From: Coriobacteriales bacterium
GTDB taxonomy: Bacteria; Actinomycetota; Coriobacteriia; Coriobacteriales; UBA8131
Length of the DNA stretch: 41,704 nt
Direction: 5' to 3'
Assembly: GCA_031263105.1 (NCBI GenBank)
Contig: JAISGJ010000063.1
Coordinates: forward strand, 1 to 41,704
The translations under genes and the position numbers were made by a program. A model generated the notes under the pieces. It was not told where the DNA came from and searched no databases. It saw only the letters and a list, made by a program, of their open reading frames with translations. Positions 1-41,704 of the stretch are shown in pieces. Position 1 is the first letter of the stretch. Every line of letters starts with the position of its first letter.

Positions 1-57
1 GCTCATACGTGTCCCAGGGTCCGCCGCCCGCGGTGTCGGGACTTCCTGGGGGGAGCC

Positions 58-78
58 GGGGGGGGGGGGGGGGGGGGG
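58..78. repeat. Poly-G tract, 21 nt
   Basis: An uninterrupted run of 21 G. It lies beyond the terminator of the minus-strand surface-protein gene, so no gene in this window is directly affected. Flanking bases (cagtggggtgcgg on the right, reverse complement ccgcaccccactg) resemble the outer end of the palindromic REP-like elements found elsewhere in the window. It is one of four such tracts of 18-21 nt here. Exact length in any assembly is uncertain because such runs slip during replication and sequencing. Confidence 0.9.
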
Positions 79-101
79 CAGTGGGGTGCGGACGGCAACA
101 A

Positions 102-129
102 AGAGAGGGCACCCGTGGGTGCCCTCTCT
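102..129 (-). terminator. Intrinsic terminator of the giant surface-protein gene
   Basis: A perfect 13-bp stem (agagagggcaccc pairing with gggtgccctctct) with a 2-nt loop. Read on the minus strand it is followed by TTTGTTG, and it lies about 125 bp past the stop of the minus-strand gene. It could also terminate plus-strand transcription, where the following bases are gtcttgtc, a poorer T run. Confidence 0.75.
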
Positions 130-254
130 GTCTTGTCGGGGGGCCTTCCGGGCCCGGGCGGGTTGAGCCGCGCCATGGGGCCCTTGGCCCCAGAGGAGGC
201 TCCGATCGATTCATCGGTCGCCACCTGGCGCATAGGCAACCGGTCGGTGCTTCC

Positions 255-3200
255 CTAGGCCGCAAGCGGCTCCCTGTCCTGCGGGGTGCCCGACGTCCGG
301 TCGTCGTCCCTGCGGCGCACGACGGTGCAGGCGGCGACGATGCCGAGTGCCAGCAGTGCGGCGAACAGCACCGAGAACACGTCGAACACGACCATCGAGG
401 CGCTCATGTCCTGGGTGACGAGGAAGAGCACGACCATGACGACGCAGAGAACGGGGGCGGCTATGAGCGCCGACAGGCGCAGGCCGGCGTTGCCGTCCGA
501 GGCGTCGCCGTAGGAGGTGCTGCGGGAGGCGGCCTCGGCGCTGCCCCCGGCGGAGGCCCCGGCAGCCTGCGTCCTGTCCCGGCGGCGGCGCAAGAGGCCG
601 CGCAGGGCGGTGACGGCAAGCGCCAGGACGCCTGCGACGGTGGCGATGAGGTCGAACAGCGACCAGGTGGCCGCGCTGCCTTCGGGCGCCGCGAGGGGGA
701 CAGGGGAATCGAAGCTCTCGATCACCGGGAGGTCCTCCGCTCCGGCGGCCTCAGGGGCGGGCGGGCTGTCCGCAGGGGCAGGCGTCGCCGTTGCGGTCGT
801 CCCCGGGGCGGTCGCGGAGACGGGGGAGGGGGTCACCGGTGTCGTCGGCGCGGCGGGCGTCGGCGTCGGCGTCGGCGTGGCCGGGATGTCCGGCGCGGCC
901 GGCGTCGTCGGCGGGGCAGGCGGGGCCGGAGGAGCAGGCGGGGCCGGAGGGATCTCGCGCCAGGTGGCCGTGAGCGTCACGTCCTCGTCGGGCATGGTGA
1001 AGCTGCTGCCCGGCCTGAGCGTGCCCCCCAGAGAGGAGCGGTAGCCCTCGAAGCTGTAGCCCTCCCGCTGCGGCGCGGGCCCCACCGTGACGGTCGTGGC
1101 GAAGTCCACCCCGGTCCTGCCCGTCGGCAGGCCGGTCACTGCGGTCCCGCCCGTGGCGGGCAGCCCTGCGTCGTAGACGACGTCGTGGCTGTTCACCGAC
1201 CACACCGCGTAAAGGGCCAGGTGCCCGGTCATGGTGTGGAGTGCGCCCGTGCGGAAGGAGACCGTCGCAGACGTGGGGCTCAAGGACCAGCCTTGGAAGC
1301 TGTGGCCCTTGTAGGCGAGGGTGCCCGGACCCGCTATCGTGGCCGTCTCCCCATAGCGGTGCCCGCTTTGGGCAGGGGCGGAGCCGGAGTCGTGCCTTTG
1401 GGAGAAGTAGCTTACATAGTAGGTGTTGGTGTCCACGAGGGTCACCTGTATGGTGGCGGACGCGCCGGCCCCGTTGTAGAAGGTGAGGGGCAGGCTGAGC
1501 ATCTGGTGGGCGTTCTGGGCGTTCACGAGGGCGACGAGCTGCGCGTTGTCGACGGCGATGGACGGCTGGGCGATGCGGTGCCCGTTCCCGTCGGTCGCCT
1601 CGGAGGCGGAGAGCGTGCGGGCGATGAGGGCGTCGAGGGTCGCCTGCGTTATCTCGTAGGTGAAGTCGTTGGCCGTCACGTGCCCGTCCGCGCCCCTGCC
1701 GCCTCCGCCTCCGGCATCCTTGACGGTGACCGTGACGACGGCAGAGACGGGCCCGGGACCCGTGAAGGTGAGCGGGAAGGCCTGGCCGGCCGTCGTCGCC
1801 GCGTTTATGGCGGCGAGCTCGGAGGCGTCGACGGCGATGAGCGCGGGGCTCAAGGGCAGCCCGGTCGCGTCGCGCAGGTCTGCGGCCGCGAAGGCGATGG
1901 CCTGGGCGTCCGCTATGGCAAGCTCGCTAAGCCCCACATAGAAGTCGTTGGCCGCGATGTGGTTGTTGCCTGCGGGGGAGTTCGGGCCGCCGTGGTCGCG
2001 CAGCGTCACGGTGACGCTCGTCGCGACGCCGTCAGGCGTGGTGAAGGTCAAAGGATGGAAGCCCCGCTCGTTGGCGTGCTGGGCGGCGACGATCGCTGTG
2101 AGCTCGGCGGCGTCGACGGCGATGGTTGTCGTCGCCACCGGCAGGCCGTCCCCGTCGCGGGCGGTCACAAAGCTGAGGAGGCGCGCGAGCGCCTCGTCGA
2201 GGTCCGCCTCGTCGCAGCCGTAGGAGAAGTCGTAGGCGTTGATGACCGAGAGGCCTGCCACAGGCGCAGCGGGCCCGCCGTGGTCGTAGAGGCGCACGTT
2301 TATGGTGACGGTCTTGTGCCCGAGGGGCTCCTCGAAGGTCAAGGGCAGCGTGTCCGGCACTCCGGAGGCCTTCTGGGCGTTGATCGCCGCGAGCTCGGTG
2401 GGATCCACCACGATGCCGGAGGTCGCCTGCGGAAGGCCGTCGGTGTCGCGGGCGACGACGTGCGACAGGAGCAGCGCGAGCGCCTCGTCGATGTCTGCCT
2501 GGTCAAGGCCGTACTCGAAGTCCGACGCCGCTATGTAGGTCGAGCCCGGGGCGGGCGGCCCGGTCGGGACCACGTCGAACAGGCGCACCCTGACGGCGAC
2601 GGACTTGCCCCCGTCGGACTCGGTGAAGGTCAGGTCGAAGAAGCCCACCGTCCCGGTGCCGACGGCCGCGTTTATGGCGGCCAGCTCGCCGCCGTCCGCC
2701 GTGACGTTGCCCGCAGGCTGCGGGATGCCGTCCGTGTCGCGGGCGAAGGCGTGGGACAGCTGCCGGGCCAGCGCCTGGCCGAGCGGGGCGGCGGGGGAGC
2801 CGTCGGACTGGCGGATGCCGTACTCGAAGTCGTCTGCGGCGATGAAGGTCGTGCCCGCAGGGGGTACGGGGGGCTGGGGCGGGGCGGGGGCATAGATGCG
2901 CACGTTCACCTCGACGGAATAGGTCTGTGCGTTCTCGCTGATGCTGAAGGTGAGCTTCCTCATCGCCGACGCCCCTGCGCTCTGGACGGCCTGGATGGCG
3001 CCGAGCTGGGTGGGATCGACGCTGATGAAGGAGGCCGCTATCGCCCCGCCCGTGTCGTTCTTGGCCTGGACGGAGGAAAGCCGCTTGGCGGTCGCATTGT
3101 CAAGGGGCGCCCACCCGGCGAACACCTCGAAGTCGTTGGCCGCTATCCAGGGGGAGCCCGCCGGGGGCGTCACGGGGCCGAGGTGGTCGAAGAGGCGCAC

Positions 3201-6200
3201 CTTCACCGTGACCCGCCTGTACCCCAAAGGCTCCTCGAAGGTCAGGTCGAAGATGCCGAGCGTGCCTGCGGAGATGGCGGTGTTGATGATGCCGAGCTGG
3301 CCCGAATCCACCGCTATGGTGCCGGTCTGTACGCTGCCGTCGGTCTCAAAGGCGATGACGCGGGAGAGCTGGCGGGCCAGGTCGTCGCCGATGGCGTCCG
3401 CCGTGGAGCCGTCCAGCTTCTTGATGCCGTAGGAGAAGTTGTTGGCGAAGACGGACGTGGTGTTGTAGGAGGGGCCGTCGGGCCCTGCGCCCTGGTCGTA
3501 CAGGGTCGCGGAGACCCTGATCTCGTTCTGGGTGTTCACGTTCGGGAAGACGGGATTGTTGCCCAGGCTGGGCGTCCTGATGGTCAGGGGCCATGAGGTG
3601 CCGGCGGCCCCGGCCGTGATGGCGTCGTTGATGTCGCCGAGCTCCTGGATCGGGTCATAGAGGAAGAGCGCCCCGGGAGCATAGAGGTCCTCCAAGGGGA
3701 TGTTCCCTCCGCCGTACCAGGTGCCGAAGGCGCGCGCGAGGTGCTTGGCAAGGTCGTTGGAGCCGACGGTGCCCTGGTTGATGCCTCGGGAGAAGTGCAG
3801 GGCGGCCAGCTCGTCGAGTCCCGCATAGTTGAGGTGCGTGAACTGCATGGTGGCCGCAGAGGTGTTGCCCGCGAAGTCGGTGACGGTCGCCCAGACGTCG
3901 TAGTAAAGGATGGTGTTGGGTATCGAGGCCGAGGCAAGGGGCACGTAGTCGCCTGCAGAAGGGGTGGTCCCGATGGGCACGACGGCCACCTGGGTCTTGG
4001 AGCCGTCGATGCCGGACATGACGTTGGCCAGGTCCGAGACGTCCTCCGCATAGGAGCCGCCGGAGAGCCTGACGGCCTCCGACTCCGCACTGTCGGCAGG
4101 GCGCACGTCGCGCGAGGGCGCGTCCGAGAACGTGCGTATGTCCGGCAGGGCGAGCTCCAGTCTGGCGACCGGCGCGGTCTTGTCGATCTTGGCCACATAG
4201 GAGCTGCGGGCGGAAAGCTCGGTCGCTGCCGCGGTGCTCCCATCTGTCATGACGCCGTAGGCGGTGACGATGCCCTCTGCGCTGTAGCCCCTTGAGACGG
4301 GGGCGGCCTGAGGGGGCGGCGTGACGGCCGAGGGCGAGGCGCCGGCACCGTACCAGACGGGCGTGCCGGGGGCCGCCAGGTCGTCGAGGTAGGCAAGCCA
4401 GTGCGCGCCGGGCACCGCCGAGTAGTCGGTCACCTGCACGAAGACGTCCGTGTTGGTCCAGGTGTCCGAGGCGAGCGTGTTGGCCGGTATGGCCGCGCTG
4501 CCGGTGTAGCCGGTGATGACGGGCGTGAGCGAGGAGGTGACGAGGATGTCCTTCACGCCCGCAGGCAGGGCCACCGCGCTGTTGCCGGCGTTGTCCCAGG
4601 CCCGCACCCACACGTCGTAGCGGCCCGGCGCGGCGATCGTGGCCGAGGCGAAGTCGGTCCAGCCCGCCGCCGCCGCCGCGAGGGCGGCGCCTGAGGGGTC
4701 GTCCGCATAGGTGCCGTTAGGCACGATGAGCAGCTGGTCCGTCGTGCTGGAGGAGAAGAGCCAGGGGTTGGCGTCCGCAGAGGGCGCAAGGCCCCAGGAG
4801 CCGGAGAGCGCATCGGTGGAGGTGTCGGTGAAGCTGCCGTTGCTGTAGCTCGCATCCGGCACCGGCGCGACCTTGTCGATGCGCACGGTCTGCGCGGCGG
4901 TGCGCGCGGAGAGCTCGGTAGTGCCTACGGTGTCGATCAGCACGCCGTAGACGTCGATGCCGACGTCCGTGGTCTCCGTGGCGTAGCCCTTCGTCGCGCT
5001 GGCCGCAGTGCCCGCAGTGTAGGTGCCGTCGTACACCGCGTTCCTGAACGAGCCCGTGATGCCGTTGGGCGTGACTGCGGCCGTGAGGCCTTGGTTCGTC
5101 CATGAGCCGGAGGGGTAGGGGTCGCCTGCGATGGAAGCGCCCCCTGGGTCGTCGGCGCCGACGGCGTAGGTGATGTCGAGGAGGGGGGTGTTGGCGCTCT
5201 TGACGGTTATGGTGCGATTGGTGTCCGTGGTGGTGGAGTCGGTGTTGTCGGTTGCTCGGAGCGTCTGGGTGTATATGCCGACGTCCGTGGCGGTCGCGCC
5301 GAGCCCGCCGGCGTTGATGATGGCAACCGAGCCGTCATAGTTGCCGCCGTAGCCGCCTTTGAACTTGTCGTTGCTGTGGCCGGACCTTGCCTCGACGCCG
5401 TCTGTCTGCTCCTTTCCGGGGACGGGCTGGCCCACGGTTATGGTTTTGTTCTCGGCGCTGATGATGGGTGGAACATTGCTGCTGCCAGTGCGCTGGTACC
5501 TTTGCTCCACGACATAGTAGCCATAGCCGTTGGTGTAGTCGAAGATAAGGGTGTCGTCACTATTGAATGCATACTCCTGATAGCGTGTATATCCGCCCGT
5601 AAGGTAACTCGGCCCCAAGTCTGTGTACCAATTTATCACCTGAAGAGGATTGCTTATTGCGGGACTCGACAGAGTGTAGCTGACGGACGGGTAACGGGGG
5701 GCTATGGTGCTGCCGTCCAGCTCGATGTTCCCGTAGCGGTCCGCCGTAGAGCCGGTAAGGGTTCCGCTGTCGGAATACGCAGGCAGCGAGATCGTCAACG
5801 GATTGAGTCCCACGGGAACCAAGCGATCTGCGGCCCATTCGTACGCGCCACCTAGAACTTGATAATAATGTGGAGGTTGAGTCCACGTAATCTCGTATTG
5901 ATTGACGGTGGGCCAACCGGAGTAGCTGCTTTTGCTCTTGGGCTCTTGCCGTGCTGGAATGAGGGCGGGTATGCCGTAATTTTCTGCATACCTGTAGAGC
6001 GGATCTCCTCCGGTACTTACCAAAGACCACCCAGCTCCAGAGGGGGCGGAAACTGCATTGCCGGTGAGAAAACTGTCACTGCTGTCGCTTTGGCCGACGA
6101 GGGTCGTCTTGTAGGTCCAGTACCACTCGTACCCATCGCTCGCGACAGTAAATTCGTCTATAATTGGAGCAGGACGCGTTATGGGGTTATACGGTGTCGC

Positions 6201-6497
6201 CAGATCGCTCTTGGCAAAAATCTCTCTCGCATAATAGCCGTATCCCACTTGTGTCACATCTTCTCCCTGACCTTGAAAATATGCCACTATCGCTTCCCGC
6301 TGCGGTACGTTCCAGTAAAGGGTCGCGTGTGAATTCCGATAAAAGCCACTGGAAGTACCAACTTCCGCTACTACATCAGAGTAGGAATTGGTACCGGTAA
6401 TATCGAACCTATAAAGGCTGTATACCGATTCGGTCTCTATGCCGGACGGCACGACTTCGGCCTCGGCCGGCGTGGTGCCTCCGGGCAGCAGCGGCAT
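255..6497 (-). CDS. Giant repeat-containing surface protein, possibly phase variable
   Basis: A secreted, membrane-anchored protein of about 2080 aa; ligand unknown. Residues 1 to about 900 look like Ig-like or cadherin-like beta domains. Residues about 900-1686 hold eight related repeats of 80-95 aa, each opening with an [A/N]xDF[E/S]YG-like motif and containing an LARxLS stretch and a VDxxELAAINA stretch. Next come two InlB B-repeat (Listeria-Bacteroides) modules and a Pro/Thr/Ala-rich linker. Three C-terminal hydrophobic segments lie near 1947-1969, 2008-2032 and 2036-2060, followed by a basic tail. The first in-frame ATG is at 6497, but the open frame continues upstream through a clear signal peptide (hydrophobic core LSFALSLLLAF) that has no ATG, GTG or TTG. 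An ATG at 6684 with Shine-Dalgarno GAGAGGGG is separated from it by a 19-nt G tract and is out of frame at that length. The true start is therefore probably 6684 after tract slippage. Presence of the gene is certain; its start and expression state are not. Confidence 0.85.
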   Translation of the reverse strand: MPLLPGGTTPAEAEVVPSGIETESVYSLYRFDITGTNSYSDVVAEVGTSSGFYRNSHATLYWNVPQREAIVAYFQGQGEDVTQVGYGYYAREIFAKSDLATPYNPITRPAPIIDEFTVASDGYEWYWTYKTTLVGQSDSSDSFLTGNAVSAPSGAGWSLVSTGGDPLYRYAENYGIPALIPARQEPKSKSSYSGWPTVNQYEITWTQPPHYYQVLGGAYEWAADRLVPVGLNPLTISLPAYSDSGTLTGSTADRYGNIELDGSTIAPRYPSVSYTLSSPAISNPLQVINWYTDLGPSYLTGGYTRYQEYAFNSDDTLIFDYTNGYGYYVVEQRYQRTGSSNVPPIISAENKTITVGQPVPGKEQTDGVEARSGHSNDKFKGGYGGNYDGSVAIINAGGLGATATDVGIYTQTLRATDNTDSTTTDTNRTITVKSANTPLLDITYAVGADDPGGASIAGDPYPSGSWTNQGLTAAVTPNGITGSFRNAVYDGTYTAGTAASATKGYATETTDVGIDVYGVLIDTVGTTELSARTAAQTVRIDKVAPVPDASYSNGSFTDTSTDALSGSWGLAPSADANPWLFSSSTTDQLLIVPNGTYADDPSGAALAAAAAGWTDFASATIAAPGRYDVWVRAWDNAGNSAVALPAGVKDILVTSSLTPVITGYTGSAAIPANTLASDTWTNTDVFVQVTDYSAVPGAHWLAYLDDLAAPGTPVWYGAGASPSAVTPPPQAAPVSRGYSAEGIVTAYGVMTDGSTAAATELSARSSYVAKIDKTAPVARLELALPDIRTFSDAPSRDVRPADSAESEAVRLSGGSYAEDVSDLANVMSGIDGSKTQVAVVPIGTTPSAGDYVPLASASIPNTILYYDVWATVTDFAGNTSAATMQFTHLNYAGLDELAALHFSRGINQGTVGSNDLAKHLARAFGTWYGGGNIPLEDLYAPGALFLYDPIQELGDINDAITAGAAGTSWPLTIRTPSLGNNPVFPNVNTQNEIRVSATLYDQGAGPDGPSYNTTSVFANNFSYGIKKLDGSTADAIGDDLARQLSRVIAFETDGSVQTGTIAVDSGQLGIINTAISAGTLGIFDLTFEEPLGYRRVTVKVRLFDHLGPVTPPAGSPWIAANDFEVFAGWAPLDNATAKRLSSVQAKNDTGGAIAASFISVDPTQLGAIQAVQSAGASAMRKLTFSISENAQTYSVEVNVRIYAPAPPQPPVPPAGTTFIAADDFEYGIRQSDGSPAAPLGQALARQLSHAFARDTDGIPQPAGNVTADGGELAAINAAVGTGTVGFFDLTFTESDGGKSVAVRVRLFDVVPTGPPAPGSTYIAASDFEYGLDQADIDEALALLLSHVVARDTDGLPQATSGIVVDPTELAAINAQKASGVPDTLPLTFEEPLGHKTVTINVRLYDHGGPAAPVAGLSVINAYDFSYGCDEADLDEALARLLSFVTARDGDGLPVATTTIAVDAAELTAIVAAQHANERGFHPLTFTTPDGVATSVTVTLRDHGGPNSPAGNNHIAANDFYVGLSELAIADAQAIAFAAADLRDATGLPLSPALIAVDASELAAINAATTAGQAFPLTFTGPGPVSAVVTVTVKDAGGGGGRGADGHVTANDFTYEITQATLDALIARTLSASEATDGNGHRIAQPSIAVDNAQLVALVNAQNAHQMLSLPLTFYNGAGASATIQVTLVDTNTYYVSYFSQRHDSGSAPAQSGHRYGETATIAGPGTLAYKGHSFQGWSLSPTSATVSFRTGALHTMTGHLALYAVWSVNSHDVVYDAGLPATGGTAVTGLPTGRTGVDFATTVTVGPAPQREGYSFEGYRSSLGGTLRPGSSFTMPDEDVTLTATWREIPPAPPAPPAPPAPPTTPAAPDIPATPTPTPTPAAPTTPVTPSPVSATAPGTTATATPAPADSPPAPEAAGAEDLPVIESFDSPVPLAAPEGSAATWSLFDLIATVAGVLALAVTALRGLLRRRRDRTQAAGASAGGSAEAASRSTSYGDASDGNAGLRLSALIAAPVLCVVMVVLFLVTQDMSASMVVFDVFSVLFAALLALGIVAACTVVRRRDDDRTSGTPQDREPLAA

Positions 6498-6555
6498 CAG
6501 GGTGAAGGCAAGGAGGAGCGACAGGGCAAAGGAGAGTGCGCGGTGCGCCGTGTCT

Positions 6556-6684
6556 CTAAGGCTGTGAAGGCTTAAGGTTGCGGCACCCCCCCCCCCCCCC
6601 CCCCGCAGATCTACTCGTCCGCTGTGCGGGAGCAGGGCTGCGCCCTGTGGTGCCGCTCGAAGGTCTCGACATGTGCGTGTGCAT
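6556..6684 (-). other. Out-of-frame leader ORF through the poly-G tract
   Basis: Starts at the ATG at 6684, preceded on the minus strand by GAGAGGGG at suitable spacing. It reads a short Ser/Pro/Arg-rich stretch and then glycines from the G tract, and ends at TAG (6556-6558) with the 19-nt tract shown. With 18 or 21 G the same reading enters the signal peptide and the 2080-aa frame. With 20 G it stops at TAA (6572-6574). This is best read as the 5' end of the surface-protein gene in an OFF state, or as an assembly error of one base. Confidence 0.55.
6586..6604. repeat. Poly-C (coding-strand poly-G) tract, 19 nt
   Basis: Nineteen consecutive C on the plus strand, which is poly-G on the coding strand of the surface-protein gene. 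It lies between a translation start (6684) and the signal-peptide frame. Homopolymeric G tracts in 5' coding regions are the classic contingency-locus arrangement for slipped-strand mispairing in other bacteria. Its position and frame logic are visible in the sequence; actual length variation is inferred. Confidence 0.85.
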
Positions 6685-6862
6685 GGTAGGGCCCCTCTCT
6701 TCGTGCATGTGCCGACAGTCCGATTCGGAGGTTATATGCTCCTAAAATGATAGCGTTTAACCTCACTCGTGCTATGACATTCCAGCCAATTCTATCCTTT
6801 GGGCGCAGTTGCCGCAATCGCCCGTTCGCCCGGGCGAACGGCACACAGCACAGGGCCTACTC

Positions 6863-7181
6863 GCCGCACCCCCGCCGCAGGGCCTGCCCGTCGCACCCCC
6901 GCCGCAGGGCCCACCAGCCGCACCCCCGCCGCAGGCCCTGCCCGTCGCACCCCTGTCACAGGCCCTGCCCGTCGCACCCCACTGTCATTCCGAACCGAGG
7001 GCGAAGCCCGAGCGTGAGGAACCTTTGGCTGCGAAGCGGCCAACCGGCCCGGCTGAGCGCTAAGGCGCTCAAAGATTCCTCGGTTCCGGGGCTGGCGCCC
7101 CTGCCCTCGGAATGACAGTGGGGGGGAGCGGCCCGTAACGCGCAGGCCCTGCCCGCCGCACCCCCGCCGCAGGGCCTGTCC
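6863..7181. repeat. 27-bp tandem repeat array split by an inserted element
   Basis: Four full units at 6863-6889, 6890-6916, 6917-6943 and 6944-6970 share the core cgcacccccgccgcagg and differ at a few bases. Unit five begins at 6971 (gtcgcacccc) and breaks at 6980, where the REP-like element starts. The remainder of a unit (cgcaggccctgccc) resumes at 7141-7154, followed by another full unit at 7155-7181. The split unit shows that the palindromic element was inserted into a pre-existing array. Confidence 0.85.
6977..7126. mobile_element. REP/MITE-like palindromic element, copy A
   Basis: Ends are inverted: ccccactgtcattccg on the left and cggaatgacagtgggg on the right, with imperfect internal pairing (gaggaacct against gattcctcgg). 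The broken 27-bp unit suggests the inserted block spans roughly 6981-7140, ending in cgtaac. It carries no ORF of its own. Related copies lie at 11724-11889, about 28288-28345 (partial) and 41639 to the window end. Confidence 0.75.
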
Positions 7182-7338
7182 GCGATGACAGGCAGGACGA
7201 CGTTTCTGGCGCCCCGGCGCTTCCCTGGTCACGGAATCGCGTGCCTGGTCTGCTATACTGCGGAAGACATGCAAGACATGGCTTTGCGCCGCTTCATGTT
7301 GGGACGCGCTTTGGCACAGACGAGACGAAGGGGCGAGA

Positions 7339-10008
7339 ATGGGATACGGGAGAGGCCTGAGGCGCACGGCGCACAGGGCTGCCTTGGCGGCTCTGGTGCT
7401 CTGTCTTGCGGCATCCGCCTTCGGGGGATGGGGGAGGCCGGGGAGCGCGGCAGCTGCGGAGGCTCCGGTGCCGGTCGCAGGGGACGTCGAGGCTGCTTTG
7501 GCACAGGGAGGCCCCGGGACGTCCGGCCTCATTGGGCCGCTGGCCACGGGCGCCTTCACGGTGACGGGCGGCGCGGAGGGCGTGGACTACAGCTACTCGG
7601 GCGGCGTCCTCACGATACAGACCTCCATGCCACTGACCATATCCATGGCGAGCGGCTCGGCCACGTCGGACAGGATAGCCGTGGCCGTCGGCGTGGCGGC
7701 CGCCTTGACGCTCAGCGGCGTCTCGATCGATGTGTCGGGCGCAGCCGGCGCTGCGGCCCTTAATGTGGAAGGCGGCTCGCTCGCGCTCACGTTGGTGGGC
7801 GAGAACGTGCTGGAGAGCGGGGACGGCTATGCAGGGCTCCAGCTCTGGGGCCTGTCAAGCCTTGCCATAACGGCAAAGGACGAGGGCCAGACCCTCACGG
7901 CCAAGGCCGGCGGCCTCTACGGGGCGGGCATAGGGGCCGGGGACAGAACCGGGGCGCCGGGAGACGTCGAGCGCATCGAGATATCCGGCGGCACCGTCAC
8001 GGCTGTGGGCGGCGAGGGCGGCGGCGCGGGCATAGGGGGCGGCTATCAAAGCGGGGTGGACCTCATCGAGATATCCGGCGGCACCGTCACGGCTGTGGGC
8101 GGCGCGGGCGGCGGCGCGGGCATAGGATGCGGCGTCGAGAGCGGCGTGCGCGTCGTCGAGGTATCCGGCGGCACCGTCGTCGCGACCGGAGGCCGTCATG
8201 GCGCCGGCATAGGGGGCGGTTTCGAAGGCAGCGAGGTGGGCGACATAGCGATCTCCGGCGGCACCGTCACGGCCACGGGCGGCGGCGGCGCGGGCATAGG
8301 GGGCGGATATGCCCACAGCCCGGCGCACGTCGTCGAGGTATCCGGCGGCACCGTCACGGCCACGGGCGCCTGGATCGGCGGCGCGGGCATAGGGGGCGGC
8401 GCCCAAAGCCCTGTCGGCGACATAGCGATATCGGGCGGCGTGGTCGTGGCCGTCGGCGGCGCATCCAAAGACAAGGACGTCGGCGGCGGCGCGGGCATAG
8501 GAGGCGGATTCTTCGACAGTGAGGCCGGCGACATAGCGATATCCGGCGGCGAGGTCACGGCCGCTGGCAGCGCTTTGGGCGGCGCGGGCATAGGCGGCGG
8601 CTCCGGCAGCCAGGCCGGCGACATAGCGATATCCGGCGGCACTGTTGCCGCCACAGGCGGTGCCGTCGACCTGTCGGGCATAGGCGGCGGCGCGGGCATA
8701 GGCGGCGGCGCGGGCTTGAGCTGGGTGGGCGGCAGCCAGGCGGGCGGCATACGGCTCACGGGCGGCACGGTGCATGCATCCTCTCGCATCGAAGGATCGC
8801 AGGACATCGGAAACGGCCCCGGCGAAAGCTGCGCCGCCTCCATCGTCGTGGACGGCGGCTCCATTCAGGCGGGGCACGGTGCGATGGCATACGGGAACCC
8901 GGCGTCCGTCGAGGTGAGGAACTCCGCTGCATCGCCTGTGCGGGTCTATCCCAACACGCTTGTGCTCGGCTCCGGGACCGCAGGGGCCCAGGCGGCCGTC
9001 ACCGCCGGCATCATCGACGGGGTGCCCTGCGAGGCGACCCCTGACCCCACGGGCGGCGTCTACGGGATACGGGACGTGGCCACCGACGGCTCCGGGCGGG
9101 TGTGCCTGTGGCTGCCGGAGGCCGCGAGCGGCTCGGTCGGCCTTATGGCGGGCCCCGTGGGCTTCGAGTTCTCCTACGGACGTTCGGCAGGCCCTGTGGC
9201 AGCGACGCTTGCCGCGCCCGCCTTGGCGTCGGCCTCCCCCTCCGGTGCGGGCGCTGCCACGGAGGGCGCCTTGGTGCTGGCCTTCAGCGTCCCGATGGAC
9301 GTGTTTGCGGGCACGGTCGTGCTGCGCCCCGTCTCAGGGCAGGCCGTGACGCTCGGCGCAGGGACGTGGAGCGCAGACGGTGCCGTCTACACCGTCGCCT
9401 ACTCGGGGCTCGCCCACGGGGCCGCCTACACCGTGGAGGCCTCCGGCTTCAGGACCGCCGTGCTGGGCATCGAGCCTTCGGGCGGCTCCGCACAGAGCTT
9501 CGTGACGCAGGCGGACGGCAGTGACGACGGCGGCGGCGACAGCAACGGCGGCGGCGACAGCAACGGCGGCGGCAACGGCGCCGGCGGCAACGGCGACAGC
9601 AACGGCGACAGCGACAGCGGCGGCAAGGGCGGCGACGGCACCAACGGCAACGGCACCAACGGCACCGGCGGCGCCGGCGGCGGCACCGGCGGCGATGTCA
9701 ACGGCGACAAGGGCGGAAGCGCCCTCCCCGCCACCGGCGACTCCCCGCTGCCGACCCTGGCCGCAGCGCTCCTAGCCGCGCTGGCCTTGGTCGTGCTGGG
9801 CGTGACCTCCCTCAGCCGTGCGGCGCGGCTCCGCCGCTTCTCAGTACTTAACGGAGCACTGGGCCTTTTGCAATGGTGCGACGAGCCGTGCGACGGTCTC
9901 CACGTGCCAGGTCTGGGGGAAGAGGTCGAGGGGCACGGCCTTCACGAGGCGGTAGCCCCGTGCGGCGAGCCGCTGCACGTCGCGGGCGAGCGTCGCGGGG
10001 TCGCATGA
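7339..10008 (+). CDS. LPxTG-anchored Gly-rich surface protein
   Basis: A predicted cell-wall protein of 889 aa as read. It has an N-terminal signal peptide of about 41 residues (RRTAHRAALAALVLCLAAS, then AAAAEAPV). Residues about 85-200 resemble the Cthe_2159-type carbohydrate-binding, beta-helix-like domain. About ten repeats of the GGTVTAxGGxGGAGIGGG type cover residues 215-475, as expected of a parallel beta-helix. An Ig-like (Big_5/SbsA-type) module lies near 630-715. A Gly/Asn/Asp/Ser spacer then leads to the sortase signal LPATG (796-800), a hydrophobic segment and RAARLRRF (to residue 834). A normal sorting signal would stop there, but the frame runs 55 residues further, antisense to the 3' end of rlmD. 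One frame over, TAA occurs at 9849-9851, so a small frameshift near the end is likely. The Shine-Dalgarno is gaagggg. The substrate is unknown. Confidence 0.85.
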   Translation: MGYGRGLRRTAHRAALAALVLCLAASAFGGWGRPGSAAAAEAPVPVAGDVEAALAQGGPGTSGLIGPLATGAFTVTGGAEGVDYSYSGGVLTIQTSMPLTISMASGSATSDRIAVAVGVAAALTLSGVSIDVSGAAGAAALNVEGGSLALTLVGENVLESGDGYAGLQLWGLSSLAITAKDEGQTLTAKAGGLYGAGIGAGDRTGAPGDVERIEISGGTVTAVGGEGGGAGIGGGYQSGVDLIEISGGTVTAVGGAGGGAGIGCGVESGVRVVEVSGGTVVATGGRHGAGIGGGFEGSEVGDIAISGGTVTATGGGGAGIGGGYAHSPAHVVEVSGGTVTATGAWIGGAGIGGGAQSPVGDIAISGGVVVAVGGASKDKDVGGGAGIGGGFFDSEAGDIAISGGEVTAAGSALGGAGIGGGSGSQAGDIAISGGTVAATGGAVDLSGIGGGAGIGGGAGLSWVGGSQAGGIRLTGGTVHASSRIEGSQDIGNGPGESCAASIVVDGGSIQAGHGAMAYGNPASVEVRNSAASPVRVYPNTLVLGSGTAGAQAAVTAGIIDGVPCEATPDPTGGVYGIRDVATDGSGRVCLWLPEAASGSVGLMAGPVGFEFSYGRSAGPVAATLAAPALASASPSGAGAATEGALVLAFSVPMDVFAGTVVLRPVSGQAVTLGAGTWSADGAVYTVAYSGLAHGAAYTVEASGFRTAVLGIEPSGGSAQSFVTQADGSDDGGGDSNGGGDSNGGGNGAGGNGDSNGDSDSGGKGGDGTNGNGTNGTGGAGGGTGGDVNGDKGGSALPATGDSPLPTLAAALLAALALVVLGVTSLSRAARLRRFSVLNGALGLLQWCDEPCDGLHVPGLGEEVEGHGLHEAVAPCGEPLHVAGERRGVA

Positions 10009-11184
10009 CACATAGACGACGGTGCGCGGGGCGGCATCGGCGAGGGCATCGAGCGCGTCGGGGCCGAGGCCGCTGCGCGGGGGGTCCACGACGATGCCGT
10101 CCTTTTTGCCAAGCTTGGGAAGCACCCACTCGACGCTTCCTGCATGCACCTCGGCGTCCAAGCCGTGGGCGGAGAGGTTGCGTCGCAGGTCGCGGATGCT
10201 GCTTCCCGCCGTCTCGACGGCATCGAGCGTGCGGGCATGCCGTGCGAGCGGCAAGGTGAAGGTTCCGACCCCGCTGTAGAGGTCGGCGACGCGCGCCGTG
10301 TCCTCCCCCAGGCCTTCGAGCACCTCTGCGACGAGGGTGCCGGACACGGCGCTGTTCACCTGGAAGAACGAGGGCGCGCTCACGCGGTAGCGGAGGCCCC
10401 CGACGTCCTCCCTCCAGTGCCCCCTCCCTGACAGGACCTCGACGTTCTTCACCTCGCGCCTTCCCTTGTCCCCCGCAGCGAGGACCCGGACGAGGCTCGT
10501 GGCCTTCAGGGCGTCGGCGAGCACCTTTGCGACGAAGCTGCGGTTGCAGGGGCCAGGCTCCGTCCAGAGTGCGAGCTCCACGTCGCCGCTCGTGCGCGAG
10601 ACGCGCACGCCGACACGCCTCAGGGGGGCGTCGGCGTCCTTCAGGGCGAAGCCCAGGGCCCCGGCAAGCCGGGAGGGCAGCCCCTCGTGGCCCGCAGGGA
10701 GGAGCAGGCAGCGCTGTATCGGGACGACCTCGCCGGCGCCCTTCGCGTGGAGTCCCAGGGCCAGCTTCCCCTTCACGCGGCAGGGCTCCAGCTCCACCTT
10801 GTTGCGGTAGCCCCATACGACGGGCGAGGCGACCGTGTTCGCCACCAGCCCCTCGGCGTCGTCGATGCGCCCGATGCGCTCCAGGGCCTCGACGACGAAG
10901 GCCCGCTTGTGGCGCAGCTGGGCCGCATAGGACAGGTGCTGCAGCCCGCAGCCCCCGCACTGTGCGTGGTACGGGCAGCGCGCATCGACGCGCTCGGGGG
11001 AGGCCTCGACGACCTCCTCTATCCGGGCACGGGCGACCTTCCTGCGCTCGTCGGTCGTCCGCACACGGACGAGGTCGCCGACGGCCGTCGCCTCGACGAG
11101 GACGACCTTGCCGTCCTTGCGGCGGGCGATGCCCTCGCCGCCATAGGCAAGCGCCGTTATCCTCACGTTCTCATGCCCGTCCAT
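9841..11184 (-). CDS. rlmD: 23S rRNA (uracil-5-)-methyltransferase, RlmD/RlmCD family
   Basis: A SAM-dependent enzyme that makes 5-methyluridine in RNA, usually 23S rRNA U1939 and/or U747 in this family. The 447-aa protein has an N-terminal TRAM domain (about 5-60). It has an iron-sulfur cysteine set, C70, C76, C79 and C159, and a Rossmann SAM motif (VADLYSGVGTFTLP). It also carries VDPPRSGL, the nucleophile Cys394 in YVSCDPATLARD, and the catalytic-base Glu429 in TWHVETV. All hallmark residues are present and the length is normal. Whether it modifies one or two positions, or tRNA, cannot be read from sequence. It is convergent with the LPxTG gene, whose reading frame overlaps its last 168 bp. 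Confidence 0.93.
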   Translation of the reverse strand: MDGHENVRITALAYGGEGIARRKDGKVVLVEATAVGDLVRVRTTDERRKVARARIEEVVEASPERVDARCPYHAQCGGCGLQHLSYAAQLRHKRAFVVEALERIGRIDDAEGLVANTVASPVVWGYRNKVELEPCRVKGKLALGLHAKGAGEVVPIQRCLLLPAGHEGLPSRLAGALGFALKDADAPLRRVGVRVSRTSGDVELALWTEPGPCNRSFVAKVLADALKATSLVRVLAAGDKGRREVKNVEVLSGRGHWREDVGGLRYRVSAPSFFQVNSAVSGTLVAEVLEGLGEDTARVADLYSGVGTFTLPLARHARTLDAVETAGSSIRDLRRNLSAHGLDAEVHAGSVEWVLPKLGKKDGIVVDPPRSGLGPDALDALADAAPRTVVYVSCDPATLARDVQRLAARGYRLVKAVPLDLFPQTWHVETVARLVAPLQKAQCSVKY

Positions 11185-11519
11185 ACAGACGTTCCTGTCG
11201 TCCTTCCTTCGGAAGACGCCGTTGACCGATACTATGGGCAGGCTCAGTTAGTGCCGGGCAGCGTCTTTGTGTGCCTTTGCGTATAGTTTATCAGGAATGC
11301 TGGAACAATTTAAACGTTCTGTCCGCTAGGGGAGTGCCGATTCATTCATTGTGCGCCAGATGGCGAGTCAATTTGCCTCTGCTCAAGGCGGAGACGACAG
11401 ACACTACTGGACGTACTGTCTGTCGTCTCCAACGCAGAGCAGGGGCAAATTGGCCGCCAGATGGTGTGCAATGAATGAATCGGCACTCCCCAAAAGGGCA
11501 GAAGAAGGAGGATCAGGAC
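11185..11519. other. Intergenic region between rlmD and ferredoxin
   Basis: Holds the divergent 5' regions of rlmD and the ferredoxin gene and, at 11329-11491, a 163-bp near-perfect inverted repeat (annotated separately). A possible -10 (tatagt, 11282-11287) lies upstream of the hairpin on the plus strand, with no clear -35. I see no gene here; ORFs crossing the hairpin have no matching Shine-Dalgarno. Confidence 0.6.
11329..11491. repeat. 163-bp long inverted repeat (giant hairpin / MITE-like)
   Basis: Left arm starts ggggagtgccgattcattca; right arm ends tgaatgaatcggcactcccc. The two arms of about 70-75 nt remain complementary with only scattered mismatches, including shared tracts ggagacgacagaca and its complement tgtctgtcgtctcc around the centre at about 11400-11417. 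No clear target-site duplication is visible. It ends 12 nt before the ferredoxin Shine-Dalgarno (aaggagga). It could be a MITE, a decayed element, or a structured leader. Confidence 0.85.
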
Positions 11520-11696
11520 ATGGCTGTTTCCATAGACAGTGACATCTGTACCGGGTGCGGGACCTGCGTCGACAGTTGCCCTCTCGAGCTCATCGAGATG
11601 TGCGACGCCATTGCGACCCTCAACGACCCGGATTCCTGCATCGAATGCGGCTCCTGCGTCGACGCCTGCGCCTTCTCGGCCATAACCGAGCCTTAG
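11520..11696 (+). CDS. 2[4Fe-4S] ferredoxin
   Basis: A 58-aa bacterial-type low-potential electron carrier. It has two classical cluster motifs, C10-x2-C13-x2-C16-x3-C20-P and C40-x2-C43-x2-C46-x3-C50, related by internal duplication. The ATG at 11520 is chosen because aaggagga sits just upstream; a longer frame from 11475 would start inside the giant hairpin. In anaerobes such ferredoxins serve pyruvate:ferredoxin oxidoreductase, Rnf or hydrogenases; the partner here is not adjacent, so its role is generic. A short stem (acctcag/ctgaggt, 11715-11734) follows and may help terminate. Confidence 0.95.
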   Translation: MAVSIDSDICTGCGTCVDSCPLELIEMCDAIATLNDPDSCIECGSCVDACAFSAITEP

Positions 11697-11723
11697 GCGC
11701 CTCCTCCTGTTACCACCTCAGTT

Positions 11724-11889
11724 GTTACTGAGGTCACACCCCACTGTCATTCCGAGCCCCGCCGAGGAATCCTTGGACACGCAGTGTCCAACGGCAGGTC
11801 GCAGGGCCCTTCGACCTGCGGTCGACCGCTGGCGCGGTCGAGGATTCCTCGGCAGGCTCGGAATGACAGCGGGGGGTGTGACCTGTAAC
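11724..11889. mobile_element. REP/MITE-like palindromic element, copy B
   Basis: The best-preserved copy. Its 34-nt terminal inverted repeats begin GTTAC and run through GGTCACACCCC to CTGTCATTCCGAGC, at 11724-11757 and, inverted, at 11856-11889. The interior contains further dyads (gaggaatcc with ggattcctc; cggtcgac with gtcgaccg). It has no coding capacity and lies between the ferredoxin gene and tRNA-Arg. Confidence 0.8.
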
Positions 11890-11950
11890 CCGCCTCCTCC
11901 ATAGCGGCAAGCCTGCGCGGCTCGAAGAGGCATTCTGCGGCGAACTGGTG

Positions 11951-11956
11951 TAGAAT
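11951..11956 (+). promoter_or_regulatory. Candidate -10 box for tRNA-Arg
   Basis: tagaat matches five of six bases of TATAAT and lies 30 bp before the mature tRNA 5' end. The -35 region is not convincing, so this is a tentative call. Confidence 0.4.
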
Positions 11957-11986
11957 GCTTCTGTGCCGTTTCAGGCATATGCGCGC

Positions 11987-12062
11987 GCCCTCTTAGCTCA
12001 GGGGATAGAGCGTCTGCCTCCGGAGCAGAAGGCCGTAGGTTCGAATCCTACAGAGGGCGCCA
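11987..12062 (+). tRNA. tRNA-Arg(CCG)
   Basis: A complete cloverleaf of 76 nt with encoded CCA. The acceptor stem is gccctct/agagggc, the D arm gctc...gagc, and the anticodon arm tctgc-CTCCGGA-gcaga with anticodon CCG (reads CGG). The T arm is gtagg-TTCGAAT-cctac, followed by discriminator G and CCA. It lies between REP copy B and the cyclophilin gene, 31 bp before the latter's ATG. Confidence 0.96.
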
Positions 12063-12093
12063 GACCGACAGCCGGTATCGATCAGGAGGACAT

Positions 12094-12624
12094 ATGGGAG
12101 TCTATACGCCACAGTACCAGCCGAATGGCGACGAGGTCGCCGTCATCGAGACCGGCAAGGGCACCATACGCGTCAAGCTTGCCGGCAAGGATGCGCCCAT
12201 CCATGTCGCGAACTTCGTCGAGTTGGCGCGCAAGGGCTTCTACGACGGGCTGAAGTTCCATCGCCACGAACCGAACTTCGTCATCCAGGGAGGCTGCCCC
12301 AACACCCGCGAGCTGACCTGCGAGCAGGTGCGGGCGGGCGGCACCTATCCGCCTCCGGGCACCGGCGGCCCCGGCTACCAGATCAAGGGCGAGTGGACGG
12401 TCAACCCCCACAACACGCACAAGGACGGCACCCTCGCGATGGCCCGCTCGCAACAGCCCGACTCCGCCGGGTCGCAGTTCTACTTCTGCCTCGGCACGCA
12501 GTCCTTTCTTGACGGGAACTACACAGTATTCGGGGATCCTGTCGACGATGCGTCCGTCGCTGTGATACATTCGCTGGAGAAGGGCGACGAGATACGCTCC
12601 ATTGCCATAGAGAACGGTGACTGA
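12094..12624 (+). CDS. ppiB: Cyclophilin-type peptidyl-prolyl cis-trans isomerase
   Basis: Catalyses cis-trans isomerisation of X-Pro bonds and assists folding. The 176-aa protein is a single cyclophilin domain with the catalytic Arg57 in FHRHEPNFVIQGG and the downstream MARSQQPDSAGSQFYFCL core that forms the proline pocket. There is no signal peptide, so it is cytoplasmic. A strong Shine-Dalgarno (aggagg) precedes ATG 12094. The region between the Arg strand and the active-site loop contains a GTGGPGYQIKGEW insert, typical of bacterial PpiB. It heads a plus-strand run with the TPR gene 27 bp downstream. Confidence 0.93.
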   Translation: MGVYTPQYQPNGDEVAVIETGKGTIRVKLAGKDAPIHVANFVELARKGFYDGLKFHRHEPNFVIQGGCPNTRELTCEQVRAGGTYPPPGTGGPGYQIKGEWTVNPHNTHKDGTLAMARSQQPDSAGSQFYFCLGTQSFLDGNYTVFGDPVDDASVAVIHSLEKGDEIRSIAIENGD

Positions 12625-12651
12625 GGGACCAGAGGAATCAGAGGACGCAGG

Positions 12652-14004
12652 TTGAAGAGCACACACTACGATCAGGCGACCGTTTCCTACAATGCGGGAG
12701 ACTATCCCCAGGCGCTCAAGGGCTACTATCGGTGCCTGAAAGAGGACTGGGACGGCTTCGGGGCGGGCGATGCCGGCCTCCTCTACCATCGTATCGGCAA
12801 CTGCCTCATCAAGATGCGCAACCTCAAGGAGGCCGTCGTCAGCTACCAGAAGGCGCTCCAGGACGACGGGTACCCTGAGAAGACGAGCATCCAGGTGAAC
12901 CTCGGCACCACGTTCAACGGCATCGGGGCGCACGAGGACGCCATCACCTGCTTCAACAAGGCGCTGGCCGACGCGACCTACGCGACGCCCTACCGCGCCC
13001 ACATGGGGCTGGGGAACGCCTACACGAAGCTGGGCCAGCACGTCGAGGCCGGCATGGCCTTCCGGGACGCCGCGCTCGACGGGGGCAACCCGAACCCCGT
13101 CAAGGCCCTGACGGGCCTTGCCTCCACCTTCATGGTGCTGGGGCGTCCCGACGACGCGGTCGAGGCATACCGCGCGGTCCTCGACTTCCCCGTCGCCGAC
13201 GACACGAGGCGCACCCTGCTGGAGTGCCTCGCGCGGGCCTATGTCGCCGCCGGGCGCCATCAGGAAGGGCTCGACGCGTTCGAGGGCGCGCTTGCCATGG
13301 GCGGCGCGGCGCTCACGCGCGAGGGCCTGGAGGACTACCTGAAGGCGCGAACGGCGGTCGGCCCCGCCTCCGAGGAGGCCTCCGCCCCGCCCGCCCCGGC
13401 CGAGGCCGCCGACCCCTTTGCGGGCCTCGACCTTTCCGTGCAGTCCCCGTCCGGCCCGTCCGTCCCGGTCTCCATCGGCTCCGAGGGCGCATACGGCCAG
13501 GGCGTGGGCACCATCCCGCATCCGGGGGACACGGGCTTCTTCACGCTGAGCGACGCCGACCTCATCGCGACAGGCAAGCGCCAGATGCGCAAGGAGCGCA
13601 AGTTGCGCCATACGGGGCTGTGGGCCTTCCTCGTGATCCTGGTGCTGCTCGTCGCCGTGCTGGGGGCCGGCGTCGCCGCGTACACCCAAGGCGTCGGCAT
13701 ACCGTCGCAGGAGAAGGTCATCACGGACTTCTTCGCCGCCCATGCGGGCACGGAGCCGGTCGAGGGCTACTGGATCGACACCGCCGCCGAGGACCGCTCG
13801 ACGTTCACGCGTCTGCTCGACGGGGTCGCGCGCACCTCAGACGTGCGCATCCTGAGCATCGACTCCAAGGCGATGGCGTCCCAGGCGCTGGTCGACGCGA
13901 AGCTGGCCGAAGGGGGGATGCTCCATTACCGCATCGACCTCGTGCGGGACGTCCTGGGGTGGAAGATAAGCGGGATAGAGATGGTGTTCGCATCGACCCT
14001 GTGA
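12652..14004 (+). CDS. TPR-repeat protein with one transmembrane segment
   Basis: A 450-aa protein of unknown specific role. Residues 1 to about 235 are consecutive tetratricopeptide helices (motifs such as GDYPQALKGYYRCL, KEAVVSYQKAL, DDAVEAYRAVL). A Pro/Ala/Ser-rich linker follows, then a charged stretch (RQMRKERKLRH), one membrane helix (about 322-344, LWAFLVILVLLVAVLGAGVA) and a C-terminal domain of about 100 aa outside the membrane. The cytoplasmic TPRs suggest a scaffold. The start is a TTG at 12652, preceded by gacgcagg; no ATG lies nearby in frame. Its position just ahead of ndk and the mre cluster may be incidental. Confidence 0.85.
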   Translation: MKSTHYDQATVSYNAGDYPQALKGYYRCLKEDWDGFGAGDAGLLYHRIGNCLIKMRNLKEAVVSYQKALQDDGYPEKTSIQVNLGTTFNGIGAHEDAITCFNKALADATYATPYRAHMGLGNAYTKLGQHVEAGMAFRDAALDGGNPNPVKALTGLASTFMVLGRPDDAVEAYRAVLDFPVADDTRRTLLECLARAYVAAGRHQEGLDAFEGALAMGGAALTREGLEDYLKARTAVGPASEEASAPPAPAEAADPFAGLDLSVQSPSGPSVPVSIGSEGAYGQGVGTIPHPGDTGFFTLSDADLIATGKRQMRKERKLRHTGLWAFLVILVLLVAVLGAGVAAYTQGVGIPSQEKVITDFFAAHAGTEPVEGYWIDTAAEDRSTFTRLLDGVARTSDVRILSIDSKAMASQALVDAKLAEGGMLHYRIDLVRDVLGWKISGIEMVFASTL

Positions 14005-14074
14005 CCTCCCGCGCTGTCTGGGGCCGCGGGACACCACAGCCATGACATCCCAGAGACGACAAGAAAGGACTGCC

Positions 14075-14500
14075 ATGTCGCAGAGAACGTACCTCATGCT
14101 GAAGCCGGACGCGGTCGCCGGAGGGCACATCGGCGAGATCGTCGCACGCATCGAGCGTGTCGGCTTGACGATAGAGCGCCTCGAGCTCGGCAGGGTCACC
14201 CCCGAGCAGGCTGCGGAGAACTACGTGGAGCATGAGGGAAAGCCCTTCTACCAGGGCCTGATCGACTATATCACCTCGGGCCCGGTGGTGAAGATGGTCG
14301 TCAGCGGGCCCTGCGCGGTCGCGGTCGCGCGCAAGCTCATGGGGGCGACCGACCCCAAGGAGGCGGCCCCCGGCACCATCAGAGGGGACTTCGGCCTCGT
14401 GATGGACGCCAACGTCATGCACGGCTCCGACTCGCCCGCCTCGGCCGAGCGGGAGATAGGGATATTCTTCCCGGCCCGGGCCGGGACCATGGGGGACTGA
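14075..14500 (+). CDS. ndk: Nucleoside-diphosphate kinase
   Basis: Transfers the gamma-phosphate between nucleoside triphosphates and diphosphates by a phosphohistidine intermediate. The 141-aa length is typical. Lys10 (LMLKPDAV) and the active-site His116 in NVMHGSDS are present, as are the RGDFG and nucleotide-binding residues. ATG 14075 is preferred over an in-frame ATG at 14042 because aagaaagga precedes it and the protein then begins at the family's usual residue. The mreB gene begins 6 bp after its stop. Confidence 0.97.
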   Translation: MSQRTYLMLKPDAVAGGHIGEIVARIERVGLTIERLELGRVTPEQAAENYVEHEGKPFYQGLIDYITSGPVVKMVVSGPCAVAVARKLMGATDPKEAAPGTIRGDFGLVMDANVMHGSDSPASAEREIGIFFPARAGTMGD

Positions 14501-14506
14501 GCGCCG

Positions 14507-15547
14507 ATGTCGTTCTTCGATAACCTCTTCAGCCAATGGAGCTACGACATGGCCATCGACCTGGGCACGGCCAATACCCTGGTCGCGATAGCAGGCAGGG
14601 GCATCGTCTTGAACGAGCCCTCGGTCGTCGCCATAGACAACGAGGCGAACCGCGTCCTGTCGGTCGGCACGGAGGCCCGTGCGATGATCGGGCGCAACCC
14701 GGGCAACATCTCGGTCGAGCTCCCCTTGTCGGACGGCGTGATAGCCGACTACGACGTCACCGAGGCCATGCTCTCGTACTTCATCCGCAAGGCCAATCCC
14801 AAGACGCGCCTGTGGCAGCCCAAGCCCCGCATCGTCATCTGCATACCCTGCGGGGTCACCTCGGTCGAGAAGCGCGCGGTGTTCGAGGCGACCATCCAGG
14901 CGGGCGCGCGCCAGGCCTTCCTGATAGAGGAGCCCATGGCGGCCGCCATAGGGGCGGGGCTTCCCGTCGAGGAGCCGACGGGCTCGATGGTCGTCGACAT
15001 CGGCGGCGGCACCACGGAGATAGCGGTCATCTCGCTCGGGGGCATCGTGACCTTTCGCTCCCTGCGCATAGCCGGCAACGAGTTCGACGAGGCCGTGGCC
15101 CGTCATGTCCGCGAGGTCTACGGGCTCAACATCGGGGCACGGACCGCAGAGGACATCAAGGTGGCCATCGGCTCCGCCATGCCCATCTCGACCGGCGAGC
15201 TCGATATGGAGATATCCGGGCGCGACCTCACGAGCAACCTCCCGCGCACCGAGACCATCCAGTCCGAGGACGTGCGCGAGGGCATCAAGGCCCCCCTGCA
15301 GGACATCCTCATCGCCATCAAGGAGACCTTCCTTGAGACCGACCCCGACCTCGCCGCCGACATCATCCGCAACGGCGTCCTGCTCACAGGCGGCGGCGGC
15401 CAGCTCAAGATGCTCGACTCCTTCCTGACCCGCGAGCTCGAGGTGCCGGTCATGATGTCGGACACCGCCATGACGAACGTCGTCGTCGGCTGTGCGCGGG
15501 CCCTCGAGAACCCTGCCGCCCTCCAACGTTCCTACACGCAGCGATAG
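14507..15547 (+). CDS. mreB: Rod shape-determining protein MreB
   Basis: A bacterial actin homologue that organises the elongasome for lateral wall synthesis. The 346-aa protein has actin-fold phosphate loops (MAIDLGTANTLVAIAG near the start and VVDIGGGTTEIAVIS around 163-177) and the C-terminal LLTGGGG adenosine motif. The N-terminal MSFFDNLFSQW can form the amphipathic membrane-binding helix seen in MreB. It is first of the mreB-mreC-mreD-mrdA-rodA series and implies a rod-shaped cell. Confidence 0.97.
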   Translation: MSFFDNLFSQWSYDMAIDLGTANTLVAIAGRGIVLNEPSVVAIDNEANRVLSVGTEARAMIGRNPGNISVELPLSDGVIADYDVTEAMLSYFIRKANPKTRLWQPKPRIVICIPCGVTSVEKRAVFEATIQAGARQAFLIEEPMAAAIGAGLPVEEPTGSMVVDIGGGTTEIAVISLGGIVTFRSLRIAGNEFDEAVARHVREVYGLNIGARTAEDIKVAIGSAMPISTGELDMEISGRDLTSNLPRTETIQSEDVREGIKAPLQDILIAIKETFLETDPDLAADIIRNGVLLTGGGGQLKMLDSFLTRELEVPVMMSDTAMTNVVVGCARALENPAALQRSYTQR

Positions 15548-15553
15548 CCCCTG

Positions 15554-16561
15554 ATGGCGTTCGTCCCGAACAGGCCCCGCAGACTCTCCGGGGGAGTGCT
15601 CCTGATACTTCTCTGCGTGCTCTCGGTGGCGCTCATGACCCTTTGGGCGCGGGAGGGCGCGACCGGGCCGCTCCATCGGGTGAAGGCCGGGATAGAGACC
15701 GTCACCATGCCGCTGAGGAGCGCCGGCGGGGTCGTCACGGCCCCGCTTGCCGGGCTGGCGGGCTTCTTCGAGGACGTCGCGACCGACTCCATGACCGTGG
15801 ACGCCCTGCGCACGCAGAACGAGGAGCTTCAGTCCCAGGTGATACGCATGGAGGAGTACCGGCAGGAGAACGAGCGCCTCTCCGAGCTGCTCGAGCTCAA
15901 GGACGCCTACAACCTCGCCTCCGTCGGTGCCCGCGTCATCAGCACGAGCAGCGACTCGTGGAACCGGGTGCTCACCATCAACAAGGGCTCCACGGCGGGG
16001 CTTTCCGTCGGCATGCCGGTCCTGAGCGTCAACGGCCTCGTCGGGCAGATCGAGAGCGTCGCCCCCTCGAGCTCGGTGGTGCGCCTCATCACGGACGCGA
16101 GCAGCGGCGTCTCCGCCTTCCTGCAGGCGGGGCGCGACGAAGGCGTGCTGTCCGGCTCGGTGGACGGCATCCTGCACCTCGACTTCGTCCCGCTCGGCAT
16201 CGAGGTCGTGCCCGGCGACGCCGTCATAACCTCGGGCGCCGGCGGCGTCTACCCCAAGGGCATTCCCATCGGCGAGGTCGCGACCGTGAGCAGCGTCCCC
16301 TCAGACGTCTATCAGACCATCACCGTCAAGCCCATCACGCGCGTCGCGGCCTATGAGGAGGTGCTCGTCCTCATCGGCAGCGAGGCGGAGATAGAGGCGT
16401 CCGCCCAGGGCCAGGGCGCGGCGCAGGGAGCGGGCCAGGATGCGGAACAGGGCGCTGCCCAGGGCGAGGGCGCGGCGCAGGGCGAGGGCCAGGGCGAGGG
16501 CGCGGCGCAGGGCCAGGATGTGGGCCAGGGCCAGGCGTCCGGGGGGGAGGCGGGGCGATGA
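15554..16561 (+). CDS. mreC: Rod shape-determining protein MreC
   Basis: A bitopic scaffold that activates PBP2-RodA. The 335-aa protein has one N-terminal membrane segment (about 15-35), a coiled coil (about 78-115, TQNEELQSQVIRMEEYRQEN) and the two beta-barrel MreC domain (about 120-275). The C-terminal 50 residues are an unusual Ala/Gln/Gly/Glu tail built of repeated GQGEGAAQG units. At DNA level this is a short-period repeat that may vary in length. The stop overlaps the mreD start by four bases (ATGA). Confidence 0.95.
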   Translation: MAFVPNRPRRLSGGVLLILLCVLSVALMTLWAREGATGPLHRVKAGIETVTMPLRSAGGVVTAPLAGLAGFFEDVATDSMTVDALRTQNEELQSQVIRMEEYRQENERLSELLELKDAYNLASVGARVISTSSDSWNRVLTINKGSTAGLSVGMPVLSVNGLVGQIESVAPSSSVVRLITDASSGVSAFLQAGRDEGVLSGSVDGILHLDFVPLGIEVVPGDAVITSGAGGVYPKGIPIGEVATVSSVPSDVYQTITVKPITRVAAYEEVLVLIGSEAEIEASAQGQGAAQGAGQDAEQGAAQGEGAAQGEGQGEGAAQGQDVGQGQASGGEAGR

Positions 16562-17094
16562 ACACCGATGCGCCCTCTGCGCCCCCCCTGTTCACGGCCG
16601 TAGGCGCCCTCGTCGCCTTCCTCCTTCAGCTGATGCTTGCGCCCAACATCGCGATCCTCGACGCCGTGCCGAACTTCATCCTGGGCTTCGTCATCCTTAA
16701 CGCGATGCGCTGCAACACCGTCCGCTCGACCCTGCTCGGCTTCCTGCTCGGCCTGCTGTACGACCTCATGGCCCAAGGCCCGCTCGGCATCCTGTCCTTC
16801 GTCGGTGCGCTTGTGGGCTACAGCACAAGCTCGCTCGGCCGCGACCTCGTCTCGCAGGCCTGGCCCGTCCGGGCCTTCGCCCTCCTGCTCGCGGCCTTCG
16901 TCGGCGAGCTGCTCCATGCCGCCCTTCTCGCCCTCCTCGGCTACGACCCCGACTTCCTGCTGTCCCTTGGCATGCGCGTGGTGCCGGGTGCCCTGTACCT
17001 GGGCGTGTTCGGCCTCGTCACGTTCCTGCTCATGCATCTCGTCGAGGAGCGCAGCAGGAAGAACCCAGGGGCGCTCAAGGGCAAGTTCGACTGA
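16558..17094 (+). CDS. mreD: Rod shape-determining protein MreD
   Basis: An integral membrane partner of MreC. The 178-aa protein is almost entirely hydrophobic with about five membrane helices (for example ALVAFLLQLMLAPNIAILDAV, FVGALVGY, LLLAAFVGELLHAALLALL). It contains the GLLYDLMAQGPLGI segment typical of MreD. Translationally coupled to mreC by ATGA, with mrdA starting 2 bp after its stop. Confidence 0.93.
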   Translation: MNTDAPSAPPLFTAVGALVAFLLQLMLAPNIAILDAVPNFILGFVILNAMRCNTVRSTLLGFLLGLLYDLMAQGPLGILSFVGALVGYSTSSLGRDLVSQAWPVRAFALLLAAFVGELLHAALLALLGYDPDFLLSLGMRVVPGALYLGVFGLVTFLLMHLVEERSRKNPGALKGKFD

Positions 17095-17095
17095 C

Positions 17096-19171
17096 ATGGA
17101 TCCCGTCGCCCTTACAGCCGTCATCGCTGCGGCGGCGTTCGTCGTCGTGTTCTCCGCGCTGCTCGCCGTGCGCGCCCTCCGCCGCCGTGCGCGCAAGGGG
17201 CTGTTTGTGCGGGAAGGGTTCGGACGCCATGCCGTGCCGGCCGGCGTCGGCGGAGGCGACGTGCGCAAGCCCGACGTCGCCGCCAGGAAGGAGCGCAAGG
17301 AGCGGCATGGCCGCCTGTATGCGCTCGGCATCGTCGTGGCAGGGATATTCGGCACTCTCGCCATGAGGCTCTGGTCCCTGCAGATGATCTCCGGCTCGTC
17401 CTATCAGAGGCAGGCCGAGCAGAACATGACCTCCGAGGCGTCCATTCCCGCCCCCCGTGGGCGCATCCTCGACAGGAACGGCGAGGTGCTCGTCGGGAAC
17501 CGGCCCTTCCTGTGCGTGATGGCGCCCAAGAGCGCTCTGGACGACCCGGTGCTCGTGGGCCTTCTCTCGCTGGTGCTCGGCATACCGAAGGGCGTGGTGA
17601 GGGGCAAGCTGCGCAACGACAGCCTGGGCGTGCAGGCGAACCGGGTCCTTGCCACCGACGTGTCGATGGAGATGGTCGCCTTCATACGGGAGCACCAGCG
17701 GATATTCCCGGGGGTGGAGGTCGTCGAGCGCACGGTCAGGACCTACCCCCACGGCAGGCTCGCCGCCCATTCCCTGGGCTACATCGGGCCGGTCTCCGAG
17801 GCCGACCTCCGTCTTCCCAACCCCTCCATCGCCTATGAGGGGGACGACTACGTCGGCAAGAGCGGTGCGGAGTTCGCCTTCGAGGGCGTCCTGCAGGGCA
17901 CGCGCGGCACGCGCACCTACCGCGTCGACGTCGAGGGCAACCCCGTCGCCCTGCTCAGCGAGTCGCCGCCGCAGGGCGGCTCGGACGTCTGCCTCACCAT
18001 CGACCTCGAGCTCCAGAAGGCGACCGACCGCATCATCGGGGAGGTGCTCGTCTCCTCCCATCAGAAAGGCTTCGTCCACGCGAACGCCGGGGCGCTCGTC
18101 TGCCTCGACATAGAGGACGGGGGCGTCCTCGCCTCGTCGAGCTACCCCAGCTACGACCCCGGCGAACTGGCCACCGGCATCTCCGACGAGCTCTGGGAGG
18201 AGCTGACCCGCGAGGGTTCCGGCTATCCGTTGAACGACCGGGTCATCGCAGGGCTGTACCCCGCCGCGTCCACCTTCAAGGCGTTCATGGCCCTTGCAGG
18301 GCTTGCGCACGGCGTCATCGGGGGAGGCACGCAGGCGACCTGCACCGGCCTGTGGGAGGGCTACGGCGAGAAGTGGCCGCAGAAGTGCTGGATATGGCCC
18401 AGCGGCCATGGCACCCTCGGCCTCGAAGAGGCGATCAACCAGTCCTGCGACGTGTTCTTCTACGAGGTCGGGGCGGCGTTCTACGAGCGCTGGGAGGAGG
18501 CCTCCGACGAGGAGCGGACCGACGAGCTCCAGGACTTCCTCAAGACCTGGGGCTTCGGGTCCGTGACCGGTGTGGACATTCCCGGCGAGGCGGAGGGGCG
18601 GGTGCCGGACGCCGACTGGAAGCGCGCGGCCTTCTCGGCGACGCCGGAGGGCGCACAGTGGCAGCCCGGGGACATGAGCAACATGAGCATCGGCCAGGGC
18701 GACCTCCTCATCACCCCCCTGCAGCTGGCGAACGGCTATGCGGGCATCGCACGCAGGAAGATGCTCAGGCCGCATCTCTTCCACCGGGTCCTCAACGACG
18801 AGGGGGAGCTCGTCGTCGCGGGCGCCCCCGAGGAGAGCGAGGTGCAGCCCGTCATCGACGATGCGGCGATCGCCCGTGTCGAGGACGGCCTGCGCCGCGT
18901 CATCGCCCGGACGGGAGGGGCCTTCGACCTGCTGCCCGTCCAGGTGGCGGGAAAGACGGGAACGGCGGAGGTCGCGGCCGCGCAGGCCGACTTCTCCTGG
19001 TTCGTGGGCTTTGCCCCTGCCGAGGCGCCCAAATACTGCGTCGCCTGTCTCGTCGAGCAGGCCGGGGACGGCTCGTCGGCGGCGGTGCTGGGCGTCCAGC
19101 ACACGCTCGCTGCGATCTACGGGGTCGATGCGGGGGAGATAGTCGTGACCGAGGGAAGCCGGGAGCGCTGA
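17096..19171 (+). CDS. mrdA: Penicillin-binding protein 2, elongation transpeptidase
   Basis: A class B transpeptidase that crosslinks peptidoglycan with RodA. The 691-aa protein has a pedestal domain (about 95-290) and a transpeptidase domain. The catalytic motifs are S392-T-F-K395 (in YPAASTFKAF), S450-C-D452 and K620-T-G622 (VAGKTGTAEV). It shows two hydrophobic segments, residues 4-25 and 74-92, separated by about 45 mostly basic residues. Most PBP2 proteins have only one, so topology may differ or the first may be a membrane hairpin. ATG 17096 lies 2 bp after the mreD stop; the frame extends further upstream only inside mreD. Confidence 0.95.
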   Translation: MDPVALTAVIAAAAFVVVFSALLAVRALRRRARKGLFVREGFGRHAVPAGVGGGDVRKPDVAARKERKERHGRLYALGIVVAGIFGTLAMRLWSLQMISGSSYQRQAEQNMTSEASIPAPRGRILDRNGEVLVGNRPFLCVMAPKSALDDPVLVGLLSLVLGIPKGVVRGKLRNDSLGVQANRVLATDVSMEMVAFIREHQRIFPGVEVVERTVRTYPHGRLAAHSLGYIGPVSEADLRLPNPSIAYEGDDYVGKSGAEFAFEGVLQGTRGTRTYRVDVEGNPVALLSESPPQGGSDVCLTIDLELQKATDRIIGEVLVSSHQKGFVHANAGALVCLDIEDGGVLASSSYPSYDPGELATGISDELWEELTREGSGYPLNDRVIAGLYPAASTFKAFMALAGLAHGVIGGGTQATCTGLWEGYGEKWPQKCWIWPSGHGTLGLEEAINQSCDVFFYEVGAAFYERWEEASDEERTDELQDFLKTWGFGSVTGVDIPGEAEGRVPDADWKRAAFSATPEGAQWQPGDMSNMSIGQGDLLITPLQLANGYAGIARRKMLRPHLFHRVLNDEGELVVAGAPEESEVQPVIDDAAIARVEDGLRRVIARTGGAFDLLPVQVAGKTGTAEVAAAQADFSWFVGFAPAEAPKYCVACLVEQAGDGSSAAVLGVQHTLAAIYGVDAGEIVVTEGSRER

Positions 19172-19178
19172 GGACGAC

Positions 19179-20378
19179 ATGCCGGTACAGCCCAAGATAG
19201 TCTCCCCCCAGGGCCCTGCCGCCTTGAGCGTGGCACGCAAGGCGGTGCGGCGCGTCCTTGCGGTCGTCAACCTCCCGCTGCTGCTCGCGCTCGTCGCGTT
19301 GGTCGCCTACGGCCTGCTCGTCGTCAACAGCGCGACCGTCGGCAGCGAGCGCTTCTCCTTCAACCGTCAGCTGCTGGGCGTCGGGATCGGCGTGGTGGCC
19401 GGGGCCGTGCTCTGGCGCGTCGACTACCATCGTCTCGCCGTCCTCGTCGTGCCGCTGCTCGTCCTCGACTTCCTCCTCATCCTCTCCCCGCTGCTGCCCG
19501 TCATCGGCGTGACGGTCAACGGGGCGCGAAGCTGGATAGAGCTGTTCGGCCAGCGGTTCCAGCCGGGCGAGACGGCGAAGATAGTGACCATCGTCGTCAT
19601 GGCGGCACTCGTCGCGCGCTACCGCGGCAGGCTCGACTCCGGCAAGGAGTACCTGAAGTGCCTCGGCATCCTTTTGGCCCTGCTGCTGGCCGTCATGCTG
19701 CAGCCCGACATGGGGACCGGCCTGGTGTTCTTCGCCATCGGCGTCACGGTGCTCTTCGCAGGAGGGGCGAGCTGGAAGTGGCTGCTCGTCACGTTCGTCG
19801 CCGTGGCCGGCGCCGTCGCCCTCGTCATCTGGCTCGACCCCTTCCTCGACGAGGCGTTCGGCTCCGACGTGCTGCTCAAGGACTACCAGATGAACCGGCT
19901 GCTCGTCTTCCTCGACGAGGACCTGGACCCGACCGGGGTGGGGTATAATCTCTCCCAGGCGAAGATAGCCATCGGCTCCGGGGGGATGTTCGGGAAGGGC
20001 CTGCACCAGGCGACCCAGTCGACGCTCGGCTTCCTCCCCGAGGCACCGACGGACTTCATCTTCTGCGTGCTGGCGGAGGAGCTCGGCTTCATGGGCTGCG
20101 TCCTTCTGCTGGGGCTGTACGCGGCGCTTGTCGGCATCGGCCTCTGGGTCGCCGTGAAGGCGGACGACCCCTTCGGCACCCTGATCGTCATGGGCTGCGT
20201 GGGCATGTGGGTGTTCCAGGTCCTGGAGAACATCGGCATGACCTGCGGGCTGATGCCCATCACGGGCATCCCGCTCCCCTTCGTGAGCTACGGGTCGTCG
20301 TTCATGCTCACGAACTTCATGGCAGTGGGGCTGCTCATGTCCATTTGGGCGCATCGCGCCGCACGGAAGGCCAGATGA
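19179..20378 (+). CDS. rodA: Peptidoglycan glycosyltransferase RodA
   Basis: A SEDS-family polymerase that extends glycan strands using lipid II in the elongasome. The 399-aa polytopic protein has about ten membrane helices. SEDS signatures are visible: NGARSWIELFGQRFQPGE, LQPDMGTGLVFF, the extracellular GYNLSQAKIAIGSGGMFGKG segment, the FLPEAPTDFIFCVLAEELGFMG block and GIPLPFVSYGSS. It follows mrdA by 7 bp, the usual SEDS-bPBP pairing. Confidence 0.96.
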   Translation: MPVQPKIVSPQGPAALSVARKAVRRVLAVVNLPLLLALVALVAYGLLVVNSATVGSERFSFNRQLLGVGIGVVAGAVLWRVDYHRLAVLVVPLLVLDFLLILSPLLPVIGVTVNGARSWIELFGQRFQPGETAKIVTIVVMAALVARYRGRLDSGKEYLKCLGILLALLLAVMLQPDMGTGLVFFAIGVTVLFAGGASWKWLLVTFVAVAGAVALVIWLDPFLDEAFGSDVLLKDYQMNRLLVFLDEDLDPTGVGYNLSQAKIAIGSGGMFGKGLHQATQSTLGFLPEAPTDFIFCVLAEELGFMGCVLLLGLYAALVGIGLWVAVKADDPFGTLIVMGCVGMWVFQVLENIGMTCGLMPITGIPLPFVSYGSSFMLTNFMAVGLLMSIWAHRAARKAR

Positions 20379-20409
20379 GGCGCCGTGGTTGCAAGGAAGG
20401 CGGTCGTCG

Positions 20410-21516
20410 ATGAGTAGTCATCGTCTCCCCAGGAAGCGAAGGGCGCGTGCGCTCCCGGTCAGCCCTTCGGGGCTTCTGGAGGCCATCGGCCTCGTCGAGG
20501 AGCAGGGCGCACAGCCGTGCAGGCTCACGGTCCTCGTGGACAGCTCGATAGACCCGGGGCTCCTCTCCTTTGCCCGGCAGGCCTTCCGCCCCCAGGCCGA
20601 CAACCTCGCCGTCGAGGTGACGCCCTATTTCGATGCCGTGCCCCCCATCGCCGAAGACAGCACCCTCGCCGTGGTGCTGGCGGCCGAGGCCCCCGTGACA
20701 GGGCAGCTCCTCGTCCAGGCGCTCAGGCAGCAGGTGCCCGCCGCCGTGGTGACGCTCGACGCCGTGCGCCTCCAGCGCCTTGCGCGCGACCGCTACAACG
20801 AGATAGACCCCCTCTCCATCGTGACCGTGGAGGAGCGCGGGGCGGGGCGCAGGGCGTCCCGGGAGGAGCGCGGGGCAGTGCAGGGCGCGGGGCGCGGGGC
20901 GCAGGGCGCGGAGCGCGGGGCGGGGCCCAAGGCGCAGGGGCGCTTCGAGCGGCTGTTCGACGCGCTCGGGGCCTGGGTCGTCCGCAGGCTCCCGGACGAG
21001 CAGCTTGCCCTGGCGCGCGCCCTCGGATTCGTGCGCGGGCCGTTCGTGAGGAACGCCGTCCAGGCGGTCGCCCTGCAGAACGCGGCGATAGCGGCCGTCT
21101 TCTTCCTCCCCGGTGCCGACATGCCGCTTCTGACCTTGAACCAGATGAGGCTCTTCCTCAGGATAGCGGCGGCCTATGACGTGGCGTTCGACCGCCAGCG
21201 CATCTACGAGCTCGCCGTCCTTCTGCTCTCGGGCCTCGGCTTCCGCACGTTGGCCCGTCGGCTCGTCGGCATGGTGCCGGTGCTGGGCTGGGCCGTCCGT
21301 GGGGGAGTCGGCTATACCGGCACCTTGGCGATAGGCGCGGCGGCACAGGAGTACTTCGAGAGGGGCGGGGACCTGCGCTCCCTTCTCGCGCGCCCGCAGG
21401 GCCGGTCGCAGCCGGACGCGGGGCCGTCGGACGCGGGGCAGCCGGATGAGGGGCAGCCGGATACCGAGCAGCCGGACGCGGGGCCGTCGGACGCGAAGGC
21501 CGGTGTGCGCCCTTGA
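20410..21516 (+). CDS. DUF697-like membrane-associated protein
   Basis: A 368-aa protein resembling the DUF697/YcjF family in its C-terminal half: GFVRGPFVRNAV..., MPLLTLNQMRLFLRIAAAYD and VRGGVGYTGTLAIGAAAQEYFERGGD, with two hydrophobic helical stretches. The N-terminal half (VLVDSSIDPGLLSFARQAF) looks like an alpha/beta fold without the P-loop seen in GTPase relatives. A Gly/Ala/Arg/Glu-rich low-complexity insert lies near residues 145-178, and the tail is a repeated Asp-Ala-Gly-Pro-Ser/Gln-Pro-Asp unit. ATG 20410 has aaggaagg upstream. Function unknown; the position after rodA may hint at an envelope role. Confidence 0.75.
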   Translation: MSSHRLPRKRRARALPVSPSGLLEAIGLVEEQGAQPCRLTVLVDSSIDPGLLSFARQAFRPQADNLAVEVTPYFDAVPPIAEDSTLAVVLAAEAPVTGQLLVQALRQQVPAAVVTLDAVRLQRLARDRYNEIDPLSIVTVEERGAGRRASREERGAVQGAGRGAQGAERGAGPKAQGRFERLFDALGAWVVRRLPDEQLALARALGFVRGPFVRNAVQAVALQNAAIAAVFFLPGADMPLLTLNQMRLFLRIAAAYDVAFDRQRIYELAVLLLSGLGFRTLARRLVGMVPVLGWAVRGGVGYTGTLAIGAAAQEYFERGGDLRSLLARPQGRSQPDAGPSDAGQPDEGQPDTEQPDAGPSDAKAGVRP

Positions 21517-23474
21517 GCGAGGACGTCTCCTTGTGGGAGAGGATAGAGCCGCTGCTGGCGAAGGTCGAGCGGCCCTCCCGCTACCTCGACCACGAGTACC
21601 GCGCGGCGCGGCCGCGCAAGGCAGCCTACCGCGCGGCGCTGCTGTATCCCGACACCTACGAGCTGGGGCAGTCGAACCAGGCGATAGCCATCCTGTACAG
21701 CATCATAAACGGCCTCGACGGCTGTGCGGCCGAGCGCGTGTACCTGCCCTGGGTCGACATGATCGCCCTCATGCGCACGGAGGGCATACCCCTGTTCACG
21801 CTCGAGGGCACTGCGCCCGTCGCCTCGTTCGACCTGTTGGGCGTCACCTTGCCCCACGAGCTGGCGGCAACGAACATCCTCGAGGCGCTCGACCTGGCGG
21901 GCCTGCCCCTGCACAGCGCCGAGCGCGACGCGCGCCACCCCCTGGTCCTCGGCGGCGGGCCGGGAGCGTTCAACCCCGAGCCGCTGGCGCCGTTCTTCGA
22001 CGCCTTCGTCGTCGGCGAGGGCGAGGAGGTCATAGCCGAGGTCGTCGCGGCCCATCGTGCGCAGCTCGAGGGCGGCGGGGCCCGCGGGGGCCATGACGTC
22101 CGCGCCGCCCGCGAGTCCCACGAGTCCCGCGAGGCCCAGGGTGCCCGCGAGTCCCGCGAGGTCCAGGATCTCCGCGAGGCCCGTGCCGCCCGCGAGGCCC
22201 TGCTCCTGTCCCTCGCCTCCCTTGAGGGGCTGTACGTCCCCTCCCTGTATGCGCCCTCCTCCTCCGGCCTTGTCCCCCGCCACCCGGCGGCCCCGCCCGT
22301 CGTCACCAAGCGCGTCGTGGCGGACTTCGACGCCTGCCCCTCGGTCTGCGACCCCGTGGTCCCCTTTGCCGAGGTCGCCCACGACCGCCTTGCGGTCGAG
22401 GTGCTGCGCGGCTGCAGCAGGGGCTGCCGCTTCTGCCAGGCAGGGATGACCTACCGTCCCGTCCGCGAGCGGACGGCCGACACCATCGTCGCCGCCGTTG
22501 CGCAGGGACTCGCTGCCACAGGCTTCGACGAAGTCAGCCTCACCTCGCTTTCGACGACCGACCACTCGCAGATAGAGCAGGTGCTCCGCCGCCTCAACCG
22601 CCTCCTCGAAGGCACAGGGGTCGGCGTCAGCATACCCTCGCAGCGCCTGGACGCCTTCGGCATCGACATGGCGCGCCTGGTGGCGGGGGAGAAGAAGGCG
22701 GGGCTGACCTTTGCGCCCGAGGCGGGCACCCAGCGTCTGCGCGACGCCATCAACAAGAACGTCACCGAGGACGACCTGCTCGATGCCGTCAGGCGCGCCA
22801 TGGAGGCGGGCTGGCGCCGCTGCAAGCTGTACTTCATGATAGGCCTGCCCGGCGAGACCGACGACGACGTGCAGGGCATCGCCACCCTTGCGAACCGTGC
22901 GTTCGCAGCGGCAAAGGACGCGGTCGAGCCAAACAGGCGCGGCGGGGTGCGCATGACCGTCAGCGTCGCCGTCTTCGTTCCCAAGCCCCACACGCCCTTT
23001 CAATGGGGAGGCCAGCTCGCCCGCGACGAGGTCGCGCGCCGCATCGCCCTGCTCCGGTCGGCAGGCCTCAGCAAGGGCATCGACCTGCGCTGGCACGACC
23101 CTGGGACCTCCCGCATCGAGGCGGCGCTCTCCCGCGCGGGCCGGGAGGCCGCAGCCCTTGTCGAGCAGGCCTGGCGCCAAGGCGCGCTCTTCGATGCCTG
23201 GAGCGAGCGCTTCGACGAGGTCCCGTGGGAGGCCGCCGCCGCACACACGGGCCTGGGCCTGTCCGCCCTGGCCGAGCGGGACTACGCCCTTGACGAGGCG
23301 CTGCCATGGGGCCACATCCACAGCGGCGTCTCCGTCGGCTTCCTCAAGGAGGAGCTTGCGCGCTCACGTGAGGCCGCGACGCTCGGGGACTGCTCCTTCG
23401 GCGGCTGTAGCGCCTGCGGCGTCTGCACGGAGCTTGACGTGCAGGTGCGCCTCGGAGGGGAGTGCCGTGGCTGA
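21513..23474 (+). CDS. B12-binding-domain radical SAM protein, TIGR03960 type
   Basis: A 653-aa radical SAM protein of unknown reaction. The N-terminal B12-binding-like domain (about 40-180) is followed by the core with the cluster motif C301-x3-C305-x2-C308 (GCSRGCRFCQ). A Cys-rich C-terminus follows (DCSFGGCSACGVC), suggesting a second metal or cluster site. Residues about 188-230 are an Arg/Glu/Ala/Ser repeat insert absent from a compact fold. The start is probably TTG 21513, overlapping the upstream stop (TTGA); no closer ATG fits the conserved N-terminus. It is paired with the TIGR03936-type gene, which overlaps its end by 8 bp, as is usual for this couple. Confidence 0.88.
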   Translation: MSEDVSLWERIEPLLAKVERPSRYLDHEYRAARPRKAAYRAALLYPDTYELGQSNQAIAILYSIINGLDGCAAERVYLPWVDMIALMRTEGIPLFTLEGTAPVASFDLLGVTLPHELAATNILEALDLAGLPLHSAERDARHPLVLGGGPGAFNPEPLAPFFDAFVVGEGEEVIAEVVAAHRAQLEGGGARGGHDVRAARESHESREAQGARESREVQDLREARAAREALLLSLASLEGLYVPSLYAPSSSGLVPRHPAAPPVVTKRVVADFDACPSVCDPVVPFAEVAHDRLAVEVLRGCSRGCRFCQAGMTYRPVRERTADTIVAAVAQGLAATGFDEVSLTSLSTTDHSQIEQVLRRLNRLLEGTGVGVSIPSQRLDAFGIDMARLVAGEKKAGLTFAPEAGTQRLRDAINKNVTEDDLLDAVRRAMEAGWRRCKLYFMIGLPGETDDDVQGIATLANRAFAAAKDAVEPNRRGGVRMTVSVAVFVPKPHTPFQWGGQLARDEVARRIALLRSAGLSKGIDLRWHDPGTSRIEAALSRAGREAAALVEQAWRQGALFDAWSERFDEVPWEAAAAHTGLGLSALAERDYALDEALPWGHIHSGVSVGFLKEELARSREAATLGDCSFGGCSACGVCTELDVQVRLGGECRG

Positions 23475-24144
23475 GGTGCGCTTCAGGCTCAGGGTCAGGT
23501 ACCGCAAGCAGGGGCGCCTGCGCTTCCTCTCCCATCTCGAGGTCGTGCGCGCGATGGAGCGCATGGTGCGGCGCGCGCAGCTCCCCTATGCGGTGAGCCA
23601 GGGCTTCAACGCCCATATGCGCTATGCGCCCGGCCCCGCCCTGCCGGTCGGCACAGGAGGCCTCGAGGAGTGCTTCGACGTCTGGCTCACCGCCTTCCTG
23701 CCCTGCGACGAGGCGCTTGCCCGCCTGCAGGAGGCGGGCGTCGGGGACCTGGACGTCGTCGGCGTCTCCTACGTCGACCCACGTGCGAAGGGCCTGCAGG
23801 CGACGCACGTCCACGAGGGCTACGAGGTGCTGCTCGCCTCGAAGGCCCTCACCTGCGCAGGCCTTGACGAGGCCCTGCATGCGCTGAGGGCGCGCGGCGA
23901 GATGTCGGTCGTCAGGGGCGGGAAGGAGAAGCGCTACGACCTCACGCAGGCCTTCGACCGTCCGCCGGAGGTGCGTGAGGGCACCGCGCCCGGCCTCATC
24001 GAGCTCAGGCTCGCCCTGCGCTCCGTCGAGCAGGGCTCCCTGCGTCCTGCTGCGCTCCTTGGGGCGGCCATCGGAAGCGGCATCGACTGGACCTTGGAGT
24101 CGGTGACCCGCGTGCGCCTTTCGGAAGACGAGGTCGAGGGATAG
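23467..24144 (+). CDS. Radical SAM-linked protein, TIGR03936/DUF2344 type
   Basis: A 225-aa partner of the upstream radical SAM protein. Its family features include the N-terminal RYRKQGRLRFLSHLEVVRAMERMVRRA and AVSQGFNAHMRYAPGPALPVGT blocks. The start is GTG 23467, inside the last codons of the upstream gene, giving an 8-bp overlap and strong coupling; the longer open frame upstream is antisense-like shadow of the radical SAM gene. In some bacteria the pair is fused into one polypeptide, which supports a joint function in RNA or cofactor chemistry, still undefined. Confidence 0.88.
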   Translation: MAEVRFRLRVRYRKQGRLRFLSHLEVVRAMERMVRRAQLPYAVSQGFNAHMRYAPGPALPVGTGGLEECFDVWLTAFLPCDEALARLQEAGVGDLDVVGVSYVDPRAKGLQATHVHEGYEVLLASKALTCAGLDEALHALRARGEMSVVRGGKEKRYDLTQAFDRPPEVREGTAPGLIELRLALRSVEQGSLRPAALLGAAIGSGIDWTLESVTRVRLSEDEVEG

Positions 24145-24152
24145 GGGAGGGC

Positions 24153-24632
24153 ATGGCGGGGCTGCACATCGACCTGCTCGCCGTCGGCAGGCTCAAGGAG
24201 GACTACTGGGCCGCAGCCTGCGCGGAGTACGCGAGGCGCCTGGGACGTTACGCGCGCATACGGGTATGCGAGGTCCCTGACACGGGCGCACGCTCGTCGC
24301 ACGACGTGGGCCGTGCGCTTCGTGAGGAGGCCGCGCAGCTGCGCAGGAGGCTGCCGGCCGGCGCCTGCACGGCCATGCTCGACAGCGGGGGCGCGCAGCT
24401 TTCGAGCGAGGGGCTCGCCGCGTTCGTAGCCGAAAGGCAGGGCGAGGCCCATGGCGGGCTGTGCTTCGTCATAGGCGGCTCGTGGGGCATCGACGAAGGG
24501 CTTAAACGGGAGGCGGACCTGCTCTTGTCCCTCGGTCCGCTCACCCTTCCCCACAACCTTGCACGGGTGGTGCTGCTCGAGCAGCTGTACCGTGCCTTCA
24601 AGATTATCAACGGGGAGCCCTACCATAAGTGA
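24153..24632 (+). CDS. rlmH: 23S rRNA pseudouridine-1915 N3-methyltransferase RlmH
   Basis: A SPOUT-class methyltransferase that methylates pseudouridine 1915 of 23S rRNA in assembled ribosomes. The 159-aa length and SPOUT knot signature are typical: FVIGGSWGIDEGL, then LGPLTLPHNLARVVLLEQLYRA and the terminal NGEPYHK. A good Shine-Dalgarno (ggggaggg) precedes ATG 24153. It sits 8 bp after the radical SAM-linked gene. Confidence 0.96.
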   Translation: MAGLHIDLLAVGRLKEDYWAAACAEYARRLGRYARIRVCEVPDTGARSSHDVGRALREEAAQLRRRLPAGACTAMLDSGGAQLSSEGLAAFVAERQGEAHGGLCFVIGGSWGIDEGLKREADLLLSLGPLTLPHNLARVVLLEQLYRAFKIINGEPYHK

Positions 24633-24669
24633 TATGATGGTGTTTTGCTACGTGACGGAAGGATTGCCC

Positions 24670-25002
24670 ATGCCTGAGAACGCCAAGAGCGCAGGTAACG
24701 CCCAGGGCACTGGGAGCACTGGGAGCAGGGAGAACGACGAGGCCTTCTCCTCCATCGAGGGGCTGCGCGCCGAGATAGACGCCCTGGACGCGGCTCTGGT
24801 AGGGCTGCTGAACAAGCGCGCCGAGCATGCGCTCGCCATCCGGGCCCTCAAGCCGAAGGCGCAGCTGGGGCTCTTCGACCCCCGGCGCGAGGAGGAGATA
24901 TTCGAGCGTGTGTCCGCCCTCAACGAGGGGCCGCTGTACGGCGACGACCTCAGGGCGATCTATGAGGCCATCCTTCGGGTGAGCAAGGAGATGCGAGGAT
25001 GA
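24670..25002 (+). CDS. Chorismate mutase, AroQ type
   Basis: Converts chorismate to prephenate for Phe and Tyr synthesis. The 110-aa protein has a low-complexity N-terminus (about 25 residues), then the all-helical AroQ fold: IEGLRAEIDALDAALVGLLNKRAEHA, with conserved Arg/Lys, and PRREEEIFERVSALNEGPL. ATG 24670 is chosen because acggaagga precedes it; an alternative ATG at 24634 has no such site. Its last codons overlap the DAHP synthase start (ATGA), linking the first and a late step of aromatic synthesis. Confidence 0.9.
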   Translation: MPENAKSAGNAQGTGSTGSRENDEAFSSIEGLRAEIDALDAALVGLLNKRAEHALAIRALKPKAQLGLFDPRREEEIFERVSALNEGPLYGDDLRAIYEAILRVSKEMRG

Positions 25003-25778
25003 CCTACGTTCCCTATCATAAGAAGGACACGATAACCATGCTCGCGGGCCCCTGCTCCATCGAGGGGCCCGAGCAGCTCGACACGGTCGCCTCCGCATTG
25101 AAGGGCGAGGGTCTGACCTGGATACGCGGAGGGGCGTTCAAACCACGGAGCAGCCCGTACTCCTTCCAAGGAATGGGGGTCGAGGGCCTGAGGATCATGG
25201 CCGAGGTCGGTGCGCGCTACGGCCTGGGGACGCTTACCGAGGTCGTGGACACCGCGCACGTGGACCTGGTGTCGTCTTACGTGGACGCCTTGCAGATAGG
25301 CACGCGCAACATGGCGAACTTCGAGCTCCTGAAGCGCATCGGCTCGGCGACGGCCGTGAACCACAAGCCCATCCTGTTCAAACGGGGGATGGCCGCGACG
25401 ATAGACGAGTGGCTCTCGGCGGCCGAGTACCTGACGGCCGACGGCAACCCGAACGTCATGCTGTGCGAGCGCGGCCTGCGCACCTTCGAGACCGCGACGC
25501 GCTTCACGCTCGACATCTCTGCGGTGCCGGTCATCCACAAGCGCTCGCTGCTGCCTGTCTGCGTGGACGTCTCACATCCCGCCGGACAGGTGGACCTCGT
25601 GCCCGCGCTGGCGAAGGCGGCGGTGGCCGCCGGCTGCGACTCGCTCATGATCGAGGTCCACCCCGACCCTCCCCACGCCAAATCGGACGCCTCCCAGCAG
25701 CTGACCGTCGAGGACTTCAAGGCCCTGCTCGCGGACCTTCGCACCGTTGCGGCCGCAGTGGGGAAAACGATCGTCTGA
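24999..25778 (+). CDS. aroF: 3-deoxy-7-phosphoheptulonate (DAHP) synthase, type I beta
   Basis: Condenses phosphoenolpyruvate and erythrose 4-phosphate, the entry to the shikimate pathway. The 259-aa TIM barrel carries AGPCSIEG, GGAFKPRSSPYSFQG, NHKPILFKRGM, the metal-site MLCERGLRTFE and DVSHPAGQ blocks. It lacks an N-terminal ferredoxin-like regulatory domain. The directly coupled chorismate mutase may therefore supply feedback control as a partner, as known for fused or interacting AroQ-DAHPS enzymes; that is inference. Confidence 0.95.
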   Translation: MTYVPYHKKDTITMLAGPCSIEGPEQLDTVASALKGEGLTWIRGGAFKPRSSPYSFQGMGVEGLRIMAEVGARYGLGTLTEVVDTAHVDLVSSYVDALQIGTRNMANFELLKRIGSATAVNHKPILFKRGMAATIDEWLSAAEYLTADGNPNVMLCERGLRTFETATRFTLDISAVPVIHKRSLLPVCVDVSHPAGQVDLVPALAKAAVAAGCDSLMIEVHPDPPHAKSDASQQLTVEDFKALLADLRTVAAAVGKTIV

Positions 25779-28213
25779 TGCCGAGCGCCCCCGCTGACGC
25801 CCCCGCCGGCACCTCCGCTGGCGCCTCCACCAATGCCTCCGCCCATGCCTCCACCAATGCCTCCGTCGACCTGGAGGCCCTGAACACCGAGCAGCGCGCC
25901 GCCGTCTGTTGCACGGAGGGCCCCCTGCTGGTGCTCGCGGGCGCGGGCAGCGGCAAGACCCGTGTGCTCACCTGCCGCATCGCCCACCTCATCGAGGACA
26001 AGGGGGTCGCGCCCTACCAGGTCATGGCGATCACCTTCACGAACAAGGCCGCTGCCGAGATGCGCGCACGCCTGGGCGCCCTGCTCTCGTGCGGCATGCG
26101 GGGGATGTGGGTCGCGACCTTCCACGCCATGTGCGTGCGCATGCTGCGGGCGGACGCCGAGCGCTGCGGCTATCCGCGCGACTTCACGATATACGACGAG
26201 AGCGACTCCCGGCGCCTGATGAAGGACATCCTCGGCGAGCTGAACATCGACCCGAAGCAGCTTCCCCTCAACGTCGTCCGCGAGCGCATCTCGAACGCGA
26301 AGAACGAGCTCGTGGGCGCGGCGGACTTCGAGGCCCGCGCATCCAACGGCCACGAGCGGCTCATCGCGCGCGTCTACCTGCTCCTGCAGGAGCGCCTGGG
26401 GCGTGCCGGCGCGATGGACTTCGACGACCTGCTGATGAACGCCTGGCTGCTGCTGAGCCGTCATGCCGACGTGCTTGCGGCCTATCAGGAGCGCTTCCGC
26501 TACCTCCATATCGACGAGTACCAGGACACGAACCGCGCACAGTACGCCATAGCGCGGCTTCTGGCGGCGGCCCATCACAACATCATGGTCGTCGGCGACG
26601 ACGACCAGTCCATCTACTCCTGGCGCGGGGCCGACCTCCGCAACATCCTCGAGTTCGAACGGGACTACCCCGAGGCGACCGTCGTCAAGCTCGAGCAGAA
26701 CTACCGCTCGACCCAGACCATCCTCGAGGCGGCGAACGCCGTCATCGCGAACAACGCGCGCCGCAAGCCCAAGCGCCTGTTCACGGACGGCAGGAAGGGG
26801 GAGAAGGTCGCCCTGTACCAGGCCTCCGACGAGCGCGACGAGGGCCGTTGGGTGGCCTCCGAGATAGAGCGCCTGCACCGTGAGGGCCGCCCGTATCGCG
26901 ACTTCGCCCTGTTCTATCGCACGAACGCCCAGTCCCGGACCCTGGAGGACATGCTGCTGCGTGCCGGCGTCCCCTACCGCATCGTCGGAGGGACCCGTTT
27001 CTTCGACCGCGCCGAGATACGCGACGTCATGGCCTACCTCAAGCTCGTCGTGAACCCCGCCGACGAGGTCGCCGCCAAGCGTGTCGTCAACGTGCCGAGG
27101 CGCGGGATCGGCAAGACGAGCGTCGAGCAGGTCGAGGCGCTCGCCCGCGAGGAGCGATGCAGCTTCCTCGATGCCGTGAACCTGACGGTGGCCGAAGGCC
27201 GTCTCAGGCCGCAGACCTGTGAGGCGCTTGCCCGCTTCTCCCAGCTGACACAGGACGCGCAGCACTATCGCGGCGGGCTGCGGGACATCGTCGAGACGGT
27301 CGTCGCCAAGAGCGGCCTGCTGGACGCCCTCCAGGCCGAGCGCACCGACGAGGCGCGCGGGCGCATCGAGAACATCCAGGAGTTCTTCGGCGTCGCCCAG
27401 GAGTTCGAAGAGGCCCATATGGATGAGGAGGAGGGCGAGGAGGCCGGGGCCGGCGGAGGGGCCGCCGCCGTCGAGGCCGAGGGCGGGGGAGAGGTGCGGC
27501 CTTTTGATGCCCCTGCCGCCCCCCTGCTCGTCCGCTTCATGGAGTGGCTCGCCCTCAGAAGCGACCTCGACTCCCTCGTCGCCGGCGACGACTACCTCGC
27601 CCTCATGACGATACACTCGGCCAAGGGCCTCGAGTTTCCCGTGGTGTTCGTGGCGGGGCTCGAGGAGTCGCTGTTCCCCCACGTTGCGTCCTCGGACGGG
27701 GCCGAGGGGCTGGAGGAGGAGCGGCGCCTTGCCTATGTCGCCATCACGCGCGCCCGCGAGCTGCTGTACCTCACGCATGCCCAGACGCGCAACCTCTTCG
27801 GGAGCATGCGGGCGAACCCCCGTTCGCGCTTCGTCGCCGAGATCGGAGGCGAGCACCTCAGTCTCAGCGGCGTGGGCTCGGCCGGCTATCAGGGGCTCGG
27901 TTGGGAGAAGCGCGGCGACCGCCATGGAACCTTCGGCTCCGGCACCTTGCGGGAGCAGGAGGGCGGCCGCGTCTTCGGCTCGGGCAGCGCGGGCGGCTCG
28001 TCTGCCGGTGCCGCAGGCGGGCAGCGGGACGCCGCGCTCAAACGGGAGCGGGAGTCGGTCGGCTTCGCCGTCGGCGACGCCGTCGACCACAAGACCTTCG
28101 GCAGCGGCGAGGTCGTCTCCGTCGACGGCGACGTCCTCCACATCCTCTTCTCCCGCAGCGGCGAGACCAAGAAGCTCCTCAAGGGCTACGCCCCCCTCGT
28201 CAAGACCGGCTGA
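25778..28213 (+). CDS. pcrA: ATP-dependent 3'-5' DNA helicase PcrA/UvrD
   Basis: An SF1A helicase for repair and replication-fork maintenance. The 811-aa protein shows Walker A (AGAGSGKTRVL), motif II (HIDEYQDTN), motif III (DDDQSIYSWRGA), motif IV (LEQNYRSTQTIL), motif V (TIHSAKGLEFPVVFV) and motif VI (YVAITRARELL). It ends with the short basic C-terminal domain that binds RNA polymerase in PcrA (VGDAVDHKTFGSGEVV...). The first about 28 residues are an Ala/Ser/Thr/Asn/Pro repeat (ASTNAS) absent from most PcrA proteins. ATG 25778 overlaps the DAHP synthase stop by one base (TGATG). Confidence 0.96.
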   Translation: MPSAPADAPAGTSAGASTNASAHASTNASVDLEALNTEQRAAVCCTEGPLLVLAGAGSGKTRVLTCRIAHLIEDKGVAPYQVMAITFTNKAAAEMRARLGALLSCGMRGMWVATFHAMCVRMLRADAERCGYPRDFTIYDESDSRRLMKDILGELNIDPKQLPLNVVRERISNAKNELVGAADFEARASNGHERLIARVYLLLQERLGRAGAMDFDDLLMNAWLLLSRHADVLAAYQERFRYLHIDEYQDTNRAQYAIARLLAAAHHNIMVVGDDDQSIYSWRGADLRNILEFERDYPEATVVKLEQNYRSTQTILEAANAVIANNARRKPKRLFTDGRKGEKVALYQASDERDEGRWVASEIERLHREGRPYRDFALFYRTNAQSRTLEDMLLRAGVPYRIVGGTRFFDRAEIRDVMAYLKLVVNPADEVAAKRVVNVPRRGIGKTSVEQVEALAREERCSFLDAVNLTVAEGRLRPQTCEALARFSQLTQDAQHYRGGLRDIVETVVAKSGLLDALQAERTDEARGRIENIQEFFGVAQEFEEAHMDEEEGEEAGAGGGAAAVEAEGGGEVRPFDAPAAPLLVRFMEWLALRSDLDSLVAGDDYLALMTIHSAKGLEFPVVFVAGLEESLFPHVASSDGAEGLEEERRLAYVAITRARELLYLTHAQTRNLFGSMRANPRSRFVAEIGGEHLSLSGVGSAGYQGLGWEKRGDRHGTFGSGTLREQEGGRVFGSGSAGGSSAGAAGGQRDAALKRERESVGFAVGDAVDHKTFGSGEVVSVDGDVLHILFSRSGETKKLLKGYAPLVKTG

Positions 28214-28224
28214 GCGCCCCTGCA

Positions 28225-28246
28225 CAGATGAGGCCTGGAGCGGGCG
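28225..28246. repeat. Direct-repeat copy of the rnpB 3' end, left
   Basis: Begins cagatgaggcctggagcg and is identical over 22 bp to 28374-28395, where the sequence is the 3' strand of the RNase P RNA P1 helix and its downstream flank. The two copies, 127 bp apart, bracket a partial REP-like element. Confidence 0.85.
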
Positions 28247-28287
28247 CTCTGTGGCCCCGCCGCCCTCTACGCAGGGGTCGCCGTCTC

Positions 28288-28345
28288 TCTGTCATCCTGA
28301 GCGTAATGAGCGCAGCGAATGGAGCGTGAGGATCTTGGCTGCGAC
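28288..28345. mobile_element. REP-like element, partial copy C
   Basis: Contains ctgtcatcctgagcg and the partly complementary gcgtgaggatc, matching one end and the inner dyad of copies A and B, but the second end is missing. It lies between the pcrA stop and rnpB, inside the duplicated 22-bp repeats. Confidence 0.6.
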
Positions 28346-28382
28346 TTCGCCGCTTGCGCGATGTGTTCCTGTGCAGATGAGG

Positions 28383-29543
<1,161 letters not shown>

Positions 29544-29545
29544 TG

Positions 29546-29575
29546 CGCTATCAAAAGGTCTACCTTTTGATAGCG
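29546..29575. promoter_or_regulatory. 30-bp dyad, putative serine recombinase site I
   Basis: Two perfect 14-bp arms (cgctatcaaaaggt and its complement) around a non-palindromic central dinucleotide ct (29560-29561), starting 2 bp after the recombinase stop. Small serine recombinases cut at a central 2-bp overlap within a dyad of 26-30 bp, so the structure fits. As a terminator it would lack a T run. Confidence 0.55.
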
Positions 29576-29691
29576 TACCGATGGTACCACAAAATCGGCG
29601 AACGCAAGCGCATTCGGCGCGAAAACTGCCCGATTGAGGCAGATCGGAGCAGAAAAGCAGGACTGTGTCCCGAATAACTGACGCAGAACAC

Positions 29692-29721
29692 CCCTGTCAA
29701 AAGGTAGACATATTGAGAGTG
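29692..29721. promoter_or_regulatory. Degenerate copy of the dyad in inverted orientation
   Basis: Matches the reverse complement of the 29546-29575 dyad at 24 of 30 positions, including tcaaaaggt, the central ag and the following ac. The orientation defined by the central dinucleotide is opposite to the first site. It lies 25 bp before the ATG of the first island gene. Confidence 0.5.
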
Positions 29722-29746
29722 GGCTAAGAGAAAAGAGGGATGAACT

Positions 29747-29974
29747 ATGAAATACGAATATAAAGTGATTACACCGCAACAATTCAATAAACATGAAGAT
29801 ATTGAGATGATGCATCTAGGCTGGGGTCCAGTAGAAGAAATCGAGAAAGCAATAAATAAACTAGCGAATGAGGGATGGGAATATCTAAATCCGATAGTGT
29901 TCCCATATACAACGGATGGTAAGTGGCTAGCGCATACAAGAGTCCACCTAGTATTCAGGCGAGAAAAATCGTAA
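29747..29974 (+). CDS. DUF4177-like small protein
   Basis: A 75-aa soluble protein. The pattern KYEYKVITPQQF... followed by an acidic helix and ...AINKLANEGWEYLNPIVF is that of DUF4177, a short alpha/beta family of unknown function common in Firmicutes and Actinobacteria. The ending RVHLVFRREK fits the last strand of that fold. Shine-Dalgarno aagaggga. Base composition is much lower in GC than upstream genes. It is first in the island and nearest the recombinase sites. Confidence 0.75.
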   Translation: MKYEYKVITPQQFNKHEDIEMMHLGWGPVEEIEKAINKLANEGWEYLNPIVFPYTTDGKWLAHTRVHLVFRREKS

Positions 29975-30212
29975 AACAGCCACGTCTTTGCAACAATCCA
30001 TGTGCGTAAATAATTTGGCACACCGGAAATTCCATAGAACGTCAATGGCGAGCGGAGCGAAGCAATCCATAATCGCATTGTAAATGGGTTGCCTCGGTGT
30101 TTCACGTCACCCAATGAGCTGTCATTGGGAAACGTGAAACAGGGAAGGGCACGGAATAGCAGAGTTCGATTGTCACTGGGAAATAATACTTTGCAGAAGA
30201 TAAGGATATGCA
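29975..30212. other. Intergenic stretch with a stable hairpin
   Basis: No gene seen. The main feature is a hairpin at 30098-30141: tgtttcacgt and acgtgaaaca enclose cccaatga-gctg-tcattggg, an 18-bp stem broken by one small internal loop. A related half (tgtcactgggaaata) recurs at about 30173. It might be a terminator, an operator or a small structured RNA. Confidence 0.55.
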
Positions 30213-30713
30213 ATGAAAGAACACGACAGCTTTACAGTCTCACCATCCTCTGAAACAGCTGCAATAGAGAGAAAGCAACGTTTTGGATGGGAACTATTTT
30301 CAACGCAAGAAGTGAAGATAAAAGATTCCCATCTCGAAGGAGCAGGTGGGAACAGTGTACGTTCTGTTACTGAGACCGAACATTATATAAAATTGTCTTT
30401 TCAGCGTGATACCGATATGCCCAACTATACGCAGCTCAAAGCCTTAGAAGGGAGATTTAACGGACTTCACGCACCAGACAAGCCAGCTGAACCTTCCGTC
30501 GGGTGTGGGATGATAATTGCAATAATAGTCGGCTTCGCTCTATGGATTGTCCCCGGAGTAATACTTCTTCTGGTATATCTTCTTCATTTTAAGCCAAAAA
30601 CAAAGGAAAAGCATGCTGTCGAACTCGCTGAATATAATAGGCAATATGAGAGATATTCAAAGGAAGTCAACGATATATATGCACAAGCAGAGGCGCTATT
30701 GAGGAAATCATAA
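30213..30713 (+). CDS. Unrecognised single-pass membrane protein
   Basis: A 166-aa protein. Residues 1-95 form a soluble N-terminal region with a conserved-looking FGWELFSTQEVKIKDSHLEG...ETEHYIKLSFQRD pattern, which I recall only from hypothetical proteins. A membrane segment (about 98-126, containing a Gly-Pro kink) is followed by a charged helical tail likely to form a coiled coil (ELAEYNRQYERYSKEVNDIYAQAEALL). ATG 30213 follows aaggatat. No signal peptide. Lower GC than the housekeeping genes. Function unknown. Confidence 0.75.
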   Translation: MKEHDSFTVSPSSETAAIERKQRFGWELFSTQEVKIKDSHLEGAGGNSVRSVTETEHYIKLSFQRDTDMPNYTQLKALEGRFNGLHAPDKPAEPSVGCGMIIAIIVGFALWIVPGVILLLVYLLHFKPKTKEKHAVELAEYNRQYERYSKEVNDIYAQAEALLRKS

Positions 30714-30963
30714 ATAGTTGACATGAAGACCATCATATCGCACATACTCGCATCAGGTTCCTTGCGTTAAAAATACTGCCAGAATTTAAGTAACACTCGC
30801 GTTGCCAATTTTGCCTATGTCACATCCGCCTAGCTATGGAAGATGAAACAAGATGGGGATTATAGAGTCCGAGACGAAATACGTGAGACTGGATTTTGCG
30901 GGCGTTAAAGGGGGATTACGCGAGCGTGTCCGACAATCGAGCGTATTTTAAAGGAGCTTAACT

Positions 30964-31197
30964 ATGGGTTTCGTAGATTTTATAGACCGCTTAATAGAGG
31001 CATCCCCAATTGTACTACTTGGAATACTGCTTGTAGCTGGTGGAAGTATAATTTTATGTTATGCAGTAAAAAGCGGGTTTAGGTTCGGTTGGGGCGTGTG
31101 GCGCCCAGGGTCGCCTTTTAATAGATTGGCTTTGGGAGCAATTCTTATTGTTGGTGGCATATTTTTTCTAGGGCTTGCTGGCCTAATTCATTTCTAG
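30964..31197 (+). CDS. Small two-helix membrane protein, possibly frameshifted
   Basis: A 77-aa protein with hydrophobic segments about 14-36 (SPIVLLGILLVAGGSIILCYAV) and 54-76 (LALGAILIVGGIFFLGLAGL). Shine-Dalgarno aaaggagc. Immediately past the stop, another frame reads FLGLFIIGIGLVLVLSPKG and stops at 31249, a plausible third helix. One missing or extra base near 31180 would join it. Function unknown; it is one of several tiny membrane proteins in the island. Confidence 0.7.
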   Translation: MGFVDFIDRLIEASPIVLLGILLVAGGSIILCYAVKSGFRFGWGVWRPGSPFNRLALGAILIVGGIFFLGLAGLIHF

Positions 31198-31259
31198 GTT
31201 TATTTATCATAGGTATCGGCTTGGTGTTGGTTTTGAGTCCAAAGGGATAGAAGGGACAT

Positions 31260-31514
31260 ATGATTGATGAGTTCGCTAATGTGGCTGGCGATGCAGTTAT
31301 GGATGGCTTTAATGCAGTAAAGCCTGGATTTAATGAGGGAATTGAAGGAATAGTCAGAATCTTCGGCAGTGTTGGGTCGGTTCTAGCGGCAATAATTTTT
31401 TGCTATGTCCTGTATCGATTTATACGCAAGTCCGGTTTTGGTATTGGGGCACTCGTGTCATTGGGATTTATGGTTTTCTTTGTAGTAGCAGCTTGGTGGA
31501 TTTTATTGCCGTAA
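31260..31514 (+). CDS. Small two-helix membrane protein
   Basis: An 84-aa protein. The amphipathic N-terminal 30 residues (VAGDAVMDGFNAVKPGFNEGIEGI) are followed by two membrane helices (about 36-53 and 62-83) joined by a short basic loop (RFIRKSGFG). ATG 31260 has agaaggga upstream. It is unrelated in sequence to the preceding gene, though similar in topology. Function unknown. Confidence 0.72.
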   Translation: MIDEFANVAGDAVMDGFNAVKPGFNEGIEGIVRIFGSVGSVLAAIIFCYVLYRFIRKSGFGIGALVSLGFMVFFVVAAWWILLP

Positions 31515-31583
31515 GCCCTGTTCTCTATCTCCCTGTCATGTATCGGTGTCGTCAGAATCTTGGAAACGGAAGTAAGCTAAAAA

Positions 31584-31919
31584 ATGCCTATCGACGTTGC
31601 ACAATCGAATCAAGTCAGCAGACTGATTATAGAGAGAAGAAAAGGAGGCTTGATAATCGACCGGAGCACTGTTTGGCCTTGGGACGTATATGTGGATGGT
31701 CATCGCATAGACGCACTTTATCAAGCAGGCAGCAGGGTCACCATTGAGAGAGACGGCGGTTTCGTCTGTTTTATCAGATGTGAAAATGGAATATATGAAG
31801 AAACTTCTGAAATAAGAATAAATGTCAAGACAGGTCAATCTTTGAAACTGGCATATGTCTATAAAAAGGTATTTGTCGGATGGGATTTCCAAAGGGTGCC
31901 TTGGGATAAATCCCCTTGA
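31584..31919 (+). CDS. Unrecognised soluble beta-rich protein, possible frameshift
   Basis: A 111-aa protein of alternating short strands (LIIERRKGGLIIDRSTVWPWDVYVDGHRID, SRVTIERDGGFVCFIRC) resembling small beta-sandwich or PEGA-like domains, but I cannot name a family. After the stop the next frame stays open as LDLHVERFYQHPYDESVAQV... to TAA at 32022-32024, overlapping the next gene's ATG by a few bases as an operon partner would. This suggests either a +1 frameshift or a second short gene lacking a usual start. Shine-Dalgarno is weak (ggaag, 12 nt away). Confidence 0.6.
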   Translation: MPIDVAQSNQVSRLIIERRKGGLIIDRSTVWPWDVYVDGHRIDALYQAGSRVTIERDGGFVCFIRCENGIYEETSEIRINVKTGQSLKLAYVYKKVFVGWDFQRVPWDKSP

Positions 31920-32015
31920 CCTTCACGTTGAGCGATTCTATCAACATCCGTACGATGAGTCAGTAGCACAAGTGTTTTTTGACGGAGGATTCTCCAAGTT
32001 GAAGGGAGTCATCAC

Positions 32016-32216
32016 ATGTCGTTAATGAAGAAAATTACAAATTCCATTGAATCAGGTATACACAGGAGCCCGCTGGATTCGATAGCTCACAATTTCGACC
32101 AACACAATCGGGAGGTGTTCTTCAAAAAGCTCAACGAACTTTCAATCGCAAAAAAGGGCGATCCGGGCGATGACAGCGAGGACATAGAAAGTAAAAAAAC
32201 ACGACGCAGACGGTGA
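32016..32216 (+). CDS. Small basic hypothetical protein
   Basis: A 66-aa soluble protein with an amphipathic first half (SLMKKITNSIESGIHRSPLDSI) and a tail that goes from acidic (GDDSEDIES) to strongly basic (KKTRRRR). ATG 32016 follows gaaggga. It may be a small nucleic-acid- or membrane-binding adaptor, but nothing is recognised. Overlaps or abuts both neighbours, so it is probably co-transcribed. Confidence 0.6.
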   Translation: MSLMKKITNSIESGIHRSPLDSIAHNFDQHNREVFFKKLNELSIAKKGDPGDDSEDIESKKTRRRR

Positions 32217-32233
32217 GGCTTCCGGGTGAACGA

Positions 32234-32530
32234 ATGAAACGATATAAGCAGCAAAAGACATTGAGTAATGAATTAGATAAACTAAAGAGAAACACAAGCG
32301 GCAATGAGAGTTATAGATTGGGAACGGTTTTGTCTGCCAAAGAGTTAGGCGTTTCTAGAGAGGAAGGGTTGACTGTGAGCACAACTGTTGAAAACAGCTC
32401 GTACAGAACAATCGGTTATATAAAAGGCGAAACAATTGAAGACAGCTCGTACCGAACGGTCGGTCGAGTCAAAGGTTTAGACATTCGTCAAGGCGGTGCG
32501 GCAGCTTTACTTCTTTTGAACGCACGGTGA
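32234..32530 (+). CDS. Small hypothetical protein with an internal repeat
   Basis: A 98-aa protein with a tandem duplication: ENSSYRTIGYIKGETI followed by EDSSYRTVGRVKGLDI, then a hydrophobic patch (GGAAALLLLNAR). GTG 32213, which overlaps the previous stop, is an alternative start giving 105 aa; neither has a strong Shine-Dalgarno. The repeat suggests two beta-hairpins. No family recognised. Confidence 0.6.
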   Translation: MKRYKQQKTLSNELDKLKRNTSGNESYRLGTVLSAKELGVSREEGLTVSTTVENSSYRTIGYIKGETIEDSSYRTVGRVKGLDIRQGGAAALLLLNAR

Positions 32531-32560
32531 AAACTGAGCAGTAGGATATGAGGAGGGGCA

Positions 32561-34387
32561 ATGGCGAATATTTGGCTGCGTTGGGACAATATATCAACCG
32601 ATGATTTTTTCTCAGAGTTGATTATTCCATTATTGCGAAGCCTTGGTGAGCACAACCTCTATGCGAACCTCAAGCCCACGCTAAACAGAATCTACGAGAA
32701 CGAGGGCAACTTGGTTTACGCATTATTCCCCGGAGGAACGCTGAGTTTTGTCTTTGCGGTCGGCCCCATCCGCAATACGATTACCGGTGACATCGACGAC
32801 TCGAAATGGCTGATGGCGGCTATCGGTGACGTGTCCGACAGCATGGGAATCTCTTCTGAAGACACCGATAATGCCCTGCACGACTATCATAGCAAGCTGT
32901 TGGAATGTGCCTCTCCAGTATCAGGCGTAAAGATTACCACCGGAGGTTCGTCAGGCCAGTCGGCACCAATCACCCAGCTATGCTTTGAGAGCAGCTACGA
33001 GCCACACGTTGTTCTAACCAAGTGGTGGGAGGCTTTTGGATTTGGTCAAGGGTTGGAGCTTCCGGATGCGCAGGGCGATGGCGGTGCATCGACAGGGGGC
33101 GGTTACGAAGGTGATCTCTGGATCAACATGGAGGTCTGGAATGAGGATGACTCAAAAGGCTCGATAGTCAGACTTTCTGTACGGCCTGAGCCTTTTGGGG
33201 AAGTATCTGTACGCAACACTTTGCAACAGCTCATCGAAAAGATGCGGCCTCCCATGCGTAGAAGCCTGTCACCGATTGCGCTTGCTGCCGATTCCTTCAC
33301 CTGGATTGGCGGACATGATTGGGTAGATGATGAAGTCCCCCAAAATAAATGGACAATAGCGCAGGTCAATGAGGCAATTGCCCATGCGCCTTCCGGCCTG
33401 ATTGCGGCGGACGGGACTCTGATTGGAGATGGTTCGAAAAACTGTAGCCTCGGTTTTATTGATGCGCCGCGACGCACAGCTTATTTTGTATACGGATACC
33501 TTGGCCTTAACCGGGACGAGCCCAGTATCGAGATAATCGATGGCTGCGGCAGAGTTCCGATTTCGTCGATTCAGGGCATCAGGTTAATGGCGCATGGCAT
33601 ATGTCCATATTGTGTGAATATCTCCACAGATGGCAAAGCATTGGCGATGATTGAGTATTGCGATGACCGTGGTTATATCAGCCTGATAGATGTGGCAAGC
33701 GAAGATATCCGCCGCTTGGCTTCTTTCGACCACGCCTACGGAGATGAGAGGATAGCGTTCAGCCCGGATAACAGATGGCTCCTGCTGCCACGCACTCATC
33801 ATGGTCATGGGGCGACGATCATCGAAGTTCAGACTGGGGCACATCGTGTGTTTGATGTATGCGGTAGTGGGGTTTGCTGGTGGGTCAATGACGGTAGCTT
33901 GGGCTTGCTCAGCTTCGGCAGGTTGAATGCTGATACGAATGAGTATGACCCATATCAGGCTGTATTCTTGGACTTTGCGACCGGCAAGAGCGAAGCACTG
34001 GTAAAACTGTCTGTGTCGGATGACATGATGTTTCGAAGTTATGGGGGTGTCCGTGATTCTGAGCCATCATGTGATAAGCGCTGTCTGGTGGGGATGAACC
34101 TGCCGTCTGTTCGTCAGGATTATGACGTTGATGGAGCCGCAATGATAATCGATATTCAAACAGGAGAAGTCTCTCTCACTATTGACCGGATTGCGGATCC
34201 GGATCGTCAAGTCTTTCGCAAGCAAAGCCATTGGCACTGGAACTCACCGTACAACCTTGTAATAGTTAAGGAGCCGTTGGTGCTTAAGAATGGGTTTACA
34301 CCGGCAGATACATCGGAATGGCACCAGTGCGAAAAGGAGCTCGGAGGAATTCTCTGCATTGACTTCGACAGTCCATTTTTTGGGTGA
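32561..34387 (+). CDS. Large unrecognised protein with propeller-like C-terminal half
   Basis: A 608-aa soluble protein and the largest product of the island. The N-terminal region (1 to about 250) is alpha/beta (FFSELIIPLLRSLGEHNLYANLKPTLNRIY..., TKWWEAFGFG). The C-terminal half has recurring blade-like stretches, such as CVNISTDGKALAMIEYC-GYISLIDVAS and RIAFSPDNRWLLLPRT-GATIIEVQTGAHRVF, as in WD40/TolB-type propellers that display protein-binding surfaces. No catalytic motif or signal peptide is visible. A strong Shine-Dalgarno (aggagggg) precedes ATG 32561. Composition is near 50% GC, intermediate between the core and the rest of the island. Confidence 0.75.
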   Translation: MANIWLRWDNISTDDFFSELIIPLLRSLGEHNLYANLKPTLNRIYENEGNLVYALFPGGTLSFVFAVGPIRNTITGDIDDSKWLMAAIGDVSDSMGISSEDTDNALHDYHSKLLECASPVSGVKITTGGSSGQSAPITQLCFESSYEPHVVLTKWWEAFGFGQGLELPDAQGDGGASTGGGYEGDLWINMEVWNEDDSKGSIVRLSVRPEPFGEVSVRNTLQQLIEKMRPPMRRSLSPIALAADSFTWIGGHDWVDDEVPQNKWTIAQVNEAIAHAPSGLIAADGTLIGDGSKNCSLGFIDAPRRTAYFVYGYLGLNRDEPSIEIIDGCGRVPISSIQGIRLMAHGICPYCVNISTDGKALAMIEYCDDRGYISLIDVASEDIRRLASFDHAYGDERIAFSPDNRWLLLPRTHHGHGATIIEVQTGAHRVFDVCGSGVCWWVNDGSLGLLSFGRLNADTNEYDPYQAVFLDFATGKSEALVKLSVSDDMMFRSYGGVRDSEPSCDKRCLVGMNLPSVRQDYDVDGAAMIIDIQTGEVSLTIDRIADPDRQVFRKQSHWHWNSPYNLVIVKEPLVLKNGFTPADTSEWHQCEKELGGILCIDFDSPFFG

Positions 34388-34414
34388 TCAAAAATCAGAA
34401 TTTAGGAGGTTATT

Positions 34415-34900
34415 ATGGGGCAATGTCCGCACTACAAAGGCAATTTGGTATGCGGGGCGACGAATCAGACCATAAGCAGCTACATAAGGGACAATACCTG
34501 TTACAAGAGCTATGACCGCTGCTCGGATTACAAGAAGTCAAGCTCGGGCGGATGCTATTTGACCTCAGCCTGTATGCAGGCGCAGCAGGAGAGCTTCGAT
34601 GACGACTGCTACGAGCTGACCGAACTCAGGCGCTTTCGCGATGAATACGTAAGGGTTAATCACCCCGATGCCGTAAGTCGCTATTACGAGGTCGCTCCAC
34701 AGGTGGTTTCGATAATCGACGGGCGTGAGGACAGTGCAGGCATATATCGGTTGATGTACGAGAATATGGTGCTCCCTACCGTCACGCTCTTCCGCAACGG
34801 TGAAGTGGAAGAAGCATATCGGGTTTACAAGACATACAGCGATGGCTTGGAAGAGCGGTTTGTTTCGACTGGCGGCGGATTAACGACAGAACATGAATGA
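34415..34900 (+). CDS. CFI-box-type cysteine-containing protein
   Basis: A 161-aa protein. The N-terminus is Cys-rich (CPHYKGNLVCG, CYKSYDRCSDY), with spacing that could bind zinc or form disulfides. It is followed by GGCYLTSACMQ and, after an acidic loop, ELTELRRFRDEYV. The latter two resemble the CFI-box C-terminal motif (C-F-I-T/A-T-A ... LRxFRD) seen in diverse bacterial proteins, whose role is not established. A helical region follows. Excellent Shine-Dalgarno (aggaggtt). Close linkage to the 608-aa gene (27 bp) suggests a functional pair. Confidence 0.7.
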   Translation: MGQCPHYKGNLVCGATNQTISSYIRDNTCYKSYDRCSDYKKSSSGGCYLTSACMQAQQESFDDDCYELTELRRFRDEYVRVNHPDAVSRYYEVAPQVVSIIDGREDSAGIYRLMYENMVLPTVTLFRNGEVEEAYRVYKTYSDGLEERFVSTGGGLTTEHE

Positions 34901-35307
34901 GGAAGCCAAGGCAAAGTTCACATATAAAACGATTATACGAAATGCAATGCGCTAGGGGCAAGAAGCTAGGAGGATGGCGTTAAATGACAACAGAGAATTT
35001 GAGGCAAACTTATATTAATTGCAAGAAATGACTATGAGATTTCTTCTAACTTTGCAACGATGACCGCATCCGGCATAGCAAAAAAGTATTTAAATACCGC
35101 ATCACCATCATATTTGGGCGAAATAATATGCTCACTCCTGTCACCTTCCGCTAGCGTAAACGCAGGGCGGATATCGCGAAGGAGCCGCCATTCGTAGATG
35201 CGACGCGTGAACCTGTCAAAAGTTGAACACATACACTCTCCGCTTAGTCTGCACAAGCAGGTTTTCCACATATAGAGAAAGCCTGAAACATAAAGGAAGA
35301 TGAGACT
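34901..35307. other. Gap with gene remnants and a small minus-strand ORF
   Basis: Contains aggagg at 34969 followed by a short ATG frame (MALNDNREFEANLY, then stop) that looks like the start of a lost gene. It also contains the minus-strand ORF at 35032-35232, annotated separately, and little else. The sequence is AT-rich. Confidence 0.5.
35032..35232 (-). CDS. Possible small minus-strand protein
   Basis: A 66-aa ORF (MCSTFDRFTRRIYEWRLLRD..., ending MPDAVIVAKLEEIS) opposite to all other island genes. ATG 35232 has cggagag upstream on the minus strand, and the residue mix looks protein-like. The frame continues upstream to 35568, overlapping the next plus-strand gene, but that part is its shadow. 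No family recognised. It may be a real small gene or the remnant of a larger one. Confidence 0.35.
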   Translation of the reverse strand: MCSTFDRFTRRIYEWRLLRDIRPAFTLAEGDRSEHIISPKYDGDAVFKYFFAMPDAVIVAKLEEIS

Positions 35308-36219
35308 ATGAGAAGTAGCAATGTCACCGAACGGGAACAGAGAATATTTGCAAGGGCAGCTCTGATTGCCCAAGAAAAAGGTGTCGGTGGTATGACTGGA
35401 GATTACGTGGGGTGTTCGAAATATGAATATGACGATTCCAGAATCAAAATTCTTTATCGTAGCCAGTATGATAAGGACGAGAATTCCTATAACATGGCAT
35501 ATGATTGTTTGATAGAAAAAGGCCAATACATTCGGATTTGGTTTAACGGTTCCAAAGTTTTTGAACACACGCTAAAGTTTCAAGAAAAGTCGCGGTATGG
35601 TCCAAGGATGCCATATTCAGGAGAACTGCCTTTGTCGGCAAGTATGAATGAAGAAAACTCTCTCGACATTACAGGAGTTTGGGAAAGTGACGTTGAGAAA
35701 CTATCTAAAACTATAAAGGAGCATACGGATATATTTGCATCAGAGCGAAGCAATATTAGAAATGTGAGGGCATTTCTAAGTGCGAGTTATTCTCTTTTCT
35801 CTGATCTGGGAAAATTAAACGAAGAAAAGGAGAGACTTGAAGCTAAATGGAATAACGGCATTTTGCTTTGGGTACCATATTTTTACCAGGAAAGGGCCAT
35901 GGGCCCGACAAGGGATGCTCTCGGGGAGTGTATCTATCGTATCAATGAACTATCAAAGAAGTATCTTGGAGGGGGTTTTAAGTACCCCGGAGGTTATATA
36001 GTCTCTGGCAAGAAAAGAAAAACTTGGTATCAGACATTTTTCCGATGGTTTTTCATAACGATTTGGATGGACTTGAGGGAAGCCTGTATGGACGTTAGAG
36101 ACGACGGCTTGATGTTCTTTCTTCTTAGGGTACTTTGGATTCTCTTTCAGCGCTATATTATTTTAGTGATAATAATAGGTTTAATTGTGATGCCGATAAT
36201 GTTGGCATCAGGGCAGTGA
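35308..36219 (+). CDS. Unrecognised protein with two C-terminal membrane helices
   Basis: A 303-aa protein. A beta-rich N-terminal domain (about 1-115) carries YVGCSKYEYDDSRIKILYRSQYD. A helical, likely coiled-coil middle (about 125-215) is followed by membrane segments near 240-258 (TFFRWFFITIWMDL) and 275-300 (LLRVLWILFQRYIILVIIIGLIVMPIML). The membrane anchor with a large cytoplasmic part matches the style of the 166-aa island protein. ATG 35308 follows aaggaagat. It is the last plus-strand gene of the island. Function unknown. Confidence 0.72.
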   Translation: MRSSNVTEREQRIFARAALIAQEKGVGGMTGDYVGCSKYEYDDSRIKILYRSQYDKDENSYNMAYDCLIEKGQYIRIWFNGSKVFEHTLKFQEKSRYGPRMPYSGELPLSASMNEENSLDITGVWESDVEKLSKTIKEHTDIFASERSNIRNVRAFLSASYSLFSDLGKLNEEKERLEAKWNNGILLWVPYFYQERAMGPTRDALGECIYRINELSKKYLGGGFKYPGGYIVSGKKRKTWYQTFFRWFFITIWMDLREACMDVRDDGLMFFLLRVLWILFQRYIILVIIIGLIVMPIMLASGQ

Positions 36220-36395
36220 TGATTAAATGCATGATGAGTGTTGCCCGTTACACTCGTGAAAGTTTGGTGAACTTCTCGTTGAGCACGTGGCGCATCTCGT
36301 TCACTGAATAATCACATACGACGCTGCATCGCCGGGAGTGGCGACAGCTTTCATAAACGCCTGGATGTGACAAGGGGACGTGTGACAAGGGGTGA
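36220..36395. other. Island boundary, possible gene remnants
   Basis: No intact gene. On the minus strand short coding-like stretches can be read (for example AFMKAVATPGDAASYVIIQ then stop, and NEMRHVLNEKFTKLSRV then stop), consistent with the end of a decayed gene. Repeated gtgacaagggg units occur at about 36367-36392. Confidence 0.35.
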
Positions 36396-36480
36396 GGGGG
36401 GCGTATAAACTGTCACACACGGCAATGCGGCAGAAGGATGTCTGCCCTGCCTGTCATGCGTGACAGTTTATACGCCCCCC
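36396..36480. repeat. Perfect 21-bp inverted repeat downstream of vapC
   Basis: The arms are 36396-36416 (ggggggcgtataaactgtca plus c) and 36460-36480, the exact complement. They enclose 43 nt with an inner hairpin (ggcaga/tctgcc). The outer end carries gtgacaggggg read on the minus strand, which recurs upstream of vapB. This resembles gtgacaggggg-type REP palindromes known from many bacterial genomes. It may also terminate vapBC transcription. Confidence 0.8.
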
Positions 36481-36490
36481 TGTCACGTTT

Positions 36491-36907
36491 TTACCGAAAC
36501 CACAGGAAGTTGAGCGTCCCCGCTTGCTCAACGGCATCAAGCTCGTGGTGGTCGGATGTAACGAGTGTCGCTCCGTCGATTCTTGCTTGTGCTATCGCCA
36601 TCGAGTCCGCAAGCGACATTCGCCTGTGCGCCTGTTTCGCCTTGCCTGCCTCGCGCATCAGTTCGTCGGTGAACCAGTCAGACACGGATATGCCACTGTC
36701 CTTCACCATGCCGAGGATGCCCTCTGCAAATTCCTCGCCGTTTGCGACAAGGTAGCCATAGTAGATTTCAAACAGGTTGAACTTATTCATGGTAATGGAG
36801 CATTCGCCTGCATCCGCATCCGCAAGAAGGCGCTCTATCACATCCGCGCCGTCCTCGTCGTTGAATAAGGCTATGAGGGCGCAGGCGTCAAAGACGTACC
36901 TGTTCAT
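36491..36907 (-). CDS. vapC: PIN-domain toxin, VapC-like
   Basis: A predicted Mg-dependent ribonuclease toxin. The 138-aa PIN domain has the acidic set D7 (YVFDACALIALF), E47 (LFEIYYGYL), D101 (SLADSMAIA) and D119 (LVTSDHHELD). The start is ATG 36907, which overlaps the antitoxin stop (ATGA). The open frame further upstream is the antitoxin read in another frame. VapC toxins usually cleave tRNA or 23S rRNA; the target here is unknown. Confidence 0.88.
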   Translation of the reverse strand: MNRYVFDACALIALFNDEDGADVIERLLADADAGECSITMNKFNLFEIYYGYLVANGEEFAEGILGMVKDSGISVSDWFTDELMREAGKAKQAHRRMSLADSMAIAQARIDGATLVTSDHHELDAVEQAGTLNFLWFR

Positions 36908-37116
36908 TCGCCAAAGCTCCTGTCGGCGCGACGGCTCTCGAACAGGGACTCGGTGGTGAAGCTGCTGCCTCTGGCGACACCTCGCATCTTGCTTGTCTCT
37001 CGCACGGGTGTGAGGCTGATGACCCCGCCGTCCTCGCGCAGCTTGACGCGCTCCGTCGGTATCAGGTGAAGCAGCGTCTCCTGCAATGTGCTTTTGCTCA
37101 GTACCATCTCGGTCAT
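36904..37116 (-). CDS. Antitoxin partner of the PIN toxin, VapB-like
   Basis: A 70-aa protein beginning MTEMVLSKSTLQETLLHLIPTERVKLREDGG and ending in a basic, flexible tail (FTTESLFESRRADRSFGE) that would wrap the toxin. No AbrB or RHH fold is obvious, so assignment rests on gene order, size and 4-bp overlap with vapC. ATG 37116 is preceded on the minus strand by ggaaaggag. A TATAAT box lies about 100 bp upstream. Confidence 0.75.
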   Translation of the reverse strand: MTEMVLSKSTLQETLLHLIPTERVKLREDGGVISLTPVRETSKMRGVARGSSFTTESLFESRRADRSFGE

Positions 37117-37213
37117 CTGCGTACTCCTTTCCTGCAAGGTCCGGCAACGGCGCACTTGCTGCCCACATGGACACAAACCCCGCACACCTGAATGCGAGTC
37201 AGGCCGTATTCTC

Positions 37214-37219
37214 ATTATA
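37214..37219 (-). promoter_or_regulatory. Consensus -10 box for the vapBC-like operon
   Basis: Perfect TATAAT on the minus strand. The best -35 (CTGAGG, 16-bp spacing) is poor. Upstream, repeated GGGACAG/GTGACAGGGGG units fill 37240-37300, and may be a REP palindrome or regulator sites. Confidence 0.5.
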
Positions 37220-37347
37220 ACGTAGAATCGCGGAACCTCAGCCTGTCCCCTTTGTCTGTCCCACGCGGTCCCCCCTGTCCCCCTGTCACCGTTTGGGAGC
37301 CGCACGAAGGCTGCCTCATTCTGCCTGCGTCCCTTTGCGCCTCGTTC

Positions 37348-38244
37348 TCACGCAGGCAGGACATGGGCGCGGTAGAGCTCCCTGACCGTGTCGGCCAGAT
37401 GCATGCGGAAGACAGGCTTCGCGACGGTCTCATTGAGGGTTTCCGGCTCAATGAAGCGCTGCATGTTGAAGAGGAAGGCGTCGCTCTCAACGATGCCGGG
37501 CAGTTTCTCGCACATGCTCTCGGCTCTTGCCCTGAAGCCGGTGACACGATAGTCGCTGACTTTGCGCGTCACCAAATCGCTGACGTCGGAGAAGTCCGCT
37601 CGGGGGTAGAGCGAGATCCAGCGCAGGTCCCAAATGTCCCGGTACCTGACGGCCTTTGCGGTTGCAAGGGACACCAGCTTGTCCGCCAGCAGCTCGCCCG
37701 GCGTCTCCACCGGCAGCAGGATGTTCTCGTAACTTGACGGCAGATCCGCATAGTTGCGAATCAGGGGACGGAAGCCTTTCGTGTGGGCAGGAACCAGCGC
37801 GACCTCCAGTTTGATGCGCTGATGCGGAATGTCCGGCCTGCCTCCCACGGTTACCACTTGGATTTGCCAACGTTCGACCTGCACCGACGCATCGGAGAGG
37901 CCGCTTTCAATCGCAACCAGTTTCGGCTCTTTGACTGTCGCCTGCACGTCATAGCGCTTGGTGACGGATGTCTCCACTACATGCCGCAATGTTGCCATGG
38001 AGCCCACGTCGAAATCCGTGCCGCCCGCAAAATCGAGGTCCTCGCTCAGGCGCATCGACCCGTAGCACAGGCGAAGCGAGGTTCCGCCCTGAAAGACGAG
38101 CCTGTCCAGAAAGCCGTGCCTTTCCATGGCCGCGAGTATCTCGTAATGCAGGAGTTCCTTTTGGATGACCGGAAGCAGCGCGGGCGCATGCTGCTCTTCG
38201 GCGATCCGCGTGGCAAGCTCCATGAAACTCATGCGTGCAGGCAT
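37348..38244 (-). CDS. AbiEii/AbiGii-family nucleotidyltransferase toxin
   Basis: The 298-aa toxin of an AbiE-type (MenT-related) module. The nucleotidyltransferase motif I is LVFQGGTSLRLCYG followed by RLSEDLDF (D-x-D). Later conserved blocks are RIKLEVALV and the K/RD...D motif (DKLVSLATAKAVRYRDIWDL). Family members transfer nucleotides to tRNA or proteins and halt growth. They confer phage abortive infection in lactococci and streptococci. The start ATG 38244 has ggaggaga just upstream and shares one base with the antitoxin stop (TGATG), giving tight coupling. Confidence 0.9.
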   Translation of the reverse strand: MPARMSFMELATRIAEEQHAPALLPVIQKELLHYEILAAMERHGFLDRLVFQGGTSLRLCYGSMRLSEDLDFAGGTDFDVGSMATLRHVVETSVTKRYDVQATVKEPKLVAIESGLSDASVQVERWQIQVVTVGGRPDIPHQRIKLEVALVPAHTKGFRPLIRNYADLPSSYENILLPVETPGELLADKLVSLATAKAVRYRDIWDLRWISLYPRADFSDVSDLVTRKVSDYRVTGFRARAESMCEKLPGIVESDAFLFNMQRFIEPETLNETVAKPVFRMHLADTVRELYRAHVLPA

Positions 38245-38777
38245 CAGGTCTCCTCCCAGTCCCCGTCGATCAACTCGAGGTTTCGATGCGTGCTGCGCTG
38301 GTTCTTCAGTGCCAGACGGGCATTGGCAAAGGGCAGCGGATGGGCAGGGCGCTCTATGGTGTTTGCGACGATCTCTGCGGGGCTTGTCGCGGTATGGGTG
38401 AACGAGACGGTGCCGTAGGGCGTGTCGAAGCGGCCCTCCCGCCCGGTCGTGGCAACGGTGATCAGGTTGAAGGGGATCTGCGAGATGATGCCGTGCTCCG
38501 CGAGCGCGCTTTCGTAGCTGAGGTAGTTGTACTCCGAGCGGCGCAGGTACTGGGCGATCGACTCCAAGGTGGAGATGCCGATTCGCTTGCTGTATGCAAA
38601 GACATACACGCCTTGCGCCGCCCTGACGAGAATCCCGTTTTGCACCAGCCGCTCCACTGTCTTGGCAAAGGCAGCCGCAGGCTCCCCGAAAAGCCGCCTG
38701 AGCTCCCGGCGCAGATGGATGTAGGTGCCCGCGTCGTCCATCTCCTTAAGCCTTGCCAGGGCATCAGCCTGAGTCAT
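38244..38777 (-). CDS. AbiEi-type antitoxin and autorepressor
   Basis: A 177-aa cognate antitoxin. It has an N-terminal winged-helix domain (YIHLRRELRRLFGEPAAAFAKTVERLVQNGILVRAAQGVYVFA) and a C-terminal AbiEi_1-like domain (NYLSYESALAEHGIISQIPFNLITVATTGREGRFDTPYGTVSFTH). ATG 38777 is preceded by agaggatt. The antitoxin of such systems represses its own promoter by binding inverted repeats, and a matching promoter with inverted repeats is visible here. Confidence 0.88.
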   Translation of the reverse strand: MTQADALARLKEMDDAGTYIHLRRELRRLFGEPAAAFAKTVERLVQNGILVRAAQGVYVFAYSKRIGISTLESIAQYLRRSEYNYLSYESALAEHGIISQIPFNLITVATTGREGRFDTPYGTVSFTHTATSPAEIVANTIERPAHPLPFANARLALKNQRSTHRNLELIDGDWEET

Positions 38778-38799
38778 CGACAATCCTCTACTCTCATTG

Positions 38800-38845
38800 A
38801 CTCTACAGTAATGATAAGTATAGGTAGTATTGTCGTAGAGTTCAA
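38800..38845 (-). promoter_or_regulatory. abiE promoter with inverted-repeat operator
   Basis: Minus-strand -35 TTGAAC (38840-38845), a 17-bp spacer and -10 TATACT (38817-38822). The exact inverted repeats ACTCTAC (38835-38841) and GTAGAGT (38800-38806) flank the -10, and a further GTAGAG lies at 38786-38791. This fits autoregulation by the AbiEi antitoxin. Confidence 0.65.
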
Positions 38846-38964
38846 GGTTTCGCGTCGTCGGCGCACGGCGGCGCACGGCGGCCTCCCGCCCTCGCGCCCC
38901 GCGCAATCTGGTATCATACCTACTCACACCGAACGCACATCCAAGGGAAGGGAACGCCGCAACC

Positions 38965-39615
38965 ATGGAGCCGAACGTCCAAGAGGTCGCGAACCGCATA
39001 CGCTCGTTGCGCGAGGACCTCGGCCTCGGCATTGAGGCCATGGCCGAGGCCACCGGTCGCAGCGTCGAGGAGTACGTCGCGCAGGAGAGGGGGGAGAAGG
39101 ACCCCTCCTTCACCTTCCTCTACAAGTGTGCCGCCGCCTTCGGCGTCGACGTCGTCGAGCTGCTCACGGGCGAGGCCCCCCACCTCAAGGGCTACGAGCT
39201 GGTGCGCGGGGGCGAGGGCCTCTCCATCAAGCGGCGCGAGGGCTTCGAGTACCTGCACCAGGCGCCCTTCTTCTCCCACAAGCTCTGCGAGCCCTTCATC
39301 GTCACCGCGCCCTATGTCCCTGCGGAGCAGGACGCGCCCATCCATCTCTCCTATCACAGGGGCCAGGAGCTCGACTACGTCATCAGCGGTCGGATGCGCT
39401 TCGCCTTCGAGGGCCACGTCGAGGAGCTCGGGCCGGGCGACACCCTGTATTACGACTCGGGGCGCGGTCACGGCATGATCGCCATCGGCGGCGGCCCCTG
39501 CGTGTTCCTCGCGGTCGTCCTCAAGCCGCAGGAGGCCCCGGCCCCCCAGGACCTCCCGGCCCCTCAGGACCTCCCGGCAGCCCCGGCAGACGGGGGCGCC
39601 ATCAACATTCCCTAG
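38965..39615 (+). CDS. XRE-family regulator with C-terminal cupin
   Basis: A 216-aa transcription regulator: an HTH_XRE domain at 1-65 (VANRIRSLREDLGLGIEAMAEATGRSVEEY...EKDPSFTFLYKCAAAFGV) and a cupin at about 105-185 (HLSYHRGQELDYVISGRMRFAFEGH...LGPGDTLYYDSGRGHGM), likely to sense a small ligand. The tail is a Pro/Ala/Gln/Asp repeat (QDLPAP). It is divergent from the abiE operon and lies 97 bp ahead of the acyl-CoA synthetase. That pairing recurs in gut bacteria, so it probably controls that gene. A -10-like tatcat lies at about 38924. Confidence 0.9.
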   Translation: MEPNVQEVANRIRSLREDLGLGIEAMAEATGRSVEEYVAQERGEKDPSFTFLYKCAAAFGVDVVELLTGEAPHLKGYELVRGGEGLSIKRREGFEYLHQAPFFSHKLCEPFIVTAPYVPAEQDAPIHLSYHRGQELDYVISGRMRFAFEGHVEELGPGDTLYYDSGRGHGMIAIGGGPCVFLAVVLKPQEAPAPQDLPAPQDLPAAPADGGAINIP

Positions 39616-39712
39616 GCGCTTCCCGCCTTGTGCCAGAAGCGCCGCCGTGCCTTTGCATCCGTCTGACAACCCGGGTGCGCCCCGTCGCGCCCCCTGCCCC
39701 GAAGGGTCGAAC

Positions 39713-41494
39713 ATGAGGAACATACACAAACGCTACGCGCGGGAGTCCTATGACGCAGACGGCGTCCTCCAGGAGCTCTCGCTCGTATTCCCCGCAGACT
39801 ACAACTTCTCCTACGACGTGGTGGACGACATCGCCGCCGCCGAGCCCGAGCGCCCGGCTATGGTCTGGTGCAACCCCGAGGGCGAGGAGCACTCCTTCAC
39901 CTTCGGCGACATGAAGCACTGGTCGGACAAGACCGCGAACTTCCTTGCCGAGCAGGGGGTCGGTTACGGCGACCTCGTCCTGGTGATACTGCGGCGCCAC
40001 TACCAGTTCTGGTTCGTGGCGCTGGCGCTCGACAAGCTGGGCGCCGTCGTCGTGCCTGCGACCTTCATGCTCAAGGAGCACGACCTCGAGTACCGTGTCA
40101 ACAGCGCCGGGATACGGACGGTCGTCTGCACCGACGTGGGCGCGATAGCCCAGACCGTCGACGACGCGCTGCCGCTGTGCCCCACGCTTGCGACCCGCAT
40201 CCTCGTCAACGGCGGGGGCGGCGGCCTGAGCGAGGAGGACGGCAGTCCCTTCTCGGGCCCCGAGGGCGTCTGTGCGCGCCGCGCCGGGCGCGAAGGCTGG
40301 CTCGACTTCAACGCCGGCGTCACCGAGGCAAGCCCCGTCTTCGAGCCGCGCGAGACCAAGGCCGCGGACCCCATGATCATGTACTTCTCGAGCGGCACCT
40401 CAGGCAACCCCAAGATGGTGCTCCACGACTCCAGCTACTCGCTCGCGCACCTCGGCACCGCGAAGCACTGGCACAACGTGAGAAGCGATGGCGGCATCCA
40501 CTTCACCATCGCGGACACCGGCTGGGGCAAGGCGGTCTGGGGCAAGCTCTACGGGCAGTGGCTCATGGAGGCCTGCGTGTTCACCTACGACTTCGACCGC
40601 TTCGACGCGGCCGAGATATGCGAGCTCATCAAGCGCTATCGCATCACGACCTTCTGCTGCCCGCCCACGATGTACCGCATCATCATGCAGGGCGACACCG
40701 CGAGCTACGACCTCTCCTCCCTCGAGTACAGCGTGGCGGCTGGCGAGGCGCTGAACCCCGACATCTTCGCGAACTGGGAGAAGCTGACGGGACTTAGGAT
40801 ATTCGACGGCTTCGGCCAGACCGAGACGCCCCTTACGGTCGCGAACATGGTGAACATGACCCCCCGGCCCGGCTCGATGGGCCGCCCTGTGCCCCTGTAC
40901 GACACCCGCATCCTCGACGGGGACGGCAGGGAGTGCGCCGTCGGCCAGACGGGCGAGATATGCATCCGCACCGACACCGGCGATCCCGACCAGCCCTATC
41001 CGCCGGGCGTCATGCTGGAGTACTACCGCGACCCCGACAAGACCTCCCAGGCGGTGTACGGGGGCTGGTACCACACGGGGGACACCGCGTGGAGGGACGA
41101 GGACGGGTACTTCTACTACGTCGGCCGCAACGACGACGTGATAAAGTCCAGCGGCTACCGCATCGGCCCCTTCGAGATCGAGAGCGTCCTGCTCGAGCAT
41201 CCCGCCGTGCGCGAATGCGCCGTCACCGGCGTGCCCGACGAGGTGCGGGGCACGGCGGTCAAGGCGACCGTCGTGCCGGCGCCGGGCTTTGAGGGAGACG
41301 ACGGGCTCACCAGGGAGCTCCAGGGCTGGGTGAAGGAGCGGACCGCTCCTTACAAGTACCCGCGCATCGTCTCCTATGTCGAGGCCCTGCCCAAGACCGT
41401 CAACGGCAAGGTGCGCCGCGCCGCCATCCGCGCCGCCGACGAGCAAGGCGCCGCAGCTGCCCACGACCGCCCCCCCGAGGAGTTCGGGGGCTAG
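39713..41494 (+). CDS. AMP-forming acyl-CoA synthetase
   Basis: Activates a carboxylate to acyl-CoA through an acyl-AMP. The 593-aa ANL enzyme has the P-loop YFSSGTSGNPKMV, the A5 motif GFGQTET, the A7/A8 block YHTGDTAWRDEDGYFYYVGRNDDVIKSSGYRIGPFEIES and the catalytic lysine region PKTVNGKVRR. The LYGQWLMEACVF and TTFCCPPTMYRIIM stretches resemble the medium-chain/benzoate/butyrate group rather than classical acetyl-CoA synthetases, but substrate cannot be fixed. ATG 39713 starts at the family's usual N-terminus; an upstream ATG (39647) adds 22 non-conserved residues. A poly-C-rich segment follows. Confidence 0.92.
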   Translation: MRNIHKRYARESYDADGVLQELSLVFPADYNFSYDVVDDIAAAEPERPAMVWCNPEGEEHSFTFGDMKHWSDKTANFLAEQGVGYGDLVLVILRRHYQFWFVALALDKLGAVVVPATFMLKEHDLEYRVNSAGIRTVVCTDVGAIAQTVDDALPLCPTLATRILVNGGGGGLSEEDGSPFSGPEGVCARRAGREGWLDFNAGVTEASPVFEPRETKAADPMIMYFSSGTSGNPKMVLHDSSYSLAHLGTAKHWHNVRSDGGIHFTIADTGWGKAVWGKLYGQWLMEACVFTYDFDRFDAAEICELIKRYRITTFCCPPTMYRIIMQGDTASYDLSSLEYSVAAGEALNPDIFANWEKLTGLRIFDGFGQTETPLTVANMVNMTPRPGSMGRPVPLYDTRILDGDGRECAVGQTGEICIRTDTGDPDQPYPPGVMLEYYRDPDKTSQAVYGGWYHTGDTAWRDEDGYFYYVGRNDDVIKSSGYRIGPFEIESVLLEHPAVRECAVTGVPDEVRGTAVKATVVPAPGFEGDDGLTRELQGWVKERTAPYKYPRIVSYVEALPKTVNGKVRRAAIRAADEQGAAAAHDRPPEEFGG

Positions 41495-41527
41495 GCGTCC
41501 ACCAGTTACTGTTCGCGGGCGGCGCCG

Positions 41528-41555
41528 CCCCCCCCCCCCCCCCCCCGCCCCCCCC
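41528..41555. repeat. Poly-C tract, 19 nt plus 8 nt
   Basis: Nineteen C (41528-41546), one G, then eight C, about 35 bp after the acyl-CoA synthetase stop. The left flank contains agttactgttcgcgggcgg. A cgttacgg motif recurs before the next tract, so the two tracts look like duplicated modules. Confidence 0.85.
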
Positions 41556-41595
41556 GGGCGTGCGGGGGCATGGCTTCCACCCGTTACGGAGCCCG

Positions 41596-41613
41596 CCCCC
41601 CCCCCCCCCCCCC
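41596..41613. repeat. Poly-C tract, 18 nt
   Basis: Eighteen C following cgttacggagcccg, then tgccccctcgggcc and the REP-like element. Combined with the previous tract, this makes the end of the window very C-rich and free of genes. Confidence 0.85.
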
Positions 41614-41638
41614 TGCCCCCTCGGGCCACCTCGGGCCC

Positions 41639-41704
41639 CACTGTCATCCCGAGCCTGTCGAGGGATCCTCGACCGCGTAAGCGGTCGACTGCGACCGGAA
41701 GGTG
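41639..41704. mobile_element. REP-like element, copy D, cut by the window end
   Basis: Starts ccactgtcatcccgagcctg and contains gatcctcgaccgcg with an inner dyad (accgc-gtaa-gcggt), as in copy B. The other end lies beyond the window. Confidence 0.7.

Follow-up and report, generated by a model that had tools for sequence, protein, structure and literature searches.

A poly-G tract between the start codon and the signal peptide as a probable phase-variation switch of a giant surface-protein gene in Coriobacteriales

The window, by which we mean the whole stretch of 41,704 nucleotides analysed here from a Coriobacteriales genome, carries on its minus strand the gene of a giant surface protein, the body of which spans positions 255 to 6497 and comprises 2080 amino acids when translated from an internal ATG at 6497. 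The protein contains Flg_new and InlB-type B repeats and C-terminal transmembrane segments, which together with a signal peptide mark it as a surface or interaction molecule, and the 2080-aa frame itself is unbroken and has codon-like statistics. In translation, the n-region and hydrophobic core of the signal peptide (AATLSLHSLRDTAHRALSFALSLLLAF) are found in the frame of the giant open reading frame at 6504–6584 (minus strand). Upstream of it lies a homopolymer of 19 G (C on the plus strand) at 6586–6604, the proposed slippage site, and a leader segment at 6605–6684, translated as MHTHMSRPSSGTTGRSPAPAQRTSRSAG, connects the tract to a proposed ATG start at 6682–6684. Nine bases upstream of this ATG there is a Shine-Dalgarno-like GAGAGG at 6694–6699.

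This arrangement had been proposed in a sequence-only reading of the window, and the tract (minus strand 6604–6586) and the ATG at 6684 with its Shine-Dalgarno sequence (6699–6694) agree with that reading to the base. It also placed the signal peptide in the main frame without a start codon of its own, which holds, while its position for the hydrophobic core has to be corrected to 6536–6504. Similarly, the ATG does lead into a tract that precedes the signal peptide, with the spacing now refined, since the tract lies 77 nt after the ATG. Further upstream, a 27-bp tandem repeat of 4.8 copies (CAGGGCCTGCCCGTCGCACCCCCGCCG) occupies 6851–6980, between the giant gene and a divergent gene at 7339 that encodes an 889-aa beta-helix-repeat protein (7339–10005) and has internal tandem repeats of 90 bp and 177 bp (7974–8698).

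We now turn our attention to the reading frames. All tract lengths from 16 to 23 G were rebuilt in silico, and each version was translated from the ATG at 6684. Only two of these lengths yield a long product, namely 18 G with 2142 aa and 21 G with 2143 aa, both reading through the signal peptide (..HRALSFALSLLLAFTLMPLLPGG..). With the 19 G of the assembly, translation meets a stop at 6558–6556 after 42 codons, and with 20 G a stop at 6574–6572 after 37 codons; these outcomes reproduce exactly what the earlier reading had predicted. The tract thus sits in the 5' coding part of the gene, and its length decides between a full-length and a truncated product. The three upstream frames that lead into the tract differ. 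The first closes 6 nt before it, the second is open for 127 nt and has no ATG, GTG or TTG, and the third contains ATGs at −104, −80 (with the Shine-Dalgarno sequence) and −68. Since start codons are available in a single upstream frame, the ON state is limited to one of the three length classes modulo 3. In the main frame, the segment from the tract to the hydrophobic core contains no ATG, GTG or TTG. The first in-frame ATG after the tract is at 6497, and a start there would remove that core. No TTGACA/TATNNT pair flanks the tract, which sets it apart from the promoter-spacer type.

It is important to point out that the length of 19 G is the consensus of one metagenome-assembled genome (MAG; 86% complete, 6.5% contamination, 250 contigs). 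Such short-read consensus lengths are unreliable for long tracts, and the assembled length at this locus is unsafe. The OFF state assigned to the gene is thus correct for the assembled consensus, and the state in the cells may differ from it.

Homologues of the window protein are few. For its first 600 aa, none was found in the GTDB contig collection, and in 399 genomes of the order the same search returned only a paralogue in the source genome itself and one protein of a relative (labelled G018). A stretch of 41 aa in the signal-peptide region of this paralogue, on contig C197, is 66% identical to that of the window protein, and the contig runs out in a homopolymer at the exact codon where the window tract ends. 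This homopolymer is assembled as C on the sense strand, and because it is contig-terminal both its base and its length are unsafe. The G018 protein is another giant surface protein, 42% identical over ca 230 residues to a part that lies beyond the signal peptide. It has a long leader and no tract, which counts against the interpretation as a switch. The upstream leader DNA of the window gene was also sought elsewhere in the genome, and nothing beyond chance was found.

Tracts at the start of coding regions do recur in other genes. In the source genome (G000), five 5' coding tracts can be read, including that of the window gene, all with G on the sense strand. A LuxR/MalT regulator has 16 G and is OFF, being joined at 14 or 17 and cut inside its conserved N-terminal part, and a beta-helix/Big_5 surface protein has 18 G and is also OFF, being joined at 17 or 20. 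A LuxR regulator with 14 G and a GT2 glycosyltransferase with 24 G are ON. The LuxR/MalT tract is located at 2333–2348 of locus L011, counted on the reverse strand; a phase-variable regulator of this type could switch a whole regulon.

The remaining genomes discussed under labels (G002, G016, G018, G020, G027, G060, G061 and G176) are relatives, and three of them, G002, G016 and G027, belong to other genera of the same family. G002 has an open reading frame of 4686 aa with the arrangement SD-ATG-MGNTTDIGP-[G10]-n-region-RVLSFVLAFLLAFTLMPL, which is in frame and ON. In G016 the order SD-ATG-[G10]-signal peptide is found, joined at 11 G and assembled with 10 G, that is, OFF, and a surface protein of G027 is assembled with 12 G, joined at 13 and likewise OFF. 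By BLASTP, the 4686-aa protein has no significant similarity to that of the window, which indicates that the two genes are independent and that the layout probably arose, or was kept, more than once. The comparison with homologues that the sequence-only reading called for is therefore answered by independent genes of other genera, G002 and G016, that share the order of start, tract and signal peptide.

Variation of tract length between copies of one gene is met in G020, which has seven prepilin-like paralogues of the form GAAGGGAGCGGGAACACATGAGCGC..ATGCC(C)[Gn]CTCATAG, with n = 11, 12, 12, 13, 13, 13 and 14 (contigs C6, C12, C16, C34, C51, C64 and C68; L324–L330). The tract follows a few codons after the ATG, the flanks are near-identical while the lengths differ, and read-through is limited to the copy with 14 G. 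Four of the copies were scanned, and in each the ON frame contains the Pfam prepilin motif N_methyl; the set would thus represent a phase-variable prepilin-like gene family. Considering all coding tracts with a readable frame, 4 of 15 are ON. A set of constantly needed genes would be ON throughout, whereas the observed fraction is near the one third expected of a drifting length. The coding tracts found are runs of G on the sense strand and sit at the 5' end of their genes.

The window tract is also longer than expected by chance. With expectations from a dinucleotide Markov model, G/C runs of at least 18 should occur 2e-5 times in the window, and four are observed: 58–78, 6586–6604, 41528–41546 and 41596–41613. 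Only the tract at 6586 is in a coding 5' end, while the other three are intergenic and are not assigned to the switch. The first of these, 21 G on the plus strand at 58–78, lies past the 3' end of the giant gene and 57 bp from the contig end. The other two, on the minus strand (C19 at 41528–41546 and C18 at 41596–41613), lie a short way beyond the 3' end of an AMP-binding (acyl-CoA ligase-like) gene and adjoin a REP-like GGATGACAGTGGGG sequence. Over the whole source genome there are ca 166 G tracts of at least 11 (72 + 94), compared to ca 7 expected.

Sequencing artefacts were considered as a source of the tracts. Among 118 surveyed tracts, the distance to a contig end exceeds 300 bp in 43 and is 4–300 bp in 59, while 16 touch an end. 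The 59 near-end tracts are balanced in direction, 30 with G pointing outward and 29 inward, which argues that internal and near-end tracts are real sequence, and the view that all tracts are artefacts was rejected for these two groups. It was accepted for the 16 end-touching tracts, all of which have G outward and reach lengths of up to 86 (for example L036, L084, L085, L111 and L113). These look like two-colour read artefacts, probably poly-G read tails that extend real tracts, and tract lengths in the source MAG should be used with care for this reason. A G tract is present within 150 bp of the end in many contigs of this MAG.

By simple gene calls most of the surveyed tracts are intergenic. 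Frequently they follow the 3' end of a gene at a distance of a few bases and read as C on that gene's sense strand, and others sit inside REP-like sequence ending GATGACAGTGGGG. The idea that every tract is a switch was rejected on these grounds; many of the intergenic tracts are probably not switches. It follows that a tract beside a gene is weak evidence alone, and that tracts can arise without selection, which was counted against a switch at the window locus. The case for a switch is carried instead by the position of the tracts within genes. As a separate observation, a REP-like intergenic element (..CTCGGGATGACAGTGGGG) often adjoins G tracts (window 41528–41613; L013, L038, L090), and its G-rich end may seed tract growth. 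A dense cluster of G runs (12, 18, 33, 9 and 14) beside a REP-like repeat is also present at 3278–3381 of L134, on the 3.38-Mb contig of G061.

A second type of tract was considered, in which the G run separates the −35 and −10 elements of a promoter. The pattern TTGACA, nine or more G, TANNNT occurs 27 times (some overlapping) in the 399 genomes of the order, compared to once for the reversed control, and the predicted spacers are mostly 14–20 nt. Downstream of many of these tracts are signal-peptide proteins of ca 570–1360 aa. In the source genome, paralogous LRR/Flg_new proteins lie behind promoter tracts of 16, 17 and 20 G, and in G176 tandem genes lie behind promoter-type tracts. Isolates such as Enorma phocaeensis An718 (G060, contig C14) have G tracts between the −35 and −10 of surface-protein promoters, so that the promoter type exists in a cultured strain. 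The tracts of the source genome (14–24) are longer than the promoter tracts of isolate genomes (9–11). We have also searched the GTDB contigs for TTGACA, nine or more G, TATNNT, which gave at least 120 stretches (L139–L258) in a search without a shuffled control. Those listed come from Clostridia, Bacilli, Treponema, Saccharibacteria, Alphaproteobacteria and others, both gut and environmental, so that promoter poly-G is not special to Coriobacteriales.

The mismatch repair background was examined in 101 relatives. None has a MutS1 hit over the cut-off, while the control genomes are positive, and NucS_C gives only fragments of 38–55 positions with at most 25.6 bits, too short and weak to be counted as NucS, which was thus rejected as a substitute repair protein. 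This agrees with the published result that all analysed Coriobacteriia are without NucS and MutS-MutL (Castaneda-Garcia et al., PMC5290159). In Neisseria, mismatch-repair mutations raise the switching of mononucleotide tracts 100- to 1000-fold (PMC3639595). With neither MutS nor a convincing NucS, slippage in these relatives should go largely unrepaired. The number of G tracts per genome varies from 0 to ca 160 although the lack of repair is order-wide, so that missing mismatch repair of the known kinds is likely to be permissive and is not the whole cause.

Taken as a whole, the G19 tract is most probably a translational slipped-strand contingency switch, assembled in the OFF state. Slipped-strand mispairing during replication would add or remove G residues. 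At lengths that are multiples of three (18, 21 and so on), the ATG at 6684 and its 28-aa leader would be joined in one frame, through a run of glycines, to the signal peptide and the 2080-aa body, and the protein could be exported (ON), while at other lengths translation would halt after ca 40 codons and no exportable protein would be made (OFF). Switching of this kind would serve antigen or adhesin diversity. The tract, its three-frame logic and the finding of the same layout, at differing tract lengths, in further genes and in other genera are read directly from the DNA, while slippage in living cells, the switching of expression and its role in diversity are what we infer from them. The slipped-strand logic of the earlier reading is thus supported at the sequence level by the single ON class, the recurrence in other genera, the differing lengths in G020 and the C197 paralogue with its contig break at the matching codon.

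Neutral growth of G tracts in a lineage without known mismatch repair could also have broken the window gene, leaving a decaying pseudogene and no selected switch. The ca 166 tracts of the genome, most of those surveyed being intergenic, a repair background with neither MutS nor a convincing NucS, and the out-of-frame assembled length would all fit. Against it speak the 2080-aa frame, intact in other respects and with codon-like statistics, the same layout in the independent genes of G002 and G016 and in the seven paralogues of G020, and the position of the coding tracts found, as sense-strand G runs at 5' ends. We consider this explanation improbable. Another option is that the assembled length is wrong and that the true tract is in frame, for example with 18 G, in which case the gene would simply be on and the tract would encode a stable glycine run. 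The MAG consensus, the artefact-like G extensions of contig-terminal tracts and the longer tracts of this genome compared to isolate promoters speak for it, but the balanced directions of the near-end tracts indicate that the tracts are real, and a real pure run of 18 G should slip in any case where mismatch repair is missing, which makes this scenario quite improbable. Finally, the tract could belong to an untranslated leader with a start further downstream, its length being irrelevant or tuning transcription only, as the many intergenic and promoter-spacer tracts might suggest, but this is very improbable considering that no in-frame start codon follows the tract ahead of the core, that ATG 6497 would lose the core and that no promoter pair surrounds the tract.

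On these structural tests the window locus would belong with the translational poly-G contingency loci. It resembles the poly-G/poly-C genes of Neisseria and Campylobacter (for example lgtG and hmbR), where an in-frame mononucleotide tract sets ON or OFF by its length modulo 3 and where surface and glycan genes are typical targets (PMC3639595, PMC3786947, PMC6321876). It differs from them in that the host is an actinomycetote (Coriobacteriales) without known mismatch repair, that the tract lies between start and signal peptide, and that switching is predicted from the sequence. The porA gene of Neisseria meningitidis, with poly-G between −35 and −10 (PMC3639595), has the same layout as the promoter-type tracts of the order, where G9–G20 lies between TTGACA and TATNNT ahead of surface-protein genes; this mechanism does not apply to the tract of the window gene, around which there is no promoter pair. 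In the 5' homopolymeric tracts, a general mechanism according to Orsi 2010 (inlA of Listeria, swrA of Bacillus), an out-of-frame tract likewise gives a short truncated peptide, although these tracts are short poly-A/T and the present one is long poly-G; Actinobacteria and Coriobacteriia are not mentioned there (PMC2831843). A literature search on phase variation in Coriobacteriia, Eggerthella or Collinsella, with most subscription journals outside its coverage, returned nothing relevant, which is weak evidence for novelty. The kind of switch is thus already known, while its extent in Coriobacteriales appears to be undescribed.

Phase variation by simple repeats has been described mainly in Gram-negative mucosal pathogens, and Coriobacteriales include common gut commensals. 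The interest of the switch lies in its host group, its extent and the mismatch-repair background. With moderate confidence, we propose that a part of the Coriobacteriales, gut-associated and without MutS-MutL and NucS, carries a large poly-G phasome of translational and promoter-spacer tracts, by which the cell surface would be continuously diversified through slippage that known mismatch repair does not correct. Its translational targets would be giant surface proteins (before the signal peptide), prepilin-like families, LuxR regulators and glycosyltransferases, and its promoter-spacer targets repeat-rich surface proteins. The tracts break short-read assemblies at such genes, so that these are probably under-reported. 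If the proposal is true, surface antigens, adhesins and prepilin-like proteins would be mixed within one population, and descriptions based on single genomes would mislead. A class without both known mismatch-repair systems would also provide a natural test case for the evolution of contingency loci under unrepaired slippage, and for the existence of an as yet unrecognised repair system there.
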